This document shows positions 1 to 64,000 of a stretch of DNA of 64,000 nt, piece by piece. Every line of letters begins with the position of its first letter. The first letter of the stretch is position 1. The DNA comes from an uncultured Selenomonadaceae bacterium (GTDB taxonomy: Bacteria; Bacillota; Negativicutes; Selenomonadales; Selenomonadaceae), in the NCBI GenBank assembly GCA_905234195.1, contig CAJOFR010000012.1, positions 1-64,000 of the forward strand, given 5' to 3'. The translations under genes and the position numbers were made by a program. The notes beneath the pieces are model-generated. The model ran no database searches. It worked only from the letters and a program-made list of their open reading frames with translations, and was not told the origin of the DNA.

Positions 1-74
1 TACACGTTTTTGTTAAAGCGGAAGGCTAACCGCTGTTTCAATTTTAAACTACGTATTTTTTAAAGTCAATATTT

Positions 75-117
75 GCGGCTTATATCCCCATAGCTAAAGT
101 TAGGGGTTTTACGCCGC
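75..117. repeat. Stem-loop (GCGGC-ttatat-CCCC ... GGGG-ttttac-GCCGC) at the broken 3' end of the L,D-transpeptidase ORF; possible end of an IS200/IS605-like element extending left of the window
   Basis: Inverted arms GCGGC 75-79/GCCGC 113-117 and CCCC 86-89/GGGG 103-106; a second hairpin AGCGG-aaggctaa-CCGCT at 17-34. Confidence 0.4.
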
Positions 118-573
118 CTTTGGATAAGTCGAAGGCTCGGAGGAAAGATAAGAACGCGGCGTGATTTTTCTGTAGGTCATGGACGTGCCGGGATTGTCGA
201 CCAGCCCAAAAGCATAGAGCAATGGAAAAGAACCAATGGGCGTGGTCTTGTCGCCGGCGTATCGATTGGAACTTAAACCGTTTGTTCCGTAGCCGCAATC
301 AACCTCCAAATCGCACTCCCATTCGCCGCGAAAATTTTTATTCCAAAAACTCAAAAGCCCTTTCGCGTTTTGCCTCTCATTGCCGATAACCAAAATAATT
401 TGATCCGTTTTTTGCGCAGTCTCCGAATTTGCGAGAAGTTGCGCGATTTTTATTTCGCGTGCAGATTTTTTTTCGTCAAGCTCCGAAGAATCAATCCCCC
501 TCGTTATCAGCGAACTTCCTCTTTGATAATTCGCCCCCACCGCGCAAAAATTATTCACGGATAAAATTATCAA
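109..573 (-). pseudogene. L,D-transpeptidase (YkuD-type) fragment, truncated before the catalytic His/Cys region
   Basis: GDKTTPIGSFPLLYAFGLVDNPGTSMTYRKITP resembles the N-terminal part of YkuD-type domains; no catalytic H...SxGC motif; signal peptide is out of frame with upstream GTG by an A9 run. Confidence 0.65.
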
Positions 574-621
574 GACTAATGTTAAAATTTCCCAAAACTT
601 TTTTTTTCACGGCAGCATTCA

Positions 622-1914
622 TCACAAGGCTAATTGCCCGAAAAATAAAATCGCCATGATTATCAAAAGCGGATGTATTTCCTTGAATTTTCCCGCGCAG
701 ATTTTTAAAATCACGTAGGTTATCATTCCGACGCCGACGCCGTTTGTTATGGAGTAGGTGAATGGCATCAAACTCATTGTCAAAAACGCGGGGAAAGCCT
801 CCGAATAATCAAACCAATCGATTGACGAGACGTCCGCGACCATGAAACAGCCCGTCAAGATTAAAGCCGGCGCGGTTATCGCGGGGACGGAAGAGAGTGC
901 CGCCGCAAGTGGTTGGCAGAAAATTAAAAGTATGAATAGAGCCGCCGTCACAAACGAAGTAAAACCCGTCCTGCCGCCCGCCGAAACACCTGTGCCCGAT
1001 TCGACGTAAGCTGAAGTGGGTCCGGTGCCCGCGAAGGAGCCGACGAAACTCCCCAAAGAGTCAGCCAGCAACGCACTTTTTAAATTCGGGAACTTGCCCT
1101 CTTTGATTAAGCCCGCTTGCCTGCCGACGCCGAGCATTGTACCCGTAGTGTCGAAGAGAGTCACGAGGAGCAGAGTGAAAATTACGAAAGACAAGGAGCC
1201 CATCCCGTCGAAACTCAACTGCATGAAAGTTTGGTCGAAGCCGCTGGGAATAGAAAAAGGTGTCGCCGGCAATTCCAGGTAGCCGAAAATTTTTGCAATA
1301 ACCGCCGTGATTACCATGCCGACAAAAATTGCGCCGGTCACCCTCATGACGAGCAACACCATCGTTATCAGCAAGCCCACGACAGTTAAAATAAAAGTCG
1401 AGTCGTTCATTTCGCCAAAGCCGACCATTGTCGCGGAATTAGCCATGACGATATGCCCGTTGTGGAGACCGATTAACGCTATAAAAAGTCCGATGCCCGC
1501 CGCAATAGATTTTTTCATCGATTCGGGGATTGAGTTGATAAACATTTCGCGGAAACTTGTCAGCGATAAGAACGTAAAAATTCCCGACGCTATCGCCGCC
1601 GCGCCGAGTGCTTTTTGCCACGACACGCCCTCCGACAAAATCACCGTGTAAACTAAGTAGGCGTTTATTCCCAGACCCGGTGCTATCGCTATCGGATAAT
1701 TCGCCGCCACGCCCATTATCAGCGTTGCCACGACTGTTGCAATTATCGTCGCGAGGTAGACGCCGCCAAAATCCATGCCGCCCGCAGAATACGTCGTCGG
1801 GTTCACGATAACGATATACATCATCGATAAAAAAGTTGTCGCTCCGGCAAGAACCTCCGTGCGCAAATTCGTATTGCGCTCCTCAAATAAAAAATATTTC
1901 TTCAGCTGTTCCAT
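622..1914 (-). CDS. NCS2-family purine (guanine/hypoxanthine/adenine) permease
   Basis: 430 aa; N-term FEERNTNLRTEVLAGATTFLSMMYIVIVNP, GTGPTSAYVESGTGVSAGGRTG motif. Confidence 0.93.
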   Translation of the reverse strand: MEQLKKYFLFEERNTNLRTEVLAGATTFLSMMYIVIVNPTTYSAGGMDFGGVYLATIIATVVATLIMGVAANYPIAIAPGLGINAYLVYTVILSEGVSWQKALGAAAIASGIFTFLSLTSFREMFINSIPESMKKSIAAGIGLFIALIGLHNGHIVMANSATMVGFGEMNDSTFILTVVGLLITMVLLVMRVTGAIFVGMVITAVIAKIFGYLELPATPFSIPSGFDQTFMQLSFDGMGSLSFVIFTLLLVTLFDTTGTMLGVGRQAGLIKEGKFPNLKSALLADSLGSFVGSFAGTGPTSAYVESGTGVSAGGRTGFTSFVTAALFILLIFCQPLAAALSSVPAITAPALILTGCFMVADVSSIDWFDYSEAFPAFLTMSLMPFTYSITNGVGVGMITYVILKICAGKFKEIHPLLIIMAILFFGQLAL

Positions 1915-2112
1915 TCTACCCTCCTGAAAAACTCAAAAGAATTTTTTACGGCTGTATCGTACCACGCCCGCCGCCCAATGTCAAAACTAAAAGCTTTGGT
2001 CGAAAACGAAATTTTTGCAGGAATTTTTGTTGCTGTGTCGAAATCTCAACGGCGGTAACCCGCAAATATCAACGGGTTAAAATTTGCCGCGAAATTTTGT
2101 GGGGCGATATGG

Positions 2113-3087
2113 TTGAATTTTTTTCTGATAGTGCCGCTTGTAATGGTCGTCACAGTCTTTTCGGTTTACTCAATATCAAATCGATTGGGCTTGCGCATAC
2201 GTTTGGGCGTGCTTGCGGCTTGCGCGGCGGCGGCCTTGTTGGTTGACTTCGGGGCGGCGATAGTTTCTTCGGCTCCCGGCAGGAATTATTTTATTTGTCT
2301 GTTCGTATTGGCGGCGATTTTTTCTGCGGCGATAACCTTCGTGAACAAGCGTTTGGTGCGAAAGGAGCTTGCGGCGGAAGAGGACTTCGCGGCTCAAGTT
2401 CAGGACGCCTATTTAGGTCGCGCGGAAGACGCCGAAGAATTTGCCGAAAAGAAAAATTTTTCTGCCGCCGTCAAAAATATTTCCGAAGAGAAAATCGATG
2501 AGGAAAGACTTCCCGAAAAAATCATAGCCGTCGAAAATTCGGACGAAGAAAAAATTTTCGATAAGCCCGCGACGATTGACGAGGACGACGAGAAAAAAAG
2601 CGCGGACGAAGAAAATGACGCGCCCGCCGATTCCGAGCCGGTAAAAAAAAATAATCCCGTCAAGCCCGCTGAAAAAAAAATCCTGGTCAGCGAAATGAAA
2701 ACCCTTGACGAAATTTTGGATTATGCCTACACTGAAAGGGCGCGCGGCAATTTCAGCCAGGCCGCCTACGCCTACAAAAAAGCCCTCGAAAGATACGGCT
2801 ATGACGACTACGCGCCGTTTGTTGCCGTCGATTTGAGCAACGTCTACAAGGAGCAGGCTTTTTACATGAAGGCGATCAAAACTTATGAAACCGCATTAAA
2901 ACTTCCGGCTGTCGTGCGCAACTCTTCCATTCAAAAAGAGTTTCAAGACAATCTGAATTATTTGCGCGTCGTGCAGTCGGTTCTTTTAAAAAACCGCGCC
3001 TTGTCTACTCCCTTCAGCAAAATTTCTCCTGAACATCTGCAGGAAATTGAGGCGGAGTTTCAAGCTAAGCGGTCAGAGTTTGATTGA
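2113..3087 (+). CDS. Membrane-anchored TPR-like protein with long acidic K/E/D-rich linker
   Basis: Hydrophobic N-terminus, low-complexity acidic linker, C-terminal TPR-like helices (ARGNFSQAAYAYKKALERYG ... MKAIKTYETALKL). Confidence 0.7.
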   Translation: MNFFLIVPLVMVVTVFSVYSISNRLGLRIRLGVLAACAAAALLVDFGAAIVSSAPGRNYFICLFVLAAIFSAAITFVNKRLVRKELAAEEDFAAQVQDAYLGRAEDAEEFAEKKNFSAAVKNISEEKIDEERLPEKIIAVENSDEEKIFDKPATIDEDDEKKSADEENDAPADSEPVKKNNPVKPAEKKILVSEMKTLDEILDYAYTERARGNFSQAAYAYKKALERYGYDDYAPFVAVDLSNVYKEQAFYMKAIKTYETALKLPAVVRNSSIQKEFQDNLNYLRVVQSVLLKNRALSTPFSKISPEHLQEIEAEFQAKRSEFD

Positions 3088-3174
3088 TTCGGGCTTGACG
3101 CTCGAAATTATTTTTTAACGGACGGTGATTAGCAAGAAAATTTTTTATCTAAAAATAAACGGGAGGTAAATTTA

Positions 3175-4494
3175 ATGAAAAAAAGTGTGGAAATCCTTGG
3201 CTTGCCCATAATCAGTATCACTGAAGGGCGCGAGCTGGGTGTGAGCAAGTCTTTGCTCATCGATGCTAAAAACGGTCTTGTCGCAGCTATCACTGTGGAA
3301 GACAACGAGTGGTATCGCGGCGTGAAGCTCATTCCTTACGAAGCAGTTATCGCTATCGGCGACGACGCGGTCACAATCACGCACAGCGAAAATATTTTGA
3401 AACTTGAAGAGGCCGGCGATTACGAGACGATGCTTGAGGAAAATGTTCGAGTTATCGGCACGAAAGCTATCAGCAAAAACGGCGTCAATCAAGGCAATGT
3501 CACCGAAATTTACGTTGGCGACGACGGCAAAATAGAGCAGTGCGAAATTACCGCGCCCGACGGCACCGTTACTGAATTTGATGCGGATCAAATTTCCACT
3601 TTCGGAAAACTGGTCACCATGATTGACTTCAACGCGGAAAAAAAAAATGATTTTATAATTCCTTCCGCGCCTGTTATCGGCAATTCCATGTTCGGTTCAG
3701 AAAACGCCAAGCCCTCCTACGAGCCGCAAGAGCCTCCGGTTTACGAAGAGCCCGCAGAAAATTTTGTGGAGACCCCGCAGGCCGAAGAGCCGCCCGCTCA
3801 AGAGGAAATGCCGCCGATGTTCGTTGAAACCCCTGCAGAAAATCAAGACGTTTTGGAATCTGTGATGACTCCGGAACCCACGCAAGATTTTCCGCCGGCT
3901 GAAGAAATTCCCGCTGAAAATAATTTCGTGGAAGAAATTCCGCAGGAGGTAAACGATATTCACGAGGCAAATGAGTTCCCGACGCTTTACCCCGAACACC
4001 AGGAAGAAGTTCCGCAGAGTTTCGAGGAAATTCCTCAAGTCGAAGAGCCTCAACATTTTGAAGAGGAAATTCCCGCGACCGAAAAGCCGCAACACTTCGA
4101 GGAAGAAATCCCCGTTCTTGCGCCTGAACCTGAACCGGAGCCGGAAATTCCTGCGCCCGCTGAAGAGCCCAAAACCGCTTCGGCAATAACGAAACAGGCG
4201 GAGGCACTCAAGGCGGCCTTGAAACGCGCAATGGAAGGCGCACCGAAAGCAGCGGCAGCCGTGCAAACTCAAAACGCGACGACGCCCAGAGTTACTCCCA
4301 GAAGACAAACCACCGAAAGGGCAGTCGAAGACCGCCGCCGCATGATGTTGCTTGGCAAGAAAGCCGCACGCACGATTAAGGCTGACACCGGCGCGATTAT
4401 CGTGGAGGCAGGCGCGGAAATTACCGAAGAAGTTTTGCAGAAGGCGAAACTTGCGAACAAGTTTATAGATCTTTCCATGAATTATATTCCGTGA
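3175..4494 (+). CDS. PRC-barrel domain protein with Pro/Glu-rich repetitive linker and short conserved C-terminal domain
   Basis: Upstream GGGAGG SD; N-term MKKSVEILGLPIISITEGRELGVSKSLLIDAKNGLVAAI (PRC-barrel-like); EEIPQ/EEEIP repeats. Confidence 0.75.
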   Translation: MKKSVEILGLPIISITEGRELGVSKSLLIDAKNGLVAAITVEDNEWYRGVKLIPYEAVIAIGDDAVTITHSENILKLEEAGDYETMLEENVRVIGTKAISKNGVNQGNVTEIYVGDDGKIEQCEITAPDGTVTEFDADQISTFGKLVTMIDFNAEKKNDFIIPSAPVIGNSMFGSENAKPSYEPQEPPVYEEPAENFVETPQAEEPPAQEEMPPMFVETPAENQDVLESVMTPEPTQDFPPAEEIPAENNFVEEIPQEVNDIHEANEFPTLYPEHQEEVPQSFEEIPQVEEPQHFEEEIPATEKPQHFEEEIPVLAPEPEPEPEIPAPAEEPKTASAITKQAEALKAALKRAMEGAPKAAAAVQTQNATTPRVTPRRQTTERAVEDRRRMMLLGKKAARTIKADTGAIIVEAGAEITEEVLQKAKLANKFIDLSMNYIP

Positions 4495-4516
4495 TTCAAA
4501 CGAAAATTTTTCAACT

Positions 4517-4556
4517 AAAAAAGCGAACTCTCCAAAAGGATTGAGTCCGCTTTTTT
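4517..4556 (+). terminator. Rho-independent terminator after PRC-barrel gene
   Basis: AAAAAAGCGAACTC ... GAGTCCGCTTTTTT. Confidence 0.8.
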
Positions 4557-4564
4557 GTTTTTTG

Positions 4565-4885
4565 AACTACTCCCGCCTAAAGAGACGGGAGATTCATGAG
4601 AAGTTTGATAGCCTAAGCTACCCTTATTCTCAAAGGGTTGCCCAAGAGCCCTATACACAGTCGCTCTAAGTCGAGTCTCTGCTTACTTTAATCTTCGTGT
4701 ACTGCTTTGCCGGACTTATACAATACTGTAGCCTTGCAAGGGAGTACTGCCTCAAAAACGGCTCAAAGACCGTTGGTCAAAATACATTTTTTCAACGTGG
4801 TTGTCTTCCACAAATACGTTGTTTTTCACAGCAGAACGATTTCACTGCCAACCGCCGCCTACAGAGACGGGAGTTTTCTTGCCGC
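4565..4885 (-). mobile_element. Short IS200/IS605-like remnant or palindrome-associated element without transposase
   Basis: Two near-identical directly oriented hairpins CTCCCGcctaaagagaCGGGAG (about 4570) and CCGCCgcctacagagaCGGGAG (about 4853) bound about 300 bp of non-coding DNA. Confidence 0.5.
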
Positions 4886-4921
4886 GTTTAGGATAAAATT
4901 CTCGTCGAGAAAAAATTTTCG

Positions 4922-5272
4922 TGGTGGAGATGAGGAGAATCGAACTCCTGTCCGAAAATAATGTTACCCGACTTTCTCCGAGCGCAGTCTGTGGTTAAAT
5001 TTCAATTCTGTTAAGTCCACAGACAAACTCAACGGAATCAATCACCGAAAAAATTTCCCGAAGTTGCTACGGTGCCACGCAACCAGGTATCCCGCGTTGA
5101 CCCCTGCCCCGACCTAGCGGGAAATCAGCCGGCAGAGGCTGGCTCATGCTGCCAGAGCGTAATCTTCGTTCGCTTTTATTTTAAAGCAATTTTCCCCTTG
5201 CTGAACCGGTTCGAGGAGCCCGGTGCTCGCTTATCAAATCCCATTTATCCCCGTCGAAACCATTACATCCCC
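4922..5272 (-). ncRNA. ssrA: Transfer-messenger RNA; tag peptide ANEDYALAA (tag ORF about 5144-5173)
   Basis: Reverse complement 5' GGGGATGTAATGGTTTCGACGGGG, 3' GGACAGGAGTTCGATTCTCCTCATCTCCACCA, GCGAACGAAGATTACGCTCTGGCAGCATGA. Confidence 0.97.
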
Positions 5273-5285
5273 TTTCGTTTTCGCA

Positions 5286-5314
5286 AGTTTATCACGCGCG
5301 CCGGTCTTTGTCAA
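5286..5314 (-). promoter_or_regulatory. ssrA promoter TTGACA-N17-TAAACT
   Basis: Reverse complement TTGACA aagaccggcgcgcgtga TAAACT just upstream of the tmRNA 5' end. Confidence 0.8.
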
Positions 5315-5385
5315 TCCAGTGTTTAGGGGTTAGAGCTTAGAGATTTTTTCCTTTCTAAAATTTTTTATCTCTTTAAATCTAGCAT

Positions 5386-5482
5386 CTACTTTTCTTTTGA
5401 TCGCAAAAGAAAAGTAGCAAAAGAAAACTGCCCGCAGAGGTCGCATCACGCGACCAAATGCGGGCGATCCCTGTGCGGCCCC
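5386..5482. repeat. Three-hairpin element copy 1 (third hairpin degraded)
   Basis: CTACTTTTCTTTT-gatcgc-AAAAGAAAAGTAG; GCCCGC aga GGTCGC ATCAC GCGACC aaat GCGGGC. Confidence 0.9.
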
Positions 5483-5510
5483 TCTCCTTTTCATACTAAT
5501 TCTTTATCCC

Positions 5511-6365
5511 CTAAGCTCTAGCCACTAAAAACGCGCCGATTAAATTTGCGTCGTTGCGAAACCTGCAGGGAACAACTTCGACGCTCGGAAAATTTATCGG
5601 GCGTTCGTCGTAAATTTTCGCAAGGTTTAAACGAATCGCGGCGATAAAACTTTTTTGCGCACTTATCCCGCCGCCAATCGCAAACTTTTCCGCGTCAATC
5701 ACCATTTGAATATTAAAAATTTTCTCGGCTATTCGGCGCGCGAACTTATCAAGGCAAAAGAGCGCGTCATTTTCTTTTTCGTCGACGGCGCGGAAAAAAT
5801 TTTCTCCGGTAATTTCGCTTGACAAATTTTTAATCTGCGCGTACATTTTTAACAGCGCGGGGACACTGCCGACGTCGTGGAAAATTTTTTCGCCGGAAGA
5901 AGTAAAAGCAATTTCGCCTGCCAAATTATTTTTGCCGCGATGAATTTTGTGATTCTTGATGAACGCGCCGCCAATCGACGTGCCGAAGACCATAACAAAG
6001 CCGTCGCTGACATCGGCAAGGCTTCCGATTTTCGCTTCGGCAAGAGCCGCACAATTTGCGTCGTTCTCAATCGCAACCCTCGTGCCGCAAATTTTTTCCA
6101 GCTCGGCGACAATGTTGCAGCCGTTGTTGTAAGGCAGCGCAACACTGGCGACACAAACCCCGCGCTCGGCGTCGATAATTCCAGGCAGAGAAATCCCGAT
6201 ACCCGCAAAATTATCCGCGCGGTAAAGTTTTTCTATCGCCGCGAAAAAATCTGCGCGATTGGTTTTCGGAGTGGGGATTTTCCCTTGACGGATAATTTCC
6301 GCCGAATCACTAATGGCGGCGTGTTTTATAAAAGTTCCGCCGACGTCGACGCTCAAAAATTTCAT
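5511..6365 (-). CDS. ROK family sugar kinase/regulator-like protein
   Basis: MKFLSVDVGGTFIKHAAI, GIGISLPGIID, ENDANCAALAE; ATG at 6365 with SD. Confidence 0.9.
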   Translation of the reverse strand: MKFLSVDVGGTFIKHAAISDSAEIIRQGKIPTPKTNRADFFAAIEKLYRADNFAGIGISLPGIIDAERGVCVASVALPYNNGCNIVAELEKICGTRVAIENDANCAALAEAKIGSLADVSDGFVMVFGTSIGGAFIKNHKIHRGKNNLAGEIAFTSSGEKIFHDVGSVPALLKMYAQIKNLSSEITGENFFRAVDEKENDALFCLDKFARRIAEKIFNIQMVIDAEKFAIGGGISAQKSFIAAIRLNLAKIYDERPINFPSVEVVPCRFRNDANLIGAFLVARA

Positions 6366-6395
6366 AAAAATCCCTCCAAAGGAAAGGTGACAAGC

Positions 6396-7190
6396 TTGAA
6401 AAAAATTAAAGTGCAAAACATTATCGAAGTCATGAGCAAAATTGCTCCCCGTCAGCTCGCCGAAGAGTGGGACAATCCCGGACTTTTGGTCGGCGCGCCG
6501 GAAAACGAAGTCAAAAAAATTTTCGTCTGCCTCGACGTGACTGACGAAACTGTTAAAGCCGCCGCCGATTTTCGCGCAGATTTAATTGTGGCGCACCACC
6601 CGATTATTTTTCGCGCCGTCAAAAATTTTCGCACGGATCTTCCGCTCGGTCGCAAGCTGGAGATGCTCATAAAAAATAATATTTCGGTTTTCGCGGCGCA
6701 CACGAATTTGGACAGCGCGCAGGGCGGAGTGAATGACGTGCTCGCCGAAAAAATCGGGCTGGTTGACGTGAAAATGTTTGGTGACGAAGAAATTTCTCTC
6801 GGCAGAATCGGACGCCTCCCCGAAAAAATGTCCGCCAAAACTTTTGCCGAACACGTCAAAAAATCTCTGAACGCGAATTTTGTCCGACTCGTCGACGCGG
6901 GAGATTTTCCCATTGACAAGGTTGGGATTTGCGGCGGCGCGGGCAGCGATATTATTTCTAAGGCAAAATTTTTCGGCGCGCAGGCTTTTGTTACCGGCGA
7001 CGTAAAATATCACGAGGCGCAGAATGCTGTCGACACAAAAATTCACGTCGTCGACGCGGGACATTTTGCGACGGAATTTCCGATTGTCCGCGCGCTTGCC
7101 GAAAAACTTTCGGCTGAATTTAATAAACTCGGTTACGAAATTGAAATTGCGGAAGATAATTTTTCTCGTGACGTCTTCACGGCGATTTAA
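6396..7190 (+). CDS. Nif3-like dinuclear metal centre hexameric protein (GTP cyclohydrolase I type 2 homologue family)
   Basis: EEWDNPGLLVG, LIVAHHPIIF, AAHTNLDSAQGGVNDVL, GAGSD; TTG start after GGAAAGG. Confidence 0.9.
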   Translation: MKKIKVQNIIEVMSKIAPRQLAEEWDNPGLLVGAPENEVKKIFVCLDVTDETVKAAADFRADLIVAHHPIIFRAVKNFRTDLPLGRKLEMLIKNNISVFAAHTNLDSAQGGVNDVLAEKIGLVDVKMFGDEEISLGRIGRLPEKMSAKTFAEHVKKSLNANFVRLVDAGDFPIDKVGICGGAGSDIISKAKFFGAQAFVTGDVKYHEAQNAVDTKIHVVDAGHFATEFPIVRALAEKLSAEFNKLGYEIEIAEDNFSRDVFTAI

Positions 7191-7198
7191 AATTAAAA

Positions 7199-7222
7199 GA
7201 GCGGGACAAATTTGCCCCGCTC
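7199..7222. terminator. Bidirectional terminator between convergent nif3-like and rpmE
   Basis: GAGCGGGacaaatttgCCCCGCTC followed by T-rich tract. Confidence 0.8.
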
Positions 7223-7232
7223 GGAAAATTTT

Positions 7233-7442
7233 TTAAGCCTTGTTGTAACGTTTGTTGAACTTTTCGATACGCCCGCCGGCTTTTACGTCGCGCTGACGAC
7301 CGGTGAAAAACGGATGACATTTTGAACAAACGTCAACGCGCAGTTCTTTTTTCGTGGAACCGGTTTTAAAAGTATTGCCGCAACCGCAAGTAACAGTTGC
7401 CTCAAAATATTGCGGATGAATTTTATCTTTCAAATTAAACAC
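7233..7442 (-). CDS. rpmE: 50S ribosomal protein L31
   Basis: [50 protein letters not shown]. Confidence 0.97.
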
Positions 7443-7454
7443 TCCCTAAAAATA

Positions 7455-7483
7455 TTGACGCGAAAAAGCACAGGGTGTATTAT
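7455..7483 (+). promoter_or_regulatory. Promoter TTGACG-N17-TATTAT upstream of clpX-like gene
   Basis: Sequence match and spacing. Confidence 0.7.
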
Positions 7484-7540
7484 ATACCTTGCGATTTTTT
7501 ATTGCAAGGTTTATTTAGGATTTGAAGGAGCAAAATTTTT

Positions 7541-8908
7541 ATGGCTATAATCACCACAGGAAATTATCGTTGTAACATTTGCGGGCGTCGGATCAAAATT
7601 CAGAGTCAAGTCGATATGCCGATTTTGGATCCGAACACCGGATTTGCCGTCTGCAAAAATTGTATCAAGGAGATATACAAGTACATTGAGGAAGACGAGA
7701 AGCACAAGCTCAAGAGCGCGAAAAAAAATTTCGCGAATTCTCTTGGCGAACTGCTGGAAAAAAACAAGCCGCATGTCATTAAACAGTACCTCGACGAATT
7801 TATTATTCAGCAGGATCGCGCGAAAAAAATTCTTTCCGTTGCGACGTACAACCACTACAAGCGCATGAAGTACGACTACGACAACGCGGGCGGCGACGAC
7901 GAAATTGACAAGTCCAACGTGATAATTATCGGACCTACCGGCTGCGGCAAGACCGCCATGCTTAGTCACCTGTCAAAACTTTTGGACATACCCTTTGCCG
8001 TAACTGATGCATCCAGTCTGACGGAGGCGGGGTTTGTCGGCGCGGACGTCGAAGTAGCCGTAAGAAATCTTTATTACGCGGCGGGGCAGAACATTGAGAA
8101 AACCGAACACGGGATTATTTATCTCGACGAGTTCGACAAAATCGCGCGCAAGTCCGGCGAAAATAATTCTATCACCGCAGATCCGGGACATGAAGGCGTT
8201 CAGCAAGGGCTTTTGAAGATGCTTGAAGGCAGCGTCGTGGAGTTCACCGCGCGCGGGCAACGCAAGCACCCCGAAGCCCCGACAATTAAAGTCAACACGA
8301 GAAATATTTTGTTCATTGTTGGCGGAGCGTTCGTCGGCTTAGATAAAATTGTTGCCAAGAGGATTAGGAAAGGCGAGGCGAGTTTGGGTTTTGGCGTCGA
8401 CGTTCAATCTAAGGACGACAGCGACGAAAAGTTCAACGAGCTGATTCACCAGGTGCGCCCCGAAGATTTGATGAAGTACGGGATTATTCCGGAAATTATC
8501 GGACGCCTGCCCGTCATTTGCACGCTGGAAACTCTTGACGAAAATGCTTTGCTTAGAATTTTGACGGAGCCGAGAAATGCGCCCGTCAAGCAATATCAAA
8601 AACTTTTGGCTATGGATAATGTTCAGCTGGAGTTTGAAGAAAATGCGTTGCGTGCCGTCGCGAAAAAGGCTATCGAGCGCAAGACCGGCGCGCGCTCTCT
8701 CAAGGGGATTATCGAAGATACTATGCTTGACGTCATGTTTGAAATTCCGAAGTCCGACGCGCCCCGCAAGCTGATTATAACTGAAGAGTGCATTAACGAG
8801 GACGCGGAGCCGAAAATTGTTTACCTTGATCCCGAAGAAAAAGTTTCCCTTGAAAAAGAGGACGCGCCGCCTTTTATCGAGGAAGATAACGAAAACGAAT
8901 CCGCTTGA
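7541..8908 (+). CDS. ClpX-like AAA+ unfoldase (divergent)
   Basis: CNICG...CKNC zinc finger, GPTGCGKT, GFVGADVE, HGIIYLDEFDKIA, GRLPV, RKTGARSLKGI, LGF loop. Confidence 0.88.
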   Translation: MAIITTGNYRCNICGRRIKIQSQVDMPILDPNTGFAVCKNCIKEIYKYIEEDEKHKLKSAKKNFANSLGELLEKNKPHVIKQYLDEFIIQQDRAKKILSVATYNHYKRMKYDYDNAGGDDEIDKSNVIIIGPTGCGKTAMLSHLSKLLDIPFAVTDASSLTEAGFVGADVEVAVRNLYYAAGQNIEKTEHGIIYLDEFDKIARKSGENNSITADPGHEGVQQGLLKMLEGSVVEFTARGQRKHPEAPTIKVNTRNILFIVGGAFVGLDKIVAKRIRKGEASLGFGVDVQSKDDSDEKFNELIHQVRPEDLMKYGIIPEIIGRLPVICTLETLDENALLRILTEPRNAPVKQYQKLLAMDNVQLEFEENALRAVAKKAIERKTGARSLKGIIEDTMLDVMFEIPKSDAPRKLIITEECINEDAEPKIVYLDPEEKVSLEKEDAPPFIEEDNENESA

Positions 8909-8923
8909 TAAAAAATTTGGAGA

Positions 8924-9193
8924 TTAAATTTTGTGCATGGCGTCAAAAATATCCTGGTGTTGGGTTTTAATTTCGACGCCGATTTCTTCGCCCTGCGCCT
9001 TAAGGGCGGCTTGCAAGTCGACGAGGCTGATTTTAGATTCGTTGGCTTCGGCGAAAAGAATCATGTTAAAAAAGCCGTTCAAAATATTTTGGCTGATACT
9101 AAGTATGTTGACATTGTTATCGGCGAGGATTTTTGTCACCGCCGCGATAATTCCGACGCGATCCTTGCCGACAACAGTCACAATCAATTTCAT
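8924..9193 (-). CDS. ACT domain protein (UPF0237-like)
   Basis: MKLIVTVVGKDRVGIIAAVTKILADNNVNILSISQNILNGFFNM; ATG 9193 with SD. Confidence 0.9.
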   Translation of the reverse strand: MKLIVTVVGKDRVGIIAAVTKILADNNVNILSISQNILNGFFNMILFAEANESKISLVDLQAALKAQGEEIGVEIKTQHQDIFDAMHKI

Positions 9194-9260
9194 TTGAATC
9201 ACCTCTGCAACAATATACCACAAGTCAAAAATTTTGTCGACAATCATGTTAGCGACTATT

Positions 9261-9330
9261 GGCAAGAGGTAAGGGATAAGGGGCAAGATTCTTTTCTCTA
9301 AAAACTTTCCCCTAATCCCTAATCTCTAAA
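9261..9330. repeat. Heptad inverted repeat (AGAGGTA AGGGATA AGGGGCA ... CCCCTAATCCCTAATCTC)
   Basis: 7-bp periodicity and complementary right arm. Confidence 0.8.
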
Positions 9331-9346
9331 AAGAGGAGGAGTTTTT

Positions 9347-11230
9347 GTGGCGGAACTTTTGTACACCATTAAAGCGAATACACCGAAGGAAGAAATTATC
9401 AGACAGCTGCGCGAACATCCGGAAATAAAATTTGTGTCGTTAATGGGAATAGACCTTGCGGGGAACGACACCGACGAAAAAATTCCGGTGAGGATTTTCA
9501 TTAAGAACATGGACGAATTTTTTTCGGGGCGCGCAGTGCAAACGGATGGCAGCTCGGTTGTTTTGCCGGGTATAGCGACGCTGAATAACGCCAAAGTCGA
9601 TATGCCGATAGACCATTCGGTAAATTGGTTCGTGGATTATAATTTTGAGCACTACGACAATTTGACAAACTTGCCGGTCGGAACTTTGCGCATACCGAGC
9701 TTTTTGATTCACGAGGGCAAAAGGGTTGACTCCCGCGCGGTTTTGACGGACACTTTGATTAACGTTAAGAAAGAGCTCGTCGATTTATTTCACCGGTACC
9801 ACGAAATTGACGGGCTGGCGGTGAACGGGAAGGACGTCACGGATATTTCTTTCACTTCGGCGACGGAGCTGGAGTTTTGGGTAAAGACGCCGCTGGAAGA
9901 AGCCGCCGTCGAAGAAATGAGCGCGTCGCAAGTCATGCAGGAACAGTATTGGGAGCGGACACACGGCGCAGTTCGTTGCGCGCTGGAGCAGAGTTTGATT
10001 GAGCTGGATAAATACGGCTTGCAAGTCGAGATGGGGCATAAGGAAGTTGGCGGGCTTAAGGCGCAAATTGACGAGTCGGGGCACTTGACGCACGTCTGCG
10101 AACAGCTGGAAATTGATTGGAGATTTGCGGACGCGGTGCAGGCGGCGGACAACGAAATTTTAGTTCGCACCGTCGTCAAGGAAATTTTCCGCGCGAATGG
10201 TCTCGAAGTCAGCTTTAAAGCAAAACCGATGATTGGTCTTGCCGGCAACGGTGAACATACGCATATCGGGCTTGCCGCCATTACCGCAGAAGGCACCGTC
10301 CATAATATTTTCACCGCGAAAAATCCCGAAAAGGATTACATGAGCGCGGTCGGCTACGGCGCGTTGATGGGCTTGCTGAAAAATTACGAGGTCATTAATC
10401 CTTTCGTCAGTGCGACAAATGATTCGCTTAATCGTCTTAAGCCGGGCTTTGAGGCTCCCGTTTGTATCGTGACTTCGCTTGGACACACGCCGAAAATTCC
10501 CAGCCGCAACCGCACGATTCTTGTCAGCTTGATTCGCGATTTGGAAAACTCTATGGCGACGAGATTTGAGTTGCGCGGCTGTAACCCCTACTCGAATATT
10601 TATTTGGTTCTGGCGGCGGCGTATTCGGCTATTCTCGACGGAATTAAAATGGCGGTCAATCACACGACGGACGAACTGCTTGCCGAGCTCAGCAAGAAAG
10701 CCGGCGACGACGGTTTTTATCTCGAAAAGGAGCGCGCCTATCGCAGTGAAGAAGATGTTTTCGAGGACTACACCGAAAAGGAGCGCAATCTGCTTTTTGG
10801 CGAACCCCCCGCCACCGTTTGGGAGAACATGGAGGCTTTCAACAAGTACCCCGACAAAGTTAAAATCATTTCTTGCGGCGGCGCGTTGCACGAGAGAATT
10901 ATAACTGCCTTCCGCGACGGCGCGTTACTTCGCTGGAAAATTGAACTTATCTCCAGAATTTTGCCGGAGATGCGCGAAATTGTTCGCAGGGCAAAAAAAA
11001 TCGACGCCCCGTTTGTCACGGATCAAGACGCTTATAATTGGAATAAGATTCTCATGCTCCGCATCGAACTCGCGAAAGATTCAATCGACGAAAAATCTTT
11101 GTTCACTCGTCTGATTAACGCGCTTCATGCCGGAAAATACGAGAGTGCATCGAAAATTCAAGTCGAGATTTACAAAAAAATCGAGGAGCTGAAAATTTTA
11201 TACGACGCCTACGAAAAAAATATCATCTGA
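9347..11230 (+). CDS. glnA: Glutamine synthetase family protein, long form (627 aa)
   Basis: TELEFWVKT, KPMIGLAGNGEHTHIGL, RFELRGCNPYSNIYLVLAAAYSAILDGI; GTG start with AGGAGG. Confidence 0.82.
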   Translation: MAELLYTIKANTPKEEIIRQLREHPEIKFVSLMGIDLAGNDTDEKIPVRIFIKNMDEFFSGRAVQTDGSSVVLPGIATLNNAKVDMPIDHSVNWFVDYNFEHYDNLTNLPVGTLRIPSFLIHEGKRVDSRAVLTDTLINVKKELVDLFHRYHEIDGLAVNGKDVTDISFTSATELEFWVKTPLEEAAVEEMSASQVMQEQYWERTHGAVRCALEQSLIELDKYGLQVEMGHKEVGGLKAQIDESGHLTHVCEQLEIDWRFADAVQAADNEILVRTVVKEIFRANGLEVSFKAKPMIGLAGNGEHTHIGLAAITAEGTVHNIFTAKNPEKDYMSAVGYGALMGLLKNYEVINPFVSATNDSLNRLKPGFEAPVCIVTSLGHTPKIPSRNRTILVSLIRDLENSMATRFELRGCNPYSNIYLVLAAAYSAILDGIKMAVNHTTDELLAELSKKAGDDGFYLEKERAYRSEEDVFEDYTEKERNLLFGEPPATVWENMEAFNKYPDKVKIISCGGALHERIITAFRDGALLRWKIELISRILPEMREIVRRAKKIDAPFVTDQDAYNWNKILMLRIELAKDSIDEKSLFTRLINALHAGKYESASKIQVEIYKKIEELKILYDAYEKNII

Positions 11231-11295
11231 AATTTTCAGCCCGACGCAAAAAAAATTACCGCCCAATATTTTTGGAGCGGCTTTTTTATTTTTAG

Positions 11296-11970
11296 TCACG
11301 ATATTTTATTTTTGTCCAGGCGCATCCAATTTTCTCCGAGTTCGATTATTCCTTCGAGTTCCATTTGAGAAATTTCCCGCGTCAGTGCGCTGCGGTTGCA
11401 TTCCAATTCTTTCGCGAGTTGCACCCTGCCGGGCACTTTCACTTTTTCGGATTGTTGACGCTTTTCGCGCTGGAGCAGGTACAAAATTAATCGTTCGCGT
11501 AAACTTTTTTGCGACAATAATTCTATTTTTTGCATCATCAAAACACATTTGCGGCTGAATGACTCCAAAAAATTTTTCATCACAATTCCGTGAGTCCGTC
11601 CGAGTTTTGGTCCCGCGACGAGTAAAGAGTTGTAGGGTATCCACATGACCGCCGCGTCCGCAGTCAGTTGTATCGAAGTTGCTATGGCGTCGTCCGCCAA
11701 AATCGCCGAAGTTATCCCGAACATTGCGCCGCGCTCCAGCGTGTGCCCTATTGATTCGTTGCCGAAACGATCCAGCGCGAGTATTTGCGCCGAGCCGCTC
11801 AACAGCACCCCGATATTTTTATTCAGCTCGAACGCCTTTAGCACGCGCTCCCCTTTCGGATAACTTTTTATTTTCGCGCCGGTCGACTCCAAAAAATGTT
11901 CAATCTCCCCGACGGATAATCCTTTGAACAGCGGAATTTCTTGCAGACAAAAATTATTCAAGACAATCAT
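11296..11970 (-). CDS. Crp/Fnr family transcriptional regulator
   Basis: N-term cyclic-nucleotide-type fold (LFKGLSVGEIEHFLESTGAKIKSYPKGERVL), C-term HTH (RVQLAKELECNRSALTREISQMELEGII). Confidence 0.9.
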   Translation of the reverse strand: MIVLNNFCLQEIPLFKGLSVGEIEHFLESTGAKIKSYPKGERVLKAFELNKNIGVLLSGSAQILALDRFGNESIGHTLERGAMFGITSAILADDAIATSIQLTADAAVMWIPYNSLLVAGPKLGRTHGIVMKNFLESFSRKCVLMMQKIELLSQKSLRERLILYLLQREKRQQSEKVKVPGRVQLAKELECNRSALTREISQMELEGIIELGENWMRLDKNKIS

Positions 11971-12811
11971 CCCTTTTTTCCAGACTTGTAGAAAAATTTA
12001 TCGCGATAGCTTTTTTCGGACAAGCCGCCGCGCATTCCCCGCAACGAATACATTCGGCGGAATCATTTTGCCGGACGGGGTCGACGTTCATGCCGCAGAT
12101 TTTTTTGCAACGCCCGCAATTTATGCAAAGATTTTCGTCGACAGTCAGCCGATAAAAGCTTATCCGATTCAACAATCCGTAAATCGCGCCGAGCGGACAA
12201 AGTACCCTGCAGAAAAATCTGTAGAAAATCACGCTCCCGAAAATCACGACGACTAAAATAAAAAACTTCCACGCGAACAAACTCCCCACGACTTGCCGAA
12301 GTTCGGGGCGCGTCGCCAAAAGCGGCAGGCTCCCTTCGAGCGTCCCCGCCGGGCAAATGTATTGGCAGAACGCCGGCAACCCGACGCCCGCATAATTCGT
12401 CAGAGTCAGCGGCAAAATCAAAACGAAGACCGCCAACACGAAATATTTTGCGTACATCAGCGGACGCCACAAAATTTTTTTCGGCGTCGGGATTTTGTGC
12501 AACAGCTCCTGAAAAAATCCGAACGGGCACAAAAATCCGCAGACCGCCCGCCCAAATAAAATTCCGAACGCCAAAATTATTCCTGCCGCGTAAAATCCGA
12601 AATTGAATCCCGAAGTCGCGGCAACCGCCTGCATTGCTCCGATTGGGCAGGAAAAACTTGCCGCAGGACACGAATAGCAGTTCAAGCCAGGCGCGCAGAA
12701 ATTTTTCAGTTCGCCCTTGTAGATTTTTCCCGACGCCAAATTTAAAACCTGCGCGTTTGTAAATCCGAACGCCGCCAGTTGAATTAATCGCCTCCGAAAA
12801 ATTTTCATCAC
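11954..12811 (-). CDS. NapH/CcoG-like membrane 4Fe-4S binding protein
   Basis: GRAVCGFLCPFGFFQELLHKIP, FYRFFCRVLCPLGAIYG, CINCGRCKKICGM and CIRCGECAAACPKKAI. Confidence 0.9.
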   Translation of the reverse strand: MMKIFRRRLIQLAAFGFTNAQVLNLASGKIYKGELKNFCAPGLNCYSCPAASFSCPIGAMQAVAATSGFNFGFYAAGIILAFGILFGRAVCGFLCPFGFFQELLHKIPTPKKILWRPLMYAKYFVLAVFVLILPLTLTNYAGVGLPAFCQYICPAGTLEGSLPLLATRPELRQVVGSLFAWKFFILVVVIFGSVIFYRFFCRVLCPLGAIYGLLNRISFYRLTVDENLCINCGRCKKICGMNVDPVRQNDSAECIRCGECAAACPKKAIAINFSTSLEKRDDCLE

Positions 12812-12812
12812 G

Positions 12813-12950
12813 TCAACCCAGCCCGATACATTCCATGCAAATCCGCGCCGCCTTCTGAAAAATTATCGCCACTTCTCCGCGCGTGACGCCGTGAAAAATA
12901 AATCCGCCCGCCGTCAAAATTACGACGGCTTGAAAAATTTTTCTGCTCAT
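12813..12950 (-). CDS. Small (45 aa) single-TM protein with C-terminal CXXC-type motif, CD1871A-like family; absent from supplied ORF track
   Basis: Manual translation MSRKIFQAVVILTAGGFIFHGVTRGEVAIIFQKAARICMECIGLG; ATGA overlap with upstream tlpA stop. Confidence 0.85.
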   Translation of the reverse strand: MSRKIFQAVVILTAGGFIFHGVTRGEVAIIFQKAARICMECIGLG

Positions 12951-13468
12951 TTCAAAAAGTTTTCGACGGCTTGTTTGTACTTCGCCACGTCCGCGCCGAT
13001 AACCGCCTCGCCCACGATATTCCCCTGCGCGTCAACAAAAATCGTCGTCGGCACAAACTCAACCTTCTGCAGATATTCCGCGACCTGTTCATTCGGCAAA
13101 AGGTTCACGAAATCGGCGTTGGCTTCGGTCAGAATTTTTTTCGCGGCGTCAATCGTCTGCGCATCGTCCTTGCCGCGCACGTCACAAATCAGCCCGATAA
13201 TCTGCGCGTCGGCGGGCATATTCCGCGCCCATTCGCCGAGCTCCGGCATCTCGCCAATACACGGCGGGCAAAAAGTTCCCCAAATGTTCACGACGGTAAT
13301 TTTTTTCTGCGCGAAAATTTTGTTGGTGACTTCGTTGCCCTTCAAGTCAACCGTCGCGAAAGTGGGAAATTTTTCAGCGGCGTTCGACGCAGAATTTTTT
13401 TCACTGCAGCCGGCAAAAATTATCCCCGTCAAAACGCAAGTCAGAATCAAAATCAAAAGTTTTCTCAA
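12947..13468 (-). CDS. TlpA-like lipoprotein thioredoxin
   Basis: Lipobox ILTCVLTGIIFAGC; VVNIWGTFCPPCIGEMPEL. Confidence 0.93.
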   Translation of the reverse strand: MRKLLILILTCVLTGIIFAGCSEKNSASNAAEKFPTFATVDLKGNEVTNKIFAQKKITVVNIWGTFCPPCIGEMPELGEWARNMPADAQIIGLICDVRGKDDAQTIDAAKKILTEANADFVNLLPNEQVAEYLQKVEFVPTTIFVDAQGNIVGEAVIGADVAKYKQAVENFLK

Positions 13469-13474
13469 AAAAAC

Positions 13475-14593
13475 TCACTCCTCGTCAAAAATATCGAGAT
13501 AATCGCCGTAACCTTCGGCGGACATTTTTTCTTTAGGGACGAAACGAAGAGACGCGCTGTTAATGCAATAGCGGAGCCCGCCAAATTTTTTGGAACCGTC
13601 GTCGAAAACGTGACCTAAGTGCGCGCCGCTCGCCTTCGCGATAACTTCCGTGCGCGTCATTCCAAAAGATTTGTCCTCGCGCTCAATCAAAACACTTTCG
13701 TCAATCGGGCGGGAGAACGCCGGCCAACCGCAACCCGATTCAAATTTTGCCGTCGACACGAAAAGCGGCTGCCCCGTCGTAATGTCGCAATAAATCCCCT
13801 CGCGAAATTCTTTATCGTACGCATTTTGATAGGGCGGCTCGGTCGCTGCCTCCTGCGTCACGGCGTACTGAAGTTGCGTCAAAATTTTTTTCAGCTCGTC
13901 TTGATTCGGCTTGTCGTAAATTTTTCCCCGCGCGTGATTTTCGGCGGCATGACGATTTTTTTTGTGCAGTTCGTCGAAAAGATAATTCGGGATATGACAA
14001 TAGCCGTTGAGATTTTTCGTAAGATACTTTTGGTGCTCCTCTTCGGCGCGATAAAAATTCACAATCGCCCCCGATTCGACGGCAAGCGGCTCTTTATATT
14101 TTGTCTGCAGATTTTGCAACGCGGTTTCGATAATTTCCGCGTCGCTCTCGTCTGAAAAATAAATCCCCGTACGATATTGAACGCCGCGATCATTTCCCTG
14201 CCGATTCTTGCTCACCGGATTAATCGTCTTGAAAAATTCGTCAAGCAGTTCGCGCAGAGAAATCTTTTCCGGATTATAAACAACGTGGACGGTTTCGGCG
14301 TGCCCGCTGTCGTTGCAGACTGCGCGGTAGGTTGGATTTTCCGAATAGCCGTTCGCGTAACCGACCTCCGTCGCCTCGACGCCGTCAAGCAAACTCAAAT
14401 ACATTTCCGTCCCCCAAAAACATCCGCCCGCCAAATAAATTTCGGCTTGTCCTGCGGCGACGGAATTTTTTTGCACAATCCCCTGCGGCATTACAGTTTG
14501 CGAAGAAGTTTTTCCGCAGGAGGCAAAAATTATTGCCGTCGTTACAAAAAAAATTATCAGCAAAGTCGTCACGAAAAAATTTCCCCCTTGCAT
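13475..14593 (-). CDS. msrAB: Bifunctional methionine sulfoxide reductase MsrA-MsrB
   Basis: MsrA GGCFWGTEMYLSLLDGV; MsrB CGWPAFSRPIDES ... GLRYCINSASLRFVP. Confidence 0.96.
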   Translation of the reverse strand: MQGGNFFVTTLLIIFFVTTAIIFASCGKTSSQTVMPQGIVQKNSVAAGQAEIYLAGGCFWGTEMYLSLLDGVEATEVGYANGYSENPTYRAVCNDSGHAETVHVVYNPEKISLRELLDEFFKTINPVSKNRQGNDRGVQYRTGIYFSDESDAEIIETALQNLQTKYKEPLAVESGAIVNFYRAEEEHQKYLTKNLNGYCHIPNYLFDELHKKNRHAAENHARGKIYDKPNQDELKKILTQLQYAVTQEAATEPPYQNAYDKEFREGIYCDITTGQPLFVSTAKFESGCGWPAFSRPIDESVLIEREDKSFGMTRTEVIAKASGAHLGHVFDDGSKKFGGLRYCINSASLRFVPKEKMSAEGYGDYLDIFDEE

Positions 14594-14726
14594 AACAATC
14601 GCTCCAAAATTTTTCTCTAATTTTATTTTGGAAGGCGGAAAATTGCAAGCCTTATCCCCCCGCGCGGCTTAAAAAATTTTTCCGGACGTTGTAAAATTCC
14701 TACAGTAAAATTTTTTGGAGTGGCTT

Positions 14727-15653
14727 ATGCGAAAATATATTTTCAGCCGATTGATTCAGCTGGTGCCGATTTTATTCGGGATAACTTTTTTCACGTTCGC
14801 AATGATGCAATTCGCGGCGGGCGACGCCGTCGATATAATCTACGAACAATCCGGCAGCGTCGCGGAAGAAATCAAAGCGGCAAGGCGCGCAGAACTCGGA
14901 CTCGACAAACCATTTTTAGTTCAGTACGGAAATTGGCTGAAGGGAATTTTAACGGGAGACTTGGGACGCTCTTTTATCAGCGGCAAATTAGTTTTCGAGA
15001 CCTTCGCGGAAAAACTGCCGGCAACTTTTGAATTAATGTTCGTTTCAATTTTGTTGACGATTTTTTTCGCTACGCCGCTCGGAATTTTGGCGGCGGTGAA
15101 TCAAAATCGCCCGCTGGATTATTTAATCCGCACGCTTAGTTTCGTCGGCAACTCCCTGCCAAATTTTTTCGTGGGACTCCTGCTGATTTACTTCCTCGCG
15201 CTGAAATTAAAACTGTTGCCGATAATCGGGCAAAACGTAATCATGCCCGCGCTGACTTTAACAATCGCAATGGGCGCGAAGTACACGCGGCAAATTCGCG
15301 CGGTCGTCCTCGAAGAACTGAACAAACCCTACGTCGTCGGAGCAAGGTCGCGCGGCGTGTCGGAGTTCACGATTTTAACGAAAAGCGTCCTGCGCTCAAC
15401 GCTAATCGTGATAATAACTTTGCTCGCGCTGTCAACGGGCTCGCTCTTGGGCGGCACGGCGATAGTCGAAACAATTTTCATGTGGGACGGCGTCGGCAAA
15501 ATGGCAGTCGACGCGATTTTGATGCGCGATTATCCGCTGATTCAAGCGTACGTCGTTTGGATGGCAATAATTTACGTCGTGATAAATTTGTTGGCAGACT
15601 TGCTTTATCGTTGGCTTGACCCGCGCGTAAAATATGGAGGCGATTCGGCTTGA
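14727..15653 (+). CDS. ABC transporter permease, DppB/NikB type
   Basis: MRKYIFSRLIQLVPILFGITFFTFAMMQFAAGD; ELGLDKPFLVQYGNWLKGILTGDLGRSF. Confidence 0.93.
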   Translation: MRKYIFSRLIQLVPILFGITFFTFAMMQFAAGDAVDIIYEQSGSVAEEIKAARRAELGLDKPFLVQYGNWLKGILTGDLGRSFISGKLVFETFAEKLPATFELMFVSILLTIFFATPLGILAAVNQNRPLDYLIRTLSFVGNSLPNFFVGLLLIYFLALKLKLLPIIGQNVIMPALTLTIAMGAKYTRQIRAVVLEELNKPYVVGARSRGVSEFTILTKSVLRSTLIVIITLLALSTGSLLGGTAIVETIFMWDGVGKMAVDAILMRDYPLIQAYVVWMAIIYVVINLLADLLYRWLDPRVKYGGDSA

Positions 15654-16465
15654 CGGAGAAAAATTTTCGTCCGCTTATTCCATATTTAATTTTGGCGGGC
15701 GCGTTAATTTTTGTGGCGATCTTCGCGGAATTTTTGACGCCGTTCGATCCATACGCGCAGGATTTATCGAACGCCTTGACGCCGCCGAACGAAAAAAATT
15801 TGTTGGGCACCGACAGATACGGACGAGATGTTTTGTCGCGGGTGATAATGGGCTCGCAAACAACATTGTGCGCGTCGTTGATTTTGCTCGCGGTAATTTC
15901 GAGCGTCGGCAGTTTAATAGGCGCGGTCTGCGGTTTCAGCGGCGGCAAGGTCGACACAATTTTAATGCGGGTGTCGGACGTGTTCCTTGCCTTCCCGCAA
16001 ATGGTTTTCGCAATCGCGGCGGCGGGAGCATTGGGCGGCGGGCTCTTCAACGCGGCGGCGGCTTTGGCGATAATCGGCTGGACGAAGTACGCAAGAATTT
16101 CTCGCGGGCTGGTCTTAACAATCCGAACAATGCCATACATGGACGCGGCGAAAATGGCGGGCACCGGCTCAATCGGGATGCTTTTTCACCATGTCTTGCC
16201 GAACATTGCCGGACCAATTTTAGTGACGGCGGCTTTGGACATTGGCACAATAATAATGGAGCTGGCGGGATTATCTTTTCTCGGATTGGGCGCGATGCCT
16301 CCTACGGCGGAATGGGGCGCAATGATGAATAACGGGCGGTCAATGTTGCAAACGGCGTCGTGGGTGATTCTTGCGCCGGGCTCCGCGATTTTTTTGACTG
16401 TTGCAATTTTTAATCTGCTCGGCGACAAACTGCGCGACGTCATGGATAAAAAATCCGCCGCGTAA
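15650..16465 (+). CDS. ABC transporter permease, DppC/NikC type
   Basis: LTPFDPYAQDLSNALTPPNEKNLLGTDRYGRDVLSRVIMGSQTTL; start overlaps previous stop. Confidence 0.93.
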   Translation: MTEKNFRPLIPYLILAGALIFVAIFAEFLTPFDPYAQDLSNALTPPNEKNLLGTDRYGRDVLSRVIMGSQTTLCASLILLAVISSVGSLIGAVCGFSGGKVDTILMRVSDVFLAFPQMVFAIAAAGALGGGLFNAAAALAIIGWTKYARISRGLVLTIRTMPYMDAAKMAGTGSIGMLFHHVLPNIAGPILVTAALDIGTIIMELAGLSFLGLGAMPPTAEWGAMMNNGRSMLQTASWVILAPGSAIFLTVAIFNLLGDKLRDVMDKKSAA

Positions 16466-16596
16466 AAAATCATTCCCTACACGATTCAATTGAATTTTCA
16501 AAGTCTGTAGACAAAGACAGTTAATTATGATATTTTATCACTAACCATTTTTTGAAACGAATGTCAAAAATAAAAACAAGAGGGAAGTGATAAATT

Positions 16597-18999
16597 GTGG
16601 GGCAGTTGGCGTACAGATTTTTTGTGTCGGCTTTTTTGTATTGGGTTGTCGCAACATTTGCGGGATCTTTGTTGGACTTTCCCGAAAAAATTATAAATAT
16701 CGCCACATTCATACCGCCCGTGCTGGGAATGATGTGGGGATCTTCGGCGGCGGTCGGCGTGTACGTGGGCGGGCTTTTTGCCGCGCCTGAACTAAGCAAA
16801 CTTTTTGCTACGGAAATGAACAACGGCGATTGGATTTTATATTACGTTCGGGGACTGTGGGTATTTCTCGCGGGCTACCTGCCCTGTTTCCTTTGGCGCA
16901 AGTGGCTGATTGATTCGGACGAAAATATTTTTTCCCTCAGCTTACACACGCTCCGGAAATTTCTCTTGATTATGTTTGTCACCTTCCTCGTGACTTCGGT
17001 ATTTCGCACTTTGACGGTGATCGCGCCCGAATTAAAAGTTGTGACGGGTTTGTTCGGTTTCGGAAAAGCAGAAACCATCCTGGCGTATATTCTGACTTGT
17101 TTCACGAATGATTTTTTTATCGCGATATTTTTTGACATGGTTGCCTTTTTCTTCCTGATAAGCAGAAAATATCCTTTCTATACCCCCGTGAAAGTCAAAA
17201 AGAGTTCGCGCGGCGCGCAGGACGACGAATCCGCGAACGAAACTTACAGGGCGTGGCGGATAGCGTTGGTGTTTTACGCTCTCTTCCCTATAGGCGTCGT
17301 GTACATATGCAAATTTCAGATCTACGGAATGGATAACGCGAGGACTTGGCTGAATTTTATCGTCGAATGTCTTTCCGTGATAGATATTTATCTCGTGCTA
17401 ATGCTCTACCTTATGCTGCGCTACCGCCGCTCCATAATGCTGGAGGTCGTATTTTTGACGACGCAGACAGTATTTTTAACTTCAACGGTTTTGGGCGGGG
17501 GCAGTTCCGCCGCGATAGGAAATCTCGTAAACACTCACACCGAAGCCTCCCTGCGTTCAATGAGTTTTATTTGTCGTGAACGACTGTACAGAACTTTTTT
17601 CTCTGTGCGGCAGACTGTGGACGGCATGAAACGTCAAGCCGAAGCCGGAATCGTGAGCTATGACAGGCTGGCAAACGACGCGGCTTACAGAAAAGATTAT
17701 CTCAACAGAATGAAAACGGATTTTAGTTTTGGGGCTGTCGGTATCGACGGCAGTATTTCCTACTATCTGCGGCTTATCCCCGAAATTGAAGGGACTAAGG
17801 GCGGCTTTTCCATGCAACGCGAAGATACGAGATGGGAAGGTGCTGTTTCGCCGTTCCTGGAGCGCGAACCCATTGACCTTGCGCCCTACGATCCGGACGA
17901 CGCGCAAAAAGTCGGCTGGTACTACATGCCAATGAGGAGCGGGCATTCGACCTGGATTGAACCTTATGTCGACGCCGTCACAGATTTTTATGTTATCTCC
18001 TACGTTGCTCCGCTGTTCGTCGAAGGAAAATTTATAGGCGTTGTCGGGATGGATATAGATTTTAATTTCATTATCCACGAGTTGCGGCGCATGTCCATAT
18101 ATGATTATGACTACGTTTATATAACAAACAGAAGTAATATCGTGCTCTATCACAGCACGCAACCACAGGGCGCAATATTCAAGCCGAATCCCGAATTTCA
18201 AGAAATAGAAGTCTATCTGCTGAACGGAATGTGGTTGGGTATTGCGACGCCCTTGACGAAAGTTTACGCGGCGCGCAACGCAGTACTAATGCACTTAATC
18301 GCGGCGGTTATAATTATAGCGATGCTGATTTCCATTGCCAGCGTCACCTTAGCCGCAAAAGCTATAAAACCTTTAGCCGGAATGACGGAGGCGGCAAAGC
18401 GAATTGCGTCCGGCGACCTCAATGTAAAAATTTCTTATGAATCCGGAAATGAATTGGGAATTTTGGTGCGCAGTATCCGCGAAATGGCGACGAGGCTGGA
18501 ATATTATGTTTATCGCGACAGACTGACGGGGCTCCGAAACACGGCGGCTTATATGAGCAAGTCGAAGGAACTGGACGAAAAAATTAAACGCAGCCCCGAT
18601 TTGAATTACGGCGTTATCGTTTTCGACGTAAATTTTTTGAAGAAGGTCAACGATAATTACGGGCACGAGGCAGGCAACGAGCTTTTGCGTCACGCCTCTC
18701 AAGTTATCTGCAGGGTTTTCGTGAACAGCCCCGTTTATCGCGTCGGCGGCGATGAATTTACGGCGGTGTTGGAAGAACAGGATTACGCGGATCGGCAAGA
18801 ACTTATAGATCTGTTCGACGAGGAGCTGGCGAAAGAACATTTCGACGCGGCGGGAGATACGCTGAATGTTTCTGTGGCGCGCGGTCTCGGAATTTACGAA
18901 AAGGGAATGAGTTTTGCTGAAGTGGCGAAAAGAGCTGACGCCGCCATGTACAATCACAAGGCGGCTATCAAGGCGAAATACGGGGAGGAAGTGCGCTGA
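16597..18999 (+). CDS. Membrane diguanylate cyclase (multi-TM N-terminus, extracytoplasmic Cache-like domain, HAMP, GGDEF)
   Basis: DRLTGLRNTAAY, FDVNFLKKVNDNYGHEAGNELL, YRVGGDEFTAVL; HAMP-like AKRIASGDLNVKISYESGNELGIL. Confidence 0.92.
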   Translation: MGQLAYRFFVSAFLYWVVATFAGSLLDFPEKIINIATFIPPVLGMMWGSSAAVGVYVGGLFAAPELSKLFATEMNNGDWILYYVRGLWVFLAGYLPCFLWRKWLIDSDENIFSLSLHTLRKFLLIMFVTFLVTSVFRTLTVIAPELKVVTGLFGFGKAETILAYILTCFTNDFFIAIFFDMVAFFFLISRKYPFYTPVKVKKSSRGAQDDESANETYRAWRIALVFYALFPIGVVYICKFQIYGMDNARTWLNFIVECLSVIDIYLVLMLYLMLRYRRSIMLEVVFLTTQTVFLTSTVLGGGSSAAIGNLVNTHTEASLRSMSFICRERLYRTFFSVRQTVDGMKRQAEAGIVSYDRLANDAAYRKDYLNRMKTDFSFGAVGIDGSISYYLRLIPEIEGTKGGFSMQREDTRWEGAVSPFLEREPIDLAPYDPDDAQKVGWYYMPMRSGHSTWIEPYVDAVTDFYVISYVAPLFVEGKFIGVVGMDIDFNFIIHELRRMSIYDYDYVYITNRSNIVLYHSTQPQGAIFKPNPEFQEIEVYLLNGMWLGIATPLTKVYAARNAVLMHLIAAVIIIAMLISIASVTLAAKAIKPLAGMTEAAKRIASGDLNVKISYESGNELGILVRSIREMATRLEYYVYRDRLTGLRNTAAYMSKSKELDEKIKRSPDLNYGVIVFDVNFLKKVNDNYGHEAGNELLRHASQVICRVFVNSPVYRVGGDEFTAVLEEQDYADRQELIDLFDEELAKEHFDAAGDTLNVSVARGLGIYEKGMSFAEVAKRADAAMYNHKAAIKAKYGEEVR

Positions 19000-19092
19000 A
19001 ATATCCTCGTGAATAATCGACAAGCTGTCATTGACTTTTAAAATTTCTGTGATAAACTTGAGACTGTAGAAAATTTTTAGGAGAGTATAAAG

Positions 19093-20241
19093 ATGAATTA
19101 CAGAATGCTTGGAAATACCGGCTTGAAGGTTTCGGAAATTGGTATGGGTTGCGAAGGTTTCAGCGAAGAAAATTTTTCAATGGCGCAAAAACTTTTTGAC
19201 GTCGCCGAAAAAAATGGAGTGAACTATTTCGATTTGTACACGTCCGACCCCGACGTTCGCAGGGCTGTAGGAAATGCGCTGAAAGGTCGCCGAGAAAAAT
19301 TTATCGTGCAGTCGCATATCTGTTCCGTTTGGAAAAATGGGCAGTATCAGCGCACGCGCAAGCTGAAGGAAGTTAAAGCCGGCTTCGAGGAAATGATGAA
19401 CCTTTTGCAGACTGATTATCTTGATGTCGGTATGATTCATTATTGTGATGCGCTTGACGATTGGCAGGAAATTGTTTCGGGCGGCGTGTTGGATTACGCG
19501 CGCGAGCTGAAAAATTCCGGACGCATTAAACATATCGGCTTGAGCAGTCATAATCCGCAAGTTGCGCTGAAGGCTGTGGAAAGCGGCGCGATTGAAGTTT
19601 TGATGTTCAGCGTCAATCCCTGTTACGATTTGCAGCCCGCCTCCGAAGACGTCGAGCAGCTTTGGGCTCCCGAAAACTACGAAAATAATTTGACGAACAT
19701 GGATCCCGACAGGCAAAATCTTTACGAAACTTGTCAGCGTCTCGGCGTGGGAATTACCGTCATGAAATGTTTTGGCGGCGGCGATTTGCTTGACGCGAAA
19801 CTTTCTCCGGCGGGTGTCGCGCTGACTGTCAACCAGTGCATTCATTACGCGCTGACTCGTCCGGGCGTCGCAGTCGTTTTGGCGGGTGCTCATTCCGTCG
19901 AACAATTTGAAAAGAGTTTGGCTTACGAGACCGCCACTGACGAAGAAAAAGATTATGCGCTTACTTTCGCGTCCTTCCCAAAAATCAGTTGGCGCGGGCA
20001 CTGTGTTTATTGTTCGCACTGCGAGCCCTGCCCCAAGAAAATTGATATTGCCTACGTCACGAAATTTTTAAACTTGACTATCGCGCAGAAAAAAATCCCC
20101 GAAACTGTCCGCGAACACTACGCCGCGCTGAAACACCACGCCGGCGAATGTATTCAGTGCGGGGCGTGCGAGACGCGCTGCCCGTTCGGCGTGAAAATAC
20201 GCGAGAACATGAAAAAGGCCGCAGAAATTTTCGGCTACTGA
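19093..20241 (+). CDS. Aldo/keto reductase with C-terminal 4Fe-4S domain
   Basis: MNYRMLGNTGLKVSEIGMGCEG; C-term CVYCSHCEPCPKKI and CIQCGACETRCPF. Confidence 0.95.
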   Translation: MNYRMLGNTGLKVSEIGMGCEGFSEENFSMAQKLFDVAEKNGVNYFDLYTSDPDVRRAVGNALKGRREKFIVQSHICSVWKNGQYQRTRKLKEVKAGFEEMMNLLQTDYLDVGMIHYCDALDDWQEIVSGGVLDYARELKNSGRIKHIGLSSHNPQVALKAVESGAIEVLMFSVNPCYDLQPASEDVEQLWAPENYENNLTNMDPDRQNLYETCQRLGVGITVMKCFGGGDLLDAKLSPAGVALTVNQCIHYALTRPGVAVVLAGAHSVEQFEKSLAYETATDEEKDYALTFASFPKISWRGHCVYCSHCEPCPKKIDIAYVTKFLNLTIAQKKIPETVREHYAALKHHAGECIQCGACETRCPFGVKIRENMKKAAEIFGY

Positions 20242-20261
20242 TTCGTAAAATTTTGCAACAG

Positions 20262-20301
20262 AAAAATCGCGGAGACCGGACGAAACATCCCCGCGATTTT
20301 T
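20262..20301. terminator. Bidirectional terminator
   Basis: AAAAATCGCGG ... CCGCGATTTTT. Confidence 0.85.
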
Positions 20302-20335
20302 ATTTATATTAAAACCTCGAATAAACTTTCAAAAT

Positions 20336-20410
20336 TGGTGACGCCTAAGGGATTCGAACCCTTGAACCCGCCGTGAGAGGGCGGTGTCTTAACCACTTGA
20401 CGAAGGCGCC
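20336..20410 (-). tRNA. tRNA-Glu (anticodon CTC), CCA encoded
   Basis: Reverse complement GGCGCCTTCGTCAAGTGGTTAAGACACCGCCCTCTCACGGCGGGTTCAAGGGTTCGAATCCCTTAGGCGTCACCA; loop CTCTCAC. Confidence 0.95.
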
Positions 20411-20480
20411 GATAACCGTAGTTAATGTTAGCACAGAAAAGCGAACTCGTCAAGGAAAAAATTTGCCGGAGAAAAATATT

Positions 20481-21134
20481 TTAGCGGTGCGGACGATTTT
20501 CCCTTGAGATTTTGCGCAAGTCGACGTTGTATTCTTTGGCGACGTCATTCCAGCTATTGTTAATCTTGCGTTTTGAAAGGACAGTCTTAACATTTTTGCC
20601 GGAGGCGTTGGCGATAATCCCCGCCATTTGAATATCGCGCGGGCTGTAGTTTTCTTTCAGCAGATCTTCGACAACTTTTTTATCGAGCTTGGAAATTTTG
20701 GCGAGCTGTGACAATTTTTCATCTTTGGCAAAAGCGTCGAACTGTTCACGAGTGACGCCGAGTTTTTCGGCGACTTGATGCCAATCGGATTTCATCGCCA
20801 GGACTTCGGAAAAAGATCTGTTGCTAAGTTTCGCCAAAGTCGCCGCATTTCTCACATCGCCGAAGGGAACGCGATTTTTCAGCGCGGCGGAAACTTCGGA
20901 GGCGTCAACGCCGTAGTAGTCCGAGATTTCTTTGGAGAGTTCGGCAATTTTTTCGTCGCTAAGCTCCTTGCGCTCGTGCCTTTCCTGAAATTCCTCAAAG
21001 CGCGCGGTTTTATCGGAGTCGTCTTTTTCTGCGGCGTAGACGTTGCTTGCGGCAAGCCCGCCTGTCATAAAAATCGCGCCGCTCAAAATCCCGGCGATAA
21101 GTTTCTTTTTCAAACTGGTTTTCAAACTGGTCAT
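20481..21134 (-). CDS. Secreted helical-repeat protein of unknown function
   Basis: Signal peptide MTSLKTSLKKKLIAGILSGAIFMTGGLAASNVYA; repeated LA..S.RSF.EVL...SDWHQVAEKLGV / IANASGKNVKTVLS...NSWNDVAKEYNV. Confidence 0.7.
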   Translation of the reverse strand: MTSLKTSLKKKLIAGILSGAIFMTGGLAASNVYAAEKDDSDKTARFEEFQERHERKELSDEKIAELSKEISDYYGVDASEVSAALKNRVPFGDVRNAATLAKLSNRSFSEVLAMKSDWHQVAEKLGVTREQFDAFAKDEKLSQLAKISKLDKKVVEDLLKENYSPRDIQMAGIIANASGKNVKTVLSKRKINNSWNDVAKEYNVDLRKISRENRPHR

Positions 21135-21296
21135 GATAATCAATCCTCCAATTAATGTGGGTGATTTTTGAAACACGCTGATTATAACTCAAAAGTTCGC
21201 GGCTGTCTTTAAAATTAGATTAAAAATTTTGGTTGCGGCAGGAAAATTTTTCGACAGCGTAGAAATTAGGATAAAATTTTTGAAAATAATTGGAGT

Positions 21297-21563
21297 GTGG
21301 ATATTGTGAGCAAAGAGCAACTCGAAAAGCTTATTTCTGAAAAAATTGAGGCGGCGTTGAAGTCTGAAGATACCCCGAAAAAATTTTTTATTACTGCCAA
21401 CGGGCGCGGCGTGACTGACGGCGGCGACCTCTACAACGCGGTTTTGCACGAAGTTCTTGACGTCGTGAAAATTGCGCTCGTCGATATTATCTCCGAACTT
21501 TCTGCCGTCTCGGAAAAATCTGCGGCTTCCGTCCAAACTGCGAAACAATCCGCGAAAAAATAA
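21297..21563 (+). CDS. Small hypothetical protein (up to 88 aa; alternative GTG start at about 21306)
   Basis: ORF with GGAG upstream and downstream terminator. Confidence 0.55.
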   Translation: MDIVSKEQLEKLISEKIEAALKSEDTPKKFFITANGRGVTDGGDLYNAVLHEVLDVVKIALVDIISELSAVSEKSAASVQTAKQSAKK

Positions 21564-21583
21564 TTGACGACCGAAAAAAATAA

Positions 21584-21617
21584 AACCTGCGCGAATTTTG
21601 GACAGCCTGCGCAGGTT
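21584..21617 (+). terminator. Rho-independent terminator upstream of leuS
   Basis: AACCTGCGC ... GCGCAGGTT + T run. Confidence 0.85.
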
Positions 21618-21631
21618 TTTTGTTGGTCTTG

Positions 21632-21660
21632 TTGACAAGCAAGACGCATAAGTTTATAAT
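21632..21660 (+). promoter_or_regulatory. Consensus promoter TTGACA-N17-TATAAT for leuS
   Basis: Exact -35/-10 hexamers with 17-bp spacer. Confidence 0.9.
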
Positions 21661-21694
21661 TTTTTGTCAACAGAATTTTTGAGGAGGGATTTCG

Positions 21695-24163
21695 TTGGAA
21701 AAATATAATCCGCAAGAGATTGAGCCGAAGTGGCAAAAAATTTGGGACGAGCCGAGTTATTATAAAGCTGACATAGATAAAAGTCGACCGAAAAGTTACG
21801 TCTTGTCGATGCTCCCTTATCCTTCGGGGAATTTGCACTGCGGGCACCTTAGAAATTATGCGATAGGCGATATATTTGTAAGGTACCGCTCCATGAACGG
21901 CTTTAATGTTTTGTCGCCAATGGGTTTTGACGCGATGGGCTTGCCGGCGGAGGGAGCTGCCATAAAGCACGGCATTCGCCCCGACGTGTGGACTTACAAA
22001 AATATTGAAAACATGACGCGGCAACTTAAGTCAATGGGCTTGTACTACGATTGGGACAGGGAAGTTATCACGTGTCACCCGTCGTATTATAAATTTACTC
22101 AATGGCTTTTCGAGTTGTTTTATAAGCGCGGGCTGGCGTACAGGAAAGAGGCGTCGGTTAATTGGTGCGACACTTGCGGGACGGTTTTGGCGAACGAGCA
22201 GGTTATTGACGGGAAGTGCTGGCGTTGTGACCACGAAGTACACAAGAAAAATTTGGCGCAGTGGTTTTTGAAAATCACTGACTACGCTGACGAACTGCTG
22301 AAGGATCTCGACAAGCTGAAGGGCTGGCCTAATCGCGTGAAGGTCATGCAGGAAAATTGGATAGGGCGAAGCGAAGGCGCGGAGTTCAGTTTGGAGATTG
22401 ACGGGCGCGCAGAAAAAATCCCCGTGTACACGACGAGACCCGACACTATTTTCGGGATAACGTTCATGGCTCTTGCGGTTGAACATCCTCTTATCGAAAA
22501 ACTTATCGCGGGCAAGCCGAACGAGGAAGAAATTCGCAGGTTTATCACCGAGACGCGCAACATGAGCGATATGGAGCGCACGTCAAGCGAATCCGAGAAG
22601 AAGGGGATTTTCACCGGCGAATACGCGATTAATCCCGTCAACGGCAAAAAAGTTCCCATTTGGATAACAAATTATGTGCTTTACGAATACGGAACGGGCG
22701 CGGTCATGGGCGTGCCCTCCCACGACGAACGCGATTGGATGTTCGCGAAAAAGTACGGACTGGAAATTATTTTGGTTATCGATAATCCGAGCGCGCCGTT
22801 AAAACTCGAAGAGATGGATAACGCTTACACCGAGCCGGGCATTATGATTAATTCCGGCGAATTTAACGGCATGGAGAACGAGAAGGCGAAGGGCGCGATT
22901 GTTGATTGGCTGGAGGCGAAAAAAATCGGCGCGCGCAAAATTAATTACAAGTTGCGCGATTGGCTGATTTCCCGTCAAAGATATTGGGGCGCGCCTATTC
23001 CGGTGATTTATTGCGACCACTGCGGAGAAGTCCTCGTGCCTGAAGAAGATCTGCCCGTTGAACTTCCGGACGACGTCGAATTTAAACAGGGCGCGTTGAG
23101 TCCGCTGTCGACGAGCAAAAAATTTAACGACGTCAAATGCCCGAAGTGCGGGAGACCTGCGCGCCGCGAGACTGATACAATGGATACGTTCATTTGCTCT
23201 TCGTGGTACTACCTGCGCTACACCGACCCGCATAATGGTAAATTGCCCTTCGACCGCGACAAAGTCAACTACTGGAGTCCGGTTGACCAATACATTGGCG
23301 GGATTGAACACGCGATTTTGCATTTGCTTTACTCCAGATTTTTCACGAAGGTTTTGCGCGACGCCGAATTGCTCGATTACGACGAGCCCTTCACGAATTT
23401 GTTGACGCAGGGCATGGTTATCAAGGACGGCGCGAAAATGAGTAAGTCGCTGGGCAATGTGGTTTCGCCGGAGGAAATTATTTCAAAGTACGGTGCGGAC
23501 ACGGCAAGGCTGTTTATTCTCTTCGCCGCGCCTGTCGAACGTGATTTGGATTGGAGCGATCAGGGCGTCGAAGGTTCGTTCAGATTTTTGAATCGCGTGT
23601 GGCGTATCGTGGGAATTTTTGAGGACGCAATTAAAAGCGGCGTCGACGAATACGACGTCGAGACTTTGAATGACGAGGAAAAAAATCTTCGCCGGATTCT
23701 GCACAAGACGATGAAAAAAGTCACGGAGGATTTGCGCGACCGCTTTGCTTTCAACACGGCGATCAGTTCGCTGATGGAACTCGTCAACGCAATGCACACC
23801 TTCCAGGACAAAAAAATAAATCCCGACCTTGCGCGGGAAGTCACGAAAAATCTTTTGAAGATGCTTGCGCCGTTCGTGCCGCACATTACCGCCGAGCTTT
23901 GGAGCAAATTTTTTGAAGGCGACATTCACAAACAGAGCTGGGTTAAGTTCGACGAGGCGGCGATTGTCGAAGACACGGTTGAAATTGTCGTGCAGATTAA
24001 CGGGAAAGTTCGTGAGCACATAAAAGTTGCGACGGGCTTAACCAAAGCCGAACTGGAAAAACTTGCGCCGACAATTCCGCGCGTGCAAGAGCTGACTGCC
24101 GGCAAAAACGTCATGAAAATTATTGCCGTGCCGAATAAATTAATTAACGTCGTCGTGAAATAA
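21695..24163 (+). CDS. leuS: Leucyl-tRNA synthetase
   Basis: [36 protein letters not shown] start with GGAGGG. Confidence 0.98.
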
Positions 24164-24184
24164 ATTTTTCCGATAAAAAAAATC

Positions 24185-24212
24185 GCGCAGAGATGAATTT
24201 TCGTCCCTGCGC
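24185..24212. terminator. Terminator between convergent leuS and def
   Basis: GCGCAGAGA ... TCCCTGCGC + T7. Confidence 0.75.
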
Positions 24213-24217
24213 TTTTT

Positions 24218-24694
24218 TTATTTGGCTTCAGTTTCAGTTTTTTTGCCTTTGGTGATATTTTTTGCGATGTCGATGAAGAGCCGCCCGTTAAGGTGATCCA
24301 CTTCGTGCTGAATGCACCGCGCGAGCAACCCTTCAGCCTCAATTTCTTTTTCCTTATGAAAGCGCGTCGTGTACTTGACGCGAATTTTTTCTGCGCGCTC
24401 GACGTCCCCGAAAAGATCCGGACAAGAAAGGCAACCTTCGGTATCGACGACGGAGCCTTCGCGGTGAGTGATAACGGGGTTAATTAAATCGTAGCGTTTT
24501 TGATCCACGTCGACGACAACCGCGCGGACAGAAACACCGACTTGAGGCGCGGCAATTCCAATCCCCGCCGTCGCGTACATTGTATCAGCCATATCGTCAA
24601 GCAAGCGTTTAATTCTCTTGTCAATCTTCGTGACTTCGACGGCGGTCTTTTTCAAAATAGGATCACCGGCAGTTTTTATTTCAAGCACAGCCAT
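24218..24694 (-). CDS. def: Peptide deformylase
   Basis: GIGIAAPQVG, EGCLSCPD, ARCIQHEVDHLNG. Confidence 0.97.
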   Translation of the reverse strand: MAVLEIKTAGDPILKKTAVEVTKIDKRIKRLLDDMADTMYATAGIGIAAPQVGVSVRAVVVDVDQKRYDLINPVITHREGSVVDTEGCLSCPDLFGDVERAEKIRVKYTTRFHKEKEIEAEGLLARCIQHEVDHLNGRLFIDIAKNITKGKKTETEAK

Positions 24695-24700
24695 AATTTA

Positions 24701-25717
24701 TTAGTCCCTTTCGTTCAAAGCATTGAGTACATCTTCGCGAGTGACGGCATAAGTACCGGATTTTGAAATGACGATACCCGCCGCGACGTTGGTGATATAT
24801 GCGCCGTCAATGGGTTTCAGTCCTCCGGCAAGAGCCATTGAAAAAACTGCGGCAACAGTATCCGCCGCGCCCGCGCTGTCAAAAACTTCCTGCGACTTTG
24901 TCGGAATGTGAGCGACGTTGTCATCAGTCACCAAAGTTATTCCGTGAGAAGAGCGAGTAGCCAAAACATTTTTAATTTTGAATTTCCGCATAATGTATCT
25001 TCCCGCGCGCTCGACAACGTCGTCATCTTCGTCGGTTATAGGCGAGAGCATGACCTTATTAATTTTCGCAATGTTAGGGGTGACGTAATCGGCCTGCGCG
25101 TATTTAATCCAGCGTTGCCCGTAAGGCATGACGGTGACGGGGACGCCGTGATAATGCGCCGCCTTGATAACTTCCGCGCAAAAATATTCCGTGCAAACTC
25201 CCTTTTCGTAGTCAGCGATAACAACTGCGTCAAGGCTGTCATTCAGGCGGCGGCGAACATATTTTTCAAGCGCGCCGTATTGGTCGTCTTTCTTCGGCGA
25301 GCTGTCCTCGAAGTCCATACGAAACATTTGTTGGTGCCCGCTTATGACGCGAACTTTTGTAGTTGTCGGGGATTCGGTAGTAATCAGCCCGTCTTGATTT
25401 ATATTATTTTTTTTCAGCTGGTCGGACAGAGTTTCAAAATTGTGGTCGTCACCGACAAAGCCGGCGAGATAAGTTTTGCAGCCGAGCAAAGATAAATTGT
25501 GAGCGATATTCGCCGCCGCGCCGAGAGCCGAACGCCGCTTGACGATTTTCGCGACGGGCACGGGCGCATCGCTTGCGAACTTGTGAACTTCTCCGTGATA
25601 ATATTTGTCAATCATCACATCGCCGACAACTAGAACTTTACACTTTCCGGCTTTATCGATAAAAAATTTTTTCCAATCGGATTTATTCATTTTAATCACC
25701 AACAAAAATTTTTCCAT
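24701..25717 (-). CDS. PfkB-family kinase, D-glycero-beta-D-manno-heptose-7-phosphate kinase-like
   Basis: KVLVVGDVMIDKYYHGEVHKFASDAPVPV..., DSAGAADTVAAVFSMALA; likely start ATG at 25690. Confidence 0.88.
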   Translation of the reverse strand: MEKFLLVIKMNKSDWKKFFIDKAGKCKVLVVGDVMIDKYYHGEVHKFASDAPVPVAKIVKRRSALGAAANIAHNLSLLGCKTYLAGFVGDDHNFETLSDQLKKNNINQDGLITTESPTTTKVRVISGHQQMFRMDFEDSSPKKDDQYGALEKYVRRRLNDSLDAVVIADYEKGVCTEYFCAEVIKAAHYHGVPVTVMPYGQRWIKYAQADYVTPNIAKINKVMLSPITDEDDDVVERAGRYIMRKFKIKNVLATRSSHGITLVTDDNVAHIPTKSQEVFDSAGAADTVAAVFSMALAGGLKPIDGAYITNVAAGIVISKSGTYAVTREDVLNALNERD

Positions 25718-25746
25718 AATTATATCACGAAAGACGAAATAAAAAA

Positions 25747-25770
25747 CCCCCTGAAATTTTTTTCGGGGGC
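25747..25770 (-). terminator. Terminator of fumarase/fumarate reductase cluster
   Basis: CCCCC/GGGGG hairpin with T tract on minus strand. Confidence 0.8.
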
Positions 25771-25798
25771 TAAAATTTTTATAGCAGTTAAAATTTTT

Positions 25799-26545
25799 TC
25801 AGAAGTTGAAAATATTTTTGAGAGCCTGCAAGTTTACGTCGCGATTGAGTTGTGCGAGGTAAGTTGTCAGCTTAATTGACTTCGGACAAACTTCGACGCA
25901 GTTTTGGCTATTGCCGCAACTGGTGATGCCGCCTTTTTCCATGAGAGCGTTCAGACGTTTAGGCGCGTCGAATTTTCCGAGCGGGTGGAGATTGAAAAGG
26001 TACGCTTGGACTGTTGGCGCGGGACCGATGAAATCTGACTGCGGCCCAACATTCGGGCAGGCCTCCAGGCAGCAGCCGCAAGTCATGCAGTGAGAAATTT
26101 CGTAAGCTGTTTGCGCGGTGTACGGATTTTGAATCGGCGCGTCTTTGACTTCCCATGAGCCGTCGAGTTCAACCCAGCCCTGAATTTTTTTCAGACTCTC
26201 GAACATGACGCTGCGGTCAATCAGCAAATCGCGGATAACGGGGAAAGTTCGCGCAGGAGCAAGGTGAATCGGCTGTTGAATTTCGTCGACGAGCGCGCAA
26301 CAAGCCTGACGAGCCCTGCCATTGATAACCATCATGCACGCGCCGCAAACTTTTTCGAGACAATTACATTCCCACGTTACGGGCGGCACTCTTTTCCCGT
26401 CGACTGTGACGGGATTTTTTTGTATTTCCATTAAAGCGGCGACGACGTTCAGCCCGGGACGATAGTCGACGTCAAACTCTTGCGTGTAAGGCTTATCGTT
26501 CGGACCATCCTGCCGCTCTATTATAAATCTGACTTTATCGGCCAT
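25799..26545 (-). CDS. sdhB: Fumarate reductase/succinate dehydrogenase iron-sulfur subunit
   Basis: CNCLEKVCGACMMVINGRARQAC, CMTCGCCLEACPN. Confidence 0.95.
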   Translation of the reverse strand: MADKVRFIIERQDGPNDKPYTQEFDVDYRPGLNVVAALMEIQKNPVTVDGKRVPPVTWECNCLEKVCGACMMVINGRARQACCALVDEIQQPIHLAPARTFPVIRDLLIDRSVMFESLKKIQGWVELDGSWEVKDAPIQNPYTAQTAYEISHCMTCGCCLEACPNVGPQSDFIGPAPTVQAYLFNLHPLGKFDAPKRLNALMEKGGITSCGNSQNCVEVCPKSIKLTTYLAQLNRDVNLQALKNIFNF

Positions 26546-26567
26546 AATAAAAAACCTCCGGTTTTTA

Positions 26568-26607
26568 TTTAGGGGAAAGAATTTTTTGCCCCTTATCCCT
26601 TATCATT
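26568..26607. repeat. Heptad-type inverted repeat
   Basis: TTAGGGGAAAG ... GCCCCTTATCCCTTATCA. Confidence 0.6.
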
Positions 26608-28426
26608 CTTTTTTGGCGACAGCGTAGTTACGTGCGCGCGGCTTAATCAGCGAATGATCAAACTCACGATAACTGATAATCGGCTCTTCGGTTTTCGGAT
26701 CATAGGTGACAATTGTCGTGCGCATGAAATTTTTATCGTCGCGCCCCATGAAAACGAGTTCGCCGTCGGCGTCGTGTTTCTGCTTGCCATTTTCGAGAAC
26801 TATTTTTGCGTGAGCACCGCGAGATTCGTCACGCATTCTTGCGCCCTTCGTGATAGTCATCGCATAGAGAATCATGTTACGAAGTTGGCGGACGAACATT
26901 GCCTCTTGATTGGCAACGGGAGAATGATCCGTTATGCCGATATTATCCCAACGCTGCAGAAGTTTTTTCAGTTCGACAAGGCAAGCGTCGAGCCCGTTGT
27001 TATCGCGCTCAATGGCAACGTACTTGTACATTAAATCGCCCATTTCGTGGTGGAGTTTGTGCGCGTTTTCGGAGCCGTTCATCGTCAAAATTTTATCGTA
27101 TTCGTTTTGCACTTCGCGGCGGGCGGCCTCAAGTTCGGCGTCGGTGAGTTCGGAGCCCTTGTTGCCGGTTTTCGCCCAGTTCATTGCTTCGGGGCCGGAG
27201 ACGGTGCCGGAATAAGCCGCGCTCAAAAGGGAGTTCGCGCCGAGACGATTTGCGCCGTGATATTGGTAGTCACATTCGCCGCTTGCCATAAGCCCTGGGA
27301 TATTCGTGTTGTGTTTTCTGTCGACCCAGATGCCGCCCATTGAGTAGTGGACGGACGGGAAAATTTCCATTGGAACTTTTCGCGGATCCTGCCCGACAAA
27401 TTCGGAATACATTTCCAAAATGCCGCCGAGTTTTCTTTCGAGGTAACCGCTGTCAATATGCGACAAGTCAAGGTAAACGCGATTCTCTTTGTTTATTCCG
27501 AGACCCATATGCACACAGACTTTGTAGATAGCGCGGCTTGCAACGTCACGCGGAACAAGGTTGCCATAAGCCGGATACATTTCTTCGAGGAAATACCAGG
27601 GCTTGCCGTCTTTGTAGACCCAGACGCGTCCGCCTTCACCGCGACAAGCTTCAGACATCAGACGATTTTTATCGGAGCCTGGTATAGCCGTCGGGTGAAT
27701 CTGAATAAATTCAGGGTTGGCAATTTCCGCGCCCTGTTGGTAGACGGCGGAGACAGCCGAGCCGTTACAGATTGTCGACGCCGTGCAACGACCGAACACT
27801 TGACCGGGTCCGCCGGTAGCGAGAATGACGGTATCAGCCTTGAACGCGCGAATTTCCATTGTGTTCATATTTTGGGCGACGAGCCCGCGACAAACGCCCT
27901 CTTTATTTTTGATAATCCTGACAAATTCCCAGAACTCGTATTTCGTGACGGAGCCCTTGACTTCCCAGCGGCGAACCTGTTCGTCAAGCGCGTAAAGAAT
28001 CTGCTGACCGGTAGTGGAGCCGGCGAAACAAGTGCGCTTATGTTTTTGTCCGCCGAAGTTGCGCAAATCCAAAACGCCTTCCGAAGTGCGGGTAAAGGGC
28101 ACGCCCATTCTGTCGAACATCTTGATTAATTTCGGAGCTGCCTCGACCATACCTTTGACGGCAATTTGATCCGCGAGGAAGTCACCGCCGTAAACGGTAT
28201 CGTCGAAGTGTTCGTAAATGCTGTCGTGTTCGCCCTTCGTATCCATACAGGCGTTAATGCCGCCCTGCGCGCAGAGTGAGTGCGAACGTTTAACGGGGCA
28301 ATAGGAGAACAAATCTACTTCGCCGCCGAGTTCACAGACTTTAATCGTGGCGAGCAGTCCCGAAATACCGCCGCCGACTATTGCAATTTTCTTTTTGCTC
28401 ATATCTTTAGCCATATCAGTACTCAC
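26603..28426 (-). CDS. sdhA: Fumarate reductase/succinate dehydrogenase flavoprotein subunit
   Basis: IAIVGGGISGLLATIK, SHSLCAQGGINA, RGEGGRV, HYSMGGIWVD. Confidence 0.97.
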   Translation of the reverse strand: MSTDMAKDMSKKKIAIVGGGISGLLATIKVCELGGEVDLFSYCPVKRSHSLCAQGGINACMDTKGEHDSIYEHFDDTVYGGDFLADQIAVKGMVEAAPKLIKMFDRMGVPFTRTSEGVLDLRNFGGQKHKRTCFAGSTTGQQILYALDEQVRRWEVKGSVTKYEFWEFVRIIKNKEGVCRGLVAQNMNTMEIRAFKADTVILATGGPGQVFGRCTASTICNGSAVSAVYQQGAEIANPEFIQIHPTAIPGSDKNRLMSEACRGEGGRVWVYKDGKPWYFLEEMYPAYGNLVPRDVASRAIYKVCVHMGLGINKENRVYLDLSHIDSGYLERKLGGILEMYSEFVGQDPRKVPMEIFPSVHYSMGGIWVDRKHNTNIPGLMASGECDYQYHGANRLGANSLLSAAYSGTVSGPEAMNWAKTGNKGSELTDAELEAARREVQNEYDKILTMNGSENAHKLHHEMGDLMYKYVAIERDNNGLDACLVELKKLLQRWDNIGITDHSPVANQEAMFVRQLRNMILYAMTITKGARMRDESRGAHAKIVLENGKQKHDADGELVFMGRDDKNFMRTTIVTYDPKTEEPIISYREFDHSLIKPRARNYAVAKKE

Positions 28427-28427
28427 C

Positions 28428-29048
28428 TCAATAAATGAAATAACTTGCCATAAACGCGACGGTCACAAGGCAAAGAGCCGCGCAAAGGCACATGCTGATA
28501 ACGCTGATAACATTTTGGGAGCGCGGACCTTTTGTGATTCCCCACGTCATGCAGAAAGTTGTAATGCCGTTGCAGAAATGGAAAATCGCCGCCCACATTC
28601 CGAGAATATAGAGCACAACGACAATCGGGTTTTGGAAAAAGTTTTGGAGGAGTTCAAAAGAAATGGGGGTGCCGGTTACGCCTTTGACGTAGAAGCGGAG
28701 ATAGCCGACGTGCCAAATCAGGAAGACAACCAAAAACCACGCAGTCCAACGCTGCAAGGTGAAATTCCAGTTGCGCAAATATCCGAAACGACGCGGATTA
28801 TTATTTGCCTGCAGTGCAATGTAGATACCATAAAGTCCGTGAAACAGGAGCGGAACAGCAATCCCGCCGAGCTCAAGCCCCAAGAAAATTGGTTTAGGGA
28901 TAAGCTCCATCATTTCAAGCGCGGTGTTGAGTCCTTCGGGACCGAGCATCGCCATTGAGTTTGTAAAAATGTGCTCAAACAGCACCATTCCCAAGACGAG
29001 CAGACCGCAGAGCGAATGCAATCGCCTTAAATAAAAAGTTGTATGCAT
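28428..29048 (-). CDS. sdhC: Succinate dehydrogenase/fumarate reductase cytochrome b subunit (b558-type)
   Basis: FYLRRLHSLCGLLVLGMVLFEHIFTNS; five-TM pattern with His residues. Confidence 0.92.
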   Translation of the reverse strand: MHTTFYLRRLHSLCGLLVLGMVLFEHIFTNSMAMLGPEGLNTALEMMELIPKPIFLGLELGGIAVPLLFHGLYGIYIALQANNNPRRFGYLRNWNFTLQRWTAWFLVVFLIWHVGYLRFYVKGVTGTPISFELLQNFFQNPIVVVLYILGMWAAIFHFCNGITTFCMTWGITKGPRSQNVISVISMCLCAALCLVTVAFMASYFIY

Positions 29049-29076
29049 TTTAAGCCTCCTTGTTTTTTTTAGTGAC

Positions 29077-29213
29077 TAATGTTAGTGATAAGGGGCAAGG
29101 GGATAGGGATTAGCGATAAGGGGCAAGGGGTAAGGGGCAAGAAAATTTTTTCCGCCAAACCCTTATCCCTTTCCACTTATCCCTTTCCACTAACCACTAT
29201 CCACTAATCTCTA
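29077..29213. repeat. Long heptad inverted repeat, right arm reaching the fumarase stop codon
   Basis: TTAGTGA TAAGGGG CAAGGGG ATAGGGA TTAGCGA TAAGGGG CAAGGGG TAAGGGG ... CCCTTATCCCTTTCCACTTATCCC. Confidence 0.9.
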
Positions 29214-29783
29214 GATTTGGTTGATGTCGAAATTGCGGAACGGTTTCTGCCCAATCTCGTAGAAATTATTTCCTTCGCAGTCAATGACGACAATCGCGGG
29301 GAAGTCCACAACCTCCAGCGCGGCAACTGCCTCCGGACCGAGTTCAGGGTAAGCAAGCACGGTATAACTTTTGACAGACTTCGCGATTAAAGCCGCCGCG
29401 CCGCCCACCGCCGCAAAATAAGTCGCGCCGTTTTTCTTCATTGACTCCACGACTTCGGGGGCGCGTGAACCTTTTCCGACCATGCCTTTGATTCCTTGAT
29501 CGAGCATTGTCGGCGTGTAGGCGTCCATTCTGCCGGAAGTGGTAGGACCGCAAGAGCCAATCGGGTCACCGGGTTTTGCGGGCGTGGGTCCGAGATAATA
29601 AACAATTTGATTTTTCCAGTCGACGGGCAATTTTTCGCCGCGTGCAAGAGCTTCAGTCATGACTTTGTGAGCCGCGTCCCTTGCGCTGATAATCGTGCCG
29701 GTTATGAGGACGCTGTCGCCCGCTTTGAGTTTGCGCGACATCTCTTCAGTAAACGGCGTCGTGATTCTGATACTTTCAGCCAT
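29211..29783 (-). CDS. fumB: Fumarate hydratase, beta subunit/C-terminal domain (class I)
   Basis: GDSVLITGTIISARDAAHK, YLGPTPAKPGDPIGSCGPTTSGRMD. Confidence 0.95.
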   Translation of the reverse strand: MAESIRITTPFTEEMSRKLKAGDSVLITGTIISARDAAHKVMTEALARGEKLPVDWKNQIVYYLGPTPAKPGDPIGSCGPTTSGRMDAYTPTMLDQGIKGMVGKGSRAPEVVESMKKNGATYFAAVGGAAALIAKSVKSYTVLAYPELGPEAVAALEVVDFPAIVVIDCEGNNFYEIGQKPFRNFDINQI

Positions 29784-29811
29784 TCGTATCTCTCCTTAAA
29801 AATTTTTTCGA

Positions 29812-30693
29812 TTAAAGAACTCTGTGCGCGTGGCGCATCGCGTGGCAACAAATTGTGACGGCGACAGGCAAGCCGGCAATGTGTGTCGGTCCCCACTCAA
29901 TGTTGACGGCGAGCGCGGAAGTTGTGCCGCCGAGCTGCGGACCAATTCCCGTCGAGTTAATCATTTCCAAAAGTTCCTCTTCAAGTTTCGCGTATTCGGG
30001 CATGGGATTTCTTTCGTCAATGGAACGAGTCAACGCCTTTTTGGAAAGCAGGGCAGCTCTGTCCATCGTGCCGCCGATACCCACGCCGACGACCATAGGC
30101 GGGCAAGGATTCATGCTGGCGTGCAAAATAATTTCCATGACAGCTTTTTTCACGCCCTTGACGCCGTCGGCGGGCACGAGCATTTTAATTCCGGATTTGT
30201 TTTCGGAACCAAAACCCTTAGGCGCGATTGTAATGTCGAGTTTATCGCCGGGCACAATCTCCGTGTAAATAACGCCGGGCGTATTATTTTTCGTATTGAC
30301 GCGATTAAAAAGCGGCTCCCCGACGACGGACTTGCGAAGGTAGCCTTCGGTGTAGCCCTTCGCGATTCCCGCATTGACTGCCTCGTTTAAATCCCCGCCA
30401 ACAATGTGCAAATCCTGTCCGACTTTCAAGAAAACGATCGTCATTCCGGTATCCTGGCAATAAGGACGATCCTCCGCCTTCGCGATTTCGGCGTTCTTGA
30501 TAATTTGGTCGAGGACGATTTTGCCGACTTCAGACTTTTCGGTTTCGCGCCCGCGTTTCAGTCCGCGATAAACATCGTCCGGCAAATAATACGCCGCCTC
30601 TTTGCACATCTCGGCGACGTTTTCGGTAATAACTTTTACGTCAAGCTCTCTCAAAGTTAATCCCTCCTGTGATTTTTTCATAACACTACTCAA
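29812..30693 (-). CDS. fumA: Fumarate hydratase, alpha subunit (class I)
   Basis: PYCQDTGMTIVFLKVG, PPMVVGVGIGGTMDRAALLSKKAL, GIGPQLGGTTSAL. Confidence 0.96.
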   Translation of the reverse strand: MSSVMKKSQEGLTLRELDVKVITENVAEMCKEAAYYLPDDVYRGLKRGRETEKSEVGKIVLDQIIKNAEIAKAEDRPYCQDTGMTIVFLKVGQDLHIVGGDLNEAVNAGIAKGYTEGYLRKSVVGEPLFNRVNTKNNTPGVIYTEIVPGDKLDITIAPKGFGSENKSGIKMLVPADGVKGVKKAVMEIILHASMNPCPPMVVGVGIGGTMDRAALLSKKALTRSIDERNPMPEYAKLEEELLEMINSTGIGPQLGGTTSALAVNIEWGPTHIAGLPVAVTICCHAMRHAHRVL

Positions 30694-30747
30694 ATTTTAT
30701 TTGCCAAAGCGTTTAAAAATCCTGCCGCCTGTCACAAATTTTTCAAA

Positions 30748-31095
30748 CTATCTTTCGCCGAGCCACACATAACGATAAACGTTAAACTCAACCGGCGTGT
30801 AGTACGCGGACAACTGCGCGCTGTAGCCGTCAGAATTTCTGAAGGCAAAACCATTTCTGCCTTGATAGAATTGATAATCTATGTAGTAAGGTCTGTTGGA
30901 GGGATAGCAAACGACCGTGCAGAAGAAACTCCCGTTGCTATAATTCGTTCTGATTGTTTCGGTCATGAGGTAGCCGCGCAGTCCACTCTGCGAATAAATC
31001 CCGACGTCGTAATTGTACGCTTCGGCTTGATTATTTTGACTGCCCGAAAAAATCAGCGCGCAGGTTAAAATAATTCCGAGAAAAAATTTTTTCAT
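30748..31095 (-). CDS. Secreted hypothetical protein (115 aa)
   Basis: Signal peptide MKKFFLGIILTCALIFSGSQNNQAEA with SD. Confidence 0.7.
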   Translation of the reverse strand: MKKFFLGIILTCALIFSGSQNNQAEAYNYDVGIYSQSGLRGYLMTETIRTNYSNGSFFCTVVCYPSNRPYYIDYQFYQGRNGFAFRNSDGYSAQLSAYYTPVEFNVYRYVWLGER

Positions 31096-31108
31096 GACGA
31101 GCCCTCCA

Positions 31109-31549
31109 TTAATTTTTGTCGAAAGTTTTCAGCAGGGCTTGACAGCCGCGCAGAATATCCTCGTACGTTTTCGCGAACCCGTTTTTGTCCCAAGGGATGT
31201 CTTTTTCTTCGCCGACGAAGGACAACAACAATTTAATTTTGCCTGCAGGATCGCCCCCGCAAATTTTTTTCACCTGCTCAATATTTCCGCTGTCCATGCA
31301 AATAATTTTGTCGAACCTGGAATAATCTTCCGGCGTAATTTGTCTGGCGGTGTGTTTCGTGTAGGGGATATTTTCTGCGCGAAGTTTCGCGGCTATTCCC
31401 TCGTGAAGATCCCCGCCGTCAGTCGGCTTAGACGCCGCCGATTCAATCAAAAAATTTTCCGCGTCCTGCGCGACGAGTTTTTTTAAAACAAACTCCGCCA
31501 TCGGTGAACGCCCTGTGTTACCGCTGCAGACAAACAAAATTTTTTTCAT
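31109..31549 (-). CDS. Low molecular weight protein-tyrosine phosphatase family
   Basis: KILFVCSGNTGRSPMAE (CX5R), C-terminal W-containing D-loop. Confidence 0.92.
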   Translation of the reverse strand: MKKILFVCSGNTGRSPMAEFVLKKLVAQDAENFLIESAASKPTDGGDLHEGIAAKLRAENIPYTKHTARQITPEDYSRFDKIICMDSGNIEQVKKICGGDPAGKIKLLLSFVGEEKDIPWDKNGFAKTYEDILRGCQALLKTFDKN

Positions 31550-31625
31550 AACAACTCCTCCAAAAAATTCTTATCGCTGATTAATTTCGACGTCATTAAA
31601 AAAAATCTTGCCGGCGGAAAATAAA

Positions 31626-31655
31626 AAGAGCCCGATTTTTTTATCGAGCCCCGAA
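31626..31655 (-). terminator. Terminator of downstream secreted-protein gene
   Basis: GGGGCTCGAT-A7-ATCGGGCTC + T5 on minus strand, G-U tolerant. Confidence 0.65.
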
Positions 31656-31672
31656 AAAATTTTATTCAGAAA

Positions 31673-32659
31673 TTATTTTCTGGACGTGTAAGCCAAATCG
31701 TTGCGAATGTCATTGAAAACATTTTGATTCAGCACGGCATTGCCCACCCCTGCGGGAGAATTGATATTGTTTATTAGATTCATACTTTGATAAGTCGCCG
31801 AAAGATGAAGTTCGCTGAAATATCCGAGCGTCTCCAAAATGTGGCGGTCTTCGTCGCCGATTACAATTTTGCCCTGCTCGGATTCACTAAAGACGTTGCT
31901 GACGTAAGCGCGCATCAAATCCGTGAGATTAAATGAAACCGTCGCGGTTTGATTGGTCACCTTGTCAAAAACCCACGTGCAAACGACGTCGGTATTTTGC
32001 AACGCTTTGTTGAAGTTGCGCTGGAAAATTGTGTCGGTCATTTTTTGAACTGCCATTGCGTCATCTTCGGCGGGCATAGCCGGCTGCGGGAAGAAGTTGG
32101 CGATATATTTTCCGTCCAAAGTCACGTTAAAAATTCTCTGCGAAGAATCTTCCCTGAAAAGCTCCACAGCTTTGACGGCGTTCAGATTTTCCTGCAAAAC
32201 ACTGACGTCGCGCGTCGAGATAACATTTGCAAGTTCAGCGGGGAAAGTAGGCAACGGCAGTCTGCTCCAACGATTGTTGCGTTGAGCGTAAAGAGTCATT
32301 GTGCCGTTTGCCTGTTCAATGTAAATGGGAATATTGCTGTTGGAAGTTTGATCCGTGTCGGGGTTGGTGAACTCCCAATTAATATTGCCGTTCATTCTGA
32401 TTGAGCCGTCTCTTAAAATTTGTCCGAGCGCATTTGCTTCAGCGTGATAAGTCGTGCCGAAAAGTAGAGCCGTCCCCTGAAAAGGTCTGCTTTCCGTCGT
32501 CGAAGAAAGGTACGCCTCTTTGAACGACCACATTGCATTATCCGAAGGAGCGGCGGAAACATTCGCGGCAGTTCCTCCGAAAACTAAAACTCCTCCCACC
32601 GCTAGAGCCGCCAAAGTTTTTGACAACCTGCGCGATTTAATTTTCTCCAAGAATTTCAT
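31673..32659 (-). CDS. Secreted protein of unknown function (about 328 aa)
   Basis: Signal peptide MKFLEKIKSRRLSKTLAALAVGGVLVFGGTAANVSAA. Confidence 0.75.
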   Translation of the reverse strand: MKFLEKIKSRRLSKTLAALAVGGVLVFGGTAANVSAAPSDNAMWSFKEAYLSSTTESRPFQGTALLFGTTYHAEANALGQILRDGSIRMNGNINWEFTNPDTDQTSNSNIPIYIEQANGTMTLYAQRNNRWSRLPLPTFPAELANVISTRDVSVLQENLNAVKAVELFREDSSQRIFNVTLDGKYIANFFPQPAMPAEDDAMAVQKMTDTIFQRNFNKALQNTDVVCTWVFDKVTNQTATVSFNLTDLMRAYVSNVFSESEQGKIVIGDEDRHILETLGYFSELHLSATYQSMNLINNINSPAGVGNAVLNQNVFNDIRNDLAYTSRK

Positions 32660-32708
32660 GACAAAACCTCCTAAAAAATTTACGATTAAGCAACCGGAAA
32701 TTGGAAAA

Positions 32709-33626
32709 CTATTCGCCAAGTATACGGACTTCCGGCATGAGAGTGACGCCGTGCATTTCCTTGACGCGGCGTTTAACTTCGTCAATCAAATTCAAAACGT
32801 CCGAAGCCGTCGCGCCGCCAATATTGACGACAAAACCCGCATGCTTTTCCGAGACCATAGCACCGCCGTATTTTAAACCTTTAAGCCCCGTTTTGTCAAT
32901 CAAAGTGCCCGCGAAATAACCGGCAGGGCGTTTGAAGGTACTGCCCGCGCTGGGAAATTCCAGCGGCTGTTTACTTTCGCGCTTGAAGGTGAACTCCGCC
33001 ATTTTATTTTTAATTTCGTCGCGGTTGCCTTCAGCCAAATTCAATTCGACTTCGCAAATCGCGCAACCATTCGTCTGAAAAATACTTTGGCGGTAGCCGA
33101 GATTCAATTCGTCAGCGCGAAAATTTTTTATCTCCCCGTTTCGCGAAACCGCCTTGACATTGGAGACGATATTTTTCATCTCCCCGCCGTAAGCCCCTGC
33201 ATTCATGAAAACCGCGCCGCCGATACTTCCGGGTATCCCGACGGCAAATTCTATCCCGCTCAAATTTTTTTCCGCCGCGAAATTTGAAACGTCCTTGAGT
33301 TTTGCTCCGGCACCCGCGATAATTTTTTGACCTTCCGCGCGAATTTCCCCGAAGAACTTATCCGTGAACTTGATAACCGCGCCGCGAATGCCTTTATCCA
33401 AAACCAAAACGTTCGAGCCGTTTCCGAGAATCGTGCAGGGAATTTTAAACTCGTCAATCAAATTGAAAATCGCCGGAATATCTGCGGTGCTCGACGGAAA
33501 AATTAAAACGTCCGCCGCGCCGCCGATTTTAAAAGTAGTTTGTTCGCTCATCGGCGCATGAAAAATAAATTGTTCGTCACTCAAAATTTCTGCAAGTTTT
33601 TTTCTGAATGATTCTTCCCATTCCAT
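32709..33626 (-). CDS. murB: UDP-N-acetylenolpyruvoylglucosamine reductase
   Basis: TTFKIGGAADVLIFPSS, GNGSNVLVLDKGIRGAVI, GIPGSIGGAVFMNAGAYGGE, SAGSTFKRP. Confidence 0.97.
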   Translation of the reverse strand: MEWEESFRKKLAEILSDEQFIFHAPMSEQTTFKIGGAADVLIFPSSTADIPAIFNLIDEFKIPCTILGNGSNVLVLDKGIRGAVIKFTDKFFGEIRAEGQKIIAGAGAKLKDVSNFAAEKNLSGIEFAVGIPGSIGGAVFMNAGAYGGEMKNIVSNVKAVSRNGEIKNFRADELNLGYRQSIFQTNGCAICEVELNLAEGNRDEIKNKMAEFTFKRESKQPLEFPSAGSTFKRPAGYFAGTLIDKTGLKGLKYGGAMVSEKHAGFVVNIGGATASDVLNLIDEVKRRVKEMHGVTLMPEVRILGE

Positions 33627-33726
33627 GAGAAAAATTTCCCTCCCAATTCTCGGCAAAATCAAACCAATACAAATTTTTTATTCAAGTTTTTTTCCGGACC
33701 GGAGTGCCGCCATTTTCGAGACTGAA

Positions 33727-34440
33727 TTATTTCAGCCAGGCGGGCTTCTCAACATTGAGCAGGGCTTTAAAAATTTCAATGTCCTCCGTCGTCGTTATCT
33801 TAAAATTTTTTTGGGAACCGGAATAAAGATAAATCGGCTCGCCAAATTCCAGCATCAAAGTATGTGAACCAATAGAATCAGTTATTCCCGCCTTAAGGGC
33901 GCGCCGGTGAATTTCGCAGACCTTTTCCAAAAAGAAACCGCGCGGCGTTTGTCCGACACGAAGTTTGTCGCGGGGATATTGCGCGGCGGAAATTAATCCG
34001 TCTTCAGTTTCCATCATGACGTCCGCGCAGGGAATTGCCGCGCAAGCACAGCCGAACTTTTTCGTGGTCGCGATACAGTCTGAAATAATTTTCGCGGAAG
34101 TCAGCGGGCGGTTGCCGTCGTGAATCAAAACAATATCTTCAGGCGAAAAAATTTTTTCCAGTTCAAAAAGCCCAATCCTCGACGACGCTTGACGATTTTC
34201 GCCGCCGGTGACGATAAATTTCAGTTTGCTGATATTGAATTGTTTCGCGTAAGCCTGCAAAACATTTTCCCAGCCTTCCAAGCAGACAACGGCAATCGCG
34301 TCAACTTCGGGGTGATTTTGAAAAATTTCCAGCGTGTAAATTATTACGGGGCGATCATTAACAGTCAGGAACTGTTTGGGAATATCTTGACGAGTCCTTG
34401 AACCCGTGCCCCCGCCCAATATCAGAGCGATATTGCTCAT
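33727..34440 (-). CDS. IspD/TarI-family cytidylyltransferase
   Basis: NIALILGGGTGSRTRQDIPKQFLTVNDRPVIIYTLEIF, IHDGNRPL; ATG about 34440 precedes MSNIALILGG. Confidence 0.88.
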   Translation of the reverse strand: MSNIALILGGGTGSRTRQDIPKQFLTVNDRPVIIYTLEIFQNHPEVDAIAVVCLEGWENVLQAYAKQFNISKLKFIVTGGENRQASSRIGLFELEKIFSPEDIVLIHDGNRPLTSAKIISDCIATTKKFGCACAAIPCADVMMETEDGLISAAQYPRDKLRVGQTPRGFFLEKVCEIHRRALKAGITDSIGSHTLMLEFGEPIYLYSGSQKNFKITTTEDIEIFKALLNVEKPAWLK

Positions 34441-34472
34441 AAAAATTTTCAGCTCCCTTAAATTTTGCCAAC

Positions 34473-36884
34473 TCATTTCAAATCTTGCGCAATGCTCTTA
34501 AAAATGTACGCGCTCGCCAACATTTTGTTAGCCTGTTTGTAATTCAAGTACCTGTCGAAAAATTTCATGCGCTCTTCAAACATTTCGTCCCTGCCTTCGA
34601 TAAAAATTTTCTGCATAAGTTCGGCGATACCCTGAAAATTTTTGCCGTCGACGCGATAAATAATTTTCATTATCTCATCGCCCAAAGAGTTAAATTTTTG
34701 AGTGTCGCGCGTCAAAAAAATCATCGGCTTGTGAACGTACTGATATTCGCTGATAAAAGATCCGCTGTCCAATATCATTCCGTCCGAAGTCGCAAAAATC
34801 GCCTGGTAATAAGCTCCGGTTTCAACTTTCGCGTTTGGCAGGTCGTTCCATTTTTGCAAGTACTCTTCAAATGCCTTGACCGAAGGAAACAATCCCGCCT
34901 CGACTGCAGAAAATAACAAATTCGGATGCGGTTTGACGACCCAAGAAATTTCAGGATGCGCCCGCGCGTATTCGTACATGAACTGATAATTATAGTGGAA
35001 GGTAGAATATTTTATTCCTTCCCTAATCGAAAAATGTGGTGCCCAAATAATTTTTCTTGAGTTCGGTTGCGCCATTTTCCAATCGTATTTGAAATCAGCT
35101 TTATCGTCAAAGAAAATATCCATCTTCGGGTGACCGCTGTAATGTCCGCAAAAATTTTCAACCTCCGCATTTTGTTCGTGTTCACGAAGAGAAAATTCCG
35201 TCTCAAAGAAAATTTTCCAGACAACGTGCAGGAGCGGATTTTTCGTCGTGTCCCAAGCAGCAGTGACAAGCCCGTAAGGAATATAAGTCAGCAGAGTTTC
35301 GGCGAGAATATTCGCAAGACTGAAAGCTGTCGGCAAAACTTCAAGGTAGGGCGTCAAAAAAATGAAGACGTCTTGACGAGGAATCGCCGCATTTTTATCG
35401 ACAACGCTGACGACGTTCAAACCCTTTGCCTTGAGTTGTTCGACGCCGTGATAAAAATCTTTTACTGTGGTTTCCATGTTCAGCTTGTCTTGCCGCAAGC
35501 AAAGAAAAACCGTCGGCTCGTATCGCTTATCTTTCGCGAAGGATTTATAAATTTCATCGCCACACCACATTGACGAATCGTAAAGGACAAACGCAATGTT
35601 GATTTTATTCTTGCGACGCAATTTTTTTAGAGACATTTTGAAAACGTTGCTCATGAAATTATTGTACTCGTCCTTCGGGAGAATATTCGACAGGGTGTAA
35701 AAATATTCGTAGCTGTATCTGCAAAGATTTTCCGGCGGCAAAATATTTTGCTCGCACAATCTCGCATTCAAGACATTGCCCGCAAGAATGGAGCCCTTCA
35801 AATTCAAATGAGGCATGTTGTAAAAGCAACTGTAGTCCAGCGGCAAATCAAACATGTCAATAAACTTGAAGTCGTAAATTTTTTCAAGCTGTCGTACCGT
35901 TTGACGGAAAGTGACGAGAAGATTTTTGTCGTAGTTATCGCGCATTGCCGGAGCGAAGGGGAACATAATTCCGACGGGCTTTGCATGATTTTCCAGACAA
36001 AGTTTAATATAATCCTCAAGTATCTGCAAATTTTTCTCGAAGGTATCCGGATAAAAATCTTTCGCCGAATTTTTCAGTGCTTCCTGCCAGCCGACCAACG
36101 CATATGCCGGAAATTCTTTAAGGGCACGATTTTTAAGCCCGTCAAAATTTAAATCATCCTGTTCAACGGGAGTGTTAAGAAAATTATTTTTGACTTCGTC
36201 GCTCACCAAACGCTGAAGTAATTTCCCGTGCGGAGTGTCGTCCGTCGAATCGTTCAGCGTCCAGGCGTATTGCAAATTGCGCGGACAAACTGAAAAACTT
36301 TTTATGTTATCGTAGCGAAAAGAGTACGGCGTCAATCCGATTAAAACAAATTTGAAAGAGCCGCGTTTTGCGTGGTCGAAGACATATTTTGCCGTTATGT
36401 AGCTTTGGCGCAAATCCTGATTGCTGCTCGCCAAGTTCACACCTTTTACGCCCGCGATGCAATTAAAATTCAAGCCGGCTTCCGTGTAGCTGATACCCGT
36501 TGCGAAACAATCGACGGGATTTTTTTCAATGTAACGGAGATTGGCGATCCACTCTTTCGTTATGTGTGACAGAATTTCAAAATTCACGATATTATTTTCG
36601 GGAACGCCGGCGGACACGAGCAATTTTTTCATCTTGTAAATATCGCCGACATCCCAGACGACGCCGCAGATAAGCCACGCAAAATTTTTGTACCGGTTCA
36701 AAATCTGTTGTATTGACGAAAAAGAAAACATCTGAATTCTTAAATTGCCGAACGTAATGATTTTACCGCCGCCGCCTTGAGAGAGCACGGCAACTGGGAG
36801 CGCGTTGTTTAGATTTAAACTCGACAGAGCTTGAGAAATTGCGTTGGGATTCAGTGCGACAATTACCACGCCGATTTTTTCCAT
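34473..36884 (-). CDS. Two-domain protein: N-terminal SGNH/DltD-like region plus C-terminal CDP-glycerol glycerophosphotransferase-like domain
   Basis: C-term GHPKMDIFF...IIWAPHFSI...WVVKPHPNLLF...ILDSGSFISEYQYVHKPMIFL. Confidence 0.78.
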   Translation of the reverse strand: MEKIGVVIVALNPNAISQALSSLNLNNALPVAVLSQGGGGKIITFGNLRIQMFSFSSIQQILNRYKNFAWLICGVVWDVGDIYKMKKLLVSAGVPENNIVNFEILSHITKEWIANLRYIEKNPVDCFATGISYTEAGLNFNCIAGVKGVNLASSNQDLRQSYITAKYVFDHAKRGSFKFVLIGLTPYSFRYDNIKSFSVCPRNLQYAWTLNDSTDDTPHGKLLQRLVSDEVKNNFLNTPVEQDDLNFDGLKNRALKEFPAYALVGWQEALKNSAKDFYPDTFEKNLQILEDYIKLCLENHAKPVGIMFPFAPAMRDNYDKNLLVTFRQTVRQLEKIYDFKFIDMFDLPLDYSCFYNMPHLNLKGSILAGNVLNARLCEQNILPPENLCRYSYEYFYTLSNILPKDEYNNFMSNVFKMSLKKLRRKNKINIAFVLYDSSMWCGDEIYKSFAKDKRYEPTVFLCLRQDKLNMETTVKDFYHGVEQLKAKGLNVVSVVDKNAAIPRQDVFIFLTPYLEVLPTAFSLANILAETLLTYIPYGLVTAAWDTTKNPLLHVVWKIFFETEFSLREHEQNAEVENFCGHYSGHPKMDIFFDDKADFKYDWKMAQPNSRKIIWAPHFSIREGIKYSTFHYNYQFMYEYARAHPEISWVVKPHPNLLFSAVEAGLFPSVKAFEEYLQKWNDLPNAKVETGAYYQAIFATSDGMILDSGSFISEYQYVHKPMIFLTRDTQKFNSLGDEIMKIIYRVDGKNFQGIAELMQKIFIEGRDEMFEERMKFFDRYLNYKQANKMLASAYIFKSIAQDLK

Positions 36885-36900
36885 GAAAAATTTTCTCCTC

Positions 36901-38556
36901 TCAAGCGTTGACTATTGCGCCGGTCGACGCGGAAGTAGTCAGCCTAGCGTAGCGAGCAAGGTAGCCGGTTTTAATTTTCGGTTCAGGCTTTACCCACGCC
37001 GCGCGACGTTTTGCAAGTTCTTCGTCCGAGACTTCCAGCTCAAGTTTTCTGTTCGGAATGTCAATAGAAATTATGTCGCCGTCCTCAATTAAAGCAATAG
37101 GACCGCCTTCCATTGCCTCAGGAGAAATGTGACCGATACACGCGCCTTGACTTGCGCCGCTGAATCTTCCGTCCGTTATCAAACCAACTTTCAAGCCCGC
37201 GCCGGTAATTGCCGCCGTCGGGTTCAACATCTCCTGCATGCCGGGTCCGCCCTTCGGTCCTTCGTAGCGGATAACAACAACGTCGCCGTCATGAATTTCG
37301 CCCGCCATAATCGCATTAATTGCCGTCTCTTCGCTGTCAAAACATTTCGCCTTGCCGCTGTAGACGAGCATATCTTCGCTGACGGCGGACGCTTTTACGA
37401 CAGCGCAATCTGGACAAATATTGCCGTGCAAAATCGCAATGCCGCCCGTCGGTCTGTACGGATTATCGACGGTGCGAATAACGTCGGGGCGTTCAATTTC
37501 CGCGCCTTCGATTCTTTCGGCAAGCGTCCCCGTCACCGTCAAGGCGTCGAGGTGCAAAAGATTTTTCCTGGAAAGTTCGTGCATGACCGCCGTAATTCCG
37601 CCCGCCTCTTCCAAATCTTGCATATGGTGAGTGCCGGCGGGGCTAAGTTTCGTAATGTAAGGAGTGCGCGCAGAAATTTCGTCAAAGAGTTGCGCGGGGA
37701 TTTTTATTCCGCATTCGTTGGCAATCGCCGTCAAATGCAAAACGGTATTCGACGAGCCGCCTATACCCATGTCGACGGTTATCGCGTTCTCAAAAGCTTT
37801 AAGCGTCAAAATATCACGCGGCAAAATATTTTTCTTTATCAAGTCCATGACAACTTTGCCCGCGCGTTTCGCAAGAATCAATCGTGCGCCATTGTAAGCG
37901 GCGGGAATTGTTCCGTTGCCGGGCAGAGCCATGCCCAGTGCTTCGCTTAAACAGTTCATTGTATTCGCCGTGAAAAGTCCCGCGCAGGAGCCGCAACCCG
38001 GGCACGCCTTCGCCTCAAGCTCCGTCATTTCCTCTTGAGTCATTTGACCTGCCGCGAATTTTCCCGCCGCCTCAAAAGACTGACTGACACTAATATCACG
38101 CCCGTGAAATCTTCCGGCAAGCATGGGACCGCCGCTGACAATCACCGCAGGAATATTTAGACGCGCCGCCGCCATAAGCATTCCAGGTACAACTTTATCG
38201 CAGTTCGGAATTAAAATCAGCCCGTCGAAACCGCTCGCCATTGTCACCGCCTCTATCGAATCGGCAATAAGTTCGCGGCTGGCAAGAGAATATTTCATTC
38301 CGGTATGCCCCATCGCTATTCCGTCACAAACACCAATCGCCGGAAATTCAATGGGAGTTCCGCCGGCGGCAGCCACGCCGAGTTTCGCGGCTTCGGTTAT
38401 GGATTTTAAATGCATGTGCCCGGGAATAATTTCGTTGAAAGAATTACAAACACCAATCAGCGGGCGGCTAAGCTCTTCGGGACCAAAACCATTTGCATTA
38501 AACAAGGAACGATGAGCACAACGAGTTGCACCCTTCTTCACGATGTCACTTCTCAT
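36901..38556 (-). CDS. ilvD: Dihydroxy-acid dehydratase
   Basis: [48 protein letters not shown]. Confidence 0.98.
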
Positions 38557-38694
38557 TTTTTTTACCCTCCAAAAAATTTTTTCTGTTTATCCACAAGGTA
38601 AGTACTTTGCAAAAATCTTTTGATATAATGCTGAAAAATTTTAACGCATTTTTGAATTATGTGCAAGTCAACAAGATTACAACTTAAAAAAAAT

Positions 38695-38723
38695 TTGACT
38701 GAAATTGATTCGGCAAGTACAAT
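38695..38723 (+). promoter_or_regulatory. Promoter TTGACT-N17-TACAAT upstream of cupin gene
   Basis: Hexamers and spacing. Confidence 0.65.
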
Positions 38724-38759
38724 AGCGCAGAAAAAAATTTTTGGATTGGAGAGATTGAC

Positions 38760-39179
38760 ATGAGTGAAATTAAAAATCCGAGCGTCTTTGACGTCGGCAA
38801 CCCTCTTCCCGAACAGTTCAGCAAATTTTTTATCGGGCAGGCGTATTTGAATCCGCTGACGAAACAGGGCGGACCTATCGCGAACGTAACTTTTTCGCCC
38901 GGCTGTCGCAACAACTGGCACATTCACCACAAGGGCGGGCAGATTTTGCTCGTCACAGGCGGCAGGGGCTGGTATCAAGAGTGGGGCAAAGCTCCGCAGG
39001 CTCTTAAGCCCGGCGACGTCGTGAACATTGCGCCTGAAGTCAAACACTGGCACGGCGCGGCGGCTGACAGCTGGTTTTCTCATCTTGCCGTCGAAATTCC
39101 CGCTGAAAATTCTTCTAACGAGTGGCTTGAGCCCGTCGACGACTCACAATATCAGAGATTAGGGACAAGTGGTAAGTGA
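38760..39179 (+). CDS. Cupin domain protein
   Basis: FSPGCRNNWHIHHKGGQILLVTGGRGWYQ ... KPGDVVNIAPEVKHWHGAA. Confidence 0.93.
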   Translation: MSEIKNPSVFDVGNPLPEQFSKFFIGQAYLNPLTKQGGPIANVTFSPGCRNNWHIHHKGGQILLVTGGRGWYQEWGKAPQALKPGDVVNIAPEVKHWHGAAADSWFSHLAVEIPAENSSNEWLEPVDDSQYQRLGTSGK

Positions 39180-39258
39180 CAAAGGGCAAGTGGTAAGGGG
39201 CAAGCGGTAAGTTTTAAGAGAAAAGAAGATCTTATCCCTTAATCCTTATCCCTTAAAA
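39154..39258. repeat. Heptad inverted repeat overlapping the cupin C-terminal codons
   Basis: AGAGATT AGGGACA AGTGGTA AGTGACA AAGGGCA AGTGGTA AGGGGCA AGCGGTA ... CTTATCCCTTAATCCTTATCCCTT. Confidence 0.9.
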
Positions 39259-39266
39259 TTGGAGCG

Positions 39267-40709
39267 TTGCTGATGATTTTTGCAAGTTTGTTGTTCGTAT
39301 TCTTTTTCTTGACGCTGAATCTCTGCTCACAAGTTCTAATTCCTTCAGCGAAGGGAAAAAATATCGCGATGCTGTTTTTCTCGCTCATCTTTTACACGTG
39401 GACGGGCGTCCGCTGCCTCGTGCTGATGTTGCTGATGGTTTTTATTTGCAAAATCGGGGCAATAGCTATCGAAAATGCGGGAGTTAAAGGCACGTCGAAA
39501 AAGCGTCCGTTATTTTTCACGGTCGCCGCTTGCTTGACGATACTCGGAATTTTTAAGTACACCGGCTTCACGATTTCAACAATCGATTACGTCGCGGGAC
39601 TTGACTTGCCGATTCCCGAAATTGTTTTGCCGATTGGAATTTCCTTTTACACTTTCCAGCTGATTTCCTACGTCGTCGACGTCTACCGCGAAGAAATTCC
39701 CGCGCAAAAAGAATACTGGCGGCTGTTGCTTTACGCTTGCCTCTTCCACCAATGTATCGCCGGTCCTATCATTCGCTACCAAGATGTTCACGAAGACTTA
39801 ATGGCGCGCAAAACGAACGTCGACGAAATTGGAAGAGGTATCAGCCGTTTTTGTCTCGGTCTCATGAAAAAAGCCGTCTTCGCGAACGGTTGCGCGGTTA
39901 TCGCTGACAGAATGCTTGACTTGGATTTTAATGCGCTGTCGACGGCTCCCGCGCTCGGACTCTTTTTAGGATTATTCGCCTTCGGAATGCAAATCTACAT
40001 GGATTTTTCCGGCTATTCAGATATGGCTATAGGCATGGGCTTAATGTGCGGGCTCCACTACAAAGAAAATTTTAACTTCCCTTTCATTTCAAAATCTATC
40101 GCCGAATTGTGGAAACGTTGGCATATTTCGTTAAGCACTTTTTTCCGCGACTACGTCTATATCCCTCTCGGCGGCGGGCGTTGCTCTCCGCTCCTGCAGT
40201 TCCGAAATTTATTTATCGTTTGGTTTTTGACGGGGCTTTGGCACGGCGCAGAATGGAATTATGTTTTGTGGGGTCTCTACTTCGGAATGCTCCTCGCAAT
40301 TAAAAAATTTATAATCGGAAATACTTTTGACTGGTTGCCGTCGATTGTGCAAATTTTTATCACCTTCTTCTTTTTCTTAATGAACCTCGTAATTTTCAAG
40401 TACAGCGATATAACAATGATGTTGACCGCGTTTAAAAGTCTCTTCTGCCTGAATGATAACCCGCTGACAAATTTTGGCGTCGAACTCATTTTCAAAAACA
40501 ACATGTACTTTTTAATTTTGTGCACGCTCGCTTCCACACCCTTCTTCAAAATTATCTACGAGGCATTGGAAAAATCCGCTGCTACAAATAAATTTTCCCT
40601 GGTCGTTTACGGGCTTGTTGAAGTTTTGTTGCCGATAGCCATGTTCATTCTTGCGGCGAATGCTCTGGCAGGCGACAGCTACAACCCGTTTATCTACTTC
40701 CAATTTTAA
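39267..40709 (+). CDS. MBOAT family O-acyltransferase (AlgI/DltB-like)
   Basis: LPIGISFYTFQLISYVVDVYR, FSGYSDMAIGMG, WKRWHISLSTFFRDYVYIPLGG, WFLTGLWHGAEWNYVLWGLY. Confidence 0.95.
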   Translation: MLMIFASLLFVFFFLTLNLCSQVLIPSAKGKNIAMLFFSLIFYTWTGVRCLVLMLLMVFICKIGAIAIENAGVKGTSKKRPLFFTVAACLTILGIFKYTGFTISTIDYVAGLDLPIPEIVLPIGISFYTFQLISYVVDVYREEIPAQKEYWRLLLYACLFHQCIAGPIIRYQDVHEDLMARKTNVDEIGRGISRFCLGLMKKAVFANGCAVIADRMLDLDFNALSTAPALGLFLGLFAFGMQIYMDFSGYSDMAIGMGLMCGLHYKENFNFPFISKSIAELWKRWHISLSTFFRDYVYIPLGGGRCSPLLQFRNLFIVWFLTGLWHGAEWNYVLWGLYFGMLLAIKKFIIGNTFDWLPSIVQIFITFFFFLMNLVIFKYSDITMMLTAFKSLFCLNDNPLTNFGVELIFKNNMYFLILCTLASTPFFKIIYEALEKSAATNKFSLVVYGLVEVLLPIAMFILAANALAGDSYNPFIYFQF

Positions 40710-40734
40710 TTCGGCGACAGGAGATGAAAAATTA

Positions 40735-42057
40735 ATGCAAGAAAAAAAATCCCCGCCCGCTAAACACGATGTAATTCAATCAATAAAAATTTTTGTCTTC
40801 GGCGTCTGCATGATGAGTTTTTTCATAATCGGTTTGATGCTCTTCCTGCGCCCGAAAGTTTCCATGATTGAAAAACGTCCGCTCGCCGAGTTTCCGGAAT
40901 TTACTGCGGCGGGTCTTTGGGACGGCTCCTTCTTCAAAAAAATCGATATTTGGTATTCGGACACCTACCCCCTGCGCGAAGAAATGATCGCCGCAAGCAA
41001 AAAGGTAGAAAGTTTTTACGGCTCGCGCTCCGAACAAATTATCGAGGGCAAAAATGATCAAGCCGCTCCCCCGCCGAAACCTCCCGCCGAAAATCAGCCG
41101 CCCGCCCAAAATAATCAGCCCGAACCCGAAGAAAATTTGCCCGACGGAACAATTCACGGCATAGGCGAAATTCGCGGGCAGATTTACATTGCGAACAACA
41201 GCGGCTACGAACTTTACACCTTCCTTGAAGATAATAACTTAAACTTCGTCAAAACCATGAACGACATTTACAGCCGCTTTCGTGCTCTCGTGAATTTTTA
41301 CGTGATGTTGGTTCCCAATAGCGCGGGCGTCATGCTGGATAAGTCCGCGCTGGAATATCTCGGTACCAGTGACGAGGCAGTCGCTTTCGATTTTGTTTTG
41401 AGCAGGTTGGACGGCGGGATTCTCAAAGTAAATTCTCTGCCGACTCTCCGAAAACACAACGCGGAATATATTTTTTTCCACACAGATCATCATTGGACGG
41501 GGCTTGGAGCTTATTACGCTTACGTTGAATTTTGCAAAGTCAAAGGGATTCAGCCGCACGACATAAAAAATTACGAGCAAAAAGTTTTTCCGGGATTTCT
41601 GGGCAGCTTTTATTCTTCAAGCAACCAATCTCCGGAAATTGCCGCAAATCCCGATACGGTTATCGCTTATCTGCCGAAGGACGCCGACAAAATGACAATC
41701 TTCGACAAAGACGGCGCGGCGCAAACTTATCCGATAATCATTGACGTTTCAGACTATCACCCTTCCGCGTTGTACGGTGCGTTCGTCGCGGGAGATGTTC
41801 CGCTTGCCGTCGTGCACAACGACAAAATTTCTGACGGCAGTGGCGTTTTGGTGATAAAGGATTCAATGGGCAATGCCTTTATTCCCTGGCTCGTTGACCA
41901 CTACGAAAATATTGTTTGGGTTGACCCGCGCTACTTCGAGGGAAAAATTTCTGACCTTGTCCACAAATACCATATCACCGATTTAATTTTTGAAGTCGGC
42001 GTTTATAATGCGTCGAATACTTACATTCACAAGCGTTACGACCAAATCAGCTGGTAG
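40735..42057 (+). CDS. DHHW family (AlgX/AlgJ-like) protein
   Basis: FFHTDHHWTGLGAYYAYVEFC; N-terminal TM; ATG 40735 with AGGAG. Confidence 0.92.
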   Translation: MQEKKSPPAKHDVIQSIKIFVFGVCMMSFFIIGLMLFLRPKVSMIEKRPLAEFPEFTAAGLWDGSFFKKIDIWYSDTYPLREEMIAASKKVESFYGSRSEQIIEGKNDQAAPPPKPPAENQPPAQNNQPEPEENLPDGTIHGIGEIRGQIYIANNSGYELYTFLEDNNLNFVKTMNDIYSRFRALVNFYVMLVPNSAGVMLDKSALEYLGTSDEAVAFDFVLSRLDGGILKVNSLPTLRKHNAEYIFFHTDHHWTGLGAYYAYVEFCKVKGIQPHDIKNYEQKVFPGFLGSFYSSSNQSPEIAANPDTVIAYLPKDADKMTIFDKDGAAQTYPIIIDVSDYHPSALYGAFVAGDVPLAVVHNDKISDGSGVLVIKDSMGNAFIPWLVDHYENIVWVDPRYFEGKISDLVHKYHITDLIFEVGVYNASNTYIHKRYDQISW

Positions 42058-42111
42058 TTTATTCAAGGGACAAGCGGTTAGGGAATAGAGATTAGTTTAA
42101 AGAAGGAGAGA

Positions 42112-42213
42112 GGCCGCACAAGGATGTGCGGCCGCCCGCATTTGGTCGCGTGATGCGACCTCTGCGGGCAGTTTTCTTTTGCTACTTTTCTTTTGCGATC
42201 AAAAGAAAAGTAG
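42112..42213. repeat. Three-hairpin element copy 2 (complete, inverted relative to copies 1 and 3)
   Basis: GGCCGCACA-agga-TGTGCGGCC; GCCCGC attt GGTCGC GTGAT GCGACC tct GCGGGC; CTACTTTTCTTTT-gcgatc-AAAAGAAAAGTAG. Confidence 0.95.
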
Positions 42214-42406
42214 ATGCTAGATTTAAATTTTTTATAAAGAAAAAATCTCTAATTCCTAATTCCTAAAAACTTTTGCGCCAAAAGAAAATCAGGGAAGAGA
42301 AAAATAAATTACAACAGAAGAAAAATCTTTGAAGGAAAAAATTTTTTCGCGTTGAATATTTTACTTCGAGATAACTTGTGATTGGAAGGGCGCGTCAAAT
42401 TAAGGC

Positions 42407-42435
42407 TTGACAATGTTTTTTCTCAATGTTAATAT
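42407..42435 (+). promoter_or_regulatory. str operon promoter TTGACA-N17-TAATAT
   Basis: Consensus -35, near-consensus -10, 17-bp spacer. Confidence 0.85.
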
Positions 42436-42493
42436 TCGCTTCGTTTTGAAACAAGTTTATTTTTTCTCTGAAACTTTGAAAGGAGGTGGGCGT

Positions 42494-42877
42494 GTGCCAA
42501 CCATAAATCAGTTAGTTAGAAAAAGTCGTCAGAGCGTTGTTGAAAAATCTACTGCTCCTGCCTTGAAAGAATGCCCGCAAAAACGCGGCGTTTGCACTCG
42601 TGTTTATACGACGACGCCGAAGAAACCGAACTCCGCTCTTCGTAAGGTTGCGCGTGTCCGTTTGACCAATAGTATCGAAGTCACTGCATATATCCCGGGT
42701 ATTGGTCATAATCTGCAAGAACACAGCGTGGTTTTAATTCGCGGAGGTCGTGTTAAGGATCTGCCGGGTGTTCGTTATCACATAATTCGCGGCTCACTCG
42801 ATACCGCAGGCGTGCAAGACCGTAATCAGTCTCGCTCAAAATACGGCGCGAAGAAAGCCAAACCTAAGAAAAAGTGA
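42494..42877 (+). CDS. rpsL: 30S ribosomal protein S12
   Basis: [13 protein letters not shown]...[18 protein letters not shown] start after AAAGGAGGTG. Confidence 0.98.
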
Positions 42878-42917
42878 TTAGAGATTAGGGGCTGAGGATC
42901 ATTTTTCTGTCCCTTAG

Positions 42918-43409
<492 letters not shown>

Positions 43410-43500
43410 TTTTTGACACAGAGAATTTTTCAGCGAAGTGCGCAGAGCTGACAATAGCCGAGCGTACAAAGCAGTTTAAAAGATAGGAGAGAAATTCAAA

Positions 43501-45576
43501 GTGTCAAGAGAGTTTTCACTGGAAAAAACTCGTAACATCGGAATCATGGCGCATATCGACGCAGGAAAAACGACGACGACCGAACGAATACTTTTTTATA
43601 CGGGTATCAATCATAAAATCGGCGAAGTGCACGACGGCGCAGCAACAATGGATTGGATGGTACAGGAGCAGGAGCGCGGAATTACAATCACTTCAGCGGC
43701 GACGACTTGTTTCTGGAAAAACCACCGTATCAATATTATCGACACGCCCGGTCACGTTGACTTCACGGTTGAAGTTGAACGTTCGTTGAGAGTTTTGGAC
43801 GGCGCACTTGCGATTTTGACTGCGCGCGGCGGCGTCGAACCGCAAACAGAGACTGTTTGGCGGCAGGCGGAAAGATACAACGTTCCCCGTATGGCTTACG
43901 TCAACAAAATGGATATCACCGGTGCGGATTTTTATCACGTCATTCAGATGATGCGCGACCGCCTCCACACGAACGCCGTAGCTATTCAGCTCCCAATCGG
44001 AGCGGAGGATAGTTTCAAGGGGATTATCGACCTGGTCAAAATGGAAGCGATTGTTTACGAAGACGACTTGGGGAAGGTTGCCGACGAAATCGAAATTCCC
44101 GAAGAGTTTATGGATATGGCGATAGATTATCGCGACAAGTTGCTTGAGGCGTGCGCGGAGCAAGACGATGACTTCATGGAAAAATATCTCGGCGGCGACG
44201 AAGTGACTGTGGACGAAATTAAAGCCGTTATCCGAAAAGCGACGATTGATTGTAAGATGACGCCGGTTACTTGCGGCACGTCCTACAAAAATCGCGGAGT
44301 GCAGCCCTTGCTCGATGCGATTGTTGACTACATGCCCGCGCCGACGGACGTCCCGCCGATTAAAGGCGTCACTCCCGAAGGCGAAGAGGACTTCAGACCG
44401 TCAAGCGACGACGAGCCGTTTTCCGCGCTTGCTTTCAAAATTATGACTGACCCATATGTCGGCAAGCTGGCTTTCTTCAGAGTTTATTCTGGCGTCCTGA
44501 AATCCGGCTCCTACGTCTACAATTCGACGAAGGGCAGGAAGGAACGCATAGGCAGGATTTTGCAGATGCACGCGAATAACCGCACGGAAATTGATACTGT
44601 TTACAGCGGTGACATTGCGGCGGCCGTCGGGCTGAAGGATACGACGACGGGCGATACTCTTTGTGACGAAGGCGCGCAGATTATTCTTGAGTCGATGGAA
44701 TTTCCGGATCCCGTCATTTCAGTTGCCGTCGAACCTTCGACGAAGAACGACCAGGACAAAATGGGAATCGCCTTGCAAAAACTTTCGGAAGAGGATCCAA
44801 CTTTCAAGGTTCGTACCGACGCCGAAACAGGGCAGACAATTATTTCCGGCATGGGCGAACTTCATTTGCAGATTATCGTCGACAGGATGCTACGCGAATT
44901 TAAAGTCGATTGCAAAGTCGGCGAGCCGCAGGTTGCCTACCGCGAAACTATTCGCAAGACCGCGAAAGCTGAAGGAAAATTCGTTCGTCAAAGCGGCGGG
45001 CACGGGCAATACGGTCATTGTTGGCTGGAGATTTTCCCGAACGAAGTCGGTAAAGGTTTCGAGTTTGAAAGTAAAATCGTCGGCGGCGTCATCCCGAAAG
45101 AATATATCAATCCGATTGAAGCGGGCGTCCGTCAGGCTATGGAAAATGGCGTGCTTGCAGGTTACCCAATGGTTGATATTAAAGCGGTCGTCTACGACGG
45201 AAGTTTTCACGAAGTAGACTCAAGCGAGGCGGCGTTCAAAATTGCCGGTTCAATCGCTTTCAAGGCGGCGGCGGAAAAAGCTAAGCCCGTTTTGCTGGAA
45301 CCCTACGTTAAAATCGAAGTCACCGTCCCCGAAAATTATATGGGCGACGTTATCGGAGATTTGAACGCAAGGCGCGGAAGGATTGACGGCATGGAGCCGC
45401 GCAATGGTCTGCAAGTTATTCACGGTTTCGTTCCGCTTTCGGAAATGTTCGGCTATTCCACAGACTTGAGGTCAAAAACTCAAGGGCGCGGCAATTATTC
45501 AATGGAAGTCGCCTATTATGACGAAGTCCCCAAAACTATTGCCGACGCGATTGTTGCGAGAAACAAAGGCGAGTAA
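43501..45576 (+). CDS. fusA: Elongation factor G
   Basis: [26 protein letters not shown]. Confidence 0.99.
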
Positions 45577-45690
45577 TTTAGAGATTAGAGGAAGGGAATT
45601 AGGGATTGGTTTTTCACCGGCACCTTTGCTCTGACTGCTAAATTTGAATATTTTTTGGAGTTTAAACTAAGTTTATAAGGAGTGTTTATT

Positions 45691-46893
45691 TTGGCAAAGC
45701 AGAAATTTGATCGCAGTAAACCCCACGTTAATATCGGTACTATCGGTCACATCGATCACGGCAAAACAACTTTGACGGCGGCTATCACAAAAGTTTTGGC
45801 GGCTAAAGGTTTCGCAAAGTACGAGTCCTACGAAAATATCGACAAGGCTCCGGAAGAACGCGAACGCGGTATCACAATTAACACCGCCCACGTTGAGTAC
45901 GAGACTGAAAAACGCCACTATGCACACGTCGACTGCCCAGGTCACGCTGACTATATCAAAAACATGATCACCGGCGCGGCGCAAATGGACGGCGCGATTC
46001 TTGTCGTTGCTGCTTCTGATGGTCCTATGCCGCAGACTCGTGAGCATATCCTCCTTGCTCGTCAAGTCGGCGTTCCGGCTATCGTTGTCTTCCTCAACAA
46101 AGTTGACCAGGTTGACGACCCCGAACTTTTGGAACTCGTCGAAATGGAAGTCCGCGAACTTTTGAGCAAGTACGAATTCCCGGGCGACGATATTCCCATT
46201 ATTGCCGGCTCTGCTCTCCTCGCTCTTGAAGGCGACAAAGACCAAGAAGCAAAAATTATGGAACTCCTCGACGCTGTCGACGATTATATTCCGACTCCGG
46301 AACGCGATAAAGATAAACCGTTCCTTATGCCGGTTGAAGACGTCTTCACAATCACCGGACGCGGCACGGTTGCTACCGGTCGTGTGGAGCGCGGCGAATT
46401 GAAACTTAACGATCCTGTTGAGATAGTTGGTCTCCGTGACGAGCCGAGAAAAACTGTCGCTACCGGTATCGAAATGTTCCGCAAGTTGCTTGACAGCGCG
46501 GTTGCCGGCGATAACGTTGGTGTCCTCCTTCGCGGCGTAGACCGTAAAGAAATTGAACGCGGTCAGGTTCTTGCGAAACCCGGCACAATTCATCCGCACA
46601 CGAAGTTCAAGGCTCAAGTTTACGTCCTTACCAAAGACGAAGGCGGCCGCCATACTCCGTTCTTCGCTAACTATCGCCCGCAGTTCTATTTCCGTACAAC
46701 TGACGTCACCGGCGTAGTCGGCAACTTGAAAGATACAAACGGCAACGCCGCTGAAATGTGCATGCCCGGCGATCACATTGAAATGGACGTTGAACTTATT
46801 ACCCCGATTGCTATTGAAAAAGGCTTGCTCTTTGCTATTCGCGAAGGCGGTCACACTGTCGGTTCGGGTCGTGTTATCGAAATCAACGAGTAA
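45691..46893 (+). CDS. tuf: Elongation factor Tu
   Basis: [36 protein letters not shown] start. Confidence 0.99.
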
Positions 46894-46930
46894 TTTTACT
46901 GTCGATTGAAAATTTTTAGGAAGCAGGGAC

Positions 46931-47070
46931 TTAGTTAGGGATAAGTGACAAGGGATAAGTGGCAAGGGATAAGCGGCAAAGGATAAGGGATAAATTTCCT
47001 CTTAGTCCTTCCCTCTTAACCCTTTCCCCTTGACCCTTTCCTCTTAATCCTAACCACTAGTTCCTCTTCC
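46931..47070. repeat. Long heptad inverted repeat between tuf and rpsJ
   Basis: AGGGATA AGTGACA AGGGATA AGTGGCA AGGGATA AGCGGCA AAGGATA AGGGATA ... complementary pyrimidine-rich arm. Confidence 0.92.
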
Positions 47071-47172
47071 TAAATTTTTGCTGTTAATTGGCAGATTGCT
47101 TGGCGAAATTCGGCAATTCGTTTCGTCAAGGGAACTGCCGATAAAAAAACTTCCAAAGAGGAGGAAAATAAA

Positions 47173-47493
47173 TTGCCACAAAAACCACAGAAGAAAAAAC
47201 TTCGTATCCGTCTGAAGGCTTATGACCATAAGTCTTTGGATCAGAGCGCGGCAAAGATTGTGGAGACCGCCCGCAAAAACGGCGCAATGGTTTCCGGTCC
47301 CGTGCCGCTGCCCACAGAAAAAAATGTCTATACGATTCTGCGCTCGCCGCACGTCAACAAGGATTCGCGCGAACAATTCGAGATGAGAACTCACAAACGC
47401 CTTATCGATATTATTCAGCCGAACCAAAAGGCAATAGACGCCCTTTTGCGCCTTGACCTTCCTGCCGGTGTTGACATCGTTATTAAGCTTTAA
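47173..47493 (+). CDS. rpsJ: 30S ribosomal protein S10
   Basis: [29 protein letters not shown] start. Confidence 0.98.
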
Positions 47494-47511
47494 GGGCGGG
47501 AGGTGTAGATA

Positions 47512-48162
47512 TTGGCAAAAACAATTTTGGGTATCAAATTGGGCATGACGCAAATTTTTACCGAAGACGGCAAAGTTATTCCGGTGACTGTTATCGAAAG
47601 CGGCAAAAATGTTGTGCTCCGCAACAAGACCGTCGATACCGACGGCTATAACAGCGTTCAGCTCGGCTTCGGCGAAATTAAAGAGAACAAAGTTAATAAG
47701 CCTATGGCGGGGCAGTTCAAAAAGTTTGGCGTAAATCCCGTGAAATTTATCCGCGAAGTTCGTCTCGATTCTGAATCTGAATACAAAGTCGGTGACGTTA
47801 TCGGCGTCGATATTTTTGCGGCGGGAGATCTCGTTGACGTCGTCGGCACTTCCAAAGGCAAGGGTTTCGCCGGAACTATCAAGCGTCACCATTTCGCAAG
47901 AGGTCCTATGGGTCACGGCTCGAAGTCTCACCGCGAACCAGGCTCCACCGGCGCAATGCTTTCCGGTCCCGGCGGTCGCGTCATTAAAGGCAAAAAGTTG
48001 CCCGGTCGTATGGGCGGCGTGCGTACCACCATTCAGCGTCTTTCCGTTGTCAAAGTTGACGTCGACAGAAATTTGCTTTTAATTAAAGGCGCGGTACCCG
48101 GTCCGAAAAAAGGATTCGTCGTCGTAAGAGAAACGGTTAAACCTGCTAAAAAGAAAAATTAA
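47512..48162 (+). CDS. rplC: 50S ribosomal protein L3
   Basis: MAKTILGIKLGMTQIFTEDGKVIPVTV; TTG start. Confidence 0.98.
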   Translation: MAKTILGIKLGMTQIFTEDGKVIPVTVIESGKNVVLRNKTVDTDGYNSVQLGFGEIKENKVNKPMAGQFKKFGVNPVKFIREVRLDSESEYKVGDVIGVDIFAAGDLVDVVGTSKGKGFAGTIKRHHFARGPMGHGSKSHREPGSTGAMLSGPGGRVIKGKKLPGRMGGVRTTIQRLSVVKVDVDRNLLLIKGAVPGPKKGFVVVRETVKPAKKKN

Positions 48163-48180
48163 TGAAAGGAGGAAAGGGCA

Positions 48181-48807
48181 TTGCCTACTTTATCGGTATA
48201 CAATATGACGAATGAGAAAGTCGGCGATATTGAACTCAGCGCGGAAATTTTCGACGTGGAAATTAACGAAGGATTAGTTCATCAAGCCGTGATTATGCAG
48301 CTGGCGTCTCGTCGTCTCGGAACTCATCAAACTAAAACGCGCGGTATGGTTCGCGGCGGCGGTCGCAAACCTTGGCGTCAAAAGGGCACGGGTCGCGCGC
48401 GCGCAGGTACTCGCAGAAGTCCTCTTTGGCGCGGCGGCGGTACGATTTTTGGACCGCACCCCCGCTCCTACACCTTCACGATGCCTAGAAAACAGCGTCG
48501 TCTTGCTTTGAAATGCGTGCTCACTGACAAAGTTAAGAATGAAAATCTCGTCGTGCTGGACGATTTGAATTTCGACGCGCCGAAGACAAAAGACTTTGTT
48601 GCTTTCCAAAAAACTTTCGGCGTTGATAAATCGAAGGCTCTCTTCATTACAAAGGAGCTCGTGGAAAATGTCGTGCTCTCTTCAAATAATTTGCAGAACG
48701 CAAAGACAATCAGCGCGATTCAACTCAACGTCTTTGATATTTTGAACAGCGAAAAAGTTTTCGTGACAAAAGAGGCCGTCGAAAAAATTGAGGAGGTGTA
48801 CGCTTGA
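48181..48807 (+). CDS. rplD: 50S ribosomal protein L4
   Basis: [32 protein letters not shown] start. Confidence 0.98.
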
Positions 48808-49088
48808 TGGAAGCGAGAGATATTTTGATTCGCCCGATGATTACCGAGCGCACAACCGACTTGATGGCGGAAGGCAAATACGTTTTCATTGTCGATAAGC
48901 GCGCAAATAAAATTCAAATTGCTGACGCCGTGAAAGAGGTCTTCGACGTAAAAGTTGAGGACGTCAACACCGTCAACGTCAAGGCGAAAGTCAAACGCAG
49001 AGGTCGTAACGTCGGCAAGCGCGCGGCTTACAAAAAGGCGATTGTCAAATTGGCGGCGGGAGAAACTATCGAATTCTTCACCGTTTGA
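48807..49088 (+). CDS. rplW: 50S ribosomal protein L23
   Basis: [20 protein letters not shown]. Confidence 0.97.
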
Positions 49089-49121
49089 TTTTAATCGGAT
49101 GCTCTTTGGAGATTTTGCGCC

Positions 49122-49313
49122 ATGATAAAAGTTATCCTGATGTTCGTTTTCGGCAATGCCCTTTGGGATAAATTGGTGGAGTTCTTCGGCTCCACTGAAG
49201 ACGTCATCTTCGCGGCGATTGTGTTGGTCGCGCTGATTGTCGTCGTGAAATTTTTCAAGCAGATTGTCGGATTGGCGGTTGTAATTTTTATCTTGTGGAT
49301 GCTGTTTCACTGA
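49122..49313 (+). CDS. Small hydrophobic membrane protein (63 aa) inserted between rplW and rplB
   Basis: [67 protein letters not shown] upstream; fills the rplW-rplB gap. Confidence 0.7.
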
Positions 49314-49360
49314 CGCAGAAATTTTCGTTGGTTACCAAAATAAAAAAAGGAGGTCAAATA

Positions 49361-50185
49361 GTGGGAATAAAATCTTTTAAGCCGTATTCTGCCGGACGTC
49401 GTTTTATGACGGTCTCGACTTTTGAAGAGATAACGACAGACAAGCCGGAAAAATCTTTGCTCGCGCCGCTGAAAAGTCACGGCGGACGCAACCAGCAGGG
49501 AAAATTAACGGTGCGGCATCAAGGCGGCGGACATAAACGCCGCTACAGAATTATCGATTTCAAACGCAACAAAGACGGTATCCCCGCAAAAGTTGCCACG
49601 ATTGAATACGATCCTAACCGTAGCGCACGCATTGCGCTCCTTCATTACGTCGACGGGGAAAAGCGTTACATTATCGCGCCGAACGGTCTTAAAGTCGGCG
49701 ATAAAGTTGAGTCGGGGGCGGAGGCCGATATTAAAATCGGAAACGCTCTGCCGCTGAAAAATATTCCCGTCGGTACTCTGATCCATAATATCGAAATGAA
49801 AATCGGCAAGGGCGGGCAGCTCGTTCGCAGTGCCGGTACCGCCGCGCAGCTCATGGCTAAAGAGGGAAATTACGCGACGATTAGAATGCCGTCCGGTGAA
49901 GTTCGCAAAGTCCACATTAATTGCCGCGCAACAATCGGGCAGGTTGGCAACCTCGACCACGAAAATATTACCATTGGTAAAGCCGGTCGCTCTCGTTGGC
50001 TTGGCGTTCGTCCTGCTAACCGCGGCGTCGTCATGAATCCTGTCGACCATCCGCATGGCGGCGGTGAAGGTCGCAGTCCTGTCGGGCGCAAGCATCCTGT
50101 CACGAAGTGGGGCAAATGCGCTATGGGTGCTAAGACTCGCCGCAAGAAGGCTTCCGATAAACTTATCGTGCGTCGCCGCAAGTAA
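49361..50185 (+). CDS. rplB: 50S ribosomal protein L2
   Basis: [24 protein letters not shown]...[17 protein letters not shown] start after AGGAGGT. Confidence 0.98.
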
Positions 50186-50207
50186 TTGACGAAGGGAGGA
50201 TTTAAAA

Positions 50208-50489
50208 TTGTCAAGGTCTGTAAAAAAAGGACCGTTCGTGCAAGAAAAACTTTTGAAAAAAATTGAGGCTCTCAACGCCGCTAACGATAAAAAAGTTGTC
50301 CGCACGTGGTCGCGCAGTTCAACAATTCTTCCTGCGTTCATTACTCACACTATCGCTGTTCACGACGGCAGAAAACATGTTCCCGTTTACATTACTGAAG
50401 ATATGGTCGGACACAAGCTCGGTGAATTCGCTCCGACGAGAACTTTTAAAGGTCACGCCGGCGAAGAACGCAAAACTAAATTGAAGTAA
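50208..50489 (+). CDS. rpsS: 30S ribosomal protein S19
   Basis: [21 protein letters not shown] start. Confidence 0.98.
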
Positions 50490-50552
50490 CTAGGGATTAG
50501 AGATTAGTGGATAGAGATTAGCGGTTAGGAGTTTTTCTCTAGCCACTAAAAA
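50490..50552. repeat. Heptad repeat between rpsS and rplV
   Basis: CTAGGGATTAGAGATTAGTGGATAGAGATTAGCGGTTAGG ... CTCTAGCCACTA. Confidence 0.85.
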
Positions 50553-50568
50553 GGAAGGAGGTTTTTTC

Positions 50569-50916
50569 GTGGCACAAGAAGTTAAAGCCGTCGCTAAGTA
50601 CGTGAGAATCGCCCCGCGTAAAGTTCGTGTGGTCATGGATTTGATTCGCGGAAAAAATATCGCCGACGCTTTCGCTATTTTGAAGTTCACGCCTAAACGC
50701 GGCGCGGGCTTGATTGACAAAGTGCTTAGATCTGCTGTTGCAAACGCCGAAAATAATTTCGACATGGACACCGATAATTTGTACGTCTCGAAATGTTTCG
50801 TGGATCAAGGTCCTACACTCAAGAGGATTCATCCGCGCAGTCGCGGGCAGGCGTTCAGCATTTTGAAACACACGTCTCATATCACCGTTATTGTTTCGGA
50901 AAAAGAATCAGAATAA
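50569..50916 (+). CDS. rplV: 50S ribosomal protein L22
   Basis: [27 protein letters not shown] start. Confidence 0.98.
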
Positions 50917-50934
50917 ATAAAGGAGGGTTAAAGC

Positions 50935-51636
50935 TTGGGTCAGAAGGTACATCCACACGGGATACGCCTCGGCATTGTCAAGACATGGGATGCCAAATGG
51001 TACGCCGATAAAGATTTTGCTAAAAATCTGCACGAAGATATTAAAATTCGTTCGGAACTCAAAAAGGAACTCAAAAAACAGCTGATTCAGCCGGGCGTCT
51101 CGCGCATTGAAATTGAAAGGTCTAAAAACCGTCTCAAGCTCACGATTCACACCGCAAAACCCGGTATGGTTATCGGACGCGGCGGCGCGGGTATTGAACA
51201 GATAAAGGAACAGCTGAAAAAATATACCGATAAACGCTTGGACATTAACATTATGGAGATTCGCCAGCCCGATATGGACGCGACACTTGTTGCGGAAAAT
51301 ATCGCGGCGCAACTCGAACGCCGTATCGCCTTCCGCCGCGCAATGAAACAGGCGGTCGGTCGCACTATGCGTCTCGGCGCAAAAGGTATCAAGATTATGT
51401 GCAGCGGTCGTCTCGGCGGCGCGGAAATTGCCCGCTCCGAATCCTATCGCGAAGGCAGTATTCCCTTGCACACTCTTCGCGCGGATATTGATTACGGGTT
51501 CGCGGAAGCAAACACGACTTACGGGCGCATTGGTATCAAGGTTTGGATTTTCAAGGGCGAAATTCTTCCCGAAAAGAAGAGCAAGGATATTCAGCCGGTT
51601 CCGGTTCCGCAGATTGAAGAGGGGGGTGACGAGTAA
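50935..51636 (+). CDS. rpsC: 30S ribosomal protein S3
   Basis: [32 protein letters not shown] start. Confidence 0.98.
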
Positions 51637-52187
51637 TGTTAATGCCGAAAAGAGTTAAGTACCGCAAGCAGTTTCGCGGCAGAATGAAGGGCAAAGCAAA
51701 CAGCGGTAACAAAGTTGCTCACGGGCAGTATGGTCTCGTCGCACTTGAACCCGCTTGGATAACTAATCGTCAGATCGAGGCGGCGCGTATCGCAATGACA
51801 CGTTACATTCGTCGTGGCGGTCAAGTCTGGATTAAAATTTTCCCCGATAAGCCCGTAACGGCAAAGCCCGCTGAAACTCGTATGGGTAGCGGCAAAGGCT
51901 CGCCGGAATATTGGGTTGCAGTCGTCAGGCCCGGTCGTGTCCTCTTCGAGATGGCAGGCGTCCCGCGCGAAGTCGCGGCAGAGGCAATGCGCCTCGCAGG
52001 GCATAAGCTCCCGATTAAGACGAAGTTTATCGAAAACGAAGGTCAGGGCGATGTTTACGTTCCTGTTGTCAACGAAACTTTGGCCGACGCGAAAAAAGCG
52101 GCACATGCTGCGGCGGTAGAGGAAGCTAAGGAAGCGGCGGAAGAGGCTGAAAAAGCTGAAAAAGGCGGTGAAGCAAGTGAAAGTTAA
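51636..52187 (+). CDS. rplP: 50S ribosomal protein L16 with long Ala/Glu-rich C-terminal tail
   Basis: [36 protein letters not shown]; 183 aa. Confidence 0.97.
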
Positions 52188-52377
52188 TGAAATTCGCGAC
52201 ATGAGCGCGGACGAACAGGCGCAAAAGCTTCAGTCCTTGAAGGAAGAACTCTTTAACCTTCGCTTTCAGCACGCCACAGGTCAGCTGGAAAATCCCATGC
52301 GCATTCGCGACGTAAAAAAGTCTATCGCGCAGGTCAAAACTATTCAGCGCGAACGTGAACTCGGTATCCGTCAGTAA
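52177..52377 (+). CDS. rpmC: 50S ribosomal protein L29
   Basis: [34 protein letters not shown] start overlapping rplP. Confidence 0.95.
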
Positions 52378-52407
52378 TTTTTGCGTCGATTTGAAAGGAG
52401 GGGCATC

Positions 52408-52674
52408 GTGAGCGAAGAGAAGAAACGCAACGAGCGCAAGGTTCGCGCGGGAAAAGTTGTCAGCGATAAAATGCAGAAAACTATCGTCGTGGCGATTGAG
52501 GAGCTCGTTCAACATAAACTTTATAAAAAATCCGTTAAGCGTACAGTAAAATTCAAGGCACATGATGAAAACGAAGAGGCGCACGTCGGTGACAGAGTTT
52601 CTATCATGGAAACCCGCCCGCTTTCTAAGGAAAAGCGTTGGCGTCTCGTGAAGGTTCTTGAAAAGGCAAAGTAA
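52408..52674 (+). CDS. rpsQ: 30S ribosomal protein S17
   Basis: [26 protein letters not shown] start. Confidence 0.97.
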
Positions 52675-52695
52675 TTTCGGAAAGGAGGATAAAAG

Positions 52696-53064
52696 TTGAT
52701 TCAACAGCAAACTATGCTGAACGTCGCCGACAACACCGGCGCGAAAGATATTATGTGCATACGAGTTTTGGGCGGGTCTTTTCGCCGCTACGCAAATATC
52801 GGTGACATTGTCGTCGCGTCCGTGAAATCTGCCGCGCCCGGCGGTCAGGTAAAAAAAGGTGACGTTGTTAAAGCGGTCGTCGTTCGCAGCCGCAAGGGTC
52901 TTCGTCGTCCGGATGGATCTTACATTCGCTTTGACGAAAATGCAGCCGTGCTTATCAAGGAGGACAAAACTCCTCGCGGCACTCGTATTTTTGGACCTGT
53001 TGCCCGCGAACTGCGCGAAAAAGATTTCATGAAGATTATTTCTCTTGCACCGGAAGTTTTGTAA
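52696..53064 (+). CDS. rplN: 50S ribosomal protein L14
   Basis: [30 protein letters not shown] start. Confidence 0.98.
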
Positions 53065-53081
53065 GAGGGGAGGGTGTCGAG

Positions 53082-53414
53082 TTGTCATTGACAAAAATGC
53101 ACGTAAAGAAAGGCGACACCGTCGTCGTACTTTCGGGTAAAGACAAAGGCAAGCAGGGCAAAATTATCAGTGCCATTCCTAAAAAAAGTCAGGTTGTCGT
53201 TGAGGACGTCAACAAAGTCAAACGCCACACCAAGCCGAGTTTGAAAGCTCCGCAGGGCGGTATCCTCACGAAGGAAATGCCGCTTAACGTCTGCAAGGTT
53301 ATGGTCGTTTGTCCGTCTTGCAACAAGCCCACTCGTATTGGTCATAAGCAGGTTGACGGGAAAAATGTCCGCGTTTGCAAAAAGTGCGGCGAAGTTGTTG
53401 ACTCTGCAAGATAA
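53082..53414 (+). CDS. rplX: 50S ribosomal protein L24
   Basis: [23 protein letters not shown]. Confidence 0.97.
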
Positions 53415-53435
53415 TTTTTGGAAAGGAGGGATATT

Positions 53436-53984
53436 GTGAGCAGCAGACTTTTGGAAAAATACAAGGGCGAAGTCGTCAGCGCGTTGATGGAAAAATTTAA
53501 GTACAAGAACGTCATGCAGGTGCCGAAACTCGAAAAAATCGTCATTAACATGGCGGTGGGCGACGCCGTAGGAAATGCGAAGGCTCTCGAAGCAGCGGTA
53601 GGTGATTTGACTTTGATTGCGGGGCAAAAACCCATCGTCACTCGCGCCAAAAAATCTCTCGCGGCGTGGAAACTTCGTAAGGGTATGGCTATCGGTTGCA
53701 AGGTCACATTGCGCGGCGAAAGGATGTACGATTTTCTCGATAAGTTTATGAATATTGCATTGCCTCGCGTGCGTGACTTTCGCGGCGTGAATCGTAATTC
53801 TTTTGACGGGCGCGGCAACTACGCTATCGGCGTGAAAGAGCAGCTCATTTTCCCTGAAATTGATTACGATAAAATTGATAAGATTCGCGGCATGGATATT
53901 ATTATCGTCACTACGGCGCACACAGACGAAGAGTCGCGCGAATTTTTGACGCTTATGGGGATGCCCTTTGCGGCAAATGCTTAA
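53436..53984 (+). CDS. rplE: 50S ribosomal protein L5
   Basis: [37 protein letters not shown] start. Confidence 0.97.
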
Positions 53985-53999
53985 GGAAGTGATTATCAA

Positions 54000-54185
54000 A
54001 TGGCAAAGAAAGCTTTAATCGAAAAGTGGTCAAAAGAACCGAAGTACAAAACCCGCCGCTACAATCGTTGCAAAATTTGCGGGCGTCCGCATGGCTATCT
54101 TAGAAAGTTTGAAATGTGCCGTATTTGTTTCCGTGAGCAGAGCTACGCGGGAGCAATTCCTGGCATCACGAAATCCAGTTGGTAA
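54000..54185 (+). CDS. rpsN: 30S ribosomal protein S14, zinc-type
   Basis: [24 protein letters not shown]. Confidence 0.97.
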
Positions 54186-54212
54186 AATTTGAAGGGAGGA
54201 TATCGGTAGCAA

Positions 54213-54611
54213 ATGGCAATGACTGATCCTATTGCGGATATGCTTACGCGCATTCGCAATGCAAATTCTGTCTATCATGACAAAGTTGAAATTCCGGGCT
54301 CGAAGATAAAAACCGCCATTGCGGAGGTCTTGAAGCAGGAAGGGTACATAAGAGACTACACTTTCACGCAGGATAACAAGCAGGGCATCTTGACTGTTTT
54401 TCTTAAGTACGGCGCGAATCGTGAAAAAGTCATTACGGGCATTCAACGCATTTCCAGACCGGGCTTGCGTCAATACACGGGCAAGAAGACTTTGCCGCGC
54501 GTTTTGGGCGGACTCGGTATCGCTGTTATCTCCACTTCAAAGGGGATAATGAGCGACAAACAGGCTCGTAAAGTCGGGCTCGGCGGCGAAGTTATCGCTT
54601 ACGTTTGGTAA
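54213..54611 (+). CDS. rpsH: 30S ribosomal protein S8
   Basis: [31 protein letters not shown]. Confidence 0.98.
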
Positions 54612-54626
54612 TACGGAGGTGCAAAA

Positions 54627-55172
54627 ATGTCAAGAATCGGAAGGGCACCTATTGCAATCCCCGCCGGCGTAACCGTTAATGTCGACGAGAATAATTTGGT
54701 GCAGGTTAAGGGTCCGAAGGGAGAGCTTTCCCGAAAGATCCACCAGGATATGAAAATAAGCATTGAGGGCAATGTTTTGACGGTAACTCGTCCCTCAGAT
54801 GATAAAATGCACAGGAGTATGCACGGACTTTCCCGCACGCTGATTAACAATATGGTGGTCGGCGTGACGCAGGGTTTCACTAAAAATCTTGAAATTGTCG
54901 GCGTCGGTTATCGTGCTGCCAAGCAGGGCAAAAATTTATCTCTTGCTCTCGGCTATTCACACCCCGTTATTATTGAGCCGCCCGCAGGTATCACCCTTGA
55001 GGCTCCTACCGCTACCACAATCACTGTGCACGGCATTGATAAAGAGTTGGTCGGCGCAATAGCCGCTGATATTCGCGGCTGGCGTGAACCCGAACCGTAT
55101 AAGGGCAAGGGTATCAAGTACGCAGGTGAACATATCCGTCGTAAGGAAGGTAAAGCCGGCGGTAAGAAGTAA
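54627..55172 (+). CDS. rplF: 50S ribosomal protein L6
   Basis: [35 protein letters not shown]. Confidence 0.98.
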
Positions 55173-55190
55173 TTTAGTGGAGGTCTTAAT

Positions 55191-55550
55191 ATGCTTCTTA
55201 AGGCAGATAAAAAGGAAACGCGCCGTAAAAGGCATTTGCGCGTTCGTAATCGTGTTGCCGGTACTGCCGAGCGTCCTCGTTTGAACGTCTTCCGCAGTCT
55301 CGCTCACATTTACGCGCAGGTTATTGACGACGAAAAAGGTCATACCTTAGTCGCCGCTTCGTCCCTCGATAAAGATTTTGAGGGCTCCGGCGGGAATATC
55401 GAAGGGGCAAAAAAAGTCGGCGCGGCTATAGCTAAAAAAGCTCTCGAAAAAGGTATTAACGAAGTTGTTTTCGATCGTGGCGGCTACATTTATCACGGTC
55501 GTATCGCCGCTCTGGCGCAGGCTGCCCGTGACGGCGGCTTGAAATTCTAA
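55191..55550 (+). CDS. rplR: 50S ribosomal protein L18
   Basis: [36 protein letters not shown]. Confidence 0.98.
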
Positions 55551-55568
55551 GCAAAGGAGGTTGCTTTT

Positions 55569-56078
55569 GTGCCCAGAAATGAAAGATTTGATAATGAGAC
55601 TCCCGAATTTGAAGAGAAGGTAGTTTTTATTAACCGCGTCGCTAAAGTTGTTAAAGGCGGTCGTCGTTTCTCCTTCAGCGCGCTCGTCGTCGTCGGCAAT
55701 CGTAACGGAAAAGTCGGCGTCGGGCTCGGCAAAGCAGCTGAAGTTCCCGAAGCTATCCGCAAGGGCGTGGACGATGCGAAAAAAAATCTCGTCGAAGTCG
55801 CGCTTAAAGAACGTTCCATTCCACACGGCGTTATCGGCGTTTTCGGCGCAGGTCGTGTCATGCTCCGCCCCGCCTCCAAAGGTACAGGCGTCATTGCCGG
55901 CGGCCCCGCGCGCGCAGTGTTGGAACTTGCAGGCGTTCATGATATTTTGACAAAGTCGCTCGGCTCATCCAACCCGAATAATATGGTTCGTGCCACTTTG
56001 GAAGGTCTGAAGATGCTCAAGCGCGCCGAAGTCGTCGCTAACCTGCGCGGCAAGACAGTCGCAGAACTTTTCGTTTAA
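55569..56078 (+). CDS. rpsE: 30S ribosomal protein S5
   Basis: [33 protein letters not shown] start. Confidence 0.98.
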
Positions 56079-56090
56079 GGAGGGCTTATT

Positions 56091-56276
56091 TTGGCTAAAT
56101 TGAAAGTTACTTTGAGAAGAAGCCTTATCAGCCGTCCCGAAACTCAACGCAAAACGGTAAAGGCTCTCGGCTTGCACAAAATTAATTCCTCTTCCATCTT
56201 GCCTGATTCGCCGTCCGTTCGCGGGCAGATTTTCAAGGTCAAGCACTTGGTCAGCGTAGAGGAAGTTGCGGATTAA
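56091..56276 (+). CDS. rpmD: 50S ribosomal protein L30
   Basis: [34 protein letters not shown] start. Confidence 0.96.
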
Positions 56277-56290
56277 TTGGAGGTGTCACT

Positions 56291-56731
56291 GTGAATTTAC
56301 ATGAACTTAAACCCGCCGCAGGTTCCCGCAAAGCTGAAGTTCGCGTCGGTCGCGGCACGGGTTCCGGCAGGGGCAAAACTTCCTGTCGCGGTCATAAAGG
56401 GCAGAACTCCCGCTCCGGCGGCGGCGTTCGTCCCGGTTTTGAAGGCGGGCAGATGCCTATTTATCGTCGCCTTCCCAAACGCGGCTTCACGAATATTTGG
56501 GCGAAGGAATATGCTGAAGTCAATGTCGATACTCTGAATCGTTTTGACGACGGCGCGGAAGTCGACGCCGTTGCTCTCGTGGAAGAGGGTATCATTAAAA
56601 ACGTTCGCGACGGGATTAGGATTCTCGGCAAGGGCGAAATTACGAAGAAGTTGACAGTTCGCGCGCAGGGCTTTACAAAAGCTGCCGCTCAAAAAATTGA
56701 AGCGGCGGGCGGTAAAGCTGAGGTAATTTGA
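56291..56731 (+). CDS. rplO: 50S ribosomal protein L15
   Basis: [41 protein letters not shown] start. Confidence 0.98.
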
Positions 56732-56732
56732 T

Positions 56733-57989
56733 TTGTTTTCCGCGCTTGCAAATATTTTCAACATACCGGAGCTGCGGCAGAGAATAATTTTCACGCTGAT
56801 AATGTTCGCCGTCTTCAGAATGGGGACGCACATTCCGGTGCCCGGCGTCGATCCTTCGGCAATAGAGCAACTTTTCAACAACGGAAGTTTATTTGGGCTG
56901 CTGGATTTATTTTCCGGCGGCGCGTTCAGTAAATTTTCTATCTTCGCAATGAGTATCACGCCGTATATTAACGCGGCGATTATCATGCAGTTGCTGACGG
57001 TTGTCGTGCCGACTCTTGAACAGTGGTCGAAGGAAGGCGCGGAAGGTCACAAGAAGACGACGCGCGTCACGAGACAATTTACCGTCGTCCTCGCCTTCCT
57101 GCAGGCGGTGGGAATGTCAATCGGATTGAAAGCGGCGATTTTAAATCCCAACCCCGTGAATATTTTAATCATAGCGATAACACTCACGGCAGGGACAACG
57201 CTTTTAATGTGGATAGGCGAACAAATTACGGCTCAAGGTGTGGGCAACGGAATATCATTGATAATTTTCGCGGGGATTGTCGCGGCATTGCCAAAAAATC
57301 TCGCCACGATTTATCAGTACGTCCAGGCGGGCACGATAAATTATTTTAGCGTGTTGCTCTTCGCGGTGATAGCCGTCGCGATGATTGTTTTCGTAATTTT
57401 CGTCGAGGCGGGCTACAGAAGAGTACCGATAACCTATTCGAAAAGAGTTGTCGGCTCGCGGGCGTATGGCGGACACACCAGCCACATTCCACTGAAAGTG
57501 AATCAGGCGGGCGTTATCCCGATAATTTTTGCGTCGTCGGTGCTCATGTTCCCGATAACGGTCGTGCAATTTATCGACGTGCCCTGGGTAAAATCGGTGG
57601 CGGCTTATCTCCAATGGGGGACGCCGTTGCAAACTTCAATCTACGTCGTGCTGATAATTTTTTTCACGTATTTTTATACGGCGGTCACGGTGAAAATTCC
57701 GGACATGGCGGAAAATTTGAAGAAGTACGGCGGATTCGTTCCAGGTATCAGACCGGGACAGCCGACAGCGGATTACATTGACCACGTGCTGACAAGATTG
57801 ACGCTGGCGGGTTCGGTGTTCCTCGCGTTTATTGCGGTGCTCCCAAATTTGATAGCGGGGGCTACGCATATTCAAGGAGTTTATTTCGGCGGCACGGCAC
57901 TCTTGATTGTCGTGAGCGTCGGGCTCCACACAATGAAACAAATCGAAGCGATGGTCGTTATGCGGCACTATGAAGGCTTCATGAAATAA
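56733..57989 (+). CDS. secY: Preprotein translocase subunit SecY
   Basis: GTHIPVPGVDPSAIEQLF, GITPYI-type SITPYINAAIIMQLLTVVVP; TTG start. Confidence 0.98.
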   Translation: MFSALANIFNIPELRQRIIFTLIMFAVFRMGTHIPVPGVDPSAIEQLFNNGSLFGLLDLFSGGAFSKFSIFAMSITPYINAAIIMQLLTVVVPTLEQWSKEGAEGHKKTTRVTRQFTVVLAFLQAVGMSIGLKAAILNPNPVNILIIAITLTAGTTLLMWIGEQITAQGVGNGISLIIFAGIVAALPKNLATIYQYVQAGTINYFSVLLFAVIAVAMIVFVIFVEAGYRRVPITYSKRVVGSRAYGGHTSHIPLKVNQAGVIPIIFASSVLMFPITVVQFIDVPWVKSVAAYLQWGTPLQTSIYVVLIIFFTYFYTAVTVKIPDMAENLKKYGGFVPGIRPGQPTADYIDHVLTRLTLAGSVFLAFIAVLPNLIAGATHIQGVYFGGTALLIVVSVGLHTMKQIEAMVVMRHYEGFMK

Positions 57990-57990
57990 G

Positions 57991-58064
57991 TGGAAAGGGA
58001 CTAGGGGCTAGCGGTTAGAGAAGAACTAATCCCTATCCCCTAATCCCTAATCTCTAATCCCTTA
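57991..58064. repeat. Heptad inverted repeat between secY and adk
   Basis: AGGGACTAGGGGCTAGCGGTTAGAG ... CTAATCCCTATCCCCTAATCCCTAATCTCTAATCCC. Confidence 0.92.
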
Positions 58065-58082
58065 GAAGAGGAGGAACTTTGA

Positions 58083-58736
58083 ATGCAACTTTTATTGATG
58101 GGACCTCCTGGTGCCGGAAAAGGTACGCAGGCGGCCGAACTTGTTAAAAAATTTTCCATACCGCAAATTTCTACCGGCGATATGTTTCGCGCGGCAGTGA
58201 AAGAGGGTACGGAACTCGGAAAAAAGGCGGAGGCTTGCATGAAATCCGGTACGCTCGTCCCCGACGAAGTGACTATCGGAATTGTGCGCGAAAGACTGGC
58301 GAAGGATGACTGCAAAAACGGTTTTATCTTGGACGGTTTTCCGCGTACGGTGGAGCAGGCGGACGCACTCGCAAAAATTCTTGACGAACTCGGAAAAAAA
58401 CTCACTCGCGTTTTGAATATTCATGTGCCGGCGGAAGATTTAATCGAACGCGCCGTCGGACGCAGGATCTGCAAGGGATGCGGTGCAACTTATCATGTCA
58501 AGTTCAATCCGCCGAAAAAAAATTCCACTTGCGATAATTGCGGCGGCGAACTCTATCAGCGCGCTGACGATAACGAGCAGACAATGACGACGCGCCTCAG
58601 CACTTACGAAAGTTCAACGCGCCCGCTGATTGATTATTACAAAAAAGTTGGAGTTTACACCGAAATTGACGGCAGACAACCTATCGCGAAAGTCACTGAA
58701 GATCTCGTGAAAGTTTTGTCGTCGGTGAAAGATTGA
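58083..58736 (+). CDS. adk: Adenylate kinase (with zinc-binding LID)
   Basis: [40 protein letters not shown]. Confidence 0.98.
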
Positions 58737-58746
58737 GGTTGCGGCA

Positions 58747-58965
58747 ATGTCAAAGCAAGATGTAATCGAAGTTGAAGGAAAAGTGCTTGAGGCTCTGCCT
58801 AACGCAATGTTTCAAGTCCAGCTGGAAAACGGGCACACGGTTTTAGCGCACGTTTCGGGAAAAATTCGCATGAACTTTATCAGAATTTTGCCGGGCGATA
58901 AAGTTACAATCGAGTTGACGCCGTACGATTTAACCAGAGGACGAATTACCTATCGCTTTAAGTAG
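58747..58965 (+). CDS. infA: Translation initiation factor IF-1
   Basis: [51 protein letters not shown]. Confidence 0.98.
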
Positions 58966-58995
58966 AAAATTTTTGTGACGTTTGGAGGGAAGAGC

Positions 58996-59796
58996 ATGCA
59001 GTTGTTTATCGGCAAGAAAGTTGGAGTCAGCGAAGAGGAAAAAAATCTCTCCTACTACAAATTTTTTGAGCGCGCGCTTGCAAAAATTCCCGAAGAGAAA
59101 ATTAATTTGCTCGACGCGCCGTCAAAAATTCCTGCGGTTCCTTTTGAGCAACGCAATTTATTTTTGACAGGCGAAGATAAAAATTTTTGTCAAATTGGTT
59201 ACGGAGTGGCGGCTGACGGCACGGGCTTTGTCTGCAATGAAACTTATATGCCGAACGTCACCGGCGAGATGCTTGATTGGTGGTTCCCGTGGCACAGCGT
59301 CGGTTCAGATCTGCGCTACAAAATTTGGGACAACGAGGATCATTATTTCGCGCGCGCGGATAACGCCGCTTATGTCTGCGATAAAAATATTCCGGTGAAT
59401 CGGAAGACGTGGGGCGTCAATCACTACATTCTTGAGGATATTGGCAACGGTCCGAGCTTCATTAAGCTCTGTTTCAAAAGTCCTGCCGCTTTCGGTTTCG
59501 ACGAAAAACTTGTCGGCGCGGAAAAATGTCAGTCGCTGGTTTGCGGGATTGGCGCGGGGGAATGCGCGGCGGCTATGGTGCACAAGTGGTATCCTCACGA
59601 AGGCGGCGTTATGTTCTGTTCGCGGTTTTGGATTGGATTTGCCGAAGTCGACGGAAAAATTATGAAGGCTTTGCCCGCCGGCGTGAAAGTTCCCGTTGAA
59701 GTTCCGCGCGGCTTGTTCGCGCATAACATCAAAGAATTTTCAAACCTTGCGGCGATTTTGCCGGAGGTTTACGCGGAAAATGCGGACAACTTCTAG
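58996..59796 (+). CDS. Phloretin/2,4-diacetylphloroglucinol hydrolase-like (PhlG family) protein
   Basis: NETYMPNVTGEMLDWWFPWHSVGSDLRYKIWDNEDHYFARAD, HNIKEFSNLAAILPEVY; ATG 58996 after GGAGGG. Confidence 0.75.
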   Translation: MQLFIGKKVGVSEEEKNLSYYKFFERALAKIPEEKINLLDAPSKIPAVPFEQRNLFLTGEDKNFCQIGYGVAADGTGFVCNETYMPNVTGEMLDWWFPWHSVGSDLRYKIWDNEDHYFARADNAAYVCDKNIPVNRKTWGVNHYILEDIGNGPSFIKLCFKSPAAFGFDEKLVGAEKCQSLVCGIGAGECAAAMVHKWYPHEGGVMFCSRFWIGFAEVDGKIMKALPAGVKVPVEVPRGLFAHNIKEFSNLAAILPEVYAENADNF

Positions 59797-59840
59797 AAAA
59801 ATGTTTTTGGAAAAAATTTTTGGATTGAAAAAAATTTTAG

Positions 59841-59869
59841 TAGACAGTTTGGAAAAAAAATGGTACATT
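59841..59869 (+). promoter_or_regulatory. Possible promoter TAGACA-N17-TACATT upstream of rpmJ
   Basis: Hexamer similarity and spacing only. Confidence 0.4.
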
Positions 59870-59894
59870 ATCGACTTGTTGGGAGGCGGAAATT

Positions 59895-60008
59895 TTGAAA
59901 GTAAAGCCGTCGGTTAAGCGTCTTTGTGACAAATGTAAAATCATTAAGCGCAAAGGTCGCGTCATGGTAATTTGTGAAAATCCCAAGCATAAACAGCGTC
60001 AGGGATAA
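59895..60008 (+). CDS. rpmJ: 50S ribosomal protein L36 (absent from ORF track)
   Basis: [40 protein letters not shown] start. Confidence 0.98.
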
Positions 60009-60034
60009 AATTTTTTTTAGGAGGTGAAAAATTT

Positions 60035-60406
60035 ATGGCACGTATAGCCGGTGTAGATTTGCCACGTGATAAGAGAATCGAATACGCTTTGACGTATATT
60101 TTTGGTATTGGGTTGCCGTCGTCGCAAAAAATTTTGGAGATGACCGGAATTAATCCGGATACCCGCACAAGAGACCTCACGGATGACGAAGTTGTTAAGC
60201 TTCGTGATGCCATCGATCATAATTTTGTGGTTGAAGGTGACCTTCGCCGCGATATTCAGATGGACATTAAGCGACTCATTGATATTGGCTGTTATCGCGG
60301 ACGCCGCCACCGCCTCGGTCTTCCTGTTCGCGGGCAAAACACCAAGAACAATGCAAGAACTCGTAAAGGTCCCAAGAAACTTGTACAGGGCAAGAAGAAA
60401 GATTAA
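60035..60406 (+). CDS. rpsM: 30S ribosomal protein S13
   Basis: [26 protein letters not shown]. Confidence 0.98.
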
Positions 60407-60447
60407 TTCTAGGGATTAAAGATTTTTTCTCCAAAAGTTTTTTAGAT

Positions 60448-60548
60448 TTACTTTTCTTTTTTAGAAAAAGAAAAGTAACAAAAGAAAAATCGCCCGCTGA
60501 GATTGCATCACGCAATCAGCGCGGGCAAGGCCGTCATCCATGACGGCC
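60448..60548. repeat. Three-hairpin element copy 3 (complete), between rpsM and rpsK
   Basis: TTACTTTTCTTTTT-tag-AAAAAGAAAAGTAA; GCCCGC tga GATTGC ATCAC GCAATC agc GCGGGC; GGCCGTCAT-cc-ATGACGGCC. Confidence 0.95.
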
Positions 60549-60608
60549 ACTTCAAAAAATTTTTTGAGAAAATTTCAGGCGATTAGCAGAAAGAGGAGGA
60601 TCAAGTAG

Positions 60609-61001
60609 GTGGCAACAAAAAGAACGGTTCGTTCAAAGAAAAAAGTTCGCAAGAATATAGAATCGGGCGTGGCGCATATCAGCTCCACTTTTAATAATAC
60701 GATTGTTACAATCACCGACAAAAGCGGTAATGCGCTTTCATGGGCAAGCGCGGGCGGTCTCGGTTTTCGCGGTTCACGCAAAAGCACCCCGTTCGCCGCT
60801 CAACAGGCAGCAGAGGTCGCGGCAAAGGCGGCTCAGGAACACGGCTTGAAAACGGTTGAAGTTTACGTCAAAGGACCCGGCGCAGGTCGTGAGGCGGCCA
60901 TTCGTTCACTGCAGGCGACAGGGCTTGAAGTCAATATGATTAAGGACGTTACTCCTATTCCGCACAACGGTTGCCGTCCGCCTAAGCGCAGAAGAGTTTA
61001 A
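60609..61001 (+). CDS. rpsK: 30S ribosomal protein S11
   Basis: [49 protein letters not shown] start. Confidence 0.98.
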
Positions 61002-61016
61002 TGGAGGTGAAATTTT

Positions 61017-61610
61017 ATGGCAATCGACAGAACACCAATTTTGAAACGCTGCAGGGCTTTGGGGATTGAGGCGGCTATTGTCGGCAAGGCGCGTACTTCC
61101 AAACGTCAGCCCCGCCGTTCGATGCGTAAAGTCAGCGAATACGGTCTGCAGCTCAAGGAAAAACAGAAGGCTAAGTTTATTTACGGCGTGTTGGAGCGTC
61201 AGTTCCGCAAGTATTACGAAAAGGCAAAGACGATGTCCGGCGTCACCGGCGAAAATCTTTTGATTTTGTTGGAGCGCAGGATAGATAACGTTGTATTTCG
61301 TCTCGGCTTGGCGAATACCCGCAGGCAGGCAAGGCAAATTGTTCGTCACGGACACATTACGGTTAATGGCAAGCGTTTGGATATTCCTTCCGCTCTCGTC
61401 CATGTCGGCGATGTCATTGAAGTCTGCGAAAAAAGTCAGAGTAACGAGCTGTTTAAAATGCTCAAGGAAACTAATAACGCATTGAGTGCGCCGGCGTGGC
61501 TGGAGGCAGATCAAGCAAACCTTAAGGGTAGCGTTGTCAGGTTCCCCAGCCGCGACGAAATAGATATTCCCGTTAATGAACAGTCGATAATCGAGCTTTA
61601 TTCCAGGTGA
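61017..61610 (+). CDS. rpsD: 30S ribosomal protein S4
   Basis: RRQARQIVRHGHITVNGKRLDIPSALVHVGDVIEV. Confidence 0.97.
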   Translation: MAIDRTPILKRCRALGIEAAIVGKARTSKRQPRRSMRKVSEYGLQLKEKQKAKFIYGVLERQFRKYYEKAKTMSGVTGENLLILLERRIDNVVFRLGLANTRRQARQIVRHGHITVNGKRLDIPSALVHVGDVIEVCEKSQSNELFKMLKETNNALSAPAWLEADQANLKGSVVRFPSRDEIDIPVNEQSIIELYSR

Positions 61611-61655
61611 TAATCTGCCGTAGTAGGGGTTACAAAACGGCAGGAGGTTTTCCGA

Positions 61656-62660
61656 ATGACAGAAATAGAGAAATCGAAAATCGAAATAGCAGAAATATCA
61701 AACGACGGACGTTACGGGCGATTTATCTGCGAGCCTTTGGAGCGCGGCTACGGCACGACCATAGGAAACAGTTTGCGGCGGATGCTTTTGTCTTCGCTGG
61801 AAGGCGCGGCAGTGACTTCGATAAAAGTCGACGGAGTGTTGCACGAGTTTTCGACGATAAAGGGCGTGAAAGATGACGTCACGAATATCGTTTTGAATAT
61901 CAAGCAGCTTTGTCTGAAAATGGACGGCGACGAGCCGCACACCATTCGCATAGATGTTGAGGGCGAGCGCGAAGTTACTGGCGCGGACGTGATTTGCGAT
62001 GCGGACGTAGAGGTTTTGAATCCGGATTTGCACATTGCGACGCTGAATGAACAGGGTAGCTTGCAAATTGAAATGCGCGTGGAGCGCGGGCGCGGCTATG
62101 TTCCTGCGGAGAAGAATAAAACTCCCGAAGACGTCATAGGCACAATTCCGGTGGACTCAATTTTTTCGCCGGTACTGAGAGTGAACTACAAGGTAGAAGA
62201 TACGCGCGTTGGCAACGTGATGGACTATGACAAGCTCGTTTTGGAAGTTTGGACAAATGGGACTGTCAGACCGGACGAGGCAGTAGCTAAGGCGGCGGGG
62301 ATTTTGGTTGAGCACTTAAAACTTTTCCGCAACATGGTAGCAGAGCCGGTGCCGGAGCCGCCGGAAGTCGAAGAGGAACAGCCGCAGTTGCAGCCGCAGT
62401 CAAATGTTGCGGCACCGCCCGAAGACAGCTCCAAGAGGATTCTCGACACGACGATAGAGGATTTGGATTTGTCGGTCAGGTCGTTTAATTGCCTCAAGCG
62501 CGCAGGAATAAATGTCGTGGGCGATCTTGTGGCAAGGACGGAAGAAGAGATGATGAAGGTTCGCAATCTCGGCAGGAAGTCACTCGACGAAGTTAAGAAA
62601 AAGTTGGAAGAATACGGCTTGTCGCTCAAGCCCAGCGTTCGTTCTGACACTGAAGAATAA
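61656..62660 (+). CDS. rpoA: DNA-directed RNA polymerase subunit alpha
   Basis: [36 protein letters not shown]-terminal domain [17 protein letters not shown]. Confidence 0.98.
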
Positions 62661-62674
62661 GGTGGAGGTTAGAT

Positions 62675-63013
62675 ATGAGTTACAGGAAGCTCGGCAGGAA
62701 CTCCGGCGCAAGAAAGGCGTTATTTAAAAGTCTCCTTGCCGCACTTTTCAAATATGAACGCATAGAGACGACGGAGGCGAAGGCGAAGGAGTTGCGCAAA
62801 TTCGCTGAAAAAGTTGTCACGCTTGCTAAGCGCGGAGATCTTGCGGCGCGTCGTCTTGCTATTCAGGCGGTTGCCGACGTGGAAGTCGTGCACAAAATTT
62901 TTGAGGAGTTGCCGGCAAGGTACAGCGAACGCACCGGCGGCTACACGCGCATTTTGAAATTGGGACCCCGTCGCGGCGATGCAGCACCGATGGTTTTAAT
63001 GGAGTTAGTATGA
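62675..63013 (+). CDS. rplQ: 50S ribosomal protein L17
   Basis: [41 protein letters not shown]. Confidence 0.98.
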
Positions 63014-63753
63014 ACTTGCAGGGAAAATCGGCATTGGTAACCGGTTCTTCGCGGGGTATCGGGCGCGCTGTTGCTCTGAAGTTTGCGGAGCGCGGCGCGA
63101 AGGTCGCCATAAATTTCGCGGGCAATCTTGCGAAGGCGCAGGAAGTTCAGCAGGAGATTGAGGCTAAGGGCGGAGAGGCTCTTTTGGTTCAAGGCGACGT
63201 TGCAAATTTTGAAGTCGTGGCAGATATTGTCAAGAAAATTGTCGACGCTTGGGGCACGGTTGATATTCTCGTGAACAACGCCGGAATCACGCGCGACAAT
63301 CTCTTGATTAAAATGAGTGAAGCAGACTTCGACGCGGTCATTTCGACGAATTTGAAGGGCGTCTTCAACTGCACGAAGGCGGTCACTAAGCTGATGATGA
63401 AACAACGCGGCGGCAGGATTATTAACATGGCGTCGGTTGTCGGGCTGACCGGCAACGCGGGGCAAGCAAATTACGCGGCGGCGAAGGCCGGAATTATCGG
63501 CTTTACGAAATCTTCGGCAAGGGAACTTGCGCCGCGCGGGATAACCGTCAACGCAATCGCTCCCGGATTTATTGATACTGATATGACGGCGGCTATTCCC
63601 GAAAAAATTAAAGCAGACATCTTGACGAAAATTCCTTTCGGAAAAATGGGTAGCCCTGAAGACGTTGCGGACGCGGCGGCTTTCTTGGCATCGGAACAGG
63701 CGGCTTACATTACGGGGCAGGTTATTTGTGTAGACGGCGGCTTTGCAATGTAA
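63010..63753 (+). CDS. fabG: 3-oxoacyl-[ACP] reductase
   Basis: [52 protein letters not shown] overlaps rplQ stop. Confidence 0.95.
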
Positions 63754-63780
63754 GGCGTGCACTTGAAGGGAGGTGGCAGT

Positions 63781-64000
63781 GTGTCAACGTTTGAACAGGT
63801 CAAAAAAATCGTGGTAGAGCAGCTCGGAGTAGAGGCTGACGAGGTTCAGATGAGCTCAACTTTCGTGGACGATCTTGGCGCGGATTCTCTGGACATAGTC
63901 GAATTGATTATGGCTTTTGAGGAGGAATTTAATATCGAAATTCCTGACGAGAAGGCTGAAAAAATCAAGACCGTTGAAGATGTTGTAAAGTTCATCGACG
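63781..64000 (+). CDS. acpP: Acyl carrier protein (truncated by window end)
   Basis: [76 protein letters not shown] motif; GTG start. Confidence 0.96.

Follow-up and report, generated by a model that had tools for sequence, protein, structure and literature searches.

A dispersed repeat with a putative A/T-rich intrastrand triplex head in the rpsM-rpsK spacer of an uncultured Selenomonadaceae bacterium

The closest described counterparts of the element reported here are the class II potential intrastrand triplex (PIT) motifs, whose studied example is the G/C-rich E. coli motif TMECO (Holder et al. 2015, PMC4666352). According to that paper, PIT motifs are abundant and unstable, in vivo DMS footprinting gave no support for a stable triplex of the G/C-rich E. 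coli motif, and earlier work cited there found neither promoter nor terminator activity. They share with our repeat the succession of pyrimidine stem, loop, purine stem, three-nucleotide loop and further purine stem with a mirrored third strand; both are dispersed, intergenic, found in both orientations and very unequal in copy number among close relatives. The repeat differs in being A/T-rich (CTTTTCTTT, compared with CCCTCNCCC in TMECO), in its presence in Negativicutes and Fusobacteria in addition to Proteobacteria, in that loop 1 of most relatives pairs past the third strand, and in the hairpins with RTC loops that come after the triplex-like module here. An A/T-rich family of such motifs is not singled out in the accessible part of the paper.

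Two further systems bear comparison. The TwoAYGGAY RNA motif (RF01731) resembles the strand opposite the triplex-like module (module A) of the repeat in its adjacent hairpins with ANGGAY loops, and it scores above the gathering threshold beside a module in Pseudoalteromonas. However, it has no match in the species studied here, whose own loops are ANGGAY in hairpin C (opposite strand) and GTGAY in hairpin B, so that two hairpins with AYGGAY loops are not found in its copies; moreover, the motif lies mostly inside a dispersed DNA repeat here rather than standing alone. On one replicon of Pseudoalteromonas sp. NC201 (NZ_CP022523.1) three TwoAYGGAY matches above gathering were seen, one of them adjoining a module on the opposite strand. 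REP and BIME elements are likewise short palindromes that occur between genes in many copies and whose arms change in pairs, but the present repeat adds a third strand to three hairpins that are unlike one another, its foot has no fixed GTAG, and no RAYT was found for it.

The element between rpsM and rpsK and its two sister copies

The window analysed is a stretch of 64,000 nucleotides (contig CAJOFR010000012.1, positions 1 to 64,000) and holds three copies of the repeat. Copy 3 consists of three hairpins (A, B and C) at 60448-60548, in the spacer between rpsM (60035-60406) and rpsK (60609-61001). Its predicted fold has a free energy of −47.7 kcal/mol (z = −9.1), which none of 200 shuffled sequences equalled, and both strands lie well above shuffled stability (z −9.1 and −8.4). 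Read on the plus strand, module A opens with the pyrimidine arm TTACTTTTCTTTTT (60448-60461), followed by the purine arm AAAAAGAAAAGTAA (60465-60478), both assigned from sequence and fold, and by a third strand, CAAAAGAAAAA (60479-60489), a mirror of the purine arm whose register is that of a class II intrastrand triplex; this last assignment draws on the agreement of stem lengths and on the scans with mirrored and non-mirrored patterns described below. Hairpin B, GCCCGC..GATTGC-ATCAC-GCAATC..GCGGGC, occupies 60492-60526 (sequence, fold, stem types) and hairpin C, GGCCGTCA-TCCA-TGACGGCC, occupies 60529-60548 (sequence, fold, covariation). Rfam returned no match at the gathering threshold for this element. 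A gene for a DAPG hydrolase PhiG-domain protein (PF18089, 1.8e-69) at 58975-59796 was also seen inside the ribosomal protein cluster, flanked by an adenylate-kinase-like ORF (58083-58736) on one side and rpsM on the other.

Copy 1 (5386-5479, plus strand, from sequence) has a module A with arms at 5386-5399 and 5404-5417 and a third strand at 5418-5427, and a hairpin B at 5430-5465; the 5' arm of its hairpin C is missing, the region reading GCGGGC-GATCCC-TGTGCGGCC. Copy 2 lies on the minus strand (42112-42213, from sequence and fold), with module A at 42172-42213, hairpin B at 42134-42169 and an intact hairpin C at 42112-42133. The sequence-only reading had proposed that the arms of copy 3 differ from those of the other two by compensatory changes around a constant loop. 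Read directly in the sequence, hairpin A indeed changes from CTAC/GTAG in copies 1 and 2 to TTAC/GTAA, hairpin B changes from GGTCGC-ATCAC-GCGACC to GATTGC-ATCAC-GCAATC with pairing kept, and the B loop ATCAC is identical across the copies. For hairpin C the same proposal is valid against copy 2 only, where GGCCGCACA/TGTGCGGCC becomes GGCCGTCA(T)/(A)TGACGGCC, since in copy 1 the 5' arm is gone. Absent from that reading was the third strand itself, CA4GA5 in copy 3 as opposed to CA4GA4 in copies 1 and 2, which changes together with the stem (five upper T-A pairs as opposed to four).

Covariation of stems, third strand and loops

In a larger alignment, hairpin C showed covariation above that of shuffles. 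The sequences were extracted from this species and its genus by the RTCC loop and position, not by the stem, and all 62 distinct 20-mers were counted. Standard pairs made up 79.4% of cells as compared with 57.7% after shuffling (0 of 500 shuffles as high), the covariation score was 0.553 as compared with 0.226 for shuffled and at most 0.196 for slid partners, and every one of the eight pairs varies on both sides; the rows are paralogues and relatives, and these counts are not independent events. The invariance of TCC in this set is an artefact of the TCC anchor, and loop conservation rests on loop-blind selection: 73 of the 107 distinct perfect hairpins picked in this way 3' of module A in the genus have RTCA or RTCC as their loop, on dozens of different stems. 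Hairpin B seems to follow the same pattern, although its blind extraction in the genus was noisy (54% pairing, shuffled maximum 51%); the species itself supplied seven distinct sequences, a number too small for such a count. The asymmetry of G.T versus A.C pairs in hairpin C was discarded as a guide to the strand, as it sits in the innermost pair (26 G.U of 62).

The sequence 3' of hairpin A, CAAAAGAAAA, mirrors the purine arm in the class II register, a third-strand A standing beside each T-A pair and a G beside each C-G pair. In this species the number of upper pairs and of upper third-strand A residues agrees in 71 of 74 copies, distributed as (4,4) 50, (5,5) 21, (4,5) 3 and (5,4) 0; this agreement represents few evolutionary events, because stem and third strand alike distinguish the two main copy types and the states found inside one genome come from few lineages. 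The mirror rule was obeyed in 59 of 59 informative copies, a biased figure because most of these were collected with a matched third strand in the pattern. It is tested free of this bias by paired scans of viral contigs and by a few incidental copies. In the scans, the stem CT4CT3 was accompanied by the mirrored strand CA4GA3 in 11 matches and by the non-mirrored CA3GA4 in none; the stem CT3CT4 was accompanied by the mirrored CA3GA4 in 8 and by the non-mirrored CA4GA3 in none, this last pattern being slightly stricter by one more T-A pair. With 11 and 8 matches against 0 and 0, the third strand is thus mirrored and not arbitrarily A-rich, as in class II PIT motifs, and the layout is theirs as well: a pyrimidine stem, a loop, the complementary purine stem, a short loop and a second purine stem suited to A.A-T and G.G-C triads. 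The copies of this species, with a triad core of 10 nt, a loop 1 of 3-6 nt and a loop 2 of 3 nt, fall within the ITxF rule (stem 6-15 nt, loops 1-6 nt). In the relatives loop 1 is about 8 nt, above the ITxF limit but inside the 0-10 nt of Hoyne et al. From the covariation we infer that the triplex may physically form.

Outside this species, both in relatives and in other phyla, the hairpin loop can base-pair through its 3' end with the nucleotides directly after the third strand (for example GGTCC/GGACC, AAAGCA/TGCTTT, GTGGCC/GGCCAC and CTTGAA/TTCAAG). Pairing of at least 4 bp at a fixed register was found in 48 of 65 distinct loop-tail pairs outside the species studied here, from a test set that includes 25 distinct sequences, whereas 5000 shuffles gave a mean of 10.7 and a maximum of 19. 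Such pairing would close an H-type pseudoknot. In the species itself the hairpin loop is shortened and the pairing is gone. The stem foot covaries as well (CTA/TAG, TTA/TAA, GTA/TAC, CAA/TTG, ATA/TAT and TGA/TCA).

Copies within the genome and across genomes

In the 2.09-Mb genome, which is 88% complete, the core GAAAAGTARCAAAAGAAAA has 113 matches at no more than one mismatch and the reversed pattern has none; the full hairpin-A pattern has 103. The copies are modular, two main hairpin A tops, four kinds of hairpin B and several kinds of hairpin C being variously combined, and copies that have lost an arm are numerous. By simple ORF calls, orientation in codirectional spacers is even genome-wide (19:19), and of 72 spacer copies 24 lie in convergent and 10 in divergent spacers; the convergent excess is marginal (24 of 72 copies against 4 of 31 window spacers, p = 0.05). 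The C end of a copy is usually some tens of bases off a gene 3' end.

Ribosomal protein S11 places the species nearest, among named relatives, to a rumen Veillonellaceae genome (92%), followed by Selenomonas ruminantium (91% over 122 residues) and Anaerovibrio (89%), which makes a rumen-type member of the Negativicutes its probable identity. At two mismatches the core occurs in 67 of 189 genomes of the order, chiefly those of the same genus; an initial family-level pattern for hairpin A had overlooked relatives, whose loops and feet differ. The exact B1-type pattern had no match in other GTDB species or viral contigs, and that stretch was therefore not found outside the species. With a relative's module as query, blastn retrieved the module from Gamma- and Betaproteobacteria and from Fusobacteria (Pseudoalteromonas, Aeromonas, Pasteurella, Paraburkholderia and Ilyobacter), the Pseudoalteromonas match being 95.7% over 45 nt (E 8e-11); among phages the matches were all short and weak, and E. 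coli had none. In Paraburkholderia caribensis there are 44 module copies, most of them arranged as inverted pairs; the members of a pair lie about 500 bp from each other and enclose a segment that is largely palindromic. In strain MBA4 (NZ_CP012748.1) this segment is about 540 bp long, and its arms vary between copies yet look complementary. A literature search by the motif letters returned nothing relevant.

The element is absent from the rpsM-rpsK spacer of 22 congeners whose spacer could be read. One congener carries a different, independent copy of the repeat there (CT3CT3 stem, CA3GA3 third strand), and several others have unrelated low-complexity tracts similar to arrays in the window that resemble TTAGGGATAAGGGG. 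Because congeners lack the element or carry a different copy or unrelated tracts, the spacer appears to tolerate insertions and copy 3 to be lineage-specific. A role linked to the alpha operon, which the sequence-only reading had raised, is not sustained: besides those 22 congeners, there are more than 110 copies elsewhere, with even orientation in codirectional spacers, and no sense-strand terminator was found at copy 3. The window's low-complexity arrays are intergenic and lie at 29082-29136, 39152-39213 and 46935-46989. In one congener the end of a transposase-like coding sequence adjoins a repeat copy that has seemingly lost its pyrimidine arm there.

Origin of the pattern and the acting molecule

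The reading we favour, with moderate confidence, is that copy 3 belongs to a non-coding DNA repeat, about 100 bp long here, that is dispersed through the genome, and that its presence between rpsM and rpsK is a tolerated lineage-specific insertion and not an operon switch. Its 5' head is an A/T-rich potential intrastrand triplex, in which a pyrimidine arm, a loop, a purine arm and three bases are followed by a mirrored second purine strand; forming G.G-C and A.A-T triads, this strand could sit on the hairpin. The loop of relatives also pairs with bases past the third strand, as in an H-type pseudoknot, a pairing lost in this species. Module A is followed by two GC-rich hairpins whose loops are RTCAC or RTCCN, and the repeat presumably spreads and is homogenised inside each lineage.

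Its arms may be kept complementary by selection for folded DNA, by templated correction of quasi-palindromes at replication forks, or by both. Hairpin-templated correction at replication alters both arms in a single event, and because such correction yields the same pattern, stem covariation leaves selection as the cause unproven; the mirrored strand, the loop and the tail fit such correction less easily. The earlier proposal of selection for structure plus loop recognition therefore stands in what it described, compensatory change keeping the structure and loops being conserved far beyond three copies, and falls short in naming selection as the cause. That the repeat is altogether neutral, template switching at replication perfecting its quasi-palindromes, would suit the frequent arm-deletion copies and the long palindromes whose copies differ at paired positions, among them the Paraburkholderia segment of about 540 bp. 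Template switching matches inverted arms but predicts neither a mirrored third strand nor the return of an RTC loop on dozens of stems, nor the conservation of the module across phyla, and we regard a purely neutral origin as unlikely. A function as a transcription terminator or 3'-end element is improbable to a somewhat greater degree. By eye, the minus strand shows a GC hairpin and then a T-rich tract in 3 of 3 window copies (hairpin B followed by UUUUCUUUUG), copies lie just past stop codons, the C end typically tens of bases away from the 3' end of a gene, and convergent spacers are in marginal excess. Yet orientation in codirectional spacers is even, the essential genes rpsK, rpsD, rpoA and rplQ lie downstream of the alpha-operon copy, the E. 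coli motif had no terminator activity in the earlier work cited in PMC4666352, and a terminator scan, which cannot score interrupted stems such as B, called none in the three window copies.

Still more doubtful is an RNA element, in which the strand opposite module A, with tandem ANGGAY-loop hairpins like those of TwoAYGGAY and of CsrA/RsmA-binding sRNAs, would yield transcripts that bind or sequester CsrA. Besides the Pseudoalteromonas match above gathering that adjoins module A on the opposite strand, there are 23 sub-threshold RF01731 matches in the genus, 19 of which adjoin a module, and copy 2 hairpin C reads CACAAGGATGTG on the strand opposite module A. Since RF01731 and CsrB belong to one Rfam clan (CL00106), CsrA binding counts as a lead and not a result. 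Although csrA was found in 59 of 66 genus genomes, its presence does not discriminate, since it also occurs in two congeners where no repeat copies were found; furthermore, the repeat has no strand preference relative to genes, the hairpin B loop of this species is GTGAY and contains no GGA, and RF01731 has no match in its genome. Mobilisation as a REP element by a RAYT transposase, to which the dispersed intergenic palindromes and the GTAG at the hairpin foot of some copies might point, is very improbable: the foot varies within the genome (GTAG, GTAA, GAAG and GAAA), and no cognate RAYT was found in the 88% complete assembly. The sole Y1_Tnp (PF01797) match there is an IS200/IS605-type TnpA adjoining TnpB, no mobilising enzyme was identified, and no repeat module was found around the TnpA fragment and TnpB.

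A repeat acting at the DNA level is best supported because of the lack of strand preference, the inverted pairs of Paraburkholderia, the mirrored third strand and the recurrence without an identified mobilising gene. We infer from these features that the acting molecule is DNA rather than RNA. The three-strand covariation could reflect an RNA pseudoknot instead of a DNA triplex, and purine triplexes rich in A.A-T should be weaker than the G/C-rich E. coli motif. More tentatively, and with rather less than even confidence, an A/T-rich three-stranded element may have been kept across phyla, so that evolution itself would testify to a bacterial intrastrand triplex or triple-helix pseudoknot, and the TwoAYGGAY RNA may be the reverse strand of its hairpins. 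To the question whether potential intrastrand triplexes form in bacteria, the three-strand and loop-tail covariation brings evidence from evolution, and short oligonucleotides would suffice for a bench test of it. The TwoAYGGAY motif, listed in Rfam with unknown function, is at the same time placed within a dispersed repeat, for Pseudoalteromonas and the genus studied here at the least.
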